From Cellulosimicrobium cellulans (GTDB taxonomy: Bacteria > Actinomycetota > Actinomycetes > Actinomycetales > Cellulomonadaceae): DNA of 64,000 nucleotides. Position 1 is the stretch's first letter; each line of letters starts with the position of its first letter. The notes beneath the pieces are model-generated. The model ran no database searches, had not been told where the DNA came from, and was given only the letters and a program-made list of their open reading frames with translations. The position numbers were made by a program, and so were the translations under genes. The stretch covers positions 2,914,001 through 2,978,000 of the forward strand of contig NZ_JAFBCN010000001.1 of assembly GCF_016907755.1 (NCBI RefSeq), given 5' to 3'. Positions 1 to 64,000 of the stretch are shown here, piece after piece.

Positions 1-1
1 C

Positions 2-256
2 GCCGCGGCGGCGGGCGTCGTCGTGCGGGAGTACGTGGACGACGTCACCGGGACCATGCGCGTCGAGTCCGGCGGCGAGGGGCAGTTCACGGACGTCACG
101 CTGCACCCCCGCGTCGTGGTCGACGACGGCCCGGGGACCGACGAGGGGTCGCTGGCCGCGCTCCACCAGCGCGCGCACGACCACTGCTTCATCGCGCGCT
201 CGGTGAACTTCCGCGTGCTCGTCGAGCCTGCGCCCGCGCGGCGGGCGGCAGCCTGA
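2..256 (+). CDS. OsmC family protein, C-terminal fragment
   Basis: The gene is cut by the window start, so only about 84 C-terminal residues are visible. The stretch LHPRVVV, the helix with LAALHQRAHDHC, and FIARSVNFRVLVEP match the C-terminal half of the OsmC/Ohr fold, where the Cys of the HDHC segment is the second redox cysteine of the peroxidase site. Family role: thiol-dependent reduction of organic hydroperoxides, or a non-peroxidatic OsmC-like function. The first cysteine lies outside the window, so activity cannot be judged. It converges on uvrA across a strong inverted repeat. Confidence 0.7.
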   Translation, partial: AAAAGVVVREYVDDVTGTMRVESGGEGQFTDVTLHPRVVVDDGPGTDEGSLAALHQRAHDHCFIARSVNFRVLVEPAPARRAAA

Positions 257-280
257 GCACTCCGTCCGTGGTCGTCGACG

Positions 281-315
281 CCCGCGGTGACGGTCCGAGG
301 ACGCGTCACCGCGGG
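281..315. terminator. Bidirectional terminator between OsmC gene and uvrA
   Basis: Perfect 12-bp inverted repeat (CCCGCGGTGACG at 281-292, complement at 304-315) with an 11-nt loop, lying between two convergent genes. There is no T-run, as is common in high-GC actinobacteria. Confidence 0.6.
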
Positions 316-359
316 GTCGCCCGACGACGGCGCGCCGGGGCTCCCCCGCCGGGTCGCGG

Positions 360-3344
<2,985 letters not shown>

Positions 3345-3350
3345 CGCAGC

Positions 3351-3356
3351 ATCGTA
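3351..3356 (-). promoter_or_regulatory. -10 element of uvrA
   Basis: TACGAT on the minus strand fits the actinobacterial TANNNT consensus and ends 6 nt before the GTG start. Transcription would begin at or next to the start codon. The matching -35 region (3374-3380) lies inside the LexA-type box. Confidence 0.6.
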
Positions 3357-3373
3357 CGACCGACCGCCCACAT

Positions 3374-3389
3374 TCGCACAGGTGTTCGA
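3374..3389. promoter_or_regulatory. Putative LexA (SOS) box controlling uvrA
   Basis: TCGCACAGGTGTTCGA matches 11 of 12 defined positions of the actinobacterial SOS palindrome TCGAAC-N4-GTTCGA. It sits over the predicted -35 region of uvrA, where bound LexA would block RNA polymerase. Confidence 0.72.
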
Positions 3390-3475
3390 CGTCACCTTCG
3401 CGCGTCCTCCGACGAACGCTCACCGCGGGCCCACCCGTGGCCCTGACGCGGACCCGGCCGCGGCAGACTGACCCC

Positions 3476-4183
3476 ATGGTGTACACGGGACAGGTCGTCG
3501 TCGGCGGGCCGAGCGACCGGCGCCGCCTCGACGAGGTCGAGATCCGCAAGCTCGCCGTCGGACCGCTCGCGAACGACGTCTACCTCCTCACGTGCCGACG
3601 CACGGGCGCCCAGGTACTCGTCGACGCCGCGGACGCGCCCGACGACGTCCTCGCGCTCGTCCGCGACGGGTCGCCGGCCGCACGCCTCGACGTCGTCGTC
3701 ACGACGCACCGCCACCCGGACCACCTGCGTGCGCTCGCCTCGATCGTCGCGGTCACCGGCGCGACGACGGCCGCCGGGGACCTCGACGCGGACGCGGTCG
3801 CGGCAGCCGCGGACGTGCACGTCACCCGCCGTCTCCGCCATGGGGACGTCGTCCGCGCCGGCGACGTCGCGCTCGAGGTCGTGGCGCTGCGCGGCCACAC
3901 GCCGGGATCCGTCGCGCTGGCCTACCGCGAGCCCGCCGAGGTGCACGAGCCGGAGGCGGTGGCGGGCCGGGTGCACCTGTTCACGGGCGACTCGCTGTTC
4001 CCGGGCGGCGTCGGGAACACCCAGCGCGACCCGGCCCGCTTCGAGCGGTTGCTCACGGACGTCACGGAGCGTGTCTTCGACCGGTTCGACGACGCGACGT
4101 GGGTCTACCCGGGCCACGGTGCGGACACGACCCTCGGGGCCGAGCGCCCGCACCTCGACGAGTGGCGCGAGCGCGGCTGGTAA
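3476..4183 (+). CDS. MBL-fold metallo-hydrolase (glyoxalase II-like)
   Basis: 235 aa metallo-beta-lactamase fold. The metal ligand motif HRHPDH is at residues 78-83, followed by GHTPGS, FTGDSLFPGG and YPGHGADT, the usual order in the glyoxalase II-like group. Family members hydrolyse thioesters or related bonds with one or two zinc ions; the substrate is not evident here. ATG 3476 is chosen because the family domain starts right after it. CAGACT lies 6 nt upstream and there is no Shine-Dalgarno, so the message may be leaderless. Divergent from uvrA. Confidence 0.85.
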   Translation: MVYTGQVVVGGPSDRRRLDEVEIRKLAVGPLANDVYLLTCRRTGAQVLVDAADAPDDVLALVRDGSPAARLDVVVTTHRHPDHLRALASIVAVTGATTAAGDLDADAVAAAADVHVTRRLRHGDVVRAGDVALEVVALRGHTPGSVALAYREPAEVHEPEAVAGRVHLFTGDSLFPGGVGNTQRDPARFERLLTDVTERVFDRFDDATWVYPGHGADTTLGAERPHLDEWRERGW

Positions 4184-4274
4184 CGGAGGTCGGACCAGCC
4201 CGGGTGCCGCCGCGGTGACGACCGAGGCGCGGACCCGACCGCGCGCCGTCGGGCGGTCCTGGTTCACTGACCGC

Positions 4275-4574
4275 ATGCCGATCCACGCCGTCACCTACGT
4301 CTACACCGACCGCGCCCCGGAGCTCGACGCCCTGCGTCCGGAGCACCGCGCGTTCCTGGGCGACCTGTACGCCCGGGGCACGCTCCTGGCGTCCGGCCCG
4401 CTGCCCGCGCACGAGGGCGCACACGCCGGGGCGCTGCTCGTCCTCGACGGGGAGACGCCCGACGCCGTCGCCGCGATCCTCGACGACGACCCGTTCGGGC
4501 GGGCGGGCCTCGTCGCCGAGCGCACGGTCCGCCCGTGGGCGCCGGTCATCGGCGACTGGGCGGACCGCGCCTGA
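4275..4574 (+). CDS. YciI family protein
   Basis: 99 aa, single YCII/ferredoxin-like domain: YVYTD near the N-terminus, RPEHRAFLGDLYARGTLLASGP, and a C-terminal segment with DDPFGRAGL that matches the family's DPxxxAGL pattern. The biochemical role of stand-alone YciI proteins is largely unknown. It follows the MBL gene on the same strand after 91 bp and converges on the kinase-like gene. Confidence 0.85.
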   Translation: MPIHAVTYVYTDRAPELDALRPEHRAFLGDLYARGTLLASGPLPAHEGAHAGALLVLDGETPDAVAAILDDDPFGRAGLVAERTVRPWAPVIGDWADRA

Positions 4575-4635
4575 CCGAGGTCTCACCCGCACTGCGCACG
4601 CTCGCCCGGGACGAGGGTCGGCACGCCGGGACGGC

Positions 4636-5757
4636 TCACCGCGCGGTCGCGCCCGGACGGCGGTCCCGGTCGAGCCGACGGATCGCCTCCCACGGGTACG
4701 GCGTCTCCCGGCTCTCCCGCTGGAACGCGCGGTAGAAGTCCCCGACCACCGCCGCGACCGGGGCGTGCCGGGACAACGTCGCCGCGACCGCCGCGGGGGC
4801 GCCCGCCGGAAGGCTGCCCTGAGCCCAGGAACGCACCAGCGCGCGGCGCTCGTCGGGCCCGCACCCGTGCAGCGCGACGGCCAGCCAGCTCACCAAGTGG
4901 GTGACGCTGTAGCAGTCGTCGTAGTCCTGGTGCGCGTCGGCGAAGTCGACCTCGTCGGGCGAGAGGTCGAAGCCTGACGAGATCGCGAGGCCGTAGTCGG
5001 CGAAGTACAGCCGTTCGCCGTCGGTCAGGACGTTCTCGAAGTGCGTGTCGAAGTGCAGCAAGCCCCGCGACCTCATGAAGGAGATCCCGGTGCTCAGCGC
5101 CTCCTCCACGAGCGCGCAGGCCCGCTCGGCGGACTCACCACCCGCCTCGACCTGGAGGCCGAGCCAGTCGTGCAGCGTCTGCGGGACGTGCTCCAGGAAC
5201 AGCACGATGCTCGCCGAGGAGTCCCGCAGGGACTCGAACCGGCGACGCACCGCCGCGCCGCCGCCCCAGTAGTCGACGGCACGCTCGACGTCGGCCAGCT
5301 CGTCGGGCAGCGGCCGGCCCCCGTCGGGGAGCACGCGCCAGTGGTGCATCAGAGGGAAGCCCTCGTGCTCCCCCGCGACCACCCAGCCCGTCGTCATGAC
5401 GTGCACGGCCAGCTCCCGCCAGGCGCCGAAACCCGGGGCACCGATGGTGCCGACGCCGTAGTGGCAGAAGGTCGGGAGGTCGAACAGGTTCGCCGTGGAG
5501 CGGACGTTCTCCGCCTGTCGCTCGAGGTCGGTCAGGCGCACGTGCTTGACGAAGACGGGCGTGCCGTCGACATCGAGCAGCGCCGTCTCCCCGCCGATGC
5601 CGGCGCCGATCCGGGGGGCGGCGTCCACGAGCTCGCGCAGCTCGTGGTCGCTGCGCAGCGACAGCACGGTGGCGACCGCTGCGTGCGTGGCCAGGCGGGA
5701 AGCGCGGGACCTGTCGGGCCGGGCTGGCACCGTCTCGCTCCGCGGCTCGTCGGGCAC
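4636..5757 (-). CDS. Kinase-fold protein (APH/protein-kinase-like), last gene of TerC operon
   Basis: 373 aa. A protein-kinase/aminoglycoside-phosphotransferase-like catalytic centre is visible: candidate ATP-binding Lys71 (VFVKHV), catalytic loop HFDTHFEN at 235-242, and DYG at 254-256 in place of DFG. No membrane segment or known regulatory domain is seen and the substrate is unknown. The GTG start at 5757 is only 3 nt after the stop of the upstream TerC gene, so it is translationally coupled and should be under the same manganese riboswitch. Alternatives: small-molecule phosphotransferase or Ser/Thr kinase. Confidence 0.7.
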   Translation of the reverse strand: MPDEPRSETVPARPDRSRASRLATHAAVATVLSLRSDHELRELVDAAPRIGAGIGGETALLDVDGTPVFVKHVRLTDLERQAENVRSTANLFDLPTFCHYGVGTIGAPGFGAWRELAVHVMTTGWVVAGEHEGFPLMHHWRVLPDGGRPLPDELADVERAVDYWGGGAAVRRRFESLRDSSASIVLFLEHVPQTLHDWLGLQVEAGGESAERACALVEEALSTGISFMRSRGLLHFDTHFENVLTDGERLYFADYGLAISSGFDLSPDEVDFADAHQDYDDCYSVTHLVSWLAVALHGCGPDERRALVRSWAQGSLPAGAPAAVAATLSRHAPVAAVVGDFYRAFQRESRETPYPWEAIRRLDRDRRPGATAR

Positions 5758-5760
5758 GCG

Positions 5761-6891
5761 CTACCGCGCGGCGCCGTCCTGCGGGCCCGTGCCCCACGGC
5801 GGCGCCTCGCCGCTGGACGCCACCTCGTCGACGGTCTCGTCCGCAGGCGCCTCGGACGCGTTCTCGACGGGACCGGCGACGTCGCTCGCGGCGGTCGTCG
5901 CGGCCGGGCCGTCCTGGGCGTGCAGCGCCCGCGTCCGCAGCAGGCTCGCGACGGTCGTGACGGCGAGCGCACCGATGATCACGACGAGCGACAGCCAGAT
6001 CGGGACCGTCGGGACGGCGTCGAGGTGCTCACCGCCGTTGATGAACGGCAGCGTGTTCTCGTGCAGCGCCTCGAGGATCAGCTTCACGCCGATGAACCCG
6101 AGGATCACCGCGAGACCGATCGGCAGGTAGACCAGGCGCTCGAGCAGGCCGCCCAGGAGGAAGTAGAGCTGGCGCAGGCCCATGAGCGCGAAGACGTTCG
6201 TCGTGAAGACGATGAACGGGTCCTGGGTGAGCCCGAAGATCGCGGGGATCGAGTCGAAGGCGAACAGCAGGTCGGTGCTGCCGATCGCGAGGAACACGAT
6301 GACGAGCGGCGTGAAGACCCGCTTGCCGTCCTCGACCGTCCGCAGCCGCCCGCCGTCGTACTGCGTGCCCAGCGGCAGGACGCGCCGCAGCGCCCGCACG
6401 GCGCGGTTCTCGTGGTACTCCTCCGGCTCGTCCCCGCCGGCCACGAGCTTGATCGCCGTGTAGATGAGGAACGCGCCGAACAGGTAGAACACCCACACGA
6501 ACTGCGCGATGATCGCGGCGCCCGCGAGGATGAACGCCCCGCGCAGGACGAGCGCGACGATGATGCCGACCATCAGCACGCGCTGCTGCTGGTCCCGCGG
6601 GACCGCGAACCTCGCCATGATGATGACGAACACGAAGAGGTTGTCCACGGAGAGGCTGTACTCCGTGAGCCAGCCCGCGTAGAACTCCCCGGCCGGTGCC
6701 GCCCCGCCGACCGCGCCCACGATGGCCCCGAAGACCAGGGCGAGCGCGACGTAGAACCCGACCCACAGCGCGCTCTCGCGCATCGAGGGGACGTGCGGGC
6801 GGCGCCCCACGACGAACAGGTCGACGAGGAGCAGGATCGCGAGCGCCGACAGCGACGCCCACTCGAACCAGACGGGAAGCTCGTGAACCAT
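5761..6891 (-). CDS. TerC family integral membrane protein (second copy)
   Basis: 376 aa with about eight hydrophobic segments and the family hallmarks SVDNLFVF and DLLFAFDSIPAIFGLTQ, whose acidic residues are thought to handle metal ions. TerC/Alx proteins are tied to manganese export and to metallation of secreted enzymes. The C-terminal ~50 residues are an acidic, Ala-rich tail. ATG 6891 overlaps the upstream TerC stop by one nucleotide (TGATG), showing tight coupling. It is a clear paralogue of its neighbour. Confidence 0.92.
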   Translation of the reverse strand: MVHELPVWFEWASLSALAILLLVDLFVVGRRPHVPSMRESALWVGFYVALALVFGAIVGAVGGAAPAGEFYAGWLTEYSLSVDNLFVFVIIMARFAVPRDQQQRVLMVGIIVALVLRGAFILAGAAIIAQFVWVFYLFGAFLIYTAIKLVAGGDEPEEYHENRAVRALRRVLPLGTQYDGGRLRTVEDGKRVFTPLVIVFLAIGSTDLLFAFDSIPAIFGLTQDPFIVFTTNVFALMGLRQLYFLLGGLLERLVYLPIGLAVILGFIGVKLILEALHENTLPFINGGEHLDAVPTVPIWLSLVVIIGALAVTTVASLLRTRALHAQDGPAATTAASDVAGPVENASEAPADETVDEVASSGEAPPWGTGPQDGAAR

Positions 6892-7895
6892 CAGCGTGAG
6901 CCCTCCGAGCTCTCGACGGAGCGCCGACGGTCGGCGCGGTCCTTGGCGAGGCTCGCGACCGTGGTGATCGTGAGCACGACGACGATGAACCCGAGCGACA
7001 ACGCGGTCGAGATCTCCGGGATGGCGGTGATGTGCTCACCGCCGTTGATGAACGGCACCTCGTTCTTGTGCAGCGCGTGGATGAGCAGCTTGACGCCGAT
7101 GAACCCGAGGATCGCCGCGAGGCCGTACGCGAGGTAGACGAGGCGGTCGAGGAGGCCATCGATGAGGAAGTAGAGCTGGCGCAGGCCGAGCAGCGAGAAC
7201 GCGTTGGCGGCGAACACGAGGAAGGTCTCCTGCGTGAGGCCGAAGATCGCGGGGATCGAGTCGACCGCGAAGAGCAGGTCCGCGCTGCCGATCGCGATCA
7301 TCACGATGAGCATCGGCGTGATGTAGCGCTTCCCGTCGATCTTCGTCGTCATCTTGTCCTCGACGTACGTCTCCGTCGTCGGGAACAGGCGGCGGGTCAG
7401 CTTCAGCGCGCCGTTCTCGTGGAACTCCTCGTCGTGGCCCGAGCCCGCCTTGACCTGCGTCCACGCGGTGTAGAGCAAGAACGCGCCGAAGACGTAGAAG
7501 ACCCAGCTGAAGTTCTCGATGAGGGCCGCGCCGAGGAAGATGAAGATCGTCCGCAGGACCAGCGCGATCGTGATGCCGATGAGCAGCACCTTCTGCTGGT
7601 ACAGCCGCGGGACGCGGAAGCTCGTCATGATGAGGACGAACACGAAGAGGTTGTCGACCGACAGGCTCTTCTCGGTGATGTAGCCGGCGAAGTACTCTCC
7701 GCCGTACGTCGAGCCCCAGACGGCCCAGACGATGCCGCCGAAGGCCACCGCGACGGCGACGTAGCCGGCGGACCACCAGGTGGCCTCGCGCAGGCTCGGG
7801 GCGTGGGGCGTGCGCACGTGCCCGACGTAGTCGACGGCGAGCATCGCGAGGATCACGCCGACGGTGACGAGCCAGACCCAGACGGGCACATCCAT
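6891..7895 (-). CDS. TerC family integral membrane protein (riboswitch-proximal copy)
   Basis: 334 aa polytopic membrane protein with the TerC signatures SVDNLFVF and DLLFAVDSIPAIFGLTQ. Family role: manganese homeostasis (export). ATG 7895 is preceded by a strong Shine-Dalgarno GGAGG (7903-7907) 7 nt away; an upstream in-frame extension would run through the aptamer. It is the first gene of a TerC-TerC-kinase operon and directly follows the manganese riboswitch, which fits its predicted substrate. Confidence 0.93.
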   Translation of the reverse strand: MDVPVWVWLVTVGVILAMLAVDYVGHVRTPHAPSLREATWWSAGYVAVAVAFGGIVWAVWGSTYGGEYFAGYITEKSLSVDNLFVFVLIMTSFRVPRLYQQKVLLIGITIALVLRTIFIFLGAALIENFSWVFYVFGAFLLYTAWTQVKAGSGHDEEFHENGALKLTRRLFPTTETYVEDKMTTKIDGKRYITPMLIVMIAIGSADLLFAVDSIPAIFGLTQETFLVFAANAFSLLGLRQLYFLIDGLLDRLVYLAYGLAAILGFIGVKLLIHALHKNEVPFINGGEHITAIPEISTALSLGFIVVVLTITTVASLAKDRADRRRSVESSEGSR

Positions 7896-7928
7896 GAAGA
7901 TTCCTCCGGTACGTGGGGAGCACTGTGT
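7896..7928 (-). promoter_or_regulatory. Expression platform of the manganese riboswitch with sequestrable Shine-Dalgarno
   Basis: The Shine-Dalgarno region CGGAGGAAU (minus strand 7908-7900) is exactly complementary over 9 nt to AUUCCUCCG (8055-8047) just inside the aptamer. A second hairpin, CGGTAC (7932-7927) with GTACCG (7912-7907), overlaps both the end of P1 and the first G of GGAGG. These mutually exclusive pairings suggest translational control; no T-rich terminator is visible. Confidence 0.6.
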
Positions 7929-8068
7929 ACCGAAGGTCTCTTCCGCCACGCACCGCCACCCGCACCCGCACGGGACGCGGGCTGGTGGTTGTGGGACCGG
8001 TGACACCGGGCCGACGACTGCGCCGGCCGTGATGACGACATCACCGCGGAGGAATACTCCCCTTCAAC
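7929..8068 (-). ncRNA. yybP-ykoY manganese riboswitch (aptamer)
   Basis: Read on the minus strand, the leader begins with GAAGGGGAGTA and ends with GAGACCTTC. These are the conserved 5' (GGGGAGUA) and 3' (GACCUUC) elements of the yybP-ykoY aptamer, closed by a P1 helix between 8061-8065 and 7932-7936. In between lie GTGATG-TCGT-CATCAC and several GC-rich hairpins, including the conserved GTCGTCA. Known aptamers of this class bind Mn2+ and commonly control TerC genes, as here. The Shine-Dalgarno of the gene is complementary to a segment of the aptamer (see the expression platform entry). Confidence 0.87.
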
Positions 8069-8076
8069 GAGGAGCC

Positions 8077-8108
8077 AGCATAGGCCATCGCCCCTCCGCA
8101 CGGGACAA
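8077..8108 (-). promoter_or_regulatory. Candidate promoter of the TerC operon
   Basis: Minus-strand -10 TATGCT (8082-8077) would start transcription within a few bases of the aptamer 5' end. The best -35 is TTGTCC (8108-8103) but the 20-nt spacer is long, so this is tentative. Confidence 0.4.
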
Positions 8109-8163
8109 CGTGACGCGCGGGCGAGATGTTCCTCGGCCTCGCCGCCGGTTCGACCCCGGCCGC

Positions 8164-8595
8164 TCACTGGAGGCAGAGCTCGTTCCCCTCGGGGTCCTGG
8201 AGAACGACCCAGAACTCGCCCATCTCCTCGACCTCGCGCTCGACGCGGGCACCGAGCTCGACGAGCCGCGCCGCATGCGCGCGCACCCGCGCGACCCGGG
8301 TCTCTGCGTCGGGCGCTCCCGCCCCGACGTCCACGTCGAGGTGGACGCGGTTCTTCGCGGTCTTGGGCTCCGGCACGCGCTGGAGGTACACACGCGGGCC
8401 GACCCCGTCGGGGTCGACGATCGCGTACCGGTCGCCGCATCGTTCCGGAGGGACGCCCCACGCCTCCAGGGCGGCCTCCCACGACCCGAAGCCCTCGGGC
8501 GGCGGCGGCTCCACGTATCCGAGCGCCACGCACCAGAACGCGCCCAGCGCACGCGGGTCGGCCGCGTCGAACGTCACCTGCACCCCGAACGTCAC
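8164..8595 (-). CDS. VOC-superfamily (glyoxalase-like) protein
   Basis: 143 aa, two beta-alpha-beta-beta-beta units of the vicinal oxygen chelate fold: an N-terminal strand with VQVTFDAADP, the helix ALGAFWCVALGY, and the C-terminal WVVLQDPEGNELCLQ with the family's metal-ligand-type Glu. The GTG start at 8595 has a GGAGGAGG Shine-Dalgarno; longer in-frame reading upstream is out-of-frame uvrB sequence. The function in this subgroup (dioxygenase, lyase or antibiotic binding) cannot be assigned. Confidence 0.83.
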   Translation of the reverse strand: MTFGVQVTFDAADPRALGAFWCVALGYVEPPPPEGFGSWEAALEAWGVPPERCGDRYAIVDPDGVGPRVYLQRVPEPKTAKNRVHLDVDVGAGAPDAETRVARVRAHAARLVELGARVEREVEEMGEFWVVLQDPEGNELCLQ

Positions 8596-8659
8596 GTCGC
8601 CTCCTCCCCCGTGGCCGACCGACGGGCTCGTCGCCCGACGCCGACCCCGGACCTCCGCG

Positions 8660-10768
8660 TCAGGCCGTCGCGGCCTGCATCTGCCGCAGCTCCTTCTTGA
8701 GCCCGGAGATCTCGTCGCGCAGCCGGGCGGCGAGCTCGAACTGCAGCTCGCCCGCGGCCGCGTGCATCTGGTCGCTGAGCTCCTGGATGAGCTCGGCCAG
8801 GTCGCTCGCCGCCGCGCCCGCGAGCCGGTTGCCCGACGACGCACCCTCCTTGGGCGCTCCTGGCACCGGCGCCCTGCCCTTCGCGCCCTTGCCCGGCTGC
8901 CGGTACCCGCCCGCGAGGAGCTCGGCCGTGTCGACGTCCTCGCGCGCGAGCATGTCCGTCACGTCGGAGATCCGCTTGCGCAACGGCGTCGGGTCGACCC
9001 CGTGCTCCGTGTTGTACGCGATCTGCCGCTCGCGACGACGCTCGGTCTCCTCGATCGCCGCGGCCATCGCGGGCGTGATCTTGTCCGCGTACATGTGCAC
9101 CTGGCCCGAGACGTTGCGGGCCGCGCGGCCGATCGTCTGGATGAGCGACTTGGGCGACCTCAGGAAGCCCTCCTTGTCCGCGTCGAGGATCGCGACGAGC
9201 GACACCTCGGGCAGGTCGAGGCCCTCGCGCAGGAGGTTGATCCCGACGAGGACGTCGTACTCGCCGAGGCGGAGCTCGCGCAGGAGCTCGACGCGCCGCA
9301 GCGTGTCGACCTCCGAGTGCAGGTACCGGACCCGCACGTCCTTCTCGAGCAGGTAGTCCGTGAGGTCCTCGGCCATCTTCTTGGTGAGGGTCGTGACCAG
9401 GACGCGCTCGTTCCGCTCGACCCGCTCGCGGATCTCGTGCAGCAGGTCGTCGATCTGCCCCGTGGTCGGCTTGACGAGCACCTCCGGGTCGACCAGGCCG
9501 GTCGGGCGGATGATCTGCTCGACGACGCCGTCCGCCATCGAGAGCTCGTAGTCGCCGGGGGTCGCCGACAGGTACACGGTCTGGCCGATCCGCTCGACGA
9601 ACTCCTCCCAGCGCAGGGGCCGGTTGTCCATCGCGCTCGGCAGCCGGAACCCGTGGTCGACGAGGCTGCGCTTGCGCGACATGTCGCCCTCGAACATCGC
9701 GCCGATCTGCGGCACGGTCACGTGCGACTCGTCGATGACGAGGAGGAAGTCCTCCGGGAAGTAGTCGAGCAGCGTGTTCGGCGCCGATCCCGGCTCGCGG
9801 CCGTCGATGTGCCGCGAGTAGTTCTCGATCCCGGACGCGGTGCCGATCTGGCGCATCATCTCGATGTCGTAGGTGGTGCGCATGCGCAGCCGCTGGGCCT
9901 CGAGCAGCTTGTTCTGCCGCTCGAGCTCGTCGAGCCGCTCGGCGAGCTCCGCCTCGATCGAGGAGATCGCGCGCTCCATGCGCTCCGGCCCCGCGACGTA
10001 GTGCGTCGCCGGGAACACGTGGATGCTCGGCTCCGACCGGATCACGTCGCCCGTGAGCGGGTGCAGGGTCTGGATGCTCTCGATCTCGTCCCCGAAGAAC
10101 TCGATGCGGACCGCGAGCTCCTCGTACACCGGGATGATCTCGACCGTGTCCCCGCGCACGCGGAACGTGCCGCGTGTGAACGCCATGTCGTTGCGCGCGT
10201 ACTGCATGGTCACGAACTGCCGCAGCAGGTCGTCGCGCTCGACCTGCATGCCGACGTCGAGCCGGACCATGCGGTCGACGTACTCCTGCGGCGTGCCGAG
10301 GCCGTAGATGCACGACACGGAGGCGACCACGACGACGTCGCGCCGGGTGAGCAGCGAGCTCGTCGCGGAGTGTCGCAGCCGCTCGACCTCGTCGTTGATC
10401 GACGAGTCCTTCTCGATGTAGGTGTCCGTCTGCGCGATGTACGCCTCGGGCTGGTAGTAGTCGTAGTAGGAGACGAAGTACTCGACGGCGTTGTTGGGGA
10501 GCAGCTCCCGGAACTCCGTCGCGAGCTGCGCCGCGAGGGTCTTGTTGGGCGCCATGACCAGCGTCGGGCGCTGCAGCTCCTCGATGAGCCACGCCGTCGT
10601 GGCCGACTTGCCCGTCCCGGTGGCGCCGAGCAGCACGACGTCCTTCTCCCCCGCGCGGATGCGCTGGGAGAGGTCCGCGATCGCCGTCGGCTGGTCACCC
10701 GACGGCTGGTACTCGGAGATGACCTCGAACGGGGTGGTCGCACGCTGGAGATCGGTCACGGGACGCAT
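8660..10768 (-). CDS. uvrB: UvrABC excinuclease subunit B
   Basis: About 702 aa. UvrB is the helicase-like damage-verification subunit that hands DNA from UvrA to UvrC. Visible: Walker A GATGTGKS, the [11 protein letters not shown] beta-hairpin region, DESH box, motif [11 protein letters not shown] and a C-terminal UVR domain ([21 protein letters not shown]). ATG 10768 gives the standard MRPVTDLQR start. GGAGG lies only 1 nt before this ATG, too close to act as a Shine-Dalgarno, but TACCGT sits exactly 6 nt upstream, so a leaderless transcript is likely. A clear LexA box like that of uvrA is not seen. Confidence 0.97.
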
Positions 10769-10862
10769 GCCTCCACGGTACGTCGACCCACCCACACGGA
10801 CCCCTCCGCACGCGTTCGTCGCACGCGCGCGGAGCCGCACGGTGAAATCACCCCGACGTAAT

Positions 10863-10892
10863 TTGGAAGGTGTCATTCGCAACCTCTAGGGT
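10863..10892 (+). promoter_or_regulatory. Promoter of the choice-of-anchor A gene
   Basis: -35 TTGGAA (10863-10868), 18-nt spacer, -10 TAGGGT (10887-10892). It predicts an approximately 115-nt 5' leader before the ATG at 11016. Confidence 0.55.
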
Positions 10893-11015
10893 CGCCTCGA
10901 CCCTGCCGCGCTCCCCGACGCCCGTGGAGCAGCACGACAGCACGGATCACGGGCGACGGAGTCCGTCCGCAGTAAGTCAGCGCCGCTAGCGAACCCTCGA
11001 CCTGGAGCCGACACC

Positions 11016-12374
11016 ATGCGCCTTCACCCCGCGCGCCCCCGCGGAATCCCCCTGCTCGCCCTCACCGCGCTCGCCCTGACGACCGTCGGCCTCGCCGCGC
11101 CCGCGACCGCCGCGCCGCTGGCCGGCACGCCGGTCACCGCCGACGAGGTCTGCACCGCGGACCCGTCCACGCGACCGGTCGGCGTGTACGAGCTCACCGC
11201 CGTGGAGGACGCGGGCGTCGGCATCTGGGCGGGCGGCGGGCTCACCGTCACGACGGCGACCGAGCTCGAGGGCCGGGTCGTCGTGGGCGGGGACGCCGAC
11301 CTCTCCGGGGCCGGGAGCCTCAACGTCGGGACCGCGGGGGGCGGCGGCTCGGCCATCACGCCGGCCGGCGGGACCGACATGCTCGTCGTCGGTGGCGACC
11401 TCGCGACGGCGACGAACACCCAGGTCGGCTTCCACGCGTCCAGCGGCGGCAACGTGGTCGTCGGGGGTGCGATCACCGGCGCGACCCCGAGCACCGAGGG
11501 CCGCAACGCCCCGGGCCGCCCCGGCACGGTCACGCAGGGCGTCGGTCGCGAGGCCGCCCTGCGTCCCTACGCCGCGCTCCCCGGGCTCGTCACGGGCCTC
11601 GCGACCGACGCCGCCGACGGTGCCGTCGCCGCCACGCCCCGGGACGGCGTCCTGACGGTCGAGGCGGGAGCGCGGTACACGCTCACGGCCGCCCAGGCCT
11701 CCACCCTGACCACGCTGCACGTCACCGGGAGCGGCCCGGTGCTCCTCACCGTCACCGGCCCCTCCGTGGACGTGTCGCGGCTGCAGCACGTCGAGTACGG
11801 CGGCGTGCGCGTCTACCAGGCCACCCAGCACCTGTCGGCGCACTTCCTGTGGAGCTTCCCGGACGCGACGCAGGTGACGCTCGGCACGAACGACCAGTTC
11901 CCCGGGACGATCGTCGTCCCGCGCACGGACGCGACCCTCACCGTCGCGACCTCGACCAACGGACGCATCCTGTCGAACGGCGCCGTCTCCTACACCGGTG
12001 GCGCCGGGATCGAGCACCACAACTACCCGTTCGCCGGCCCGTGCGAGTCGACGCCGTTCGTCGAGGAGCCCCAGCCCGAGCCGTCGCCGGAGGGCCCGAA
12101 CCCGGGCGAGGGCGTGACCACGCCGCCGACGGCCGAGGAGACCCCGTCCCCGGAGGAGCCGGGCGAGCCCACGGTGGAGGCGACCCCGGCCGCAGAGACC
12201 CCGGCTCCCGGCACCGGCGCGACGCCCGAGTCGGCCGAGCAGGGTGACGACACGCCGGGGAGCGGCCTCGCGTCGACGGGCGCCTCGGTCGTCGTGCTGG
12301 CCGTGGTCGCCGCGCTGCTGCTCGCCGGGGGCGCGACGGTCCTCGTCGTGGCACGTCGGCGCGCGACGAGCTGA
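11016..12374 (+). CDS. Choice-of-anchor A surface protein with LASTG sorting signal
   Basis: 452 aa secreted protein. The N-terminus is a classic signal peptide (basic start, hydrophobic LLALTALALTTVGLA, cleavage near ATA-AP). Residues ~45-345 form the choice-of-anchor A beta-rich domain, ending in the typical LWSFPDATQVTLG and PGTIVVPRTDATLT segments. A Pro/Glu/Thr-rich linker follows, then LASTG, a hydrophobic helix and ARRRATS. LAXTG is the motif of class E sortases in high-GC Gram-positives, so the protein is probably linked to the cell wall. The ligand or role of this domain is not established. GGAG lies 9 nt upstream of the ATG. Confidence 0.85.
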   Translation: MRLHPARPRGIPLLALTALALTTVGLAAPATAAPLAGTPVTADEVCTADPSTRPVGVYELTAVEDAGVGIWAGGGLTVTTATELEGRVVVGGDADLSGAGSLNVGTAGGGGSAITPAGGTDMLVVGGDLATATNTQVGFHASSGGNVVVGGAITGATPSTEGRNAPGRPGTVTQGVGREAALRPYAALPGLVTGLATDAADGAVAATPRDGVLTVEAGARYTLTAAQASTLTTLHVTGSGPVLLTVTGPSVDVSRLQHVEYGGVRVYQATQHLSAHFLWSFPDATQVTLGTNDQFPGTIVVPRTDATLTVATSTNGRILSNGAVSYTGGAGIEHHNYPFAGPCESTPFVEEPQPEPSPEGPNPGEGVTTPPTAEETPSPEEPGEPTVEATPAAETPAPGTGATPESAEQGDDTPGSGLASTGASVVVLAVVAALLLAGGATVLVVARRRATS

Positions 12375-12390
12375 CGCCTCGAGCACGACC

Positions 12391-12436
12391 ACGCAGCGAG
12401 GGCCCGGCAGGACGACCTGCCGGGCCCTCGCTGCGT
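12391..12436. terminator. Strong bidirectional terminator
   Basis: A perfect 21-bp inverted repeat (12391-12411 with 12416-12436) around a 4-nt loop ACGA, between the convergent surface-protein gene and pcp. There is no T-tract on either strand. Confidence 0.85.
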
Positions 12437-12447
12437 CCTCGTCCGGC

Positions 12448-13065
12448 TCAGCTCTCCGTGCCGCCCGCGAGGACCGGCTCGGGGGTGCCGAGGAGCGCGT
12501 GCCGCACGACCGCGGCCACCGCGGCGACCTGGTCCTCGATCGGGACCACGTCGGCGTCAGGGACGTGGACGAACCCGGCACGCCGTCCCGGCCCGGCGCC
12601 CCAGTGGTGCATGAGCGCGTAGAAGACGTCGTTGCACACGTAGGTCCCGGCGGTGCTCGACACCCCTGCGGGGACACCCGCCGCGCGGATCGCCGCGAGG
12701 GACGCCTTGAGCGGGAGCGTCGACCAGTACCCGACGGGCGCACCGGCGACGACGGGGACGTCGACGGGCTGCGCGCCCGCGTTGTCGGGGATCCGCGCGT
12801 CCCGCACGTTCACGGCGACCCGTTCGAGGCGGACGCCCGGCGCACCGCCCGCGAGGCCGAGCGCCACGACGACGTCGGGGTCGTGCTCGCGGATCGCGGC
12901 GTCGAGCACCGGCCACGCCCCGGCGAAGGTCACGGGGAGCCGGACGGCGACCACCTGGTCGCCCACGAGCTCCTCCCCGCGCTCCGCGAGCCGCGCGGCC
13001 GTCTCCCACGACGGGTTCGCGTCGGCGCCGTCGAACGGCTCGAACCCGCTGACGACGACGGTCAC
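12448..13065 (-). CDS. pcp: Pyroglutamyl-peptidase I
   Basis: 205 aa cysteine peptidase (C15) that removes N-terminal pyroglutamate from peptides. The triad positions are all present: Glu81 (in RLERVAVN), Cys144 (TYVCNDVFY) and His167 (FVHVP), along with GFEPFDG at the N-terminus. The GTG start overlaps the coaE stop by 4 nt (GTGA), so it is translated as the second gene of a coaE-pcp pair. Likely cytoplasmic. Confidence 0.93.
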   Translation of the reverse strand: MTVVVSGFEPFDGADANPSWETAARLAERGEELVGDQVVAVRLPVTFAGAWPVLDAAIREHDPDVVVALGLAGGAPGVRLERVAVNVRDARIPDNAGAQPVDVPVVAGAPVGYWSTLPLKASLAAIRAAGVPAGVSSTAGTYVCNDVFYALMHHWGAGPGRRAGFVHVPDADVVPIEDQVAAVAAVVRHALLGTPEPVLAGGTES

Positions 13066-13703
13066 GCCTCGTGCTCCTCGATCTCGGCCTGGACCTCGGC
13101 GTCGACCTCGGCACGCACCCGTGCCCAGAGCTCGTCGACCTGCTCCCGCAGCGCCTCGGGCGAGCCGGAACCGTCGAGGGTCACGTCCGCCGCGGCGAGA
13201 CGCGACGCGTCGTCGGCCTGGGCGGCGAGGCGGGCGCGGGCCTCGTCCTCGCTCAGCCCGCGCTCCTCGACCATCCGGCCCACCCGGACGTCCGCGGGCG
13301 TGTGCACGACCACGACGCAGTGGAACCGCGCGGGGTCGCCCGTCTCGACGAGCAGCGGGATGTCGTGCACGACGACGGCCCGGGGGTCGGCCGCGCCGGC
13401 GGCGGCCTCACGCTCGGCCGCGAGCCGGCGCACCTCCGGGTGGACGATCGCGTTGAGGCGCTCGCGCGCTGCGGCGTCGCCGAACACGACCCGACCGAGC
13501 GCGGCCCGGTCCAGCGCGCCGTCACCGTCGAGGACGCCCGGCCCGAACGCCTCGACGACCTGGTCGAGGCCGACCGTCCCCGGCGCGACCGCGTCGCGGG
13601 AGAGCGCGTCGTAGTCCACGACGACGGCGCCGAGCTCGGCGAAGCGTGCGAGCGCGACGGACTTCCCCGCCGCGATTCCTCCGGTCAGGCCGATGCGAAA
13701 CAT
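13062..13703 (-). CDS. coaE: Dephospho-CoA kinase
   Basis: About 213 aa. Catalyses the last step of coenzyme A synthesis, phosphorylating the 3'-OH of dephospho-CoA. P-loop GLTGGIAAGKS at residues 5-15, then DYDALSRD, and VVHDIPLLVE typical of the family. ATG 13703 gives the standard MFRIGLTGG start. A short acidic coiled tail (EVDAEVQAEIEEHEA) extends the C-terminus. CAGGAT lies 7 nt before the ATG. The gene lies between rpsA and uvrB, separated from rpsA by the marR/ABC pair. Confidence 0.95.
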   Translation of the reverse strand: MFRIGLTGGIAAGKSVALARFAELGAVVVDYDALSRDAVAPGTVGLDQVVEAFGPGVLDGDGALDRAALGRVVFGDAAARERLNAIVHPEVRRLAAEREAAAGAADPRAVVVHDIPLLVETGDPARFHCVVVVHTPADVRVGRMVEERGLSEDEARARLAAQADDASRLAAADVTLDGSGSPEALREQVDELWARVRAEVDAEVQAEIEEHEA

Positions 13704-13764
13704 GCGCCCCATCCTGCCAGCCGGTGGGCGACCTCGCGCCGGGACGGTCGAGCGCACGGACGGC

Positions 13765-14307
13765 TCAGCGGCGCCCGACCGCCGGCTCGCCCGTGCCGTC
13801 CGCCGGTCGGCCATCGGCGGGCGGGCCGTCCGACCGCTCGCCCGCGACGGCACGCAGGAGCCGCAGGAGCTCGGCGCGTTCGGCGGCGTCGAGGCGCGCG
13901 AGGAGCGTGCCGGCGCTCGACGACCGCTCCGCTCCCACCTGCGCGACGACCTCCCGCCCCCGCGCGGTGAGCTCGACGAGCGTCGCCCTCCGGTCGTGCG
14001 GGTCGGGGGTCCGCCGGACGAGCCCGGCCTGCTCGGCGTCGTCGACCTTGGACGTCACCGAGCGGGGGGCGACGTCCAGCGCGGACGCGACCGCACCGAG
14101 CCGGCAAGGCTCGTCGCAGCGGGCGAGGAATCGCAGCATCCGGTACTGACCGGGGGTCGTCCCGGCCGGCTCGGCACGCTCGCTCGCCTCGCGCCGCACG
14201 CTCCGGAGCGCCGCGTGCAGGAGCGAGAGGAACTCGCCCGCCTCGTCCGTGGAGGTCGGGCCGCCCTCCGCGCCCCGCGCGGGGCGCGCGCTCGCATCGC
14301 TCGTCAC
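13765..14307 (-). CDS. MarR family transcriptional regulator
   Basis: 180 aa winged-helix repressor: helix-turn-helix LGAVASALDVAPRSVTSKVD and wing RRTPDPHDRRATLVEL. Family members bind palindromes as dimers and are usually relieved by small-molecule ligands. The GTG start at 14307 lacks a Shine-Dalgarno, but TACGCT lies exactly 7 nt upstream (leaderless). It is divergent from the ABC exporter gene, with a palindrome between them, so it very probably controls that exporter. The C-terminus is a Gly/Pro-rich tail. Confidence 0.88.
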   Translation of the reverse strand: MTSDASARPARGAEGGPTSTDEAGEFLSLLHAALRSVRREASERAEPAGTTPGQYRMLRFLARCDEPCRLGAVASALDVAPRSVTSKVDDAEQAGLVRRTPDPHDRRATLVELTARGREVVAQVGAERSSSAGTLLARLDAAERAELLRLLRAVAGERSDGPPADGRPADGTGEPAVGRR

Positions 14308-14336
14308 GATGCCGAGCGTACCGGGCGGACGAGGTC

Positions 14337-14366
14337 TTGTGGAGCACACTCATTGTGAGTTAGACT
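14337..14366 (+). promoter_or_regulatory. Promoter of the MarR-linked ABC exporter
   Basis: -35 TTGTGG (14337-14342), 18-nt spacer, -10 TAGACT (14361-14366). The -10 lies within the palindromic operator. Confidence 0.55.
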
Positions 14367-14369
14367 CAC
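14355..14369. promoter_or_regulatory. MarR-type operator
   Basis: Perfect palindrome GTGAGT-TAG-ACTCAC; flanking bases extend the symmetry to 14352-14372 with one mismatch per side. It covers the -10 of the exporter promoter and lies about 50 bp upstream of the marR start, a layout that favours repression of the exporter gene. Confidence 0.7.
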
Positions 14370-14477
14370 TATCGTTTCGCGTGCGCGGCCCGCGCGGCCG
14401 TGCCCACCAGCCGGCCGCGCGCGCCCGGCCGCCACGCCCCGCGGACGACCGCGCCCCTCCCCCACCCAGGAGGCCCC

Positions 14478-16430
14478 ATGTCTTTTACCTCACCTCTCCC
14501 CGGCTCCGGCGGCGGGCGCGGCATGCGCTCGTTCCGCCAGGACTCCTCCGTCGCGTCCCGGCGGCTGCACCGCGGCACGATCCGACGCGTCCTGACGTTC
14601 GCCCGGCCCTACCGCCGCCAGCTCGCGGCCTTCCTCGTGCTCATCTCGATCGACGCCGCAGCGGGCGCGGCCACGCCGCTCCTGTTCCAGCGGATCATCG
14701 ACGACGGCATCACCGCCGGCGACGTCGGCGTCGTCGTCAGCCTGTCCCTCGTCGCCGCCGGGCTGGCCGTGCTCTCCGGCGCGCTCGGGGTCGCCCAGCG
14801 CTGGTTCTCCTCGCGCATCGGCGAGGGCCTCATCGTCGACCTCCGCACCGCCGTCTTCGACCACGTGCAGCGCATGCCGCTCGCCTTCTTCAGCCGGACC
14901 CGCACCGGCGCCCTCGTCCAGCGGCTCAACGGCGACGTCCTCGGCGCGCAGCAGGCGTTCACGTCGACGCTCTCCAACGTCTTCTCGAACCTCCTCACCG
15001 TCGTGTTCGTCCTCGCCGCGATGCTCTCCATGTCCTGGCAGCTCACCCTCCTCGCCCTGACCCTGCTGCCCGCCTTCGTGCTCCCGGCCCGCTGGGTCGG
15101 CAAGCGCCTCGCCGCGATCACGCGCGAGAGCTACGAGCTCAACGCCGAGGCCGCGCAGACGATGAACGAGCGGTTCAACGTCGCGGGCGCGCACCTCGTC
15201 AAGGTCTTCGGCGACCCGGCCCGCGAGTCGTCCCGGTTCGCCGCCCAGGCCGGCCGCGTGCGTGACATCGGCGTGAAGCAGGCCATGTACGGCACGGTGT
15301 TCCGCGTCGGCCTCACCGTCGTCGCCTCGGTCGCCGTCGCGATCGTCTACGGGCTCGGCGGCGTCATGGCGATCTCCGGCTCGTTGACGGTGGGCACCGT
15401 CGTCGCGCTCACCGCCTATCTCGGGCGCCTCTACGGCCCGCTCACCGCCATGTCGAACGTCCAGGTCGACGTCATGACCGCCCTCGTCAGCTTCGAGCGC
15501 GTGCTCGAGGTCCTCGACCTCGAGCCGACCGTCACCGACGCGCCCGACGCCGTCGACCTCGCCGACGACCTCGAGACGGAGGGCGCGAGCCTCGAGCTCG
15601 ACGGCGTGACGTTCCGCTACCCCAGCGCCTCGGAGGTCTCCCTCGCCTCGCTCGAGTCCGTCGCCGTCGAGGGGACGGACCCCACGACCGACACCCTGCG
15701 CGACGTCACGTTCTCCGTCCCCGCGGGGGCGATGGTCGCGCTCGTCGGCTCGTCCGGCGCGGGCAAGACCACCGTGTCCCAGCTCGTCACGCGCATGTAC
15801 GACCCGACCTCCGGGCACGTGCGGATCGCCGGGCGCGACCTGCGCGGCGTCACGCAGGAGAGCCTGCACGACGCCGTCGGCGTGGTCACGCAGGAGGCGC
15901 ACCTCTTCCACGACTCCATCGCCGACAACCTCCGGTACGCCAAGCCCGACGCGACCGACGCCGAGCTCGAGGCCGCGCTGCGGCGTGCGCACGTGTGGGA
16001 CGTGGTCGCCGCGCTGCCGTCCGGGATGGACACCGTGGTCGGCGACCGCGGGTACCGCATGTCCGGCGGCGAGCGTCAACGCCTCGCGATCGCGCGCGTC
16101 TTCCTCAAGGCGCCGCGGCTCGTCGTCCTCGACGAAGCGACGGCGCACCTCGACTCGGGCTCCGAGGCTGCGGTCCAGGCGGCCCTGGCCGAGGCGCTGC
16201 GCGGCCGGACGTCGCTCGTCATCGCGCACCGGCTCTCGACCGTGCGCGAGGCAGACCTCATCGTCGTCCTCGACGCAGGACGCGTCGTCGAGACCGGCAC
16301 GCACGCCGAGCTCCTCGCCCGGGACGGGCGCTACGCCGAGCTCTACCGGACGCAGTTCGCGGACTCGCCCCCGCCGTCGGGCGCCGACCCGACCACCGCG
16401 CCGCCCGAGCCGGCGACCGTGACGGCCTGA
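14478..16430 (+). CDS. ABC exporter (fused permease and ATPase)
   Basis: 650 aa half-transporter that should work as a homodimer. Six membrane segments (residues ~55-330) precede one ABC domain: Walker A GSSGAGKTT, Q-loop VVTQEAHLF, signature MSGGERQR, Walker B VVLDEATAHLD and H-loop AHRLST, all canonical. ATG 14478 has AGGAGG five nt upstream. Its position opposite a MarR gene with a shared operator suggests ligand-induced efflux of a toxic compound or peptide; the substrate is unknown. Confidence 0.92.
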   Translation: MSFTSPLPGSGGGRGMRSFRQDSSVASRRLHRGTIRRVLTFARPYRRQLAAFLVLISIDAAAGAATPLLFQRIIDDGITAGDVGVVVSLSLVAAGLAVLSGALGVAQRWFSSRIGEGLIVDLRTAVFDHVQRMPLAFFSRTRTGALVQRLNGDVLGAQQAFTSTLSNVFSNLLTVVFVLAAMLSMSWQLTLLALTLLPAFVLPARWVGKRLAAITRESYELNAEAAQTMNERFNVAGAHLVKVFGDPARESSRFAAQAGRVRDIGVKQAMYGTVFRVGLTVVASVAVAIVYGLGGVMAISGSLTVGTVVALTAYLGRLYGPLTAMSNVQVDVMTALVSFERVLEVLDLEPTVTDAPDAVDLADDLETEGASLELDGVTFRYPSASEVSLASLESVAVEGTDPTTDTLRDVTFSVPAGAMVALVGSSGAGKTTVSQLVTRMYDPTSGHVRIAGRDLRGVTQESLHDAVGVVTQEAHLFHDSIADNLRYAKPDATDAELEAALRRAHVWDVVAALPSGMDTVVGDRGYRMSGGERQRLAIARVFLKAPRLVVLDEATAHLDSGSEAAVQAALAEALRGRTSLVIAHRLSTVREADLIVVLDAGRVVETGTHAELLARDGRYAELYRTQFADSPPPSGADPTTAPPEPATVTA

Positions 16431-16443
16431 CGGCCCGACGGCG

Positions 16444-16486
16444 GGATCGCCGAGCAGGCGATCCTGGACCGCCGACCAGGCGGTCC
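16444..16486. repeat. Tandem twin hairpins
   Basis: Two adjacent perfect 8-bp stem-loops separated by one base: GGATCGCC-GAGCA-GGCGATCC and GGACCGCC-GACCA-GGCGGTCC. They differ by a paired (compensatory) T-A to C-G change and one loop base, so they look like a duplicated structure. They lie just after the ABC exporter stop. Confidence 0.75.
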
Positions 16487-16554
16487 CCGCTCGTCCGTGG
16501 CCGCTGACGCACCAGGCGAACCTGTTCGGCACCGGACGCGCCCGCCGGGCACGG

Positions 16555-16591
16555 CGAAGGCCCGCCACCCCCTGGGGGTGGCGGGCCTTCG
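16555..16591. terminator. Terminator of rpsA, bidirectional
   Basis: Long inverted repeat of about 16 bp (CGAAGGCCCGCCACCC with its complement) around a short C/G loop, between the convergent ABC exporter gene and rpsA. Confidence 0.85.
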
Positions 16592-16637
16592 TGCGACCTG
16601 CGACGTCTCCGCCAGAACGGCGGAGGGCGTCAGGAGA

Positions 16638-18122
16638 TCAGTTGCCGGTGAGCTTCTCGCGGAGCGCGGCGAGCGCCTCGTCCGACGCGAGCGTGCCCGT
16701 CGCCTCGGCGGCCGGGGCCGACGAGTAGGACGTGCTGCTCGAGGACGACGACGAGCTCGAGGAGCCCGAGTCGCCCGACGCGGCGTCGAAGTCGGCCTTG
16801 ACGGCCTCGGCGACCTGCTTGCGGTGCGCCTCCCAGCGCTCGTGGGCCTTGGCGTACTCCGCCTCCCACGCCTCGCGCTGCGTCTCGAAGCCCTCGAGCC
16901 ACTCGTTCGTCTCCGGGTCGAAGCCCTCGGGGTACTTGTAGTTCCCCTGCTCGTCGTACTCGGCGGCCATGCCGTACAGCGCGGGGTCGAAGTCGTCCGA
17001 CTCCGGGTCCACGCCCTCGTTGGCCTGCTTGAGCGAGAGCGAGATGCGGCGACGCTCGAGGTCGATGTCGATGACCTTGACGAAGACCTCGTCACCGACG
17101 TTGACGACCTGCTCCGGCAGCTCGACGTGGCGCACGGCCAGCTCCGAGATGTGCACGAGGCCCTCGATGCCGTCCTCGACGCGCACGAACGCACCGAACG
17201 GGACGAGCTTGGTGACCTTGCCCGGCACGACCTGACCGATCGCGTGGGTCCGGGCGAACGTCTGCCACGGGTCCTCCTGCGTCGCCTTCAGCGACAGCGA
17301 GACGCGCTCGCGGTCGAAGTCGACGTCCAGGACCTCGACCGTGACCTCCTGGCCGACCTCGACGACCTCGGAGGGGTGGTCGATGTGCTTCCAGGACAGC
17401 TCGGAGACGTGCACGAGGCCGTCGACCCCGCCGAGGTCCACGAACGCACCGAAGTTGACGATCGAGGAGACGACACCGGGGCGCACCTGACCCTTCTGCA
17501 GCGTCTGCAGGAAGGTGGAGCGGACCTCGGACTGCGTCTGCTCGAGCCAGGCACGGCGCGAGAGGACGACGTTGTTGCGGTTCTTGTCGAGCTCGATGAT
17601 CTTCGCCTCGATCTCCTTGCCGACGTACGGCTGGAGGTCGCGGACGCGACGCATCTCCACGAGGGAGGCCGGGAGGAAGCCACGGAGGCCGATGTCGAGG
17701 ATGAGACCACCCTTGACGACCTCGATGACGGTGCCGGTGACGACGCCGTCCTCCTCCTTGATCTTCTCGATCGTGCCCCAGGCGCGCTCGTACTGGGCGC
17801 GCTTCTTGGACAGGATCAGACGGCCTTCCTTGTCCTCCTTCTGGAGGACGAGGGCCTCGACCGCGTCGCCGACGTTGACGACCTCACCGGGGTCCACGTC
17901 GTGCTTGATGGACAGCTCGCGGGAGGGGATGACGCCCTCGGTCTTGTAGCCGATGTCGAGGAGGACCTCGTCGCGGTCCACCTTGACGATCGTGCCTTCG
18001 ACGATGTCGCCGTCGTTGAAGTACTTGATGGTCGCGTCAACGGCGGCGAGGAAGTCCTCCTCGGTGCCGATGTCGTTGACGGCAACCTGGGGTGCGGACT
18101 TCGCGGGGGTAGAGATGGTCAT
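16638..18122 (-). CDS. rpsA: 30S ribosomal protein S1
   Basis: 494 aa with four S1 RNA-binding repeats (roughly residues 35-105, 122-187, 208-276 and 293-362), the usual actinobacterial arrangement rather than the six of E. coli. Each of the last two carries a GAFVRVEDG/GAFVDLGG-type motif. The C-terminal ~130 residues are acidic, then a Gly-Asp-rich stretch with a run of about ten Ser residues. S1 binds mRNA at the 30S platform during initiation. ATG 18122 is clear; no Shine-Dalgarno at standard spacing. Confidence 0.97.
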   Translation of the reverse strand: MTISTPAKSAPQVAVNDIGTEEDFLAAVDATIKYFNDGDIVEGTIVKVDRDEVLLDIGYKTEGVIPSRELSIKHDVDPGEVVNVGDAVEALVLQKEDKEGRLILSKKRAQYERAWGTIEKIKEEDGVVTGTVIEVVKGGLILDIGLRGFLPASLVEMRRVRDLQPYVGKEIEAKIIELDKNRNNVVLSRRAWLEQTQSEVRSTFLQTLQKGQVRPGVVSSIVNFGAFVDLGGVDGLVHVSELSWKHIDHPSEVVEVGQEVTVEVLDVDFDRERVSLSLKATQEDPWQTFARTHAIGQVVPGKVTKLVPFGAFVRVEDGIEGLVHISELAVRHVELPEQVVNVGDEVFVKVIDIDLERRRISLSLKQANEGVDPESDDFDPALYGMAAEYDEQGNYKYPEGFDPETNEWLEGFETQREAWEAEYAKAHERWEAHRKQVAEAVKADFDAASGDSGSSSSSSSSSSTSYSSAPAAEATGTLASDEALAALREKLTGN

Positions 18123-18263
18123 TGAGTTCGATGCTCCGATGCGGACAGGTGTAGTCGAGCGGGTAGGGTTCTCGGCGCGCCGCTGCCGCTGGTCCGTGGA
18201 CCAGGTGACGTCATGGTTGGCGTCGTGGTCCGGGACGAAGGCAGGCGCAACGCACCGCCGTCC

Positions 18264-18293
18264 ACCTTATCCGGGTGTCACCCCGGTGGTCAA
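18264..18293 (-). promoter_or_regulatory. Promoter of rpsA
   Basis: Minus strand -35 TTGACC (18293-18288), 18-nt spacer, -10 TAAGGT (18269-18264). This predicts a 5' leader of about 135 nt. Confidence 0.65.
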
Positions 18294-18333
18294 CGCGAGC
18301 GCGGTGGCCCGGCGTCCTTCACCCGAGGTCGCC

Positions 18334-19359
18334 TCAGGCGAGCACGCGCGCGACGCGCAGCAGCTCCTCGGGAACGCGCTTGGGCCGGCCGGCGACCTCG
18401 GCCAGGGGCACGAGCTCGACACGCTCGCCGCGCAGCGCTGTCATCACGCCCGACGTCCCGGCGCTCACCGCGTCGACGGCGGCGACCCCGAACCGGCTCC
18501 CGAGGATGCGGTCCGTGGGCGTCGGCTCGCCGCCGCGCTGCACGTGCCCGAGCACTGTGAGTCGCGTGTCGAACCCCGTGCGCTCCGCGATCTCCGCACT
18601 GACCCGCTCGCCGATCGACCCCGCGACGATCTCGCCGAAGCGACCGAGCTGCTGCGTGAACTCCATCGACGACCCCTCGCGCGGGACCGCGCCCTCCGCG
18701 ACGACGACGATCGAGAAGTTCGCGTGCGCGCGGTGCCGGTGCCGCAGGAACTTCACGAGCTGGTCGATGTCGAACGGCTCCTCGGGGGCGAGGACGACCT
18801 CGGCGCCGCCCGCGATGCCCGCGTTGACCGCGATCCACCCGGCGTGGCGGCCCATGACCTCGACGACCATGACGCGGTTGTGGCTCTCCGCCGTCGTGTG
18901 CACACGGTCGAGGGCCTCGGTCGCGATGTTCACCGCGGTGTGGAACCCGATCGACAGGTCCGTGCCCTCGACGTCGTTGTCGATCGTCTTGGGGATCGCG
19001 ACGATCTTGACGCCCGCCTCCGCGACGCGGCTCGCGGCGTGCAGCGTGCCGTCGCCGCCGATGCAGATGAGGGCGTCGAGGTGCTCGGCCTCGACCGTCG
19101 CGAGGACGGCGTCCATGCTGCCGTCCTCCTCGCGCGGGTGGAACCGCGCGGTGCCCAGCAGCGTCCCGCCGACCGGCAGCACGTTGCGGATGTCCTGGCG
19201 GCCGAGCGGGTGCACGTCGCCGTCGACCACGCCGCGCCAGCCGTTGCGGAAGCCGATGATGGTGTGCCCGTACTCCCCCGTCCCCTGCTTGACCACGGCC
19301 CGGATCGCCGCGTTCAGGCCGGGGCAGTCGCCTCCGCCGGTGAGAAGTCCGATGCGCAC
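18334..19359 (-). CDS. pfkA: 6-phosphofructokinase
   Basis: 341 aa. Phosphorylates fructose 6-phosphate in glycolysis. The P-loop-like GGGDCPGLN is at the N-terminus, GGDGT at 101-105, and the catalytic PKTIDND at 123-129. In E. coli numbering, Gly104 predicts ATP rather than pyrophosphate use, while Lys124 (not Gly) is the mixed signature seen in actinobacterial ATP-PFKs. The GTG start at 19359 has GGAGG 6 nt upstream; longer in-frame reading covers the methyltransferase gene in antisense and is not real. Confidence 0.95.
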   Translation of the reverse strand: MRIGLLTGGGDCPGLNAAIRAVVKQGTGEYGHTIIGFRNGWRGVVDGDVHPLGRQDIRNVLPVGGTLLGTARFHPREEDGSMDAVLATVEAEHLDALICIGGDGTLHAASRVAEAGVKIVAIPKTIDNDVEGTDLSIGFHTAVNIATEALDRVHTTAESHNRVMVVEVMGRHAGWIAVNAGIAGGAEVVLAPEEPFDIDQLVKFLRHRHRAHANFSIVVVAEGAVPREGSSMEFTQQLGRFGEIVAGSIGERVSAEIAERTGFDTRLTVLGHVQRGGEPTPTDRILGSRFGVAAVDAVSAGTSGVMTALRGERVELVPLAEVAGRPKRVPEELLRVARVLA

Positions 19360-19587
19360 CTGTGTCCTCCGTCTCGTCGTCGCGTCGCGCGTCCTCGCGC
19401 GCGTGCCCGGCGTCGACGGAGGTGCCGACCTCCGCGGCACCGCGTCGACCCCAACCCTAGTCAACCCGGCGCCGCGGGTCACGGTCCGTCCCGGTCCTCG
19501 GGCACGCCGACGACCAAGGTCCCGAGCGCCCGGGCCGTGCGGCGCGCGACGGCGCCGGCACAGGGCGTCGCCCGGGAGAATGGCCGC

Positions 19588-20451
19588 ATGAGCGCGACCC
19601 CGCCGCCCGTGCCGCCCCAGGTCCCCGCCCTGCGCGACGTCGCCCCGCCCGGTCCGACGGCCGACGCCGGCTACCGCGACGTGCCCGCCGCCGAGGGCGG
19701 GAACGCCGGGCGCGGGTGGTGGGACGCGAACGCCGCCGAGTACCTCGACGAGCACGGGGCGTTCCTCGGCGCCGTCGACTTCTGCTGGTGCCCCGAGGGG
19801 CTGCGGGAGCGCGACGCCCGACTGCTCGGCGACGTCGCGGGACTCCGCGTGCTCGAGGTCGGCGCCGGGGCGGCTCAGTGCTCGCGCTGGCTCGCCACGC
19901 AGGGGGCGCACGTGGTCGCGACGGACGTCTCCCGGGGGATGCTCGCTGCGGGGACGGCGCTCGACCGGGCGACAGGGATCCGGGTCCCGGCCGTCCAGGC
20001 CGACGCGCGCCGCCTGCCGTTCGCGGACGACGTCTTCGACGTCGCGTTCACGTCGTTCGGCGCGATCCCGTTCGTCCCCGACGCCGACGCGATCCACCGC
20101 GAGGTCGCGCGCGTCCTGCGGCCCGGCGGCACGTGGACGTTCTCGGTCACGCACCCCACACGCTGGGCCTTCCCCGACGACCCGAGCGCCCACGGGCTGA
20201 CCGCGAACCGCTCCTACTTCGATCGGCGCCCCTACGTCGAGACGGACGACGCCGGTCGCGTCGGCTACGCGGAGTACCACCGCACGCTGGGCGACCACGT
20301 GCGCGAGGTGGTCGCCGCCGGGCTGGAGGTGCGCGACGTCGTCGAGCCGGAGTGGCCCGCCGACAACACGGAGGTGTGGGGCGGGTGGGGCCCGGTGCGC
20401 GGCGCCTACCTGCCCGGGACGGCGATCTTCCGCACGCGCCTCCCGGGCTGA
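19588..20451 (+). CDS. Class I SAM-dependent methyltransferase
   Basis: 287 aa. Motif I VLEVGAGAAQCSRWLA, motif II VVATDVS, then DDVFDVAFTSFGAIPFV and VLRPGGTWTFSVTHP are the Rossmann methyltransferase signatures (Methyltransf_11 type). The substrate is unknown; the C-terminal WPADNTEVWGGWGP segment is typical of a conserved actinobacterial group. The ATG start has GAGAAT 6 nt upstream (leaderless) or a weak GGGAG 9 nt away. It is convergent with polA, leaving only 10 bp between the stops. Confidence 0.88.
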   Translation: MSATPPPVPPQVPALRDVAPPGPTADAGYRDVPAAEGGNAGRGWWDANAAEYLDEHGAFLGAVDFCWCPEGLRERDARLLGDVAGLRVLEVGAGAAQCSRWLATQGAHVVATDVSRGMLAAGTALDRATGIRVPAVQADARRLPFADDVFDVAFTSFGAIPFVPDADAIHREVARVLRPGGTWTFSVTHPTRWAFPDDPSAHGLTANRSYFDRRPYVETDDAGRVGYAEYHRTLGDHVREVVAAGLEVRDVVEPEWPADNTEVWGGWGPVRGAYLPGTAIFRTRLPG

Positions 20452-20461
20452 CGAACCCTCG

Positions 20462-23146
20462 TCAGTGCCCCGCGTCGTGCCACGTGGCGCCGACGCCGAC
20501 CGAGACGTCGAGCGGGACGTCGAGATCTGCCGCCGCACCCATCTGCGTGCGCAGCACGTCCTCGACGGCGTCGCGCTCGCCCGGGGCGACCTCGACCACG
20601 AGCTCGTCGTGCACCTGCAGGAGCAGGCGCGAGCGCAGCCCGCGCTCGTCGATCGCCCGCTGGACGCCCAGCATCGCGACCTTGATGATGTCGGCCGCGC
20701 TGCCCTGGATCGGCGCGTTGAGGGCCATACGCTCCGCCATCTGGCGACGCTGGCGGTTGTCGCTCGTGAGGTCGGGCAGGTACCGGCGGCGCCCGAGGAT
20801 CGTCGCCGTGTACCCCGTGGCGCGCGCCTCGTCGACGACGCCAGTGAGGTAGTCGCGCACGCCTCCGAACCGCTCGAAGTAGTCGTCCATGAGCTTCTGG
20901 GCCTCGCCGACCTCGATGGTGAGCTGCTGCGAGAGCCCGAAGGCCGAGAGCCCGTACGCGAGTCCGTAGGACATCGCCTTGATCTTCGAGCGCATCGCGG
21001 GCGTGACCTCGGCCGCCGGCACCTCGAACACCCGTGAGCCGACGTAGGAGTGCAGGTCCTCGCCCGACCGGAACGCCTCGATGAGACCCTCGTCGCCGGA
21101 GAGATGCGCCATGATGCGCATCTCGATCTGGCTGTAGTCGGCCGTCAGGAGCGTCTCGTAGCCCTCGCCGACGACGAACGCGCGGCGGATGCGCCGCCCG
21201 GCCTCCGTGCGGATCGGGATGTTCTGCAGGTTCGGGTCGGTCGAGCTGAGGCGACCCGTCGCCGCGATCGTCTGCTGGAACGTCGTGTGGATGCGGCCGT
21301 CGTCCGCGACCGACTTGAGCAGGCCCTCGACCGTCTGGCGCAGGCGCGAGGCGTCGCGGTGGGCCAGCAGGTGCTCGAGGAACGGGTGCTGCGTCTTGAC
21401 GAAGAGGTCCGCGAGCGCCGACGCGTCGGTCGTGTAGCCCGTCTTGATCTTCTTCGTCTTGGGCATGCCGAGCTGGTCGAACAGGACCTCCTGGAGCTGC
21501 TTGGGTGAGCCCAGGTTCACCTCGCGCCCGATGACCGCGTACGCCTCGGCCGCGGCCGTCGCGACGAGGTCGCCGAAGTGCTGCTCGAGCTCGCGCAGGT
21601 ACTCGACGTCCGCCGCGATGCCGCGCTGCTCCATGCGCGCGAGCACCTGGGCCAGCGGGAGCTCGAGGTCCGTGAGGAGGGTCGTGGCGTCACGGTCCTC
21701 GAGCTCGCCGGCGAGGACGTCCCCGAGCTGGGCGACGGCGAGCGCGCGGACGGCGTCGCGCTCCTGCTCGCCGTTGCCGTCGAGCGAGAGGTCGAGCGCA
21801 CCCTGCGCGTCGTTGCCGGCCTCGGTGTCGGGACGCAGCTCGCGGTGCAGGTGGCGCACGACGAGGTCGCCGAGGTCGTAGCCGCGCTGGTCGGGGTGGC
21901 ACAGGTAGGCCGCGAGCTCGGTGTCGAACGTGACGCCCGCGAGGTCGTAGCCGCGCGCCGCGAGCTCGTGCCACGCGGCCTTCGCGCCGTGCACGACCTT
22001 CGGCCGCTCCGGGTCCGCGAGCCACGTGGCCAACGCCTCGTCGTCGGCGCCCGCGACGTCGGCGAGCTCGAGCGCGACCGCCGCCCCGGCGTCGTCGGAC
22101 ACCGCGAGGCCCCACGCGTCCCCGCCGCCCGGCACGGCCTTGCCGGCCACCTCGACGCCCAGCGGACGCGCGCCGTGCTCGGCGAGCCACGCGCCCAGGC
22201 CTCCCGGCAGGACGTCGGCGAGCGTGACGTCGAACCCCGCCTCGGCCTCGACCTCGCCCTCGGGGGCGATCGCGAAGAGCCGGTCGCGCAGGGCTCGGAA
22301 CTCCAGGGCGTCGAGCACGCGGTGGGCGGCCTCGCGGTCCCACGGGCGCGTCGCGAGGTCGTCGGGGCCGACGGGCAGCTCGAGGTCGCGCAGGAGCGCG
22401 TTGAGCCGTCGGTTGAGGCGGACCTGGTCGAGGTGCGCCCGGAGGTTCTCCCCCGCCTTGCCCTTGATCTCGTCCGCGTGGTCCAGCAGGCCGTCGAGAT
22501 CGCCGTAGGCCGTGATCCACTTCGCGGCCGTCTTGGGGCCGACGCCGGGGATGCCCGGCAGGTTGTCCGAGGTCTCCCCCACGAGCGCTGCCAGGTCGCT
22601 GTACCGCTCGGGCGGGACCCCGTACTTCTCGACGACGGCCGCGCCGTCCATGCGCGCAAGCTCGGAGACCCCCTTCTTCGGGTACAGCACGGTGACGTCC
22701 GGGCCGATGAGCTGGAACGAGTCGCGGTCGCCCGAGCAGACGAGGACCTCCATCCCGGCGGCTGCCCCCTGCGTGGCGAGCGTCGCGAAGATGTCGTCCG
22801 CCTCGTAGCCCTCGCGCTCGAGCGTCGGGATGTGCAGCGTCTCGAGGATCTCCTTGATGAGCGGGACCTGGCCGCGGAACGGCTCGGGCGACGACTCGCG
22901 CGTGCCCTTGTAGCTCGGGAGGATCTCGGTGCGGAACGACTGGCGACCCGCGTCGAAGGCGACGGCGACGTGCGTCGGCTCCTCGTCGCGCAGGAGGTTG
23001 ATGAGCATCGACGTGAAGCCGTACACCGCGTTCGTGTGCTGCCCCGTGGTCGTCGAGAAGTTCTCCGCCGGGAGCGCGAAGAACGCGCGGTAGGCCATGG
23101 AGTGTCCGTCGATGAGCAGGAGGCGAGGTCGCGCGGAGGTCGTCAC
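20462..23146 (-). CDS. polA: DNA polymerase I
   Basis: 894 aa. The N-terminal 5' nuclease domain (DGHSMAYRAFFALP, GYEADD, GETSDNLPGIPGVGPKTA) is intact. The middle 3'-5' exonuclease-like domain has lost the metal-binding residues: the usual FDTE is replaced by GVEVAG. The polymerase motifs are intact: A DYSQIEMR, B RSKIKAMSYGLAYG, C QVHDELVVE. It therefore fills gaps and removes RNA/flaps but probably does not proofread, as in mycobacteria. The GTG 23146 start follows TAGGTT by 7 nt (leaderless); the alternative ATG is 23167. Confidence 0.96.
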   Translation of the reverse strand: MTTSARPRLLLIDGHSMAYRAFFALPAENFSTTTGQHTNAVYGFTSMLINLLRDEEPTHVAVAFDAGRQSFRTEILPSYKGTRESSPEPFRGQVPLIKEILETLHIPTLEREGYEADDIFATLATQGAAAGMEVLVCSGDRDSFQLIGPDVTVLYPKKGVSELARMDGAAVVEKYGVPPERYSDLAALVGETSDNLPGIPGVGPKTAAKWITAYGDLDGLLDHADEIKGKAGENLRAHLDQVRLNRRLNALLRDLELPVGPDDLATRPWDREAAHRVLDALEFRALRDRLFAIAPEGEVEAEAGFDVTLADVLPGGLGAWLAEHGARPLGVEVAGKAVPGGGDAWGLAVSDDAGAAVALELADVAGADDEALATWLADPERPKVVHGAKAAWHELAARGYDLAGVTFDTELAAYLCHPDQRGYDLGDLVVRHLHRELRPDTEAGNDAQGALDLSLDGNGEQERDAVRALAVAQLGDVLAGELEDRDATTLLTDLELPLAQVLARMEQRGIAADVEYLRELEQHFGDLVATAAAEAYAVIGREVNLGSPKQLQEVLFDQLGMPKTKKIKTGYTTDASALADLFVKTQHPFLEHLLAHRDASRLRQTVEGLLKSVADDGRIHTTFQQTIAATGRLSSTDPNLQNIPIRTEAGRRIRRAFVVGEGYETLLTADYSQIEMRIMAHLSGDEGLIEAFRSGEDLHSYVGSRVFEVPAAEVTPAMRSKIKAMSYGLAYGLSAFGLSQQLTIEVGEAQKLMDDYFERFGGVRDYLTGVVDEARATGYTATILGRRRYLPDLTSDNRQRRQMAERMALNAPIQGSAADIIKVAMLGVQRAIDERGLRSRLLLQVHDELVVEVAPGERDAVEDVLRTQMGAAADLDVPLDVSVGVGATWHDAGH

Positions 23147-23165
23147 GGGTGCCAACCTACAGTCC

Positions 23166-23648
23166 ATGACCGACACGCACGGCCCCGACCGGACCACCGA
23201 CCCCACCGCGCCCGCGCCTGCCGCGGCAGGGGCCCCCGAGGCCCCGCGCCACGCCTACGAGGCCATGGGCCTGCGTACCGCGGGCACGCTCATCGAGCGC
23301 ATGGGCATCGAGCTGGAGGACGTGAGCGCGGACCGCGTCACCGCCCGCATGCCCGTCGCGGGCAACACCCAGCCCGCCGGGCTCCTGCACGGGGGCGCGT
23401 CGGTGGTGCTCGCCGAGACGCTCGGATCGATCGCCGCCCAGCTCCACGGCGGGCCGGGGCGCGCCGCGGTGGGCATCGAGGTCAACGCGACGCACCACCG
23501 AGGGGTGCGCGACGGCTGGGTCCACGGGGAGGCGGTCGCGGTGCACCGTGGCCGCACGACGGCGAGCTACGAGATCGTGGTGTCCGACGACGCGGGGCGT
23601 CGCGTGTGCACGGCGCGCCTCACGTGCATGATCCTCAGCCTGGACTGA
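23166..23648 (+). CDS. PaaI-family hotdog thioesterase
   Basis: 160 aa single hotdog domain. The motif NTQPAGLLHGGASVVLAET carries the HGG signature and the catalytic-type Glu of PaaI/4HBT thioesterases, followed by GIEVNATHHRGVRDG. The family hydrolyses acyl-CoA thioesters; some actinobacterial members act on hydroxybenzoyl- or naphthoyl-CoA. The first ~35 residues are Pro/Ala-rich, and a shorter start at ATG 23265 is possible. It is divergent from polA with only 19 bp between the starts. Confidence 0.87.
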   Translation: MTDTHGPDRTTDPTAPAPAAAGAPEAPRHAYEAMGLRTAGTLIERMGIELEDVSADRVTARMPVAGNTQPAGLLHGGASVVLAETLGSIAAQLHGGPGRAAVGIEVNATHHRGVRDGWVHGEAVAVHRGRTTASYEIVVSDDAGRRVCTARLTCMILSLD

Positions 23649-23675
23649 CGACGCCGCGGGCGCCCGTCCGCCGGC

Positions 23676-24341
23676 TCAGCCGGGCAGGGTCTCGCGGGCC
23701 TCGACCGGGGTCACGACGCCGCTGCGGCTGCGGTACTCCGCCTGGAACTCGCGCAGGTCGACCGGGCCGGACATCGTCTCGGTCCGGGCGCGACGGCGGC
23801 GCGCGATGAGATCCTCGAGGGACCGGGTGCCCCGGCGGGTCGGCGTGAGATCGGCCGCGAGGCGGCGCTGCAGCACCGCGGTCGACACGACGCGGTGGCC
23901 CGCGACCGGGCCGAAGCCGAGCCGCGCGAGGAAGCGCTGGACGCCGCGCGAGCCGGGGATCGGCACCGAGTAGACGTGCGTCGCGCCGGCGGTGGCGGCG
24001 AGGTCGGCGGTCGCGCTGAGCAGTGCGTGGCCCACGCCGCGACGGCGCGCGTCCTCGCCGACGTAGACGGCCTCGACGTACAGGCTCGGCTCGTCGGCGA
24101 ACAGGTGCGGGTCGAGCACGCGCGCCAGCACGAACCCGACAGGACGGCCGTCGTGCAGGGCGACGAGGACGTTGCCGCCGGGCAACGTCAGCAGCACCGA
24201 CAGATGCCGGACCAGGCGGTCCTCGTCGGGCGCGCAGATCTGGGCCCCGGACGCCGACTCGCGGCGAGCCTCCGAGCACAGCACAGCGATCCCCGGCAGG
24301 TCGTCACCGACCGCGGGCCTGACCTCCACTGCTGGGCGCAC
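23676..24341 (-). CDS. GNAT family N-acetyltransferase
   Basis: 221 aa. GNAT fold: EVRPAVGDDLPGIAVL at strand 1, then LYVEAVYVGEDARRRGVGHALL with the acetyl-CoA-binding R-R-x-G-V-G loop, and FLARLGFGPVAGHRV near the end. The acceptor substrate is unknown. The C-terminal ~50 residues form a basic extension (SLEDLIARRRRARTE). The GTG 24341 start is chosen for its GGAGGAG Shine-Dalgarno; in-frame sequence further upstream contains the promoter. Confidence 0.87.
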   Translation of the reverse strand: MRPAVEVRPAVGDDLPGIAVLCSEARRESASGAQICAPDEDRLVRHLSVLLTLPGGNVLVALHDGRPVGFVLARVLDPHLFADEPSLYVEAVYVGEDARRRGVGHALLSATADLAATAGATHVYSVPIPGSRGVQRFLARLGFGPVAGHRVVSTAVLQRRLAADLTPTRRGTRSLEDLIARRRRARTETMSGPVDLREFQAEYRSRSGVVTPVEARETLPG

Positions 24342-24498
24342 CGCGCTCCTCCTCGTTCGCACCGTGGGACCGACGGCACCGAGGGACGTGGGGGGTGAGA
24401 TGGTCCACGTCGCTCGGACGGCGCCGTCGGCCGTCGACTGAGCACTACGTGGCGACCGCGTGTCCACCGCCCCGGGAACTACTGGACGCCAGTCCAAG

Positions 24499-24527
24499 AC
24501 GATAGCCCGCCCGGGACGCCGTGACAA
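24499..24527 (-). promoter_or_regulatory. Promoter of the GNAT gene
   Basis: Minus-strand -35 TTGTCA (24527-24522), 17-nt spacer, -10 TATCGT (24504-24499), close to consensus. An inverted repeat ACTGG-ACG-CCAGT at 24481-24493 covers the expected start site and could be an operator. The predicted leader is about 150 nt. Confidence 0.68.
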
Positions 24528-24528
24528 A

Positions 24529-24544
24529 GGTCCTGCTCAGGACC
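24529..24544 (-). terminator. Terminator of pdtaR
   Basis: Minus-strand hairpin GGTCCT-GAGC-AGGACC followed directly by TTTGTC, a compact Rho-independent terminator. It abuts the -35 of the downstream GNAT promoter. Confidence 0.75.
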
Positions 24545-24576
24545 CCGGCCACGGCCGATCGGTCGCCGCCGCAGGC

Positions 24577-25251
24577 TCAGGCGCCGCCGACCTGCTCGAT
24601 GACGGCGTCCGCGACCTCGCGCATGGTGAGGCGACGGTCCATCGACGTCTTCTGGATCCAGCGGAACGACTCCGGCTCCGACAGGCCCATCTTGGTCATG
24701 AGCAGACCCTTGGCGCGGTCCACGCGCTTGCGCGTCTCGAAGCGCTCGGCCAGGTCCGCGACCTCGGACTCGAGCGCCGTGATCTGCGAGTAGCGCGAGA
24801 TCGCGATCTCGACCGCGGGCAGCAGGTCCGCCGGCGTGAACGGCTTGACGACGTAGGCCATGGCCCCCGCGTCACGCGCCCGCTCGACGAGCTCCGCCTG
24901 CGAGAACGCCGTCAGCAGGACGACGGGCGCGGCGTGCGCCTTGCCGATCTGCTCCGCGGCGGAGATGCCGTCGAGCTCGGGCATCTTCACGTCCATGACG
25001 ACGACGTCGGGCTTGAGCTCGAGCGCCAGCTTCACCGCCGTCGCGCCGTCGCCGGCCTCGCCGACGACGTCGAACCCGGCGTCGCGCAGCGTCTCGACCA
25101 CGTCGAGACGGATCAGGGCCTCGTCCTCGGCGACGACCGCGCGTCGCGCGGGACGGCCCGACGGGGCGGGGGTCGCGGCGGGCTCGGGCTCGATCATCGG
25201 GGGCAGGTCGAGCGGCTGCTTGTCCTCGGGCTGCGCTGTCTGGTCACTCAC
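24577..25251 (-). CDS. pdtaR: ANTAR-domain response regulator (PdtaR)
   Basis: 224 aa. Receiver domain with acidic pair AEDE (41-44), phospho-acceptor Asp87 (VVVMDVKMPE) and the switch Lys in VVKPF; then a coiled linker and an ANTAR RNA-binding domain (ETRKRVDRAKGLLMTK). It closely resembles mycobacterial PdtaR, the partner of sensor kinase PdtaS, which controls transcripts by anti-termination. An extra ~37-residue Pro/Glu-rich N-terminus precedes the receiver. No kinase is adjacent. GTG 25251 lies 7 nt after TACAGT (leaderless). Confidence 0.93.
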   Translation of the reverse strand: MSDQTAQPEDKQPLDLPPMIEPEPAATPAPSGRPARRAVVAEDEALIRLDVVETLRDAGFDVVGEAGDGATAVKLALELKPDVVVMDVKMPELDGISAAEQIGKAHAAPVVLLTAFSQAELVERARDAGAMAYVVKPFTPADLLPAVEIAISRYSQITALESEVADLAERFETRKRVDRAKGLLMTKMGLSEPESFRWIQKTSMDRRLTMREVADAVIEQVGGA

Positions 25252-25390
25252 GGGGTTCACTGTAGTGCGCCGCACCCCGTGCCGCCCCCGTGTTTCACCC
25301 TCGGAGGAGTGTGATTCTCGTGAAGGCGCACGCGTGTGGTTCGATGGTGCACGCGCTGCGGACCCGGTCGGACCGGTCCCGACGCGCACC

Positions 25391-25464
25391 GCCCCGGTAG
25401 CCCAACCGGCAGAGGCGTTCGGCTCAAACCCGATCCAGTGTGGGTTCGAATCCCACCCGGGGCA
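25391..25464 (+). tRNA. tRNA-Leu (CAA) with a short variable loop
   Basis: A 74-nt cloverleaf. Acceptor GCCCCGG/CCGGGGC is fully paired; the D arm has a 3-bp stem (GCC/GGC) and a loop with GG; the anticodon loop CTCAAAC gives anticodon CAA (UUG, Leu); the T arm is GTGGG-TTCGAAT-CCCAC; discriminator is A. CCA is not encoded. The variable region is only 5 nt (CCAGT), whereas bacterial tRNA-Leu normally has a long variable arm, and base pair 27-43 is a U-U mismatch. The 11-nt D loop resembles that of tRNA-Leu. Identity as Leu rests on the anticodon. Confidence 0.85.
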
Positions 25465-25588
25465 CCCTCCGTCCCTGGCGACGTCCCGACGTCGTGACGC
25501 CCAGGAAACCGCAGGAAACACTCTCGTCACACCCTGCTCGTACCGTCCGAGCAGGGCGCGTCGCCGTGCGTCCGGTGGGAGGTGACCG

Positions 25589-27832
25589 GTGCTCGAGCAC
25601 GTGGACCCGTTCGTGGGGACGGGTGTGACCGACCTCCCGACGCCGACCGGTCTCGCCGCGACGTGGTGGTCCCCCAAGCCGCTCGTCGGGAACACCCACC
25701 CCGGCGCCGCCCACCCGCTCGGGATGGTCTCGGCGTGCGCCTACTCGGGCGCCTACCCGACGGGGTACGGCCGGTACGACCTCGGCACCGAGGGCGTGCC
25801 GAGCACGCTGTTCGACCATCCGGTCGCGTCGGGCCTCACGCACTTCCAGCAGTCCGGCACGGGCGCGATCCGCAAGTACTACAACTACGTGCGCGTGACG
25901 CCCATGCTCGAGCCGCTCGACGCGCTCGGCCGGCACTGGGACCTGCTCGGCGAGGAGGCCTCCCCCGGGTACTACGCCGCCACGCTCGGCAACGGGGTCC
26001 GGTGCGAGGTCACGGTCGGGCCCAAGAGCGCCGTCCACCGCTACACGTTCCCCGCGCACGCCGACGCCCGCCTCGTCGTCGACCTCTCGCTCGGCGGGCT
26101 GGCGATCCCTCACGGCACGACCGTGCCCCTGCGCGCGCACCTCGCGACGCTCGGCCCGGGGACGGCGGCCGGCGAGATCGTCGTGGAGGGTGCGCCGCTC
26201 GCGGTCCACCTCCAGTGCGACGCCCGCCGCTGGCGGCAGATGCTCTGGTACGACCGCCGGCTGATGCCGGGGAGCACGCGCCTCGACCTCGGCGGGATCC
26301 GTCCCACCACGCTGCGGTCGTTCGGGCTGCTCTGGGCGGGTCCGACGACGCCCGGGCAGGTCGTCGAGCTCCGCCTCGGGTTCTCGCTGCGCGGCCCGGA
26401 GCGGGCGCGCGCGAACCTCGTCGCCGACTGCGGTCCCGCGCCCGCGGCCTTCGAGGCGCGGCACCACCGCACCGCGGCGACCTGGAGCGAGCACCTGGAC
26501 CGGATCGAGGTCGCGTGCCCGGACCCCGAGCGCCGGACCGTCTTCGCGACCGCGCTCTACCACGCGCTCCTCAAGCCGTGCCTCGCCCCGGACGAGAGCC
26601 CGTTCTGGCCGGGCGACACGCCCTTCGCGTTCGACGTGTCGACGATGTGGGACATCTACCGGACACAGCTCCCGCTCCTGACGACCTTCTGGCCGGAGCG
26701 CGCCGTCGAGCTCGCCGCCGCGCTCCTGCACGTCTGCGAGGAGGAGGGGAACTTCCCGATCGGCTACCGGATGGCGCGCGGGGCCGACCGCTTCTCGCGC
26801 CAGGCGAGCGCGCTCGCGCACACGTTCCTCGCCGACCTGTGCGCGCTCGACGAGCCGGGCCTCGACTGGGACTGGGCGCTCGTGCACCTGCACAACGACC
26901 TGCGCCGGACCTACGGCGAGGACTACCTGCTCCACGGCGTCGCGCACCCGATCAGCCACACGCTCGATCTCGCGTTCGGCTACTGGTGCACCGCGCTCGT
27001 CGCGCGCCGCGTCGGCGACCACGCGCTTGCCGACGAGCTCACGCGGCACGCCCGCGGGTGGGTGAGCGCGTTCGATCCCGCCACCGGGCTGCTGCACGAC
27101 TCGACCTTCTACGAGGGCGGTCGGTGGAACTACTCCTTCCGCCTCCTGCACGACATGGCGGCGCGGATCGGGCTCGCAGGCGGCGACGAGGCGTTCGTCG
27201 CGCTCCTCGACCGGTTCTTCGGCGTCGGTGCACCGGCCGTGAGGCAGCCGGGCGAGCAGCCGTCCGCCGCCGAGATGGCCGCCGGGTACGCGCTGAACCG
27301 CTTCGAGGGGCTGAACAACGAGCCCGACATGGACGCGCCGTGGGCCTACCACTACGCCGGGCGCCCCGACCGGACGGCCGAGGTCGTGCACGCCGCGGTC
27401 CACCAGCGCTTCGGCACCGGGCCGGGCGGCCTGCCCGGCAACGACGACTCGGGCGCGCTGAGCTCGTGGTACGTCTGGGCGTCGCTCGGCCTGTTCCCGG
27501 TCGCCGGGCAGGGGATCTTCCTCGTCAGCGTGCCGTCGTTCGCCGAGTCCCGCCTCCACGTCCCCGGCGGGACGCTCACGATCGAGACCACCGGCTTCGT
27601 CGAGCCCGGCCCGCGCACGCCGCCGCAGCACGTGCGCGCCGCGTGGCTCGACGGCCGCCCGCTCCACCGCACCTGGCTCCCCGCGACGCGCGTGCGCCGC
27701 GGCGGGCGCCTCCTCCTCGAGCTCGGTCCGCACCCCTCCGACTGGGGCACCGCGCCCGAGCACCGGCCGCCGTCGTACCCCGACGGGAGCCCCGCACACC
27801 ACCCGACCGACCAGACCCCGGAGACGTCATGA
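25589..27832 (+). CDS. GH92 family glycosidase (alpha-mannosidase type)
   Basis: 747 aa. N-terminal beta-sandwich (VDPFVGTG near residue 5, the GH92 start) and a C-terminal (alpha/alpha)6 barrel. GH92 hallmarks are visible: WPGDTPFAFDVSTMWDIYRTQLPLL, NEPDMDAPWAYHYAGRPD and GLPGNDDSGALSSWYVWASLGLFP, the last holding the catalytic acid/base region. The family is Ca2+-dependent exo-alpha-mannosidases. No signal peptide is present, so it is predicted to be cytoplasmic. GTG 25589 has GGGAGGTGA upstream. Its stop overlaps the next gene's ATG by 4 nt. Confidence 0.92.
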   Translation: MLEHVDPFVGTGVTDLPTPTGLAATWWSPKPLVGNTHPGAAHPLGMVSACAYSGAYPTGYGRYDLGTEGVPSTLFDHPVASGLTHFQQSGTGAIRKYYNYVRVTPMLEPLDALGRHWDLLGEEASPGYYAATLGNGVRCEVTVGPKSAVHRYTFPAHADARLVVDLSLGGLAIPHGTTVPLRAHLATLGPGTAAGEIVVEGAPLAVHLQCDARRWRQMLWYDRRLMPGSTRLDLGGIRPTTLRSFGLLWAGPTTPGQVVELRLGFSLRGPERARANLVADCGPAPAAFEARHHRTAATWSEHLDRIEVACPDPERRTVFATALYHALLKPCLAPDESPFWPGDTPFAFDVSTMWDIYRTQLPLLTTFWPERAVELAAALLHVCEEEGNFPIGYRMARGADRFSRQASALAHTFLADLCALDEPGLDWDWALVHLHNDLRRTYGEDYLLHGVAHPISHTLDLAFGYWCTALVARRVGDHALADELTRHARGWVSAFDPATGLLHDSTFYEGGRWNYSFRLLHDMAARIGLAGGDEAFVALLDRFFGVGAPAVRQPGEQPSAAEMAAGYALNRFEGLNNEPDMDAPWAYHYAGRPDRTAEVVHAAVHQRFGTGPGGLPGNDDSGALSSWYVWASLGLFPVAGQGIFLVSVPSFAESRLHVPGGTLTIETTGFVEPGPRTPPQHVRAAWLDGRPLHRTWLPATRVRRGGRLLLELGPHPSDWGTAPEHRPPSYPDGSPAHHPTDQTPETS

Positions 27833-29157
27833 CCACCACCCCGCGCCAGACGCCCGCCCGCCGCCTCGTCGTCGTCGTCCGCGCCGACCCTGTGATCTGC
27901 GGCCACTCGGGCGAGGCCCGCAACCTCGCCGAGGCCGCGCTGCGCCGCGGGTTCACCGAGGTGCGGATCGTCACCTGGCCCGTCGAGCGCCTCGAGGCCG
28001 CCGGGCTCCCGCTGAAGCCTCTCGACTCCGTCCTCCCCTACGGCCCGGGCATCACGGTCGAGCGGCCGGGTCCCGTCGGCGACTACAAGGTGCCCGACGG
28101 CCGATACCTCGCCGGGCTCACCGGCCGCCTCGTCGAGCTCTTCACCGACGGCGTGCCCACCGTCTGCCTCTCCTTGTACCTCAGCCCGCACACCACCGCG
28201 GTGACCGACGCCGTGCGCGTGGCACGCAGCACCGGCCTCCCCGTCGAGGTCGCCACGATCGCCGAGGCGGTCGGCTCCGACGTGACGAACGTCGTCCGCT
28301 CGTGCGTCGAGGACGGGCGCTTCGGGGCCGCCGCGCACGTCCTGTCCGGGTATCTGGCCAGCGACCTGTGCGTCGCCGTCTCGCGGTACACGCGCGACCT
28401 GGTGGTGGCGTGCGCCCAGGAGATCGACGACCGGCACGGGACCTTCTTCGCGGAGCAGTGCGCCGAGCGCGTGCAGGTCTCCTTCCCGGCGATCGACACC
28501 GGCGCGTACACCGGTCTCGACCCGGCCGTCACGCGCGACGTGCTCGCCGGGCGCGGTCTGGACGACCGCCCGTACGTGCTCTTCCTGTCCCGCCTCGCCG
28601 CCGCGAAGGGCGTCGACGACCTGATCGACGGGTTCGCGCTGGCCACGCGCGCCGCCGGCGCCCGCCTCGTCGTCGCAGGCCGCGGGCCGGCCGAGGCCGA
28701 CCTGCGCGCCCGCGCCGCCGCGAGCCTGGCTGCCGACCGGATCGTCTTCCTCGACGACGTCGACGACGCGACCAAGCCGCACCTCATGGCCGGCAGCGCC
28801 GCGTTCGTCCTGCCGAGCAAGCCACGCCCCGAGTTCGTCGAGACGTTCGGCATCGCGCTCGCCGAGGCGATGCTCTCCGGCGGGGGGCCGGTGATCACCA
28901 CGGACACCGGTGGCATCGGCGAGGCCGTGGGCCCGCACGCGACGATCGTCCCGACGCACTCCCCTGCCGCGGTCGCGCACGCGCTCGACGAGGCGCTCTC
29001 CCTCGACCCCCCGGCGCGTCGGGCGCGCGCCGACGCGGCCCGGACGTACGCGTCGCAGTTCGACCGGGCCGCCGTGCTCGACGCGATGCTCGCCCGTCTC
29101 GTGGCGTCCCCCACCGCGCCCCGGTGGGTCAACGAGCTGCGTCCGGTACGCGCCTGA
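27829..29157 (+). CDS. GT4-type glycosyltransferase
   Basis: 442 aa GT-B fold. The N-terminal domain holds VRADPVICGHSGEARNLAEAAL; the C-terminal donor-binding domain has VLFLSRLAAAKGVDDLIDGF, LVVAGRGPAEADL and EFVETFGIALAEAML, the E-x7-E motif of retaining GT4 enzymes. The donor and acceptor are unknown. ATG 27829 overlaps the GH92 stop (ATGA), so the two enzymes are made together. Its 3' end overlaps the convergent nucleotidyltransferase gene by 29 bp. Confidence 0.9.
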   Translation: MTTTPRQTPARRLVVVVRADPVICGHSGEARNLAEAALRRGFTEVRIVTWPVERLEAAGLPLKPLDSVLPYGPGITVERPGPVGDYKVPDGRYLAGLTGRLVELFTDGVPTVCLSLYLSPHTTAVTDAVRVARSTGLPVEVATIAEAVGSDVTNVVRSCVEDGRFGAAAHVLSGYLASDLCVAVSRYTRDLVVACAQEIDDRHGTFFAEQCAERVQVSFPAIDTGAYTGLDPAVTRDVLAGRGLDDRPYVLFLSRLAAAKGVDDLIDGFALATRAAGARLVVAGRGPAEADLRARAAASLAADRIVFLDDVDDATKPHLMAGSAAFVLPSKPRPEFVETFGIALAEAMLSGGGPVITTDTGGIGEAVGPHATIVPTHSPAAVAHALDEALSLDPPARRARADAARTYASQFDRAAVLDAMLARLVASPTAPRWVNELRPVRA

Positions 29158-29986
29158 GGCCGGAGTCCGACGGCGGCGCGTCCGGGCCGTAGCGCGACAC
29201 CAGCGTCCGGAAGGACTCCGCGGCGACCGCGCGCGCACCGGCGCGGTCGCCGTCGCGCTCCACCGCCTCGGAGGCGAGCGCGAGCTCGTCGGCCACGAGG
29301 TGCGCCAGGGGCTCCGGGACGAGGCCGGCACCCATCTCGCGCGACACCGCCTTGAGGGCCACGAGCTCGGACACCGCCCGCACGACGGTCTCGGGGGCTT
29401 CGCCCTCCACGAGCAGCGTCCCGAGGTCCATCGGCGGGACCGCCGCCTCGGCACGCACCCGGAGCCAGCGCAGCGTCGCCGCCGGGCGCACGGCGTAGAA
29501 CACCTTCTTGAGCGGCACCTCGGGGTCCGACCACCACCGCTCCCGCTGTCCCCGAGCGACGTGCAGGTAGTGGCGCCGCAGCGCGTGACGGTCGACGACG
29601 CGCTCCGCGAGCGCGAGCAGGTCCGCCCGGAACGCGTCGTCCGCGCGGTACACGATCGGCGACCGCAGCCACTCCAGCAGCGTCGCGTTGCCCCGCACGA
29701 GCAGCCGCACCGCCTTGAGCAGGTCCCAGCCGTTCACGTCGAGCACGGCGTCCAGGGGCGTCTCGACGACGTCGCGCCGCGGCCACGGGTCCAGGTAGTC
29801 CGCCGTCGAACGCACGTAGACGAACCGGCAGTCGTAGTCCGAGTCCGGCGACGGGAACCCCCACGCACGGCTCCCGCTCTCCACCGCGAGCGGCAGGGCG
29901 ACCTGCTCGACGCGCACGACGGCGTCCAGCCGCGCGTCGACCCGACGCACGACCGCAGGGTCCAGGGAGTCCGGCACGGCACGCAT
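29129..29986 (-). CDS. RlaP/YcgL-type nucleotidyltransferase domain protein
   Basis: 285 aa. The nucleotidyltransferase signature SGSRAWGFPSPDSDYDCRFVYV (from about residue 38) has the GS motif and D-x-D metal ligands of the DNA polymerase beta superfamily, in the form found in RlaP proteins linked to RNA repair. The C-terminal helical half matches the same group. The exact substrate is unknown. The ATG start follows TACCCT by 6 nt and lacks a Shine-Dalgarno (leaderless). It is downstream of pyk but separated by a terminator. Confidence 0.8.
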   Translation of the reverse strand: MRAVPDSLDPAVVRRVDARLDAVVRVEQVALPLAVESGSRAWGFPSPDSDYDCRFVYVRSTADYLDPWPRRDVVETPLDAVLDVNGWDLLKAVRLLVRGNATLLEWLRSPIVYRADDAFRADLLALAERVVDRHALRRHYLHVARGQRERWWSDPEVPLKKVFYAVRPAATLRWLRVRAEAAVPPMDLGTLLVEGEAPETVVRAVSELVALKAVSREMGAGLVPEPLAHLVADELALASEAVERDGDRAGARAVAAESFRTLVSRYGPDAPPSDSGLRRVPDAAR

Positions 29987-30082
29987 CCCGCGAGGGTAGG
30001 GACACCGCGACCTCCGTGTCGTGGTCTTTCCGTCCCTGACCACCCACGCGCGGGGTGGTCGCGGGGCTCGACGGCGAGACGA

Positions 30083-30119
30083 CGACGGCGGCGCCCCCGC
30101 GAGAGGGGCGCCGCCGTCG
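30083..30119 (-). terminator. Terminator of pyk
   Basis: Perfect 15-bp stem (30083-30097 with 30105-30119) and a 7-nt loop, 40 bp after the pyk stop. Confidence 0.85.
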
Positions 30120-30158
30120 GGCGTCGCGCGAGACCGCGCCCTCACGGGCGCGACGGCG

Positions 30159-31589
30159 TCAGGCGCGCGTGTCGGAGTGGTCGCCGATCTTGTGCACGAG
30201 GATCGAGTTCGTCGTGCCCGGCTGGCCCACGGGGGCGCCGGAGACGACGACCACGAGGTCGCCGACCTCGGCGAGGCCGTTGGCCTGGAGGGTCGTGTCG
30301 ACCTGGCCGACCATCGCGTCGGTGTTCTCCACCTCGGGCACCTGGTAGGTCTGGGTGCCCCACGTGAGCGACAGGACGTTGCGCACGTGCTCGCGCGGCG
30401 TGAAGGCGAGCAGCGGGATGGACGAGCGCAGGCGCGACATGCGGCGCGCGGAGTCGCCCGACTGGGTGAACGTCGCGAGGTACTTCGCGCCGAGGATCTC
30501 GCCGATCTCGGCGGCGGCACGCGTGATGGCGCCACCGCGCGTGTGCGGGGTCGAGCCCAGCGGCGCGATGCGCTCGCGGCCGGCCTCCTCCGTCGCCTCG
30601 ATGATGCGGGCCATGGTCTCGACCGTGAGGATCGGGTACTCGCCCACGCTGGTCTCGCCCGAGAGCATGACCGCGTCGGCGCCGTCGAGGACGGCGTTGG
30701 CGCAGTCGGACGCCTCGGCGCGCGTCGGGCGCGGCGAGTTCGTCATGGACTCGAGCACCTGCGTCGCGACGATGACGGGCTTGGCGTTGCGACGCGCGAG
30801 CTCGACGATGCGCTTCTGGACGAGCGGGACCTGCTCGAGCGGGAGCTCGACCGCGAGGTCACCGCGGGCGACCATGACGCCGTCGAACGCGTCGACGATC
30901 TCGGCGAGGTTGTCGACGGCCTGCGGCTTCTCGATCTTCGCGACGACGGGGACCGTGCGGCCCTCCTCGTCCATGATCCGCTTGACGTCGTCGAAGTCCT
31001 TCGCGGACCGCACGAAGGACAGCGCGATGATGTCCGCACCGAGCTGGAGCGCCCAGCGCAGGTCGTCCTGGTCCTTCTCGGACAGCGCCGGCACGGAGAC
31101 CGCGACGCCCGGGAGGTTCAGGCCCTTGTTGTTCGACACCGGGCCGGCGACCTCGACGCGCGTGACCACGCGCGGGCCCTCGACGGCGGTGACGCGGACG
31201 AGCACCTTGCCGTCGTCGATGAGGATCGGGTCACCGACGCGCGCGTCGCCCGGCAGGCCCTTGTGCGTCGTGGAGACGAGCTCCTTGGTGCCGACGACGT
31301 CCTCGGTCGTGATCGTGAAGGTGTCACCCTCCTCGAGCCAGTGCTTCTCGTCGCCGCCGAAGCGGCCCAGGCGGATCTTCGGCCCCTGGAGGTCGACGAG
31401 CACCGCCACGGAGCGGCCGGACTCGGCGGCGGCCTCGCGCACGCCCTGGTAGACGGCCGCGTGCTCCTCGGCGCTGCCGTGGCTGCGGTTGATCCGCGCC
31501 ACGTCCATCCCCGCGTCGACGAGCGCGCGGAGCTGCTCCTTCGACTCGGTCGCGGGTCCGATGGTGCAGACGATCTTTGCTCTGCGCAT
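30159..31589 (-). CDS. pyk: Pyruvate kinase
   Basis: 476 aa. Converts PEP and ADP to pyruvate and ATP. Substrate and metal site motifs MRRAKIVCTIGPAT, DVARINRSHG, DLQGPKIRLG, VAKIEKPQAVDN, VMVARGDLAVE (Mg2+ ligands) and MLSGETSVGEYP are all present in order, with the B-domain between. The allosteric C-domain is present. ATG at 31589 with GGAG just upstream. It follows gltD on the same strand after 112 bp. Confidence 0.97.
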   Translation of the reverse strand: MRRAKIVCTIGPATESKEQLRALVDAGMDVARINRSHGSAEEHAAVYQGVREAAAESGRSVAVLVDLQGPKIRLGRFGGDEKHWLEEGDTFTITTEDVVGTKELVSTTHKGLPGDARVGDPILIDDGKVLVRVTAVEGPRVVTRVEVAGPVSNNKGLNLPGVAVSVPALSEKDQDDLRWALQLGADIIALSFVRSAKDFDDVKRIMDEEGRTVPVVAKIEKPQAVDNLAEIVDAFDGVMVARGDLAVELPLEQVPLVQKRIVELARRNAKPVIVATQVLESMTNSPRPTRAEASDCANAVLDGADAVMLSGETSVGEYPILTVETMARIIEATEEAGRERIAPLGSTPHTRGGAITRAAAEIGEILGAKYLATFTQSGDSARRMSRLRSSIPLLAFTPREHVRNVLSLTWGTQTYQVPEVENTDAMVGQVDTTLQANGLAEVGDLVVVVSGAPVGQPGTTNSILVHKIGDHSDTRA

Positions 31590-31701
31590 ATCTCCAGCCT
31601 CTAGTCTTCCGACCGGCCGGGAGCCGGTCGTCGCGGGGTGCCCCTCCCTAGGATGCCCCGCTCATCGTCCCGGCGCCGGACACCCGACGTCGGGGTGCAC
31701 G

Positions 31702-33168
31702 TCAAGCGCGCAAGGACACGGTGTTCGCGCGCACAGGCGCGGGCAGCTCGGTCCCTCCCTGAAGGTAGGCGTCGACGGATGCCGCCGCCGCCCGACCCTC
31801 GGCGATCGCCCACACGATCAGCGACTGCCCACGACCCGCGTCGCCGGCCACGAAGACCCCGGGCAGCGACGACGCGAAGTCGTCGCCGCGCGCCACGAGA
31901 CCGCGGCCCGTGAGGTCCGTGCCGGCCTGGGTCGTGATGGTCGCCGTCTCCGGCCCGGTGAAGCCCATCGCGACGAGCACGAGGTCCGCGGGGATCTCGC
32001 GCTCGGTGCCCTCCTTGGGCACGCGACGGCCGTCGGGCAGGTACTCGGTCTCCGCGACGCGCAGCGCGCGCACGGCTCCGTTCTCGTCGCCCAGGAACTC
32101 GACGGTGGACGCGAGGAACTCGCGCTCACCGCCCTCCTCGTGCGACGAGGACACCTCGAACACGATCGGGTCCGTCGGCCACGGCTGGGTCGCGGACCGC
32201 TCGAGCGGCGGCTGCTTGCCGATCGCGAGCGTCGTCACGCTCGCCGCGCCCTGGCGCAGCGAGGTGCCGAGGCAGTCCGACCCGGTGTCGCCGCCACCGA
32301 TGACGACGACGTGCTTGCCCGTGGCCGTGATCTGGTCGGCGACCTCGCGCCCGGCCACGACGGCGTTCGCCTGGTGCAGGAAGTCCATCGCGAAGTGGAT
32401 GCCGTCGAGCTCGCGCCCGGGGATCGACAGGTCGCGCGGGACGGTCGCGCCCGTGGCGACCACGACGGCGTCGTACCGTGCGCGGAGGTCGTCCCAGGTG
32501 ATGTCCACGCCGATCTCGACGCCCGGGCGGAAGCGCGTGCCCTCGGCCTCCATCTGCGCCACGCGGCGGTCGATGTGGAGCTTCTCGAGCTTGAAGTCGG
32601 GGATGCCGTAGCGCAGCAGCCCGCCGATCGCGTCGTCCCGCTCGTACACGGCGACCGTGTGGCCGGCGCGCGTGAGCTGCTGGGCGGCCGCGAGGCCGGC
32701 AGGACCCGAGCCCACGACGGCGACGGTCGAGCCGGTGAGGCGCTGCGGCACCTGCGGCGTGACGTAGCCGCGGGCGAACGCCTCGTCGATGATCGAGACC
32801 TCGACGTTCTTGATCGTCACGGCCGGCTGGTTGATGCCGAGCACGCAGCTCGACTCGCACGGCGCCGGGCACACGCGGCCCGTGAACTCCGGGAAGTTGT
32901 TCGTCTCGTGCAGGCGGTCGATCGCGTCGGCCCACTGGTCGCGGTAGACGAGGTCGTTCCACTCGGGGATGAGGTTGCCGAGCGGGCACCCCTGGTGGCA
33001 GAACGGGATGCCGCAGTCCATGCAGCGTCCCGCCTGCTCCTTGAGGAAGACCTGGCCCTCCTCGAGGTGCGCGTGCACGTCCTTCCAGTCCCGCAGGCGC
33101 ACGGCCACCGGGCGGTTGGGCGGGAGCTCGCGCTCCCGCACCTTCAGGAATCCGCGGGGGTCAGCCAC
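31702..33168 (-). CDS. gltD: Glutamate synthase (NADPH) small subunit
   Basis: 488 aa. Transfers electrons from NADPH through FAD to GltB. The N-terminal cysteine pattern [17 protein letters not shown] and [12 protein letters not shown] supplies the Fe-S ligands; then the FAD site [15 protein letters not shown] and the NADPH site [13 protein letters not shown]. The GTG 33168 start overlaps the gltB 3' end by 8 nt. The downstream gap to pyk (31590-31701) holds only a short palindrome at 31683-31694 as a possible terminator. Confidence 0.96.
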
Positions 33169-36100
33169 GGGCCACCTCCAAGATCTGGTCCCACACACCC
33201 GGGGCCGCGGGGTCGAGCCCGGCCGACTCGGCCTTCTCGAGCGCCGAGCGCATGCGGGCGAAGTCGGTCGGCAGCACGCGCGTGAAGCGCTGGACGGCCG
33301 CGGGGAAGTCCTCGAGGAGCTCGGCCGCGAGCGGCGACCCGGTCTCCTCGTGGTGACGACGCACGAGCTGCTCCACGAGCGCCACCTCGGCGTCCTCGAG
33401 CGGGCTCAGGCCGAGCTCGCCCGTCGCGAGCGCGCTCGTGTTCACGGCGCCCTCCCGCAGGTCGAGCACGTACGCGGTGCCGCCGGACATGCCGGCGCCG
33501 AAGTTGCGCCCGGTGGGGCCGAGCACGAGCACCGTGCCGCCCGTCATGTACTCGCAGCCGTGGTCGCCCACGCCCTCGACGACGAGCGTCGCACCCGAGT
33601 TGCGGACGCCGAAGCGCTCGCCGACACGGCCGCGCAGGAAGATCTCGCCCGACGTCGCGCCGTAGCCGATGACGTTGCCTGCCACGACGTTGCTCGACCC
33701 GGTGAGGACCGCGTTGCGGTCCGGGCGCACGACGATCCGCCCGCCCGACAGGCCCTTGCCGACGTAGTCGTTCGCGTCGCCGAACAGGCGCAGCGTGACG
33801 CCGCACGGGAGGAACGCGCCGAGCGACTGGCCGGCGGACCCGGTGAGGGTCACGTCGATCGTGTCGTCGGGCAGGCCCTCGCCGCGGAACCGCTTGGTGA
33901 CCTCGTGGCCGAGCATCGTGCCCACGGTGCGGTTGACGTTGCGCACCGGCAGGGAGATGCGGACCGGCTCGCGCCGCTCGAGCGCGTCCTCGGCGAGGGC
34001 GACGAGCTGGTTGTCGAGCGCCTTCTCGAGGCCGTGGTCCTGGGTCGTGGTGTTGCGCAGCGAGGCGCCCTCGACCGGCACGGGCCGCTCGAGCACGGGC
34101 CCGAGGTCGAGACCCTGGGCCTTCCAGTGGTCGACCGCCTTGCGCGTGTCGAGGAGCTCGACGCGGCCGATGGCCTCCTCGATGCTCCGGAAGCCCAGGC
34201 GCGCCAGGTACTCGCGCACCTCCTCGGCGATGAACTCGAAGAAGTTCACGACGAACTCCGGCTTGCCGGTGAACCGGGCGCGCAGCTCGGGGTTCTGCGT
34301 CGCGACACCCACCGGGCACGTGTCCAGGTGGCACACGCGCATCATGACGCAGCCCGAGACGACCATGGGGGCGGTCGCGAAGCCGAACTCCTCGGCCCCG
34401 AGCAGCGCCGCCACGACCACGTCGCGGCCGGTCTTCATCTGGCCGTCGACCTGGACGACGATGCGGTCGCGCAGGTTGTTGAGCACGAGCGTCTGCTGGG
34501 TCTCGGCGAGACCGATCTCCCAGGGCGTGCCCGCGTGCTTGAGCGACGTGAGCGGGCTCGCGCCCGTGCCGCCGTCGTGACCCGAGATGAGGACGACGTC
34601 CGCGTGCGCCTTGGACACGCCCGTCGCGACCGTCCCGACGCCGAACTCGGACACGAGCTTGACGTGGATGCGCGCCGACGGGTTCGCGTTCTTGGCGTCG
34701 TGGATGAGCTGCGCGAGGTCCTCGATCGAGTAGATGTCGTGGTGCGGCGGCGGCGAGATGAGCCCGACGCCCGGCGTCGAGTGCCGGGTCTTGGCGACCC
34801 ACGGGTACACCTTGTGGCCCGGGAGCTGACCGCCCTCGCCGGGCTTGGCGCCCTGGGCGAGCTTGATCTGGATGTCGTCGGCGTTCGTCAGGTACTCGCT
34901 CGTGACGCCGAAGCGCCCCGACGCGATCTGCTTGACCTTGGAGCGGCGCTCCGGGTCGTACAGGCGCTCCGGGTCCTCGCCGCCCTCGCCGGTGTTCGAC
35001 CGGCCGCCGAGGCGGTTCATCGCGATCGCGAGGGTCTCGTGCGCCTCCGCGGAGATCGACCCGTACGACATGGCGCCCGTGTTGAAGCGCTTGACGATCT
35101 CGCTCACGGGCTCGACCTCGTCGAGCGGCACCGCGGGGCGCTCGCCCTCGCGCAGCGCGAGGAGGCCGCGCAGCGTCATGAGCCGCGAGGACTGCTCGTC
35201 CACGCGGTGCGTGTACTGACGGAAGATGTCGAACCGGCGCTCGCGCGTGGCGTGCTGGAGCCGGAAGACCGTCTCCGGGTCGAACAGGTGCTCCTCGCTG
35301 TCGCGGCGCCACTGGTACTCGCCGCCCGTCGTGAGACGGACGTGCGGGCGGTGGTTGCCGGACTTGGGGTACGCGTCGACGTGCCGCGCCGCGACCTCGG
35401 CCGCGACGACGTCGAGCCCGATGCCGCTGAGGCGCGACGTCGTGCCCGTGAAGAACGCCTGCACGAGGTCGTGGGACAGGCCCACCGCCTCGAAGACCTG
35501 GGCGCCGCGGTACGAGGAGATGGTCGAGATGCCCATCTTGCTCATGACCTTGAGCACGCCCTTGCCGAGCCCCTTGATGAGGTTCGCGACGGCCTTCGCC
35601 GGGTCGACCGTGAGGTAGCCGCGGCGCGCGAGGTCCTCGACGGTCTCCATGGCGAGGTACGGGTTGACCGCGGCGGCGCCGTAGCCGATGAGCAGCGCGA
35701 CGTGGTGCACCTCGCGCACGTCGCCGGCCTCGACGACGAGCGACACCTGGGTGCGCGTGTGCCGGCGCAGCAGGTGGTGGTGCACCGCGCTCGAGAGCAG
35801 CAGCGACGGGATCGGGGCGTGCTCGGCGTCCGAGTCGCGGTCCGACAGCACGATGAAGCTCGCGCCCGCGGCGACGTGCTCGTCGACCTCGGCGAAGATC
35901 TCCTCGAGCCGGGCGAGCAGCGACTCGCCGCCGCCCGCGACGCGGTACAGGCCCTTGATCGTCACCGCGCGGAAGATGCCGGCGAGCTTCGGGTCCTTGT
36001 CGACGCGGATGATCTTCGCGAGCTGGTCGTTGTCGAGCACGGGGAACGGCAGCATGAGCTTGCGCGCGTGCTCGGGCGTGTCGACGAGCAGGTTCGGCTC

Positions 36101-37744
36101 CGGGCCGATCGCGCCGCCGATGGACGTCACGAGCTCCTCGCGGATCGCGTCGAGCGGCGGGTTCGTCACCTGCGCGAACATCTGCGTGAAGTAGTCGAAC
36201 AGGAGGCGCGGGCGCTGCGCGAGGACGGCGATCGGGGTGTCCGTACCCATCGCGCCCAGCGGCTCGGCACCCGTGTTGGCCATCGGGGTGAGGATGACCT
36301 TGAGCTCCTCCTGCGTGTACCCGAAGGCACGCTGGCGGCGCTCGACGGACGCGGGGCTGTGCGCGACGTGCTCGCGCTCGGGGAGCTGGTCGAGGTAGAC
36401 CGCGTTCTCGGCGACCCACTGCGCGTACGGGCGCTGCGCGGCGAGCTGGGACTTGATCTCCTCGTCCTCGATGATCCGGCCCTGACCGGTGTCGACGAGG
36501 AACATGCGCCCCGGCTCGAGGCGACCCTTGCGGACGATCGTCGCCGGGTCGAGGTCGAGCACGCCCGCCTCGCTCGCGAGCACGACGAGGCCGTCCTCGG
36601 TCACCCAGTAGCGCCCCGGGCGCAGGCCGTTGCGGTCGAGGACCGCGCCGATGAGGGTGCCGTCCGTGAAGTTGAGGCACGCCGGCCCGTCCCACGGCTC
36701 CATGAGCGTCGAGTGGTACTCGTAGAACGCGCGCCGGTCCGGGTCCATGTCGGCGTGGTTCTCCCACGCCTCGGGGACCATCATGAGCACCGCGTGCGGC
36801 AGCGAGCGGCCCGACAGGTGCAGCAGCTCGAGCACCTCGTCGAAGCTGGCCGAGTCGCTCGACCCCTCCGAGCACACGGGCAGGAGCGGCGCGAGGTCGC
36901 CGACGGCGTCGCTCGCGAGGGTGCCCTCGCGCGCCGCCATCCAGTTCCGGTTGCCGCGCACCGTGTTGATCTCGCCGTTGTGCGCGATCATCCGGAACGG
37001 CTGCGCGAGCGGCCACGACGGGAACGTGTTCGTCGAGAACCGCGAGTGCACGAGCGCGATCTCGCTCGCGTACCGCGGGTCGGACAGGTCCGGGAAGAAC
37101 GGCTCGAGCTGCGCCGTCGTGAGCATGCCCTTGTACGTGAGGGTGCGCGCCGAGAGCGAGGCGAAGAACAGGCCGAGCTCGTTCTCCGCCCGCTTGCGCA
37201 GGCGGTAGGTGCGACGGTCGAGCTCGACGCCGGACAGCTCGCGCGCGGGGTCCGCGACGACGACCTGGCGGAACAGCGGCATGGACGCGCGTGCGCTCGG
37301 GCCGACGAGGTCCGCGGTCACGGGCACGTCGCGCCACGCCAGGACCTCGAGCTTCTCCTCGGCCGCGATCGCCTCGACGCCGCGGGCCGCCTCAGCGGCC
37401 GCGCCGGCGTCCTGCGGGAGGAAGGCCATGCCGATGGCGTAGTGCCCGGCGGGCGGGAGCTCCGCGTCGACCACGTCGCGCACGAACGCGTCGGGGATCT
37501 GCGTGAGGATCCCGGCGCCGTCGCCGCTGTTCTCCTCGGCGCCGACGGCGCCGCGGTGGTCGAGGTTGAGCAGGGCCGTCAGGCCCGCGTCAACGATGTC
37601 GCGTCCGGGCGTGCCGCGGAGCGTCGCCACGAAGGCGACGCCGCACGCGTCGTGCTCGGCGGCGGGGTCGTACAGACCGGATGCCGTGGGAGGGGCGGAC
37701 AGGGCGGGTGCCCGGTGCGCGTCCCGATACTGCGGCGTGGTCAT
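33161..37744 (-). CDS. gltB: Glutamate synthase (NADPH) large subunit
   Basis: 1527 aa. Uses glutamine and 2-oxoglutarate to make two glutamates. Cys34 ([10 protein letters not shown]) is the Ntn-type glutaminase nucleophile, exposed after removal of a 33-residue propeptide. The FMN/synthase domain ([33 protein letters not shown]-like segment, [11 protein letters not shown]) and the C-terminal beta-helix with repeated GG motifs follow. ATG 37744 is chosen because MTTPQYRD gives a normal propeptide length; further upstream reading is non-coding. Confidence 0.96.
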
Positions 37745-37838
37745 CAACACCGTCCTCACAGGCGCCCGACCGAGACGGCCGGGCTGGTTTCCAGCTGGGG
37801 GATTCGGGACGTCGTCGGCCCTATGGACATGACAGAAC

Positions 37839-37860
37839 CCACCGGGCGGTCGCCCGGCGG
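37839..37860 (-). terminator. Terminator of the trp-lgt operon
   Basis: A 9-bp stem with one G-U pair around the loop GACC, 23 nt after the lgt stop. It separates lgt from gltB, whose promoter must lie in 37745-37838. Confidence 0.6.
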
Positions 37861-37883
37861 ATTCGCCTATGAATGACGGATGC

Positions 37884-38897
37884 TCAGCGACCGGGGTCTG
37901 GTCGCGCGGCACCTGCCTGCTCGGACTCCTCCGAGTCGTCGGAGTCCTCGGTCGTCGAGAGGTCCTCGTCGTCGGTCGACTCCTCGACCGGCTCCTCGGA
38001 CCCCGTGGTGGACGCCTCGTCCGGAGCGTCGAGGGACACCGTCTCCTCGCGCCCGGGGTGGCGACGCCCGACAACGATAAACGCAATCAACGCACCGACG
38101 CCGACCAGGATCGAGGTCCAGACGTTCAGCCGGAGGCCGAGGACGTGCTCGGCCTCGTCGATGCGCAGCATCTCGATCCACACACGACCGAGCGTGTAGA
38201 CGAAGACGTAGAGCCAGAATACCCGACCATGACCCAGCCGGAACCGACGGTCCAGGTAGATCAGGAGCAGGGCAGCACCGATGTTCCAGACCATCTCGTA
38301 GAGGAACGTCGGGTGGAACAAGGTGCCCGGCGGATACCCCGCGGCGGCGGCCACCGAGTCGTCGACGCGCAGTCCCCAGGGCAGGGTCGTCGGGGCGCCG
38401 AACAGCTCCTGGTTGAACCAGTTGCCAAGCCGGCCGACGGCCTGCGCGAGCAGCAGGCCGGGCGCGAGGGCGTCGGCGAACGCGGGGAAGCTCACGCGCT
38501 GGCGACGGCACCCGATGTACGCACCGACCGCCCCGAGCGCGACCGCGCCCCAGATCCCGAGGCCGCCCTCCCACACGTAGAGCGCGCGGACGGGGTCACC
38601 GTTCGGGCCCCAGTACGGGTCCGGCGTCGAGAAGACGTGGTAGAGCCGCCCGCCGACGATGCCGAAGGGGACCGCCCAGAAGGCGATCTCCAGGACGTCG
38701 TCCGCCTCTCCCCCGCGCTCCACCCAGCGGCGCCGGGTGAGCCAGAGGGCCACGGCGATGCCCGCGAGGATCGCGAGCGCGTACGCCCGGATCGGGAACG
38801 GGCCCACGTACCACGTGTGCTGCGGGGGGCTCGGGAGCGCGGCGGGCAGGGTGCCCGCGGCCTCCACGAGCTGCCCGACGGCGAGCACGGCGCTCAT
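37884..38897 (-). CDS. lgt: Prolipoprotein diacylglyceryl transferase
   Basis: 337 aa membrane enzyme that adds diacylglycerol to the lipobox Cys of prolipoproteins. Seven hydrophobic segments; family hallmarks GGRLYHVFS and [16 protein letters not shown] are present. The C-terminal ~60 residues are a Glu/Asp/Ser-rich cytoplasmic tail, common in actinobacteria. The ATG overlaps the trpA stop by 4 nt (ATGA) and has GGAGGGG upstream. One likely client in this window is the FKBP lipoprotein. Confidence 0.96.
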
Positions 38898-39811
38898 GCG
38901 ACCACCCCTCCGGACGTCGTCGTGCCGGCCGGGACGTCGTCGCCGGCCCCTTCCCGCCCCGCACGGACGCCGGCGGCGAGACCCGCCGCGACGACCTTCA
39001 GGGCGGCGATGCGCTCGTCCCACGGGGCGTCGCCCAGCAGGGGGCGGACGAACGCCGACCCGACGATGACGCCGTCGGCGTAGCGGCCGACCTCGGCAGC
39101 CTGCTCGCCCGTGGACACACCGAGCCCGACGCAGACGAGGTCTGCCCCGGCAGCGCGCGTGTCGGCGACGAGCCGTGCCGCCTGCGGCCCGACGGCGGCA
39201 CGCACGCCCGTCACGCCCATCGTCGAGGCGGCGTAGACGAACCCGCGCGACGCGCGTGCGGTGAGCCGCAGCCGCTCGGCGGTCGAGCTCGGCGCGACGA
39301 GGAAGACGCGGTCCAGCCCGTGCGCCTCCGAGGCGTCCAGCCAGGCGCGGCCCTCGTCGGGGATGAGGTCGGGCGTGATGAGCCCGGCGCCCCCGGCGGC
39401 GGCGAGGTCGCGCGCGAACGCGTCGACGCCGTACCGCAGGACCGGGTTCCAGTACGTCATGACGAGGACGGGGACCCGGCCGCCGGTACGCTCCGTGACC
39501 GCCGCCACGACGCGGAACACGTCCGCGACGCGCACGCCCGCGTCGAGCGCCGTCTGCGCGGCGGCCTGGATGACCGGGCCGTCCATCACGGGGTCGGTGT
39601 ACGGGATGCCGAGCTCCAGCACGTCCACGCCCGACTCGACGAGGGCGAGCGCCGCCTCGATCGAGCGGTCCACGGTCGGGAAGCCGACGGGCAGGTAGCC
39701 CACGAGCGCCGCACGTCCCTCCGCGCGGAGCTCGAGCAGGCGCCGCGCCGTGACCGACGCCGTCCCTGCGGTCGGCGCCCCGAGGGCGTCCTTGGTCTGC
39801 GCCGCGCTCAC
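38894..39811 (-). CDS. trpA: Tryptophan synthase alpha chain
   Basis: 305 aa TIM barrel that cleaves indole-3-glycerol phosphate to indole. Motifs: [32 protein letters not shown] (Asp of the active site), [11 protein letters not shown] and [11 protein letters not shown]. The catalytic Glu49-type residue is in [11 protein letters not shown] 39811 overlaps the trpB stop (GTGA). The C-terminal ~25 residues are a non-conserved Gly/Thr-rich tail. Confidence 0.96.
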
Positions 39812-41124
39812 AGCTGTCCCTCCGTGCCCGTCGCCGTCTCGGCGATCGCGTCGTCGTCCACGAGGTCGAACCACCGGGCGGCGGTCGCGACGTCCTTGTC
39901 CCCGCGCCCGGAGAGGTTCACCAGGATCACGTGGTCGGTACGGCCCGCGGCAGCGGCCTCGCGGCCGATCCGCAGCGCGCCGGCGAGCGCGTGTGCCGAC
40001 TCGATCGCGGGGATGATGCCCTCCGTGCGGCACAGCAGCCGGAACGCCTCCATGGCCTCGGAGTCCGTCACGGGGTGGTAGGTCGCACGACCGAGGTCGT
40101 GGAGCCACGAGTGCGCGGGGCCGACGCTCGGGTAGTCCAGCCCCGCGGAGACGGAGTGGCTCGGGAGGGTCTGGCCGTCGTCGTCCTGCAGCAGGTACGA
40201 GCGGGCGCCGTGCAGGACGCCCGGGGCGCCCCCGCTGAAGCGGGCCGCGTGCCGCCCGGTCTCCACGCCCTCGCCGCCCGCCTCGAAGCCGTAGAGCTCG
40301 ACCGCGTCGTCGTCGAGGAACGCGTTGAAAAGGCCGAGCGCGTTGGACCCGCCGCCGACGCACGCCGCGAGCGCGTCCGGCAGCCGACCGATGCGGTCGA
40401 GGATCTGCGTGCGCGCCTCCTCGCCGATGACGCGGTGGAACTCGCGCACCATCTCGGGGAACGGGTGCGGGCCGGTCACCGTGCCCAGGAGGTAGTGGGT
40501 CGTGTCGACGTTCGCGACCCAGTCGCGCAGCGCCTCGTTGATCGCGTCCTTGAGCGTGCGCTGCCCGATCGTCACGGGGACGACGTCCGCGCCGAGCAGG
40601 CGCATGCGGGCCACGTTGAGCGCCTGGCGCCGCGTGTCCTCCTCGCCCATGTACACGACGCACTCGAGGTCGAGCAGGGCCGCGGCCGTCGCCGTCGCGA
40701 CGCCGTGCTGCCCCGCCCCGGTCTCGGCGATCACGCGCGTCTTGCCCATGCGCTTCACGAGCAGGGCCTGGCCGAGCACGTTGTTGATCTTGTGCGATCC
40801 GGTGTGGTTGAGGTCCTCGCGCTTGAGGAAGACGCGCGAGCCGCCGGCGTGCTGCGCGAAGCGCGGCACCTCGGTGAGCGGGCTCGGACGTCCGGTGTAC
40901 TCGCGCTGGAGACGCGCGAGCTCGTTGACGAACGCCGGGTCGTCGAGCGCCTTGCGGTACTCGGTCTCCAGCTCGTCCAGGGCGGCGATGAGCGCCTCGG
41001 GGACGAACCGTCCGCCGAACTCGCCGAAGTAGGGACCCTCCTGGGTCGCGAGGGAGCGCGTCAGGTCGGCGCGCACGGAGTGCTCGGCACTCCGGGAGGT
41101 GGTCGAAGGTGTCGAGTCGGGCAC
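39808..41124 (-). CDS. trpB: Tryptophan synthase beta chain
   Basis: 438 aa PLP enzyme that condenses indole and serine. The PLP lysine is in [31 protein letters not shown] and [12 protein letters not shown] (phosphate binding) are intact. The N-terminal ~25 residues before [13 protein letters not shown] are a variable extension. GTG 41124 has AGGAGG upstream. It lies between trpC (79 bp gap) and trpA (overlap). Confidence 0.97.
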
Positions 41125-41203
41125 GGGGCCGGTCCTCCTGCGTGGTGGGGTGTGCTGGGCCGGGGCGCGGCGCCTGCGGCGTGACGGGCGGTGCCGTCGT
41201 GCC

Positions 41204-42016
41204 TCAGGGCCGCACGGACCACAGCGACGGGTGCGACCCGGCCGCGACGAGGTCCGCGACGGACGAGCGCGGGGCGTCGTCCGTCACGAGCGCCTCGCCG
41301 ACGAGCACCGCGTGCGCACCGGAACGGGCGTAGTCCATGACGTCGTGGGGGCCGCGCACGCCGGACTCGGCGACGCGGACGACCTCGTCCGGGATGGCGG
41401 GCGCGAGGCGCGCGAACGTCGTGCGGTCCACGTCGAGAGTCTTCAGGTCGCGCGAGTTCACGCCGACGACGCGCGCGCCGGCGTCGAGCGCGCGCGAGAC
41501 CTCGTCCAGCGTGTGCACCTCGACGAGCGCGGTCATGCCGAGCGAGTGGACGCGCTCGACGAGCGACGTGAGGACCGTCTGCTCGAGCGCGGCGACGATG
41601 AGGAGGACGATGTCGGCGCCGTGCGCCCGCGCCTCCCACACCTGGTACGGCGTCACCACGAAGTCCTTGCGGAGCACGGGGACGTCGACCCGGGCGCGCA
41701 CGGCGTCCAGGTCGGCGAGGCTCCCGTTGAACCGCCGCTGCTCCGTGAGCACCGAGATCGCGGCCGCGCCGCCCTTCTCGTACTCCCCCGCGAGCTCGGC
41801 CGGGTCGGAGATCGCCGCGAGCGCGCCCTTGCTGGGGCTCGAGCGCTTCACCTCGGCGATGACCGCGACGGCGTCGTCCGCCTTGAGGCGGCTCACGCAC
41901 TCCAGCGCGCCGGGGACGCGGGACGCACGTTCCTTCAGCTCGTCGAGCGAGGTCGCCGCCTGACGTACCGCGAGATCCTCGCGCACGCCCGCGACGATGT
42001 CGTCCAGAACCGTCAT
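41204..42016 (-). CDS. trpC: Indole-3-glycerol phosphate synthase
   Basis: 270 aa TIM barrel. [11 protein letters not shown] holds the catalytic Lys, followed by [31 protein letters not shown] and [14 protein letters not shown] 42016 has GGGAG upstream. A possible internal promoter (-10 TACGAT at 42123-42118) lies 100 nt upstream. No Trp attenuator peptide with its own stop codon was found. Confidence 0.96.
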
Positions 42017-42192
42017 CGTCCCACCACTCCCCGTGTCGTCCCGCCCCCCGGCCGGGCCGGTCGGCCATCGTGCACCCACAGGTTCGGGCCGACCCGTTGA
42101 CAGGGAGGTACCTGCCATCGTAGAGCCGCCCCCGAGTGACGATGACCACGGCCCAGCCCCCGAGACGACCGTCGCGGGGCCGCCCGACCGTC

Positions 42193-42624
42193 TCAGACCG
42201 CCACCGGGCCGAGCCACGGGACGAGGGCGGGCACGTTCCGCAGGACGCCGAAGAGCACGAGGACGCCGAGCGAGACCCACGCGAGCCAGGCCGGGAGGCG
42301 GGGGGCCGGGCGCCCGCGCCAGGCCCGGACGAGCCACGTGGCCCACAGCACGACGAGCAGCGGCGCGACGAGGACCCACAGGGGGTTCATGGACCAGGCG
42401 GCGGCGAGGTCGAGGTGCACGAGGTCGTGCGTGGCGCGCAGACCGCCGCACCCCGGGCACGCGAGACCGGTCAGCGCGAGCAGGGGGCAGGTGACGTAGT
42501 GCCCCGGACGGTTCGGGTCGACGGCACCGACGTAGGCCGTCGCCGCCGCGACGAGCGCGCCGACGACGAGCGGTGCCTGCGCCGCGCGCGGGAGCCGTCG
42601 ACGTCGGACGGCCTCGGACGTCAC
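42193..42624 (-). CDS. DUF2752 membrane protein
   Basis: 143 aa with three to four membrane segments. The DUF2752 core [37 protein letters not shown] is at the centre (CPGCG and R-x5-H conserved). The function is unknown; the conserved cysteines may bind metal or form a disulfide. It sits inside the trp operon between a DUF4190 gene (11-bp gap) and trpC, an arrangement seen in several actinobacteria. GTG start at 42624. Confidence 0.82.
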
Positions 42625-42635
42625 GTGCGCACCCG

Positions 42636-43175
42636 TCAGTACTGGTCCGGGATCGTGCCGACCCAGGCCAAGAAGGCAGGGAAGAAGAGGAGGAGGAAGA
42701 GGACACCGACGACCGACAGCCCGATCGCGACCCAACCGAGGATGATCCCCGCCGTCGCCATGCCGTCGTTGTCCGCCTGGCCCTCCGCGACCGCGCGCTT
42801 CGCGGCGTTGCCGACGATCACGGCGGGGATGCCCGTGAAGAACCCGCAGCTCAGCACGAACGACGCGATCCCCAGCACCAGCGACCAGATGGCCAGGCTG
42901 TTCTTGGGGTAGTACGGCGGCGCCCCGTAGGCGCCGGCCGGGTACTGCTGGCCGGGGTACTGCTGGCCGGGGTACTGCTGGCCGGGGTACTGCTGACCGG
43001 GGTACTGCTCGCCGGGGTACTGCTCGCCGGGGTACTGCGCCGCGTACGAGGCGCCCGCCGGGTCACCCCCGGGATGCTGCGGGGAGCCGCCGGGCGCCGA
43101 CGAGCCGTACGGCGCCTGCGACCCGTCCTGGGGGCCTGCGGGGTCGTACGGGCCGGGTCCCGGCGGCTGCGTCAC
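42636..43175 (-). CDS. DUF4190-type membrane protein with Pro/Tyr/Gln repeat
   Basis: 179 aa. The N-terminal ~85 residues are a flexible Pro/Gly/Gln/Tyr segment with six tandem [10 protein letters not shown] pentapeptides, facing the cytoplasm or wall side. Then two membrane helices flank [30 protein letters not shown], the DUF4190 signature (glycine-rich loop between helices). The function is unknown. GTG start overlaps the preceding HGxxPAAW gene by 4 nt. Confidence 0.78.
42941..43038. repeat. 15-bp tandem repeat (6 copies plus partial)
   Basis: Unit GGTACTGCTGGCCGG, copies at 42941, 42956, 42971, 42986, 43001 and 43016, then a partial. It encodes the QYPGQ/E pentapeptide of the DUF4190 protein; a 15-bp period keeps the frame, so copy number can vary without disrupting the gene. 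Confidence 0.9.
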
Positions 43176-43423
43176 CGCGCGGCCTGCTTCTGGCCGTAGC
43201 CCGCGTTCCGCAGCACGAGCCCGCCGATCAGCGCGACGGCCACGACGCCCATGCCCACCCAGAACAGCCAGACGGCGGCGACGACCACCCCGATCGCGGC
43301 CACGAGGGACCCGACCATGATGCCGATCATGGTGAACCACGCGGCGACGGTGTGGCCGTGGTTCGTGGGCGGTGCCGCGGGCGGCAGGTAGGCGATCTCG
43401 GTGGTCTGCTGGTTCTCGGCCAT
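43172..43423 (-). CDS. HGxxPAAW-family membrane protein
   Basis: 83 aa. HGHTVAAWFTMIG matches the HGxxPAAW motif with Val for Pro; two membrane helices follow (MIGIMVGSLVAAIGVVV and VWLFWVGMGVVAVALIGG). Function unknown; the family is often found next to trp genes. ATG 43423 is chosen over the upstream ATG at 43444 because the family starts near AENQ. A weak -10 TAGGCT lies about 30 nt upstream. Confidence 0.75.
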   Translation of the reverse strand: MAENQQTTEIAYLPPAAPPTNHGHTVAAWFTMIGIMVGSLVAAIGVVVAAVWLFWVGMGVVAVALIGGLVLRNAGYGQKQAAR

Positions 43424-43531
43424 GAGGGTCGTGCCTTTCGTCAAGATGTGGTCAGAGCCTATCGGACCGGGCAGGTGCCCGTCCCCCGCACGGCCGCGGC
43501 TGACGTCGACGCGAGCGGGCGTCCGCGCTGC

Positions 43532-44185
43532 TCAGCGGTCCGTGGGGTCCTCGCCGCGGGACAGCGCGTCCCACGCGTCGTGGTCGGTGAGGTCGTCGGG
43601 GGCGGTGGTCTCCGTGGCCCGGGACCGGTCCGGCCGCTCCTCGGGCACCGCCGTTCCCGCCGCCGGTGCGGCGGGCGCCGTCGCGCCGGACGCGCGCTCG
43701 TGCCGGGTCGAGGCGCCCGCCCACGACCGCGAGCCGACGGCGACCCAGACCACCGCGAGCACCGTGAGGACACCGAGCGCCGCGGCGAGCCAGGGCGCGA
43801 CGGTCAGCTCGACGGGCGCGGTGAGCTCCGTGACGCCCGTCGCGTCCGCGACGGCCGACCGGGCGCTCGGCTCCGGGTCGAGCGCGACGCCGAGCGCGGA
43901 GACGGTCGCGACGACACCGCTCGCCGCGGCGACCGCGAGCACGACCCACCGGCCGACGCGGCCGACGAGCCCGAGCGCGAGCGCGGCGGCGACGAGCACG
44001 AGCGCCGACGCGCTCACCCCCGGCGCCGCCGACGTCCCGGCGACGGCCACCTCGACCTCCGGGTCGAGCGCCGTCGCGCCGGTCGTGCTCAGCCACGTCG
44101 GCACGGCCGCCGCGAGGGTCGCGCCGCCGAGCAGGAGCAGGACCCAGATCGCGGTGCGCCGGCTCGGCCCGGCCGGCCGGCTCAT
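43532..44185 (-). CDS. Trp biosynthesis-associated membrane protein
   Basis: 217 aa with four membrane segments and Ala/Asp-rich C-terminus. Its position directly after trpE (ATGA overlap) and its topology (TM1 AIWVLLLLGGATLAAAVPTWL, a loop, TM2-TM4) match the actinobacterial trp-operon membrane protein family (TIGR02234-like). The role is unknown. The C-terminal ~70 residues are low-complexity and probably disordered. Confidence 0.8.
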   Translation of the reverse strand: MSRPAGPSRRTAIWVLLLLGGATLAAAVPTWLSTTGATALDPEVEVAVAGTSAAPGVSASALVLVAAALALGLVGRVGRWVVLAVAAASGVVATVSALGVALDPEPSARSAVADATGVTELTAPVELTVAPWLAAALGVLTVLAVVWVAVGSRSWAGASTRHERASGATAPAAPAAGTAVPEERPDRSRATETTAPDDLTDHDAWDALSRGEDPTDR

Positions 44186-45759
44186 GCCAGCCCCCGCAGC
44201 CGCGCGGCGACCTGGACGGCCCGGACCGCGGCCGCCGCCTTGTTGCGCGACTCCGCGTACTCCAGCGCCGGCACCGAGTCCGCGACGATGCCGCCGCCGG
44301 CCTGGACGCTCGCCCGGCCGTCGCGGATGAGCGCGGTCCGGATCGCGATGGCCATGTCCATGTTCCCGTCGAAGTCGAAGTACCCCGCGGTCCCACCGTA
44401 GATCCCCCGCGACGCCGGCTCGAGCTCGTCGATGAGGGCGATCGCCCGCGGCTTGGGCGCGCCCGAGAGCGTCCCGGCCGGGAACGTCGCCCGGAAGGCG
44501 TCCAGCGCGGTCGCGCCGTCGCGCAGCGTCCCGACGACCGTCGAGCACAGGTGCATGATGTGGCTGAACCGCTTGGTCGCCATGAACTCCACGACCTCGA
44601 CGGACGTCGGCTCGCACACCTTCACGAGGTCGTTGCGCGACAGGTCCACGAGCATGATGTGCTCGGCGAGCTCCTTCGGGTCCTGCAGGAGCTCCTCGCC
44701 CAGCGCGACGTCCTCCTCCGGCGTCGCGCCGCGCGGACGCGAGCCGGCGATCGGGAACGTCGTGACGCGGCCGTCCTCGACCTTCACCAGCGTCTCGGGG
44801 CTGGACCCGACGACCGCGAAGTCCCGCCCGTCCGCGTCCGTGAGCTGGAAGTAGTACATGTACGGGCTCGGGTTGATCGTCCGCAGCGCGCGGTACACGT
44901 CGAGGGGGTCCGCCGGGCAGTCGAGGTCCAGGCGCTGGGACAGCACCACCTGGAACACCTCCCCCTCGCGGATCGCGTCCTTGCCCGCGACGACGGACGC
45001 CTCGAACTCCTCGCGCGTGGAGCGGAACTCGAGCTCCGGCTCGGCGACGTCCGGAGCGAGGACCGACGCGACGTGCGCGCCGCGTGCCACGAGCCGGTCC
45101 TGCATCGCGTCCAGCCGTGCGACGGCGTCCGCGTACGCCTCGTCGACGCGCTCGTCCGTGTCGTCGAAGTTGATCGCGTTGGCGACGAGCCACACGCTGC
45201 CCTCCGCGTGGTCGACGACCGCGAGGTCCGTCGCGAGGCACAGCGTCAGCTCGGGCACGCCGAGCTCGTCCGGCGCGTCCGAGGGCAGGGTCGGCTCCCA
45301 GTGCCGGATCACGTCCCAGCCGATCGCGCCCGCGAGGCCGCCCGTGAGCGGCGGCAGGCCCTCGACGGCCGGCGTGCGCAGCACGTCGAGCGTCGCCTCC
45401 AGCACGTCCACGACGTCACCCTCGAGCGGGACGCCGGCGGGCACGTCACCGGACCAGACCGCGCGGCCGCCGCGCGCCGTGAGCGTCGCGCGCGACGCGA
45501 CGCCGACGAACGAGTACCGCGCCCAGCGGCCGTCCGACTCGGCGGACTCCAGGACGAACGTGCCGGGCCGGCCCTGCGCGAGCGTGCGGTACAGGCCCAC
45601 GGGCGTGACGTCGTCGGCGAGCAGGCGCCGGACGACGGGGACCACCCGTCGGGACGTGGCCAGCGCGCGGAAGCCGTCGAGCACGGGCCACGTCCCGCCC
45701 CACGCGGGACCGCCCGCGGGGACGGTGGTGGTCTCGGCCGGGTCGACGGTCGCGCTCAC
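44182..45759 (-). CDS. trpE: Anthranilate synthase component I
   Basis: 525 aa. Converts chorismate and ammonia (from a TrpG partner encoded elsewhere) to anthranilate. The feedback-inhibition element [19 protein letters not shown] near residue 68 is present, so it should be tryptophan-sensitive. Catalytic segments [46 protein letters not shown] and [11 protein letters not shown] are complete. GTG start overlaps the hisI stop (GTGA). Confidence 0.96.
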
Positions 45760-46211
45760 TGGTTCTCCTCCTCAGGATCGGGGTCGGGCGTGGTCGAGGG
45801 GTCGACAGCGCCGGGCGGCAGGTCGCCGACGACGGCGCCCAGGTCTCCCCCGGCCTCGAAGCACGTGCGCGTGCCGGTGTGGCACGCGGCCCCGACCTGG
45901 TGGACGCGCACGAGCAGCGCGTCCCCGTCGCAGTCGAGGGCGACCGAGCGCACGACCTGCACGTGGCCGGACGTGTCGCCCTTGCGCCAGTACTCCTGGC
46001 GGGACCGGCTCCAGAACGTCACGCGCCCGGTCGTCAACGTCCGGTGGAGCGCCTCGTCGTCCATCCAGCCGAGCATGAGCACGTCGCCCGTGTCGTGCTG
46101 CTGGACGATCGCGGCGACCAGCCCGGCGTCGTCGCGCTTGAGCCGCGCGGCGATCTCGGGGTCGAGCGAGAGGTCGGTCGTGGGCTGCGGGCCGGTCGTG
46201 GAGTCGGGCAC
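45756..46211 (-). CDS. hisI: Phosphoribosyl-AMP cyclohydrolase
   Basis: 151 aa. Opens the ring of PR-AMP in histidine synthesis. Family motifs [32 protein letters not shown] and [16 protein letters not shown] (zinc cysteines) are present. First gene of the hisI-trpE operon. GTG 46211 lies 6 nt after CAGGAT; there is a weak AGGA but a leaderless start is possible. Confidence 0.95.
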
Positions 46212-46261
46212 CTGAGAATCCTGCCAGACGCCGTGCCCTCCCCGGTCCGCCGTCTCGCCTC

Positions 46262-46280
46262 ACCCCGGTCGGGCCGGGGT
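46262..46280 (-). terminator. Terminator of the heterodimeric ABC exporter operon
   Basis: ACCCCGG-TCGGG-CCGGGGT, a 7-bp hairpin about 50 nt after the exporter stop and upstream of hisI. Confidence 0.5.
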
Positions 46281-46332
46281 CGCGTCCCGAGCCGCCACGC
46301 GCCCACGACGCCCCGACCCGGCGACGGGCGGC

Positions 46333-48213
46333 TCAGCGGGTCTGCGAGACCCAGGCGTCGTGCATGCGGGCGTAGACACCGTCCGCGCGGGCGAGGTCGT
46401 CGTGGTGACCGATCTCGACGACGTGGCCCGCGTCCACCACGACGACGAGGTCGGCCGCCTCCGCGGTGGAGAGCCGGTGCGCGATGGTGAGGGTGGAGCG
46501 GCCCGCGGTGAGCGACGCGAGGGCGCGGGCGATGCGGACCTCGGTCGCGGGGTCGACGGCGGACGTCGCCTCGTCGAGGACGAGCAGGTCGGCCTCCGCG
46601 AGGTACGCACGCACGAGCGCGACGAGCTGCCGCTCCCCCGCCGAGAGCGACTCGCCACGCTGGCCGACCGCGGAGTCGAGCCCGTCGGGGAGGTCCGCGA
46701 CCCAGTCCGTGAGCCCGAGCCGTCCGACGGCGGCCTCGATCCGGGCGCGACGCGCGGCCTCCGGCTCCCGTTCCGCGTCGCCCCGCAGCCCGTAGGCGAC
46801 GTTGTCCGCGAGCGTGCCGTCGAAGAGGAAGCCCTCCTGCGGCACGAGCACGACGCGCTCGCGCAAGGACTCGACGGCGAGGTCGCGCAGGTCGGTGCCG
46901 TCGAGCAGCACGCGCCCCGCGGTCGGGTCCATGAGGCGCGTGACGAGCTTGGCGATGGTCGTCTTGCCGGACCCCGTCGCTCCGACGACGGCGACCGAGG
47001 CCCGGGCCGGGAGGTCGAGGTCGACGCCGTGCAGCACCTCCGGGCCGTCGGGGTAGGCGAACCGGACGCCCTCGAGCCGTACGTGGGCCGGCCCGCGGGG
47101 GCTGCGCTCGCCGTCGGCGCCCTTGTCGACGACCTCGACGGGCGTCTCCAGCACCGCGAGCACGCGACGCCAGCCGGCGACGGCGTTCTGGAGCTCGTTG
47201 AGGATCTCGGTCGCCATCTGCACGGGGCCCGTGAAGAGCTGGACGAGGAAGAGGAAGGCGAGGAGCTGGCCGACCGAGATGTCGCCGGCCACCCCGAGGT
47301 ACGAGCCGACCACCACGACGACCGCGAGCACGAGGTTCGCGACGAGCACCCCGCTCGAGAAGACGACGGCGACGAGCTTCTGCGCCCGGACCATCGCCCG
47401 CCGCGTCGCGTCGACGGCGGCGTCGATGCGACGCGCGGTGCGCGCGCCCGCACCGTACGCGCGGATGGTCTCGGCACCGACGATCGACTCGGAGATCGCG
47501 CCGAGCATCCCCCCGACGCGCGCCCGGACCTGCGTGTACGCGTCGTTGACGCGCGCCTGCGCGGGCCGCAGGACGAGGAACAGCGGGACGAAGCACGCCC
47601 AGACCACGAGCGTGAGCTGCCACGAGTAGACGGCCATGAGGACCGTCGCGACGCCGATCTGGAGCACCGAGACGAGCAGCATGATGCCGCCCCACTGGAC
47701 GAAGAGCGAGATGGTGTCGACGTCGCTCGTGACGCGCGAGACGAGCGACCCGCGCCGCTCGGTGTTCTGCGTGAGAACCGAGAGGTCGTGCACGTGCCGG
47801 AACGCCCCGACCCGCAGGCCGGCGAGCCCCGCCTCCGTCGACCGGAACAGCCGGACGTTGACGAAGGCCGAGCAGAGGCCTGCGAGGACGATGACGACCG
47901 CCGCGACGCCGACGAGCACGGCCACGCGGGCCGTGTCCGGACCGCCGTCGGCGAGCACGCCCGTGTCCACGGTCTGCTGGACGGTCACGGGCACGACGAC
48001 GCGCCCCAGGGCGGCGGCGACCGCGAGGCCGAGCGTGATCCAGATGCCGTCGAGGATCTGCGGCGAGACCTGGACGCCGCGACGCAGGGTGGCGAGGACG
48101 CCGAGCGAGCTCGCCGCGGCGATGCGCGCCTCGGCGGCGCGGCCCGGCGTGCCGCCGGGCGCAGGGGTCGCGCTCCCGGTCGCCGAGCGCTCCGTGGTGG
48201 TGGTCCGGCTCAT
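46333..48213 (-). CDS. ABC exporter subunit (catalytically intact NBD)
   Basis: 626 aa, six membrane helices and one ABC domain. Walker A GATGSGKTT, Walker B with catalytic Glu (LLVLDEATSAVD) and H-loop AHRLST are normal, while the signature is LSAGERQL rather than LSGGQ. It pairs with the 691-aa subunit upstream (ATGA overlap) to form a heterodimer with one consensus and one degenerate ATP site. Substrate unknown; such pairs export drugs or lipids. Confidence 0.92.
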   Translation of the reverse strand: MSRTTTTERSATGSATPAPGGTPGRAAEARIAAASSLGVLATLRRGVQVSPQILDGIWITLGLAVAAALGRVVVPVTVQQTVDTGVLADGGPDTARVAVLVGVAAVVIVLAGLCSAFVNVRLFRSTEAGLAGLRVGAFRHVHDLSVLTQNTERRGSLVSRVTSDVDTISLFVQWGGIMLLVSVLQIGVATVLMAVYSWQLTLVVWACFVPLFLVLRPAQARVNDAYTQVRARVGGMLGAISESIVGAETIRAYGAGARTARRIDAAVDATRRAMVRAQKLVAVVFSSGVLVANLVLAVVVVVGSYLGVAGDISVGQLLAFLFLVQLFTGPVQMATEILNELQNAVAGWRRVLAVLETPVEVVDKGADGERSPRGPAHVRLEGVRFAYPDGPEVLHGVDLDLPARASVAVVGATGSGKTTIAKLVTRLMDPTAGRVLLDGTDLRDLAVESLRERVVLVPQEGFLFDGTLADNVAYGLRGDAEREPEAARRARIEAAVGRLGLTDWVADLPDGLDSAVGQRGESLSAGERQLVALVRAYLAEADLLVLDEATSAVDPATEVRIARALASLTAGRSTLTIAHRLSTAEAADLVVVVDAGHVVEIGHHDDLARADGVYARMHDAWVSQTR

Positions 48214-50285
48214 TCCTCCAGCGCCCCCGTCTCGACGTGCCGCACGACGTCGTCCTCCTCGATCTCCTCCCGACGCGCGAGGTCGTCGCCCCGGCTCTCG
48301 TCGGCGTCGGCGTCCTCTGCCGTCTCCAGCGCGGTGTCGTCGGTGGCGTCCGCGCGCTCCTGCTCGCGCCGCTCCGCCTCGCGGGCGTAGGCCGTCGCGA
48401 GCTCACGGTAGCCACGGTCGCGCGCGAGGAGCTCGTCGTGCGTCCCGACGTCGACCACCCGGCCGGACTCGACGTGCACGACGACGTCCGCGAGCGCGAC
48501 GCTCGACATGCGGTAGGCCACCATGACGACGGTCGGGCGGTCGGCCCCCTCGCGCGCGAGGCCCGCGAGGATCTGCTGCTCGACACGCGGGTCGACCGCC
48601 GACGTCGCGTCGTCGAGGACGAGCAGGCGCGGGCGGCGCACGAGGGCGCGCGCGATGGCGAGCCGCTGACGCTGGCCGCCGGACAGGTTCGCCCCGCGCT
48701 CCCCCAGCGGCGCGTCCAGGCCCTCCGGCAGGCGCGCGACGACGTCGTCCACGCGCGCCAGGCGCAGCGCCTCCCAGACCTGGTCGTCGTCCGGGCCCGG
48801 GTCGCCGTCGTCGACGAGCGTGACGTTCGCCCGCACGGAGTCCTCGAAGACGAACGCCTGCTGGGCCACGAGCGCGACCTGGGACGTCAGGTCGGCCTCG
48901 CGCACGTCGCGCACGTCGGTGCCGTCGAGCAGGACACGTCCGCGGGTGGGGTCCGAGAGCCGGGCGAGCAGCGACACGAGCGTCGTCTTGCCCGCGCCCG
49001 TGGGGCCGACGACCGCGACCGTGGTCCCGGGATCGACCCGGAGGTCGATCCCGTCGAGCAGGGTGATCACCCGGCCGCCCGCGCGGACGTCCACGCCGAC
49101 GCCCTCGAGGCGCACGCCCAGACCGGTGCCCCTGCCGGGGAGGCCACCGGTCCCGGGGCGCAGCACCCCGCCGGCGTCGACGACGCGGCTGATGCGCTCG
49201 TACCCGACGAGGGCGCGCGGGAGCTCGCCGAGCACCCAGCCGAACGCCCGGACGGGGACGGCCATGACCGTGAGGAGGTAGGCGGCCGTGACGATGTCGC
49301 CCGCCGCGACACCGCCGGAGGTGAGCCGGACGGTCCCGACGGCCAGCACGAGGAGCGTGCCGAGCGACGGCAGCAGCTCGATGACCGGGTCGAAGAACGC
49401 CCGGACGACGCCGACGCGCACGTTCGCGGCGCGCAGCTCGTCGGTGCGCTCGGCGAAGCGGCGCTCCTCGCGGTCCGCGGTCCCGAGCGAGGTGACGAGC
49501 AGGGCGGCCTCGAAGCTCTCGTGCGCGACGTCCGAGACCTCGGCACGGAGCTGCTGCGCACGCGTGATCGCGGGCGACATGTAGCGCTGGAAGACGATGT
49601 TCACCGCGATCGCGACCGGGATCACGACGAGCGCGGCGCACGCGAGCCAGACGTCCACCCGGAACAGCATCACCGCGGCGACGCCGATCATGACGACGAC
49701 CCCGAGCGCGAACGGGAGCGGGTTGAACACCCCCGTGGCGGCCTCGACGTCGGAGTTCGCGTTCGACAGGAGCTGGCCGGCAGGGTGCGAGCGGTGCCAC
49801 GACATGGGCAGGCGGAGGTACTGGCGCGTCACCGCGGTGCGGTGCCGGGCCTGGAGCGCGGCGTACCCGTTGCCCGCGAAGATGCGGCGCGCGGCCACGC
49901 TCGCCGCGAGGGAGACCGCGATGCCGGCGAGGACGAGGCCCGCGACCCAGATGCGGCCGCGTGCGGTCTCGTCACCGGCGATCGCGGGGACGACGACCTC
50001 GTCGGTCGCGGTGCCGATCGCGCTGCTCACGGCGACCGTGAGCGCCCCGAAGAGGGCCGAGGACCCGATCGCCAGCGCGTAGGTGCGCGGCTCGTCGCGG
50101 ATGCCGCGACCCATGAGGGCCAGCGACCGGCGCACGCGCGACCCGGTCAGGGCGTGCGGCCGCCGGACCGTCGGCTCGTCGGGGAGCAGGTCCCGGGGCG
50201 GGTCGGGCCGGTCCGTCAGGGCCGGCTGGTCGGTCGGGGCGGGCGGGGCGTCGGCGCCGGTGGGGCGCGTCCTGCTGCCGGGCAC
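48210..50285 (-). CDS. ABC exporter subunit (degenerate NBD)
   Basis: 691 aa, six membrane helices plus ABC domain. Walker A GPTGAGKTT and signature LSGGQRQR are canonical, but Walker B is LLVLDDATSAVD (catalytic Glu replaced by Asp) and the H-loop reads VAYRMSS (His replaced by Tyr). The ATP site built from its Walker motifs should therefore be hydrolysis-poor. The C-terminal ~70 residues are an acidic Glu/Asp-rich tail. GTG at 50285 with GAGGA upstream. Confidence 0.92.
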   Translation of the reverse strand: MPGSRTRPTGADAPPAPTDQPALTDRPDPPRDLLPDEPTVRRPHALTGSRVRRSLALMGRGIRDEPRTYALAIGSSALFGALTVAVSSAIGTATDEVVVPAIAGDETARGRIWVAGLVLAGIAVSLAASVAARRIFAGNGYAALQARHRTAVTRQYLRLPMSWHRSHPAGQLLSNANSDVEAATGVFNPLPFALGVVVMIGVAAVMLFRVDVWLACAALVVIPVAIAVNIVFQRYMSPAITRAQQLRAEVSDVAHESFEAALLVTSLGTADREERRFAERTDELRAANVRVGVVRAFFDPVIELLPSLGTLLVLAVGTVRLTSGGVAAGDIVTAAYLLTVMAVPVRAFGWVLGELPRALVGYERISRVVDAGGVLRPGTGGLPGRGTGLGVRLEGVGVDVRAGGRVITLLDGIDLRVDPGTTVAVVGPTGAGKTTLVSLLARLSDPTRGRVLLDGTDVRDVREADLTSQVALVAQQAFVFEDSVRANVTLVDDGDPGPDDDQVWEALRLARVDDVVARLPEGLDAPLGERGANLSGGQRQRLAIARALVRRPRLLVLDDATSAVDPRVEQQILAGLAREGADRPTVVMVAYRMSSVALADVVVHVESGRVVDVGTHDELLARDRGYRELATAYAREAERREQERADATDDTALETAEDADADESRGDDLARREEIEEDDVVRHVETGALEE

Positions 50286-50391
50286 GGGACGGTCCTCGTC
50301 TTTCGTTCAGGGGGTTGCACGATCCTCTCATGCGCCCCTGACACGCTCGACGAAATTGCGCCGCCCGGCCCTCGGCCCGCGGGACCGTGCC

Positions 50392-51158
<767 letters not shown>

Positions 51159-51162
<4 letters not shown>

Positions 51163-52193
51163 GAGGACTCTCCTTGGTCGGCCGGCGCGTCGCCGGTCGT
51201 GTCGGGACCGGTGCCATCGGCGCCGCCCTCGGCGGCCTCCTCGGCGGTCACCGGGAACTGGGCGTCGAGGATGTCCACGACGTAGACGAGGGTCTCGCCC
51301 GCGAGCGGGTTGGCCGTCTCGCCGTAGGCGAGGTCCGGCGGCACGACGAGCAGCACCTGGCTCCCCACGGACTGCTCCAGGAGCCCTTGCTCCCACCCCT
51401 CGATGACCTCGCCGATCCCGATCATGATCGACAGGGGCGCCGTGTCGTCGGCCCAGGTCGTGTCGAAGACGTCGCCGTCGGACCACCGCACGCCCGTGTA
51501 CCGGACCGTGACGACCTGGCCCACCTCGACCTGGTTGCCGTCGCCGCGGACCAGCGGCTGCACGACGAGCCCCGCGGGCGGGGTCGTCTCGGGCGGGATC
51601 GTGACGCTCGGCGCGCCGTCCTCGGCGAGCGTCACGGTCGGCAGACCCTCGACGGGCGCGACCGCCTCGCCCGACGCCCGGGTCGGGAGCACGTCGACGA
51701 CCAGCGCCACGGGGACGCCGTCGTCCTCCTCGAGCCGCAGGAGTCGCGCACCCACCCGCTGGCCGCGCAGGAGGTCGCGCAGGTCCCGTCCGATCGACTC
51801 GTCCGTCAGCGCGCGCCAGCGTGGCGCGTCGGTGTAGGTGTTCTGCAGGACGGTCCCGTCGCTCACGTCCTGGGCGTAGAGGTTGAGCAGGAGCGGACCG
51901 CCGTCGACGAGCTCGGCCCCGGCGCCCGGCCACACGACCTCCGACGTCGCCTCCGGCACGTCGAGCGGGGCGCGGTACTGCAGCTCCGGGGGCGCGCCCG
52001 ACGACCCGCCGACCGTGAGGTCGGTGTTCAGGGGCGTCGGCGTCGCGTCCTCGGGCTCCGTGCAGGCGGCGAGGACGACGGCGACGACGAACGCCACGAG
52101 CAGCGCGAGCACCCCTCGGGCGCGCGGCGCACGACGACGAGCGGACCGGGAACCCTGCACGGGGCTCCCGGTCGGAGGTACCAGGTTCGTCAC
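51159..52193 (-). CDS. FKBP-type peptidyl-prolyl isomerase lipoprotein
   Basis: 344 aa. Signal peptide with lipobox VLAAC, so lipid-anchored outside the membrane. The C-terminal FKBP domain has [20 protein letters not shown], the [29 protein letters not shown] segment and a YVVDIL ending. It catalyses proline isomerisation of exported proteins. The middle ~130 residues resemble an additional degenerate FKBP-like domain. It follows pafA after 13 bp, a conserved actinobacterial pairing. Confidence 0.9.
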
Positions 52194-52206
52194 ATCACGT
52201 CCCGCA

Positions 52207-53568
52207 TCACATCGACTCGATGAGGCGCTCCACGCGCTCGTCGACGTTCCGGAACGGGTCCTTGCACAGGACGGTGCGCTGCGCCTGGTCGTTGAGCTTG
52301 AGGTGCACCCAGTCGACCGTGTAGTCCCGGCGCGCCTCCTGCGCGGCGCGCACGAAGTCGCCGCGCAGCTTGGCGCGCGTCGTCTGCGGCGGGACCGCCG
52401 TCGACTCGAACACCTCGAGGTCCGTCGTGACGCGCTCGACCATCCCGCGCGCTGCGAGAAGGTTGTACAGCCCCTCGGTGCGCGAGATGTCGTGGTACGC
52501 GAGGTCCAGGCGCGCGATCCGCGGGTCGTCCAGCTCGAGCCCGTGCTTGGCCTGGTACCGCTGGATCAGCCGGTACTTGATGACCCAGTCGAGCTCGCGG
52601 TCGACCAGCGAGAGGTCACCCGTCTCGAGCGCGCGCAGCCCCCGCTCCCACAGGTCGAGGACCTGCTTCACGACGGGCGTCAGCGAGACGTCCTGCTCGA
52701 CGAACTCCTTCACGCGCTGGAGGTACTCGCCCTGCAGGTCGATCGCGGTGACGGTCCGTCCGCTCGCGAGCTGGACCGGCTGCTTGCCCGTCATGTCGTG
52801 GCTGATCTCGCGGATCGACCGGATCGGGTTCTCCAGCGCGAGGTCCCGCATGGGCACGCCCGCCTCGATCATGCGCAGGATGAGGTCGGTCGAGCCGACC
52901 TTGAGCATCGTCGTCGTCTCCGCCATGGACGAGTCGCCGACGATGACGTGCAGGCGCCGATAGCTCTCCGCGTCCGCGTGCGGCTCGTCTCGCGTGTTGA
53001 TGATCGGGCGGGAACGCGTCGTCGCGCTGGAGACCGCCTCCCAGATGTGGTCGGCGCGCTGCGACAAGCAGTACACGGCCCCGCGCGGCGTCGCGAGGAC
53101 CTTGCCCGCGCCCGTGAGCACCTGCCGCGTGATGAGGAACGGCACGAGCACGTCCGACAGCCGCGCGAAGTCGCCCTGGCGCCGCACGAGGTAGTTCTCG
53201 TGGCACCCGTAGGAGTTGCCCGCCGAGTCCGTGTTGTTCTTGAACAGGTGGATGCGGCCGGGCAGCCCCTCGTGCTCGAGACGCTGCTGCGCGTCCGCGA
53301 CGAGACCCTCCAGGATCCGCTCCCCACCACGGTCGTACGCGACGAGCTGGTGCACGTCGTCGCACTCCGCCGTCGCGTACTCGGGGTGCGAGCCGACGTC
53401 GAGGTACAGCCGCGAGCCGTTGCGCAGGAAGACGTTGGACGACCGGCCCCACGCGACCACCTTGCGGAACAGGTAGCGCGCCACCTCGTCCGCCGACAGC
53501 CCCCGGCCGTCGTCGGACGCGCACGTGACGCCGTACTCGGTCTCCAGCCCGAAGATCCTGCGGTCCAT
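52207..53568 (-). CDS. pafA: Pup--protein ligase PafA
   Basis: 453 aa glutamine-synthetase-like ligase that joins the C-terminal Glu of Pup to substrate lysines. [15 protein letters not shown] is the standard N-terminus with metal-binding Glu; [21 protein letters not shown] and [14 protein letters not shown] are active-site segments. No Dop-type insertion after residue 40, which distinguishes it from the Dop gene here. It sits 6 bp after prcA. Confidence 0.97.
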
Positions 53569-53574
53569 GCGGTC

Positions 53575-54354
53575 CTACCCCTCGTCCGTCGCGGGGCCGG
53601 TGCCCGTCGCGTCGCCCGCGTCGTCGGTCGCGGCGTCGGCGGCCGACGTCGGGCCGTCGCCGCCCGCGAGGAGGTCCTCGAGCGCGCTCCCCGAGATGCG
53701 GCGGAACGCGCGCCGTGGGCGCGTGCGGTCCAGGACGGCGACCTCGAGCTGCGCGGCCGGGATGGTCCGCACCTCCTCGCCGTCGCCGCCCGACCCGAGC
53801 GCGCGCACGGCGAGACGCAGCACCTCCGCCAGGCCGAGACCGGGCTGCCACGCGTCCTCGATCACGCGGCCGAGCTGGTCCGCCTGCCCGCCCATGACGA
53901 CCACACCCTGCTCGTCGGCGACCGACCCGTCGTAGGAGATCCGGTAGAGCTGGTCGTGCGCCGCGGTCCGGCCGACCTCCGCGACGACGAGCTCGACCTC
54001 GAGCGGCTTGGACTCGGTGGTGAACACCGTGCCCAGGGTCTGGGCGTAGGCGTTCGCCAGACCGCGCGCGTTGACGTCCGTACGGTCGTAGGAGTACCCG
54101 CGCAGGTCCGCGTAGCGCACCCCCGCGACCCGCAGGTTCTCGAACTCGTTGTACTTGCCCACCGCGGCGAACGCGATGCGGTCGTAGATCTCCGAGATCT
54201 TGTGCAGCGCGCGCGACGGGTTCTCCGTGGCGAACGCGATCCCGTCCTCGTACGCGAGGACCACGACGGAGCGGCCGCGCGCGATGCCCTTGCGCGCGAA
54301 GTCCGCCCGGTCCTTCATGAGCTGCTCGGGCGAGACGTAGAAGGGCATGCTCAC
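53575..54354 (-). CDS. prcA: 20S proteasome alpha subunit
   Basis: 259 aa. Forms the outer rings and gate of the core. N-terminal [27 protein letters not shown] is the gating segment; [19 protein letters not shown] and [17 protein letters not shown] follow. The C-terminal ~35 residues are a low-complexity acidic tail. It overlaps prcB by 4 nt. Confidence 0.96.
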
Positions 54355-55286
54355 TCGGCGTCACCTCCCGACGCGGGGCCCTGCGACAGGTCGTGCGGCT
54401 GGTCGTGCGGGACCGCCTCGGCGTTCGTCACCGCGGGGCTGCGGCGCGGCACGCCCGTGCCGGACCGCTCGGCCACGATCTGCTCGACGACGGCCGCGAG
54501 CTCGTCGTCCGCGACACGCTCGTAGCCGTCCCGGGTCACGACCGCGACGACGGGCCAGATCCGGCGCACCGGGTCGGGGCCGCCGGTGGCGGAGTCGTCG
54601 TCCGCCGCGTCGTACAGGGCCTCGACCGCGACGCGCACGGACGCGTCCCGGTCGAGCTCCGTACGCCAGAGCTTCTTCAGCGAGCTGCGCGCGAACACCG
54701 ACCCGGAACCCACCGAGTGGTAGGCGCGCTCCTCGTACCGGCCGCCGGTCACGTCGTAGGAGAAGATGCGGCCCGTGGCCCGGTCGAGGTCGAACCCGGC
54801 GAACAGCGGGACCACGGCGAGGCCCTGCATGGCGAGGCCGAGGTTCTGCCGGATCATCGTGGACAGGCGGTTCGCCTTGCCGTCCAGCGAGAGCAGGGCG
54901 CCCTCGATCTTCTCGTAGTGCTCGAGCTCGAGCTGGAAGAGGCGCACGAGCTCGACCGCGATGCCCGCGGTCCCCGCGATCCCGACCGCCGAGAACTCGT
55001 CCGCCGGGAAGACCTTCTCGATCTCACGGTTCGCGATCATCGAGCCCATCGTCGCGCGGCGGTCCCCCGCCATCACGACGCCGCCCGCGACGCCCTCGGC
55101 GCCGAACGTGAGCGCCACGATCGTCGTCGCGTGCGGCGCGTCGGGCACGACGCCCGCCGACGCGTGCCCCGCGGCGCGGTGCGACGGCAGCAGGTCGGGG
55201 GCGTGCCCGGACAGGAAGTCCAGGAAGGACGACGACCCGGGGGTCGTGAACGCGTCGGGCAGGCGCCCTGGCTGGTCTGTGCTCAT
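54351..55286 (-). CDS. prcB: 20S proteasome beta subunit
   Basis: 311 aa with a 53-residue propeptide; Thr54 ([11 protein letters not shown]) becomes the N-terminal nucleophile after autocleavage. Asp and Lys partners fall in [25 protein letters not shown] long C-terminal extension of ~35 residues follows the fold. ATG 55286 lies 19 bp after the pup stop. Confidence 0.96.
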
Positions 55287-55305
55287 CGGGTTGCCGTCAC
55301 CCTTC

Positions 55306-55506
55306 CTACTCGCCGCCCTTCTGGACGAAGCCCCGGACGAAGGACTCCGCGTTCGTCTCCAGCACCTCGTCGATCTCCTCGAGGAGCGCGTCGACCTCCG
55401 CGTCGCGCGACTGCGCCTGCGGCGCGACCGGGACCTCGGGGCCCTCGGGCTCGTCGTCGGGACGCCGGTCCTCGTGCGACGCGTGGGTGCGTTCGGTACC
55501 CGCCAT
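55306..55506 (-). CDS. pup: Prokaryotic ubiquitin-like protein Pup
   Basis: 66 aa, disordered and acidic. The C-terminal half forms the Arc-binding helix ([20 protein letters not shown]) and the protein ends in GGE. Encoding Glu directly means no deamidation is needed before ligation. ATG 55506 is preceded by GAGGAGG. The upstream terminator suggests its own promoter in 55507-55600, though no clear hexamers were seen. Confidence 0.97.
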
Positions 55507-55600
55507 GGCTGCCTCCTCGTCCGTCGGCCCGGTGCCGCGCCGACGCTCTGTCCGTTCCAACCCGGTCGGGGCTCGCACCCTTCCCGGCCCTGCTCGCACG

Positions 55601-55631
55601 CGGCGCCCGTTCCGCGAGGAGCGGGGCGCCG
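55601..55631 (-). terminator. Terminator of dop
   Basis: Imperfect stem of about 13 bp with one bulge (CGGCGCCC with GGGCGCCG at the base) and loop GCGA, about 27 nt after the dop stop and 95 nt before pup. Confidence 0.5.
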
Positions 55632-55658
55632 TCGTGCGTCCAGCCTAGTCGCCGCGGA

Positions 55659-57314
55659 TCACGACGGGCCCGCCAGACCCGCCAGGAGCGTCGCCGCGTC
55701 CGGGCTCGCGTCGAGCAGCGCGCCGATGTGGGCCCGCGTGCCCCGCAAGGGGTCCATCATGGGGACCCGCTGGAGCGAGGGCGCGCCCGGCACGTCGAAG
55801 ATCACGGAGTCCCAGCTCGCGGCCGAGACCTGGTCGCCGTAGCGGGCCATCACCTCGCCACGGAAGAACGCCCGGGTGTCGTCCGGGGCGTGGTGCACCG
55901 CGGCCCCGACCTCGCGCTCCGTGACGACCCGGTCCACCGCACCGGCCGTGAGGAGCCGGTGGTAGATCCCCCGCTCCGGCCGTACGTCAGACCACTGCAG
56001 GTCCATGGCCGCGAGCCGCGGGTGGCCCCAGTCGAGGCCGTCGCGCTCGCGCAGGCGGTCGAGGAGCCGCAGCTTCGCGACCCACTCGACGTCGCGCGCG
56101 CACGCGGCGCGGTCCGTCCCCAGGCGCTCCAGCACCGAGGCCCATCGCGCGAGCACGTCGCGCGTGGGCGCGTCGACGCCGTCCGCGCCGGCGAGCCGCT
56201 CCGACGCCTCCGCGGCCACCGCGAGGTACTCGCTCTGCACCTCCAGCGCGGTCAGCTCCCTGCCGTCGGCGAGGGTGAGCCGACGCGTGAGGTCCAGGTC
56301 GCGGCTGACCCGCTGCACGTCCGCGACCGGGTCCGCCAGCCGCAGGCCCGCGAGCCGCGCCCGCACCTGCGGCCCCAGCTCCTCGAGGTGCTCGACGACG
56401 AACAGCACGAGCGACGTCGTGCCCGTCTTGAGGTAGGTCGCGGTCTCGAGCATGTTCGCGTCGCCGATGATGAGGTGCAGCCGCCGCCAGCGCTGCCGGT
56501 CGGCGTGCGGCTCGTCGCGCGTGTTGACGATGGGGCGGCGCAGCGTCGTCTCCAGCCCGACCTCCGCCTCGACGTAGTCCGCGCGCTGGGAGACCTGGAA
56601 CCCGCGCTCCTCGCCCGTCGGGCCGAGGCCGACGCGCCCCGAGCCGGCGAACACCTGCCGGGTCACGAGGAACGGCGTGAGCATCTCCACGAGCACCCCG
56701 AAGGGGACGTCGCGGTCCACGAGGAAGTTCTCGTGCGTGCCGTAGCTCGCGCCCTTGCCGTCGACGTTGTTCTTGTACAGCACCACGGACCCGCCCGGTA
56801 CCTGGGCGAGCTCCCGCGACGCCGCGAGCATCACGCGCTCCCCCGCCACGTCCCAGCACACGACGTCGTGCGGCACCGTGACCTCGGGCGAGGAGTACTC
56901 CGGGTGCGCGTGGTCGACGTAGAGCCGGGCACCGTTCGTGAGGATGACGTTCGCCGCGCTCGGGTCGTCGTACTCGTCCGTGGTGGGCCGCGCGACCTCC
57001 TGGAGCGAGCTCTCGGGCGCCCCGTCCCCGGTGGGCTCCGCCGCGGGGCCTGACGGCGCGGGCCGGGTCGGGTCGTCGGTGAGCAAGGACGGGTGCGCCG
57101 ACGCGCGCGGCACGTGGAACCCCCGCGCGTCCTGGAGCGGGTCCTCGTCGTCGTAGTCCCAGCGCGCCCGGCCCCGCGCGCCGTCGCTGCGCGCGGCGAG
57201 CGCCCGGTAGGTGGTGACGACCTGGCTCGACATGAGCATCGGGTTCGCCATCGGCTTCCCCGGCTGCAGGACGCCGTACTCGGTCTCGATCCCCATGACC
57301 CGTCGGACGCTCAC
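55659..57314 (-). CDS. dop: Depupylase/deamidase Dop
   Basis: 551 aa, homologue of PafA. MSVRRVMGIETEYGV is the standard start, followed by a ~90-residue insertion (the Dop loop, residues ~42-110) absent from PafA, then TNGARLYVDHAHPEYSSPE and LYKNNVDGKGASYGTHENFL. It removes Pup from substrates. The GTG is 6 nt after TAGGGT (leaderless); this -10 overlaps the stop codon of the preceding membrane-protein gene. Confidence 0.95.
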   Translation of the reverse strand: MSVRRVMGIETEYGVLQPGKPMANPMLMSSQVVTTYRALAARSDGARGRARWDYDDEDPLQDARGFHVPRASAHPSLLTDDPTRPAPSGPAAEPTGDGAPESSLQEVARPTTDEYDDPSAANVILTNGARLYVDHAHPEYSSPEVTVPHDVVCWDVAGERVMLAASRELAQVPGGSVVLYKNNVDGKGASYGTHENFLVDRDVPFGVLVEMLTPFLVTRQVFAGSGRVGLGPTGEERGFQVSQRADYVEAEVGLETTLRRPIVNTRDEPHADRQRWRRLHLIIGDANMLETATYLKTGTTSLVLFVVEHLEELGPQVRARLAGLRLADPVADVQRVSRDLDLTRRLTLADGRELTALEVQSEYLAVAAEASERLAGADGVDAPTRDVLARWASVLERLGTDRAACARDVEWVAKLRLLDRLRERDGLDWGHPRLAAMDLQWSDVRPERGIYHRLLTAGAVDRVVTEREVGAAVHHAPDDTRAFFRGEVMARYGDQVSAASWDSVIFDVPGAPSLQRVPMMDPLRGTRAHIGALLDASPDAATLLAGLAGPS

Positions 57315-57323
57315 GCGCTCACC

Positions 57324-57767
57324 CTATGCCGGTCCGCCGACGGCGCGTCGGTCCTGTCCACGAGCGCCCGGTTCGTCGGCGCGCCACAGGACACGGGCGG
57401 TCGCCAGGACGAGGACGCAGAACAGCGACTGGTTGACGAGGCCCCACGGAGCCAGCCCGCCGACGCGGGCCGCCACGGTCGCGTTGACGGCGACGTCCGC
57501 GACCATGACCGCCACCCCGAGCGGAACGGCGGCCCGACGACGCAGCACGAGCAGGAGCACGACGAGCTGGTCGAGGAGCGTGAGCGAGACCCAGAAGGCG
57601 CGGACGGCGGGCGGGAAGCCGGCGTACACGCCGGTCCCGCCCGCCGTCAGGTCGAGCACGTGCGTCGTCGTCCCCACGAGGAAGCCGGCGACCCACAGGA
57701 GCCGCACCGCGAGGACCCACCGGCCCTGCGGCCGCCGGGCCGGCGCGGCCGCGCCCCGCCCGGTCAG
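57324..57767 (-). CDS. Small membrane protein between arc and dop
   Basis: 147 aa if started at CTG 57767, which overlaps the arc stop as CTGA. No ATG or GTG is available between that point and a GTG at 57707, which would give 127 aa starting directly in the first helix. Four membrane segments are visible ([68 protein letters not shown]). I do not recognise the family. The basic N-terminus favours the longer form. Confidence 0.6.
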
Positions 57768-59422
57768 AGGTACTGACCCGTGTTCGTCACCGTGTCGATG
57801 GTGCGCGGAGAGCCGCCCTCGCCCTTCTTCTGGACGATCGTGCGGATGAAGACGATGCGCTCGCCCTTCTTGCCGCTGATGCGCGCCCAGTCGTCCGGGT
57901 TGGTCGTGTTGGGCAGGTCCTCGTTCTCCTTGAACTCGTCGACGCACGCGGAGAGCAGGTGGTCGACGCGGATGCCCCGCTGACCGGTGGCGAGGAAGTC
58001 CTTGATCGCGGACTTCTTGGCCCGGTCGACGACGTTCTGGATCATCGCGCCCGAGTTGAAGTCCTTGAAGTACAGGACCTCCTTGTCGCCGCTCGCGTAG
58101 GTGACCTCGAGGAACTGGTTCTCGTCCTCCTCGGAGTACATGCGCTCGACCACGGACCGGATCATCGCGTCGAGGGCCTCGCGCTGGTTGCCGCCGTGCT
58201 CGGCGAGGTCGGCGGCGTGGATCGGCAGGTCCTCGGTGAGGTACTTGGCGAAGATCTCCTTGGCGCCCTCGGCGTCGGGCCGCTCGATCTTGATCTTCAC
58301 GTCGAGGCGGCCGGGCCGCAGGATCGCGGGGTCGATCATGTCCTCGCGGTTGGACGCGCCGATGACGATGACGTTGTCGAGGCGCTCGACGCCGTCGATC
58401 TCGGCGAGGAGCTGGGGCACGATCGTCGTCTCGACGTCCGACGACAGGCCCGTGCCGCGCGTGCGGAACAGCGACTCCATCTCGTCGAAGAACACGACGA
58501 CCGGGGTGCCCTGGGACGCCTTCTCCCGCGCGCGGGCGAAGATCAGGCGGATGTGCCGCTCGGTCTCGCCCACGTACTTGTTGAGCAGCTCCGGCCCCTT
58601 GACGTTGAGGAAGTAGCTGCGCGCCGCGCCCGACCCGGCCTCGACCTTCTCGCCGCGCGCCCGCGCGACGGTGTGCGCGAGCGAGTTCGCGACGGCCTTG
58701 GCGATGAGCGTCTTGCCGCACCCGGGCGGGCCGTACAGGAGGACGCCCTTGGGCGGGTGCAGCCCGTGCTCGCGGAAGAGGTCGGGGTGCGTGAACGGGA
58801 GCTCCACGGCGTCGCGGATCTGCTCGATCTGCGGGCCGAGGCCGCCGATGTCCTCGTACTCGATGTCCGGGACCTCCTCGAGGACGAGCTCCTCGACCTC
58901 GGACTTGGGGATCACCTCGAACACGAACCCGCTGCGCGTGTCGATCGTCAACGAGTCCCCGACGCGCAGCGCCGTGTGCGCGACCGAGCCGGCGAGGCGC
59001 ACGACGCGCTCCTCGTCGGCGCGGCCCACGACGAGCACGCGGTCGGCGTCGAGGATCTCCTTGGCGGTGACGATCTCGCCCGTGCGCTCGTACCCGCCCG
59101 CCGCGACGACCGTCATCGCCTCGTTGAGCTTGACCTCCTGGCCGGGACGCAGCCGCTCCACGTCGAGGCTCGGGCTGGCTCCGACGTGCATCTTGCGCCC
59201 GGCGGCGGACACGTCGACCGACCCGTCCGGGTGCGCCGCGAGGAACACCGCGTACGTCCCGGGGGGCTTGGCGAGGTCGTCGATCTGCCGCTTGAGGTCG
59301 AGGATCTGGTCGCGCGCGGCACGGAGCGCCTCGGCGAGCCTCTCGTTCTTCGCGGACAGCAGCGCGAGCTCTCTCGCGCTGCTCTGCGGGGCCTCGTCGC
59401 TACGGCCGAATGTCTCGCTCAT
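57764..59422 (-). CDS. arc: Proteasomal AAA+ ATPase Arc (Mpa)
   Basis: 552 aa. Hexameric unfoldase that recognises Pup and feeds substrates to the proteasome. N-terminal coiled coil ([26 protein letters not shown]), two OB domains, then AAA: Walker A GPPGCGKT, Walker [10 protein letters not shown], sensor [11 protein letters not shown]. It ends in GQYL, the C-terminal motif that docks on the 20S alpha ring. ATG 59422 has GAGAGGGG upstream. Confidence 0.97.
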
Positions 59423-59526
59423 GGGGTGTCCCCTCTCGCCGGCGGCTCGCCCGACCGCGTCGTGGACGGCAGGCGGCGGACCCGCGGGAGGACCCGTGCC
59501 GACCACCGTCCGGCGGTCGGGTGTAG

Positions 59527-59555
59527 ACCTTAGGCACAATTCTCGCCCGTGCACA
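59527..59555 (-). promoter_or_regulatory. Candidate promoter of arc
   Basis: Minus strand -35 TGTGCA (59555-59550), 17-nt spacer, -10 TAAGGT (59532-59527). This predicts about a 95-nt leader. Confidence 0.4.
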
Positions 59556-59604
59556 CGGACGACACCCAGGGTGAGACGACCGGGTCCCGATCGTTACCGG
59601 ACCG

Positions 59605-60711
59605 TCACGGCGCCGACACGTCGGACGGGTGCTCGCCCTGCTCGACGACCGGCTCCGGCCCCTGGCCGACGTCGCGCCGCACGCGGCGGATCTTCTTCTC
59701 CGACACCGGGCGCTCGCCGAGCTCCTCGGGCGACCACTGCTCGGCGTCGGTCGGGTACGCACCCTTGGCCGGGCGGCGCTTGCGCTCGGGCGGCGCGACG
59801 CCGTCGGCCAGACGGCGCGCGGTGAGCAGGAAGCCCGTGTGCCCGATCATGCGGTGCTGCGGGCGGACGGCGAGGCCTTCCAGGTGCCAGCCCCGCACCA
59901 TGGACTCCCACGCGACCGGCTCGGCGTAGCGGCCGTCGGCGCGCAGGTCCTCCGCGAGGCGCGAGAGCTGCGTCGTCGTGGCGACGTAGCAGACGAGCAC
60001 GCCGCCCGGGACGAGCGCGCGCGCGACGACGTCGAGGTTCTCCCACGGCGCGAGCATGTCGAGCACGACGCGGTCGACCGTGCCGTCCCCGGCGACGGTG
60101 GGCAGCACGTCGGCGAGGTCGCCGACGGACAGCGTCCAGGCGGGGTGCTCTCCGCCGAAGAACGTCTCGACGTTGCCGCGCGCGATCGCGGCGAAGTCCT
60201 CGCGGCGCTCGATCGAGTGCAGCTCGCCCGCGTCGCCGACGGCGCGCAGGAGCGACATCGTCAGCGCGCCCGAGCCGACGCCCGCCTCGACGACGCGCGC
60301 ACCGGGGAAGATGTCCGCCATCGCGACGATCTGCCCCGCGTCCTTGGGGTAGACGACCGCGGCGCCGCGCGGCATGGACAGCACGTAGTCGGCGAGCAGC
60401 GGGCGCAGCGCGAGGTACTCGATCTCGGCCGTGTTGCGGACCACGCTCCCCTCGGGCTGCCCGATGAGGTCGTCGTGCCGCAGGTAGCCCTTGTGCGTGT
60501 GGAAGGTCGCGCCCGGCGCGAGCGTGATGGTATGCAGGCGTCCGCGCGGGTCCGTGAGCTGGACCTTGTCGCCCACGCGCAGGGGCCCGCGGCGCTCGCC
60601 CGCGCCCGTCGCGCCGGGGCGGTCCGAGGCGGTGGCCGCGGGCACGGCGGTGCTCTCCGGTCCGGGTGGTGTCGTCTGGGGGCCGGGCGTGGCGGCGGGC
60701 TCGGAGGTCAC
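59605..60711 (-). CDS. trmI: tRNA (adenine58-N1)-methyltransferase TrmI
   Basis: 368 aa. The N-terminal extension (Pro/Ala/Thr-rich, ~45 aa) precedes the TrmI core: HTHKGYLRHDDLIGQPEGS, YPKDAGQIVAMADIFPGARVVEAGVGSGALTMSLLRA (SAM binding) and VVLDMLAPWENLD. Makes m1A58 in the T loop. It is the usual neighbour of arc. GTG 60711 lies 8 nt after TAGGAT. C-terminal ~50 aa are low complexity. Confidence 0.94.
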   Translation of the reverse strand: MTSEPAATPGPQTTPPGPESTAVPAATASDRPGATGAGERRGPLRVGDKVQLTDPRGRLHTITLAPGATFHTHKGYLRHDDLIGQPEGSVVRNTAEIEYLALRPLLADYVLSMPRGAAVVYPKDAGQIVAMADIFPGARVVEAGVGSGALTMSLLRAVGDAGELHSIERREDFAAIARGNVETFFGGEHPAWTLSVGDLADVLPTVAGDGTVDRVVLDMLAPWENLDVVARALVPGGVLVCYVATTTQLSRLAEDLRADGRYAEPVAWESMVRGWHLEGLAVRPQHRMIGHTGFLLTARRLADGVAPPERKRRPAKGAYPTDAEQWSPEELGERPVSEKKIRRVRRDVGQGPEPVVEQGEHPSDVSAP

Positions 60712-60739
60712 GGGCGACCATCCTACGGGCCGGGCGCGG

Positions 60740-61918
60740 TCAGCGACCGCGCTGGGCCTCCCGCAGGGCGGCCACGACCCGCGCGACCTCGAGCGCCCCG
60801 ACGACGCGGCCGCCGTCGGTCACGACGACGACGGCGCCGTCCCGCCCGACCCGCGAGAGCACGGCGAGCATGTCCTGACCCTGGAGGTGCGCGTCGATCG
60901 TCCTGCCCGTGGGCAGCGGCACGGCGACGGCGCCCACCGGCGTGGTCTCGGCGGCGTCCGGTGGCACGGCAGCGGCAGCACCAGGGTCCGCGTACCCCAC
61001 GGGTCGGCCGGTCCCGTCGACGAGCACGGCGAGGACGTGCGGGCCGCCCGCGAGCGCGACCGACCGGCCCACGGCCCCGACCGTCGCCGTGGAGGGCACC
61101 GCGACGGCGGGCCGCGCGAGGCCGCGCACGGAGAGCCCGGAGACCGCCTCGCGCGTCCGGCCCGCGGTGATCGCCTGCCCGGCGCCGCTCCAGAGGAAGG
61201 CGCCGATGAGCGCGGCCCAGGCGACCGTCCACAGGTCGGGCTGGCGGTCGACGGTCAGCGGCCACACCAGGGCCCACGCGACGACGCCGACCGCGACCGC
61301 GCGCCCGACCCAGCCCGCCGCGACCGTGCCCCTGGTGCGTGATCCCGTCGCGGCCCACACGGCCGACTCGAGGATCTGGCCGCCGTCGAGCGGCAGGCCC
61401 GGCAGGAGGTTGAAGAACCCGACGAACGCGTTGGAGAACGCCCCGGCGTACAGGAGGAGCGCGGGCACGGAGAACGTCGGCTGCGCCTGGAACGTCACCC
61501 AGAACACGACCGCGAGCGCCAGGTTGGTCAGCGGCCCGACCACGGAGATGAGGAACCCGTCGAGCGGGCGCGACGACGTCCCGGAGTACGCCGTGTGGCC
61601 GCCCCACAGCGTGACGGCGAGCTCGGTGACGTGCTGCCCCCGGGCCCGCGCGACGAGCGCGTGCGCGACCTCGTGCAGGAACACGGAGGCGAACAGCAGG
61701 AGCACGAACGCGAACGAGACGAGGTACACCTCGTTGCCCAGCTGCGGCGCGAGCCGCCGCACCGTGGGGACGAACAGCACGGTGAGGATCGCGGCGGCCA
61801 GGAACCACGACGGCGTGAGGATGACCGGTGCGCCGACGATGCGACCGATGACCCAGCCCTTCGTGCGCGGGCCGGCCGGTGCGGGCGTGCGGGGGGCTCT
61901 GGGCTCGGGTCCGTCCAC
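60740..61918 (-). CDS. Site-2 protease family membrane peptidase (M50) with CBS domains
   Basis: 392 aa. Six membrane segments; zinc motif HEVAH at 82-86 and the second ligand Asp178 in NLLPGLPLDGG. The C-terminal ~150 residues form a CBS pair. Intramembrane cleavage of an unknown client, regulated by nucleotides through the CBS domains, is the family role. GTG 61918 lies 6 nt after TAGGCT (leaderless). It precedes trmI by 28 bp. Confidence 0.9.
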   Translation of the reverse strand: MDGPEPRAPRTPAPAGPRTKGWVIGRIVGAPVILTPSWFLAAAILTVLFVPTVRRLAPQLGNEVYLVSFAFVLLLFASVFLHEVAHALVARARGQHVTELAVTLWGGHTAYSGTSSRPLDGFLISVVGPLTNLALAVVFWVTFQAQPTFSVPALLLYAGAFSNAFVGFFNLLPGLPLDGGQILESAVWAATGSRTRGTVAAGWVGRAVAVGVVAWALVWPLTVDRQPDLWTVAWAALIGAFLWSGAGQAITAGRTREAVSGLSVRGLARPAVAVPSTATVGAVGRSVALAGGPHVLAVLVDGTGRPVGYADPGAAAAVPPDAAETTPVGAVAVPLPTGRTIDAHLQGQDMLAVLSRVGRDGAVVVVTDGGRVVGALEVARVVAALREAQRGR

Positions 61919-61986
61919 CCTGAGAGCCTATGCGTTCCGCGCGCCGACCCGGACGTCGGGCGAGCGGCGGGTGCGATGATCTGGCC

Positions 61987-62733
61987 GTGCACGCTCACGA
62001 CGACGACCAGGTCGAGGTCCCGCTGACCGGAGGGAACGTCAACGCCGTGGTGCGCGTCGGCGACACCGTGCGGCGGACGGCCGGTCCGTGGACGCCGACG
62101 GTCCACGCGCTCCTCGCCTGGGTCCGCGCCCAGGGGGTCTCCGTGGCCCCCGCGCCGCTCGGCCGCGACGCGGCCGGGCGCGAGGTGCTGACCTGGACCG
62201 AGGGCGAGGTCGGCGGCTGGCCGCTCCCGGACTGGCTCTGGGACCGCGCGACGCTCCGCCAGTCGGGCGCGATGCTGCGGGCGTGGCACGACGCGACGGT
62301 CGGCTTCGCGCTCACCGGGGCCGTGTGGCGCTCGCCCGTGCGTGAGCCGGCGGAGGTCGTGTGCCTCAACGACGCCGCGCCGTACAACATGGTCCGCGCG
62401 GACGGCACCCTCGTCGGGTTCATCGACGTCGACATGGCGTCGCCCGGGCCTCGGGTCTGGGACGTCGCGTACCTCGCCTACCGGCTGTGCGGCTGGTGCG
62501 AGGACATGCCGGCCCCGCCCGGGCTCGCGCCAGACGAGCGGCTCGCCGAGCTGCTCACCGGCTACGGCCGCGACCGCGCACCGGCTCCCGACGACGTGCT
62601 GTCGGCGATGCACGACCGTCTCCTGGACCTCGCCGACTGGACGGACGCGCACGCCCGGGACACCGATCGTCCGGACCTGCACGACCACGCCGCGCTGTAC
62701 CGCCGCGACGCGGCGCGCCTCCCCCGGGGCTAG
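61987..62733 (+). CDS. Aminoglycoside phosphotransferase-like protein
   Basis: 248 aa. The catalytic loop reads VCLNDAAPYNMV (Asn in place of the usual His, catalytic Asp, and Asn as metal ligand) and GFIDVDMASPGPRVWDVAY gives the second metal Asp. Substrate unknown. GTG 61987 lies 6 nt after GATGAT with an extended TGC, so leaderless. Divergent from the M50 gene; its stop overlaps the convergent HAD stop (CTAG). Confidence 0.82.
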   Translation: MHAHDDDQVEVPLTGGNVNAVVRVGDTVRRTAGPWTPTVHALLAWVRAQGVSVAPAPLGRDAAGREVLTWTEGEVGGWPLPDWLWDRATLRQSGAMLRAWHDATVGFALTGAVWRSPVREPAEVVCLNDAAPYNMVRADGTLVGFIDVDMASPGPRVWDVAYLAYRLCGWCEDMPAPPGLAPDERLAELLTGYGRDRAPAPDDVLSAMHDRLLDLADWTDAHARDTDRPDLHDHAALYRRDAARLPRG

Positions 62734-63476
62734 GCCGCGTCGTCGGCCATGAGGTCGACGACCTCGCCGGAGACCAGCCGGGCGAGCAGGTCGAGGTCGA
62801 CGAGCTCCAGCGACGGAGTCCGGCTCAGGCCGGGCGCCGGGAGGACGGGGACCACGGCCTCCACGCCGAGCGTGGCCGCGCCGGCCGCGCGGGCCGAGGC
62901 GATGCCGGCGGGCGAGTCCTCGATGGCGACGCAGCGCGTGACGTCGACGCCGAGGCGCTCGGCCGCGAGCAGGTAGGGCTCGGGGTCGGGCTTGCCGCGC
63001 TCGACCTCGTCCCCGCACACGAGCACCTGGAACGCGTCGTCCGGCGCGAGCTCCGCGACGGGCGCGGCGAGCTCGCGGTAGGACATGGTGACGAGCGCGC
63101 ACGGCACGCCGGCCTCGCGCAGCGCCGTGAGGAGCTCGCGCGCGCCGGGCTGCCACGGGACCGCGGCCTGCACCTGCTCGACGACCCGGCCCAGGAGGAA
63201 CGCGACGATCTCGTCGATCGGCAGGTCCACGCCCCCACGCTCTCGGATGATCCGCGCGGACTCGCGCAGCGGGTTCCCCACGAGCGACATGGCGTCCTCG
63301 TGCGTCCACGTGCCCCCGTGCGCCTCGACGAGCTCGTGCTCCGCCGCGATCCAGTAGGGCTCGGTGTCGACGAGCGTGCCGTCCATGTCCCACAAAGTTG
63401 CCTCAGGCAACGGTAAGCCGCCAGAGAACTCAATAGCGCGCTGACCTGCGGAAATACCGTCGGTACGAGAGGACAA
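62730..63476 (-). CDS. HAD family hydrolase with element-derived N-terminus
   Basis: Up to 248 aa. HAD motifs: I DMDGTLVDTE, II VTMSYRE, III GKPDPEPY, IV IEDSPAGI; a phosphoglycolate-phosphatase-like cap is present. The first ~28 codons (before LWDMDG) have low-GC, rare-codon sequence unlike the rest and match the foreign DNA that follows. The longest reading starts at TTG 63476 with GGAG 7 nt upstream; the native start appears to have been replaced by the integrated element. Confidence 0.82.
   Translation of the reverse strand: MSSRTDGISAGQRAIEFSGGLPLPEATLWDMDGTLVDTEPYWIAAEHELVEAHGGTWTHEDAMSLVGNPLRESARIIRERGGVDLPIDEIVAFLLGRVVEQVQAAVPWQPGARELLTALREAGVPCALVTMSYRELAAPVAELAPDDAFQVLVCGDEVERGKPDPEPYLLAAERLGVDVTRCVAIEDSPAGIASARAAGAATLGVEAVVPVLPAPGLSRTPSLELVDLDLLARLVSGEVVDLMADDAA
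63397..63411. other. Candidate attachment-site palindrome
   Basis: GTTGCC-TCA-GGCAAC, a perfect 6-bp inverted repeat with 3-nt spacer, located at the composition break at the 5' end of the HAD gene. It could be the core-type site of the recombinase. Confidence 0.5.
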
Positions 63477-63498
63477 GAGTGATCTCCATCAGTGGTCA

Positions 63499-63516
63499 TG
63501 CAACGAACCGTGCAAC
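63499..63516 (+). repeat. Paired TGCAAC repeats (possible arm-type sites)
   Basis: TGCAAC at 63499-63504 and 63511-63516, in direct orientation with 12-bp spacing, each followed by an A/C-rich stretch. Their location between the att candidate and the integrase gene is typical of arm-type binding sites. Confidence 0.4.
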
Positions 63517-63657
63517 AACCGACCCTAGCCGCATTGAGGCGCATAGAGCGACGAGAGGCGCGCCCCCACGGCACCCCGCACATCTACGGGACATGAACCC
63601 CTCACCATCCCGGCCATCCCTCCCGAGTCCCCCCGCCATCACCCAGGGGGGTCTGGC

Positions 63658-64000
63658 ATGACCCGCCGAAGCAAGGGCGACGGCTCCATCAGCTCGTACC
63701 GCCTCGCCAACGGCCAGCTCCGCTGGCGCTGTCAGTGGTACGAGCCGAAGGACCCCATGAACCCCCACCTCGGGAAGCGCCTCGTGGGCAAGGGTGGCTT
63801 CGCGTCTCCGGCTGAGGCCCGCATTGCGCTCCTCAAGCACTTGGTGCTCGTCTCCGACGGCAGGACGACGACCGCGCAGAGCCGTACGACCTTCGATTCC
63901 TACGCCCGTCGGTGGCTTGCGGGCTACCACTTCCCGTCGCCCAACACCCGCGTCTACGTCCAACGGGTCATCAACGCCGTGCAGCCACACATCGGCAACC
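63658..64000 (+). CDS. int: Tyrosine recombinase/integrase, N-terminal fragment
   Basis: 114 residues are visible before the window ends. MTRRSKGDGSISSYRLANGQ is the N-terminal arm-binding (AP2-like) domain of phage-type integrases, and FDSYARRWLAGYHFPSPNTRVYV begins the SAM-like core-binding domain. The catalytic domain is outside the window. ATG 63658 has GGGGGG 5 nt upstream. Codon use includes ATT, CTT, CAA and TTG, unlike the neighbours. Confidence 0.88.
   Translation, partial: MTRRSKGDGSISSYRLANGQLRWRCQWYEPKDPMNPHLGKRLVGKGGFASPAEARIALLKHLVLVSDGRTTTAQSRTTFDSYARRWLAGYHFPSPNTRVYVQRVINAVQPHIGN

Follow-up and report, generated by a model that had tools for sequence, protein, structure and literature searches.

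A putative integrative element substituting the 5′ end of a HAD hydrolase gene in Actinobacteria

A 20,952-bp element encoding a tyrosine integrase appears to be inserted at a short core in a HAD hydrolase gene, to supply an in-frame substitute for the 5′ end of this gene and to occupy a site that has been used repeatedly (probability of this reading: about 0.9). The ends of the element, the displaced start, the empty sites of sister species and the recurrence in relatives are read directly from the sequences compared.

Layout of the junction and ends of the element

The window (the whole stretch of DNA that was analysed, 64,000 nucleotides) corresponds to positions 2914001-2978000 of a 4.79-Mb genome (one contig). 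The features of the junction are listed below; positions beyond the window are given as window-equivalent.

62730-63476, minus strand: HAD-family hydrolase ORF, 248 aa, TTG start.
62730..63394, minus strand: host-derived body of the HAD gene, including motif I (WDMDGTLVDTEP); assigned by Pfam HAD_2 and by homology to sister genomes G002, G012 and G007.
63384..63394, no strand: att core CATGTCCCACA, 11 bp; second copy at window-equivalent 84336-84346, same orientation.
63395..63476, minus strand: first 27-28 HAD codons, attributed to the element from their composition and from alignments with native and element-type starts.
63397..63411, no strand: perfect inverted repeat GTTGCCTCAGGCAAC, found from the sequence.
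63441..63454, minus strand: TTTCCGCAGGTCAG motif, read as encoding (I)SAGQ in the new N-terminus.
63474-63476, minus strand: TTG start codon of the HAD gene; the 248-aa frame is open across the junction.
63484..63487, minus strand: GGAG Shine-Dalgarno sequence.
63499..63516, minus strand: pair of GTTGCA-type repeats within the supplied leader, candidate sites for a recombinase or a regulator.
63522..63527, minus strand: TAGGGT, candidate -10 box of the supplied promoter.
63658..64000, continuing to window-equivalent 64902, plus strand: tyrosine integrase gene, divergent from the HAD gene.

The HAD assignment is based on Pfam HAD_2 (PF13419, E=2e-31). The integrase (414 aa) matches PF00589 (E=1.1e-21) and a PHROG integrase family (E=1.1e-70); its gene starts 264 bp from the core. 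GC content is ~0.74 over most of the window vs 0.685 in 63001-64000; it is 0.63-0.69 across 64-80 kb and 0.72-0.73 again in the final 4 kb of the element. GC3 is 0.52 for HAD codons 1-27 vs 0.99 for the remainder of the gene. The compositional anomaly at the HAD N-terminus on which the original prediction was founded is thus real. A tRNA gene as the target was rejected: ARAGORN finds none at the junction, the tRNA genes found being Leu at 25391 in the window and Leu at L010:11900, past the element.

Exactly two copies of CATGTCCCACA, at 63384 and 84336, are present in 98 kb of chromosome reaching 90 kb past the window. They have the same orientation, and the element therefore measures 20,952 bp. 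The left copy falls inside the L-W-D-M codons of HAD motif I. The right copy is followed by a reversed HAD-like 5′ end (TAGGGT, GGGAG, ATG) translating as MAAPHGEMNAVHGTSSSVVLPDAVLWDM, whose reading frame enters element sequence and meets a stop six codons on. A junction repeat had been expected downstream of the window, and it was found there with a displaced HAD 5′ end beside it. This right end (attR) was located by reading the sequence, then checked by sister comparison and core count; a search that allowed mismatches, run over 40 kb in windows of 18-30 bases, did not detect it. Exact matches of 63251-63700 to the 98 kb are no longer than 14 bases, and one of the three longest (63519/84461) falls in the leader block shared by attR and the left end (attL). 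The shortness of the shared core, 11 bp, speaks against the main reading.

An orthologous HAD gene is found in 17/17 genomes of the genus. In 12 of them, a PAC2-like gene begins 194-264 bp away from the M of the WDMDG sequence, and the native starts of these PAC2-adjacent genes are unlike the one described here. The PAC2-like gene is missing within 1.5 kb in the other 5/17: the own genome, G008, G010, G013 and G015. DNA homology to G002, G012 and G007, whose HAD bodies are 0.93-0.96 identical to the own one, stops at 63394 and picks up at 85562, 85562 and 85556, respectively; these are the uninterrupted sister genes with which a comparison had been proposed. Homology to G008 and G010 extends across the supplied start, as far as 63533 and 63531, respectively.

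A further 1.2 kb of DNA, which is absent from the sisters and carries a DUF4184 gene, separates attR from the shared flank. The 5′ end at attR differs from the native start of the sister species, the exact empty site of the own lineage not being among the genomes compared. It shares with attL a 34-base block (28 identities) that spans the TAGGGT box and the GTTGCA-type repeats. The attL-attR local score was matched by 0/1000 dinucleotide shuffles; against the native G002 start, the score of attL was reached by 979/1000 and that of attR by 205/1000. Since the displaced start is itself element-like, the site has probably been used at least twice: an older element of like kind may have replaced the start and decayed, and its start would then have been displaced by the present element. 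The same likeness, together with the return of the native flank only at ~85560, also fits a single element or a tandem pair running from 63395 to ~85560 (22.2 kb), in which the start at 84346-84470 would be a second element-borne copy. This arrangement is rather unlikely. A third core copy is absent in the 98 kb, among the matches listed no integrase-like one stands out in the 1.26 kb right of attR, and serial insertion, with the older element decayed and its start left behind, already explains the observations.

The cargo recognised in the element includes an HTH regulator, a metallophosphoesterase and a DUF6414 match below the cut-off. A 944-aa protein (L008:10284-13118, window-equivalent 66284-69118) has a weak N-terminal match to Mrr-like nucleases and a NACHT ATPase match just below the cut-off; its PADLOC matches are weak and partial, and it is a candidate STAND-type defence protein. 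PHROGs, searched with eight proteins of the element, returned the integrase and unknown-function families for three others; two element proteins fall in one PHROG of unknown function. Several element proteins have no match at all. Of the 13 own-element proteins searched against Pfam, none was recognised as a relaxase, a coupling protein or part of a secretion system, and none of these 13 or of the eight searched against PHROGs as a virion protein; a holin match in Pfam is sub-threshold (E=0.0094).

The supplied 5′ end and its recurrence in relatives

The proposed mechanism is as follows. The tyrosine-integrase element would insert, by means of its own integrase, through site-specific recombination at the 11-bp core in the L-W-D-M codons of motif I. 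Its end would bring a probable -10 box, a Shine-Dalgarno sequence, a TTG and 27-28 in-frame codons, and the previous 5′ end would be moved to the far end of the element. As the element end supplies 5′ expression signals and in-frame codons, the HAD body would still be read, from element signals and with a different N-terminus. The HAD protein may remain active and the element may remain able to excise; the order of these events is a reconstruction. The site would be used repeatedly, the supplied start outliving the integrase in several relatives.

The pattern GC-N-GGTCAG followed by the HAD core within 20-50 bases was found in 8/221 genomes of the family (own, G008, G010, G015, G052, G060, G094, G173; three genera), the reversed control pattern in 0. 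GGAG followed by 6 or 7 bases and an in-frame TTG is present in all eight motif-bearing starts. In the own start, GGAG stands seven bases before TTG and the frame is open from TTG across the junction over 27-28 codons of the element, as had been predicted. A TAGGGT box is found in five of the eight (own, G008, G010, G060, G094) and in the own attR; variants are TAGAGT in G173 and TACCCT in G015, and none of these three boxes occurs in the starts of G052 or G013. The G013 start is related yet diverged and uses GTG. The true start is uncertain in G008, G010 and G173: GGAG is overlapped there by an in-frame ATG, four codons ahead of TTG, which could serve instead. The inverted repeat GTTGCCTCAGGCAAC, previously regarded as a signal of the junction, does exist, but lies outside the core and is absent from the other element-type starts; it is probably incidental, with no support as a functional site.

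The supplied start could also be unused, the island being decayed and the HAD gene translated from elsewhere or silent. The start codon is TTG, expression of the gene is a prediction from the sequence, and the first ATG in frame after the TTG encodes the M of WDMDG (63384-63386). From what is known of the HAD family, initiation at this ATG would delete the first catalytic aspartate of motif I. In addition, the GGAG-N6/7-TTG arrangement is kept in 8/8 diverged starts, a TANNNT box in 7/8, and the frame is open. An unused start is accordingly judged very unlikely, and continued reading of the HAD gene from the signals of the element is preferred, as a deduction.

Integrases matching at E<=1e-60 were found in 3/221 genomes of the family: own, G015 (53% identity) and G094 (64%, other genus). 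All three adjoin a HAD start with the same divergent layout, in two genera. This layout in two further genomes, the empty sites of the sisters and the repeat with its displaced start uphold the central claim of the original prediction, i.e. integration with re-supply of the start. At order level, the integrase was found at the same threshold in 1/396 genomes, which is the own genome. Among pattern-matched stretches, 1/25 was confirmed in the genome_contigs search (a Micrococcales MAG) and 0/1 in viral contigs. Placement of the hosts in Actinobacteria is based on the label of this MAG, on high GC and on gene content. The integrase and HAD translations of the MAG locus are the same as those of G094 by eye, and the locus is counted once. 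Phage records gave 2159 integrase matches, all under 60% identity.

The G015 element heads to a contig end, where a second core copy adjoins another HAD-like 5′ end; the PAC2-like gene of this genome is at the end of another contig. The contig end is possibly an assembly break at a repeat. A ClpX-like fragment was seen by eye after the right end of the element (L048:18107-18420, G015:C2 end). A small HTH_17 protein encoded between the HAD and integrase genes of G015 is a candidate excisionase. The second end of the element was not reached in G094 and G060.

Element-type starts occur near no intact integrase in six relatives (G008, G010, G013, G052, G060, G173). Such an N-terminus in relatives lacking an integrase had been named beforehand as an observation that would speak against integration, and formally it is made. 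However, in all of these relatives except G060 the HAD gene is separated from its usual neighbour by ~2-4.6 kb of extra DNA: the flank comes back after ~2.0 kb in G008, 2.2 kb in G010 and 3.0 kb in G013, and the gap between HAD and PAC2-like genes is ~4.6 kb in G052 and 2.7 kb in G173. No integrase match was found in the 39.5 kb (G052) and 32.8 kb (G173) examined. The left end of G060 aligns with that of G094 at 92% over 174 bases; a gap of 207 bases follows, and then a 101-base segment that aligns at 84%. This segment codes for integrase residues 36-68 (match E=6.8e-8; tblastn at a loose limit, E=10, so that this match and the DNA alignment are relied on), and no other part of the integrase was found on the 3.6-kb G060 contig. 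Because of the extra DNA and of this integrase fragment, the six starts read better as remnants of elements than as host ancestry.

Other genes were noted by eye in the same interval. The ~2 kb between the HAD and PAC2-like genes of G008 (L044) encode, directly behind the element-type HAD start, a HipB-like regulator and a HipA-like kinase, and hold no integrase. The 2.2 kb of G010 (L046/L047) include an exported hydrolase-like ORF, and 3.0 kb lie in the interval of G013 (L065). This interval has the appearance of a gene-gain hot spot.

These starts bear on a further explanation, according to which the unusual N-terminus is an old host variant beside which the integrase merely landed. To compare ancestry, the 150 bases preceding the core were aligned locally, and each pair was scored against 200 shuffles. 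Among the 28 pairs of motif-bearing starts, 26 scored above every shuffle (0/200), the exceptions being G010/G015 (48 of 200 shuffles) and G010/G052 (1 of 200). The G013 start is near that of G015 (0/200) and weakly like the own one (2/200). Between G094 and G060, which belong to one other genus, the starts are 0.95 identical and the bodies 0.84 identical. None of the 24 pairs of a motif-bearing and one of three native starts went beyond all shuffles; the lowest were G010/G002 and G010/G007 (2/200 each). A global comparison gave 0.74 identity between the G008 and native G002 starts, counting aligned columns only, which is weak for 115 bases; it is superseded by the local scores and shuffles.

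For genus g4, 28 genomes were taken by number, excluding three known positives; 26 have the ortholog and 25 its upstream sequence. The PAC2-like gene lies within 1.5 kb in 20/25 loci (within 300 bp in 17) and is absent in five. The motif is found in 0/25 of these usable loci, and the own type of 5′ sequence was seen free of inserted DNA in none of the 17 genus genomes or 25 g4 loci. The five loci that lack the PAC2-like gene within 1.5 kb are L141, L143, L144, L147 and L148; by eye, LTLS-type starts resembling that of G013 are present in at least L141 and L147, so that such loci may hold additional fossil starts. The HAD ortholog match of L143 (G067:C24:32037-32675) contains one in-frame TGA. 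The relatives do not count as independent observations, and some of the genomes are drafts.

An old host variant would account for the six element-type starts near no intact integrase. Four PAC2-adjacent g4 starts (L149, L153, L154, L155; e.g. LSTLADR) are loosely similar by eye, and G010 and G008 are borderline-similar to native starts (2-33 of 200 shuffles). Yet the TTTCCGCAGGTCAG-type motif is present in 0/12 PAC2-adjacent HAD genes of the genus vs 4/5 of those that have no PAC2-like neighbour, and in 0/20 PAC2-adjacent g4 genes. The own 5′ end resembles the three native ones at the level of chance (score reached by 194, 200 and 147 of 200 shuffles), whereas the bodies are nearly identical; moreover, GC3 drops in the supplied codons, and the second core adjoins a displaced HAD start. 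An old host variant is therefore considered extremely improbable, and the start is attributed to the element.

The TTTCCGCAGGTCAG motif inside the supplied codons

Queried without the HAD core, the motif matched 27/221 genomes and returned 30 loci. TTTCCGCAGGTCAG is present with up to two mismatches in 29 of the 30; three are HAD starts. The 3′ part of a tRNA-Arg gene lies within 100 bases after the motif in 12/30. Five single-contig genomes were inspected. Four have an intact tRNA-Arg(CCT) gene 4.5-10.7 kb from the motif; the tRNA 3′ part directly follows the motif in two of them, is partial in G086 and is missing in G028. The fifth, G074, has tRNA-Leu in place of tRNA-Arg(CCT). Integrase-like ORFs are present in three of the five, and in 2/27 loci examined with 1.5 kb flanks (two of the 27 were not orientable). 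A second exact 13-base copy of TTTCCGCAGGTCAG in the own genome (4441000) has no integrase match in the 30 kb examined around it.

Codon usage at the motif is unlike that of seven neighbouring genes, in which GCA and GCT make up 4/346 Ala codons and GGT 16/250 Gly codons: GCA or GCT is used in 7/8 motif-bearing starts and GGT in 8/8. GGT is set by the search pattern, and the third base of the Ala codon is free. TTTCCGCAGGTCAG is a candidate recombination-arm site of recombination modules and is probably an attachment-flank motif common to several integrative elements; the supplied codons at this place are probably recombination DNA.

In a broader model, with about even chances of being right, this HAD gene would have, in the actinobacterial family, a start that acts as an exchangeable cassette. 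With each successive element, the promoter, the start codon and the N-terminus would be swapped; the set supplied last would stay fixed after loss of the element since the host needs it. The N-terminal codons would be arm sequence shared with tRNA-Arg elements, so that recombination DNA would have become host protein. Empty, occupied and apparently fossil sites among related species make it directly testable whether element starts become permanent host starts, and whether the start swap alters the amount or activity of the host enzyme. The conserved gene also offers a natural attachment site for integrase tools in high-GC bacteria.

Relation to known integration systems

According to the available parts of two papers, islands and prophages specific to dusA carry an integrase-coded insertion that replaces the 5′ end of the gene, with putative promoters (PMC4482086, PMC8409611). 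The element described here has the same layout: an integrase-coded insertion in the 5′ end of a conserved gene, for which island sequence is substituted. It differs in its target (a HAD hydrolase of PF13419, not dusA), in its host (Actinobacteria) and in its core (11-bp CATGTCCCACA here; 21-bp attL/attR consensus in the parts available for dusA). This comparison concerns insertion layout and core. Starts that outlive the integrase and serial use of the site are observed or proposed here; the available parts of the same two papers make no mention of them for dusA islands.

The ICE SXT, inserted in the 5′ end of prfC, gives this gene a new promoter and N-terminus (available part of PMC8409611). 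Likewise, the 5′ end of a protein gene is hit here, and a new N-terminus and a candidate promoter are supplied. SXT is conjugative and belongs to Gammaproteobacteria, whereas no conjugation gene was found here among the 13 element proteins scanned with Pfam. Islands targeting tRNA genes restore the split gene (available part of PMC4383910) and, like the present element, carry a substitute for the severed part; unlike theirs, the substitute is here the 5′ part of a protein gene, diverged and with its own candidate expression signals. No description of an integration site in a HAD hydrolase gene or related to this genus was found in the titles and abstract openings inspected, all from open-licence papers.

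By analogy, the mechanism would match that of dusA islands and of SXT in prfC, the target gene, host group and core being different. The HAD gene would thus join dusA and prfC as a protein gene at which mobile elements replace the start, here in Actinobacteria.
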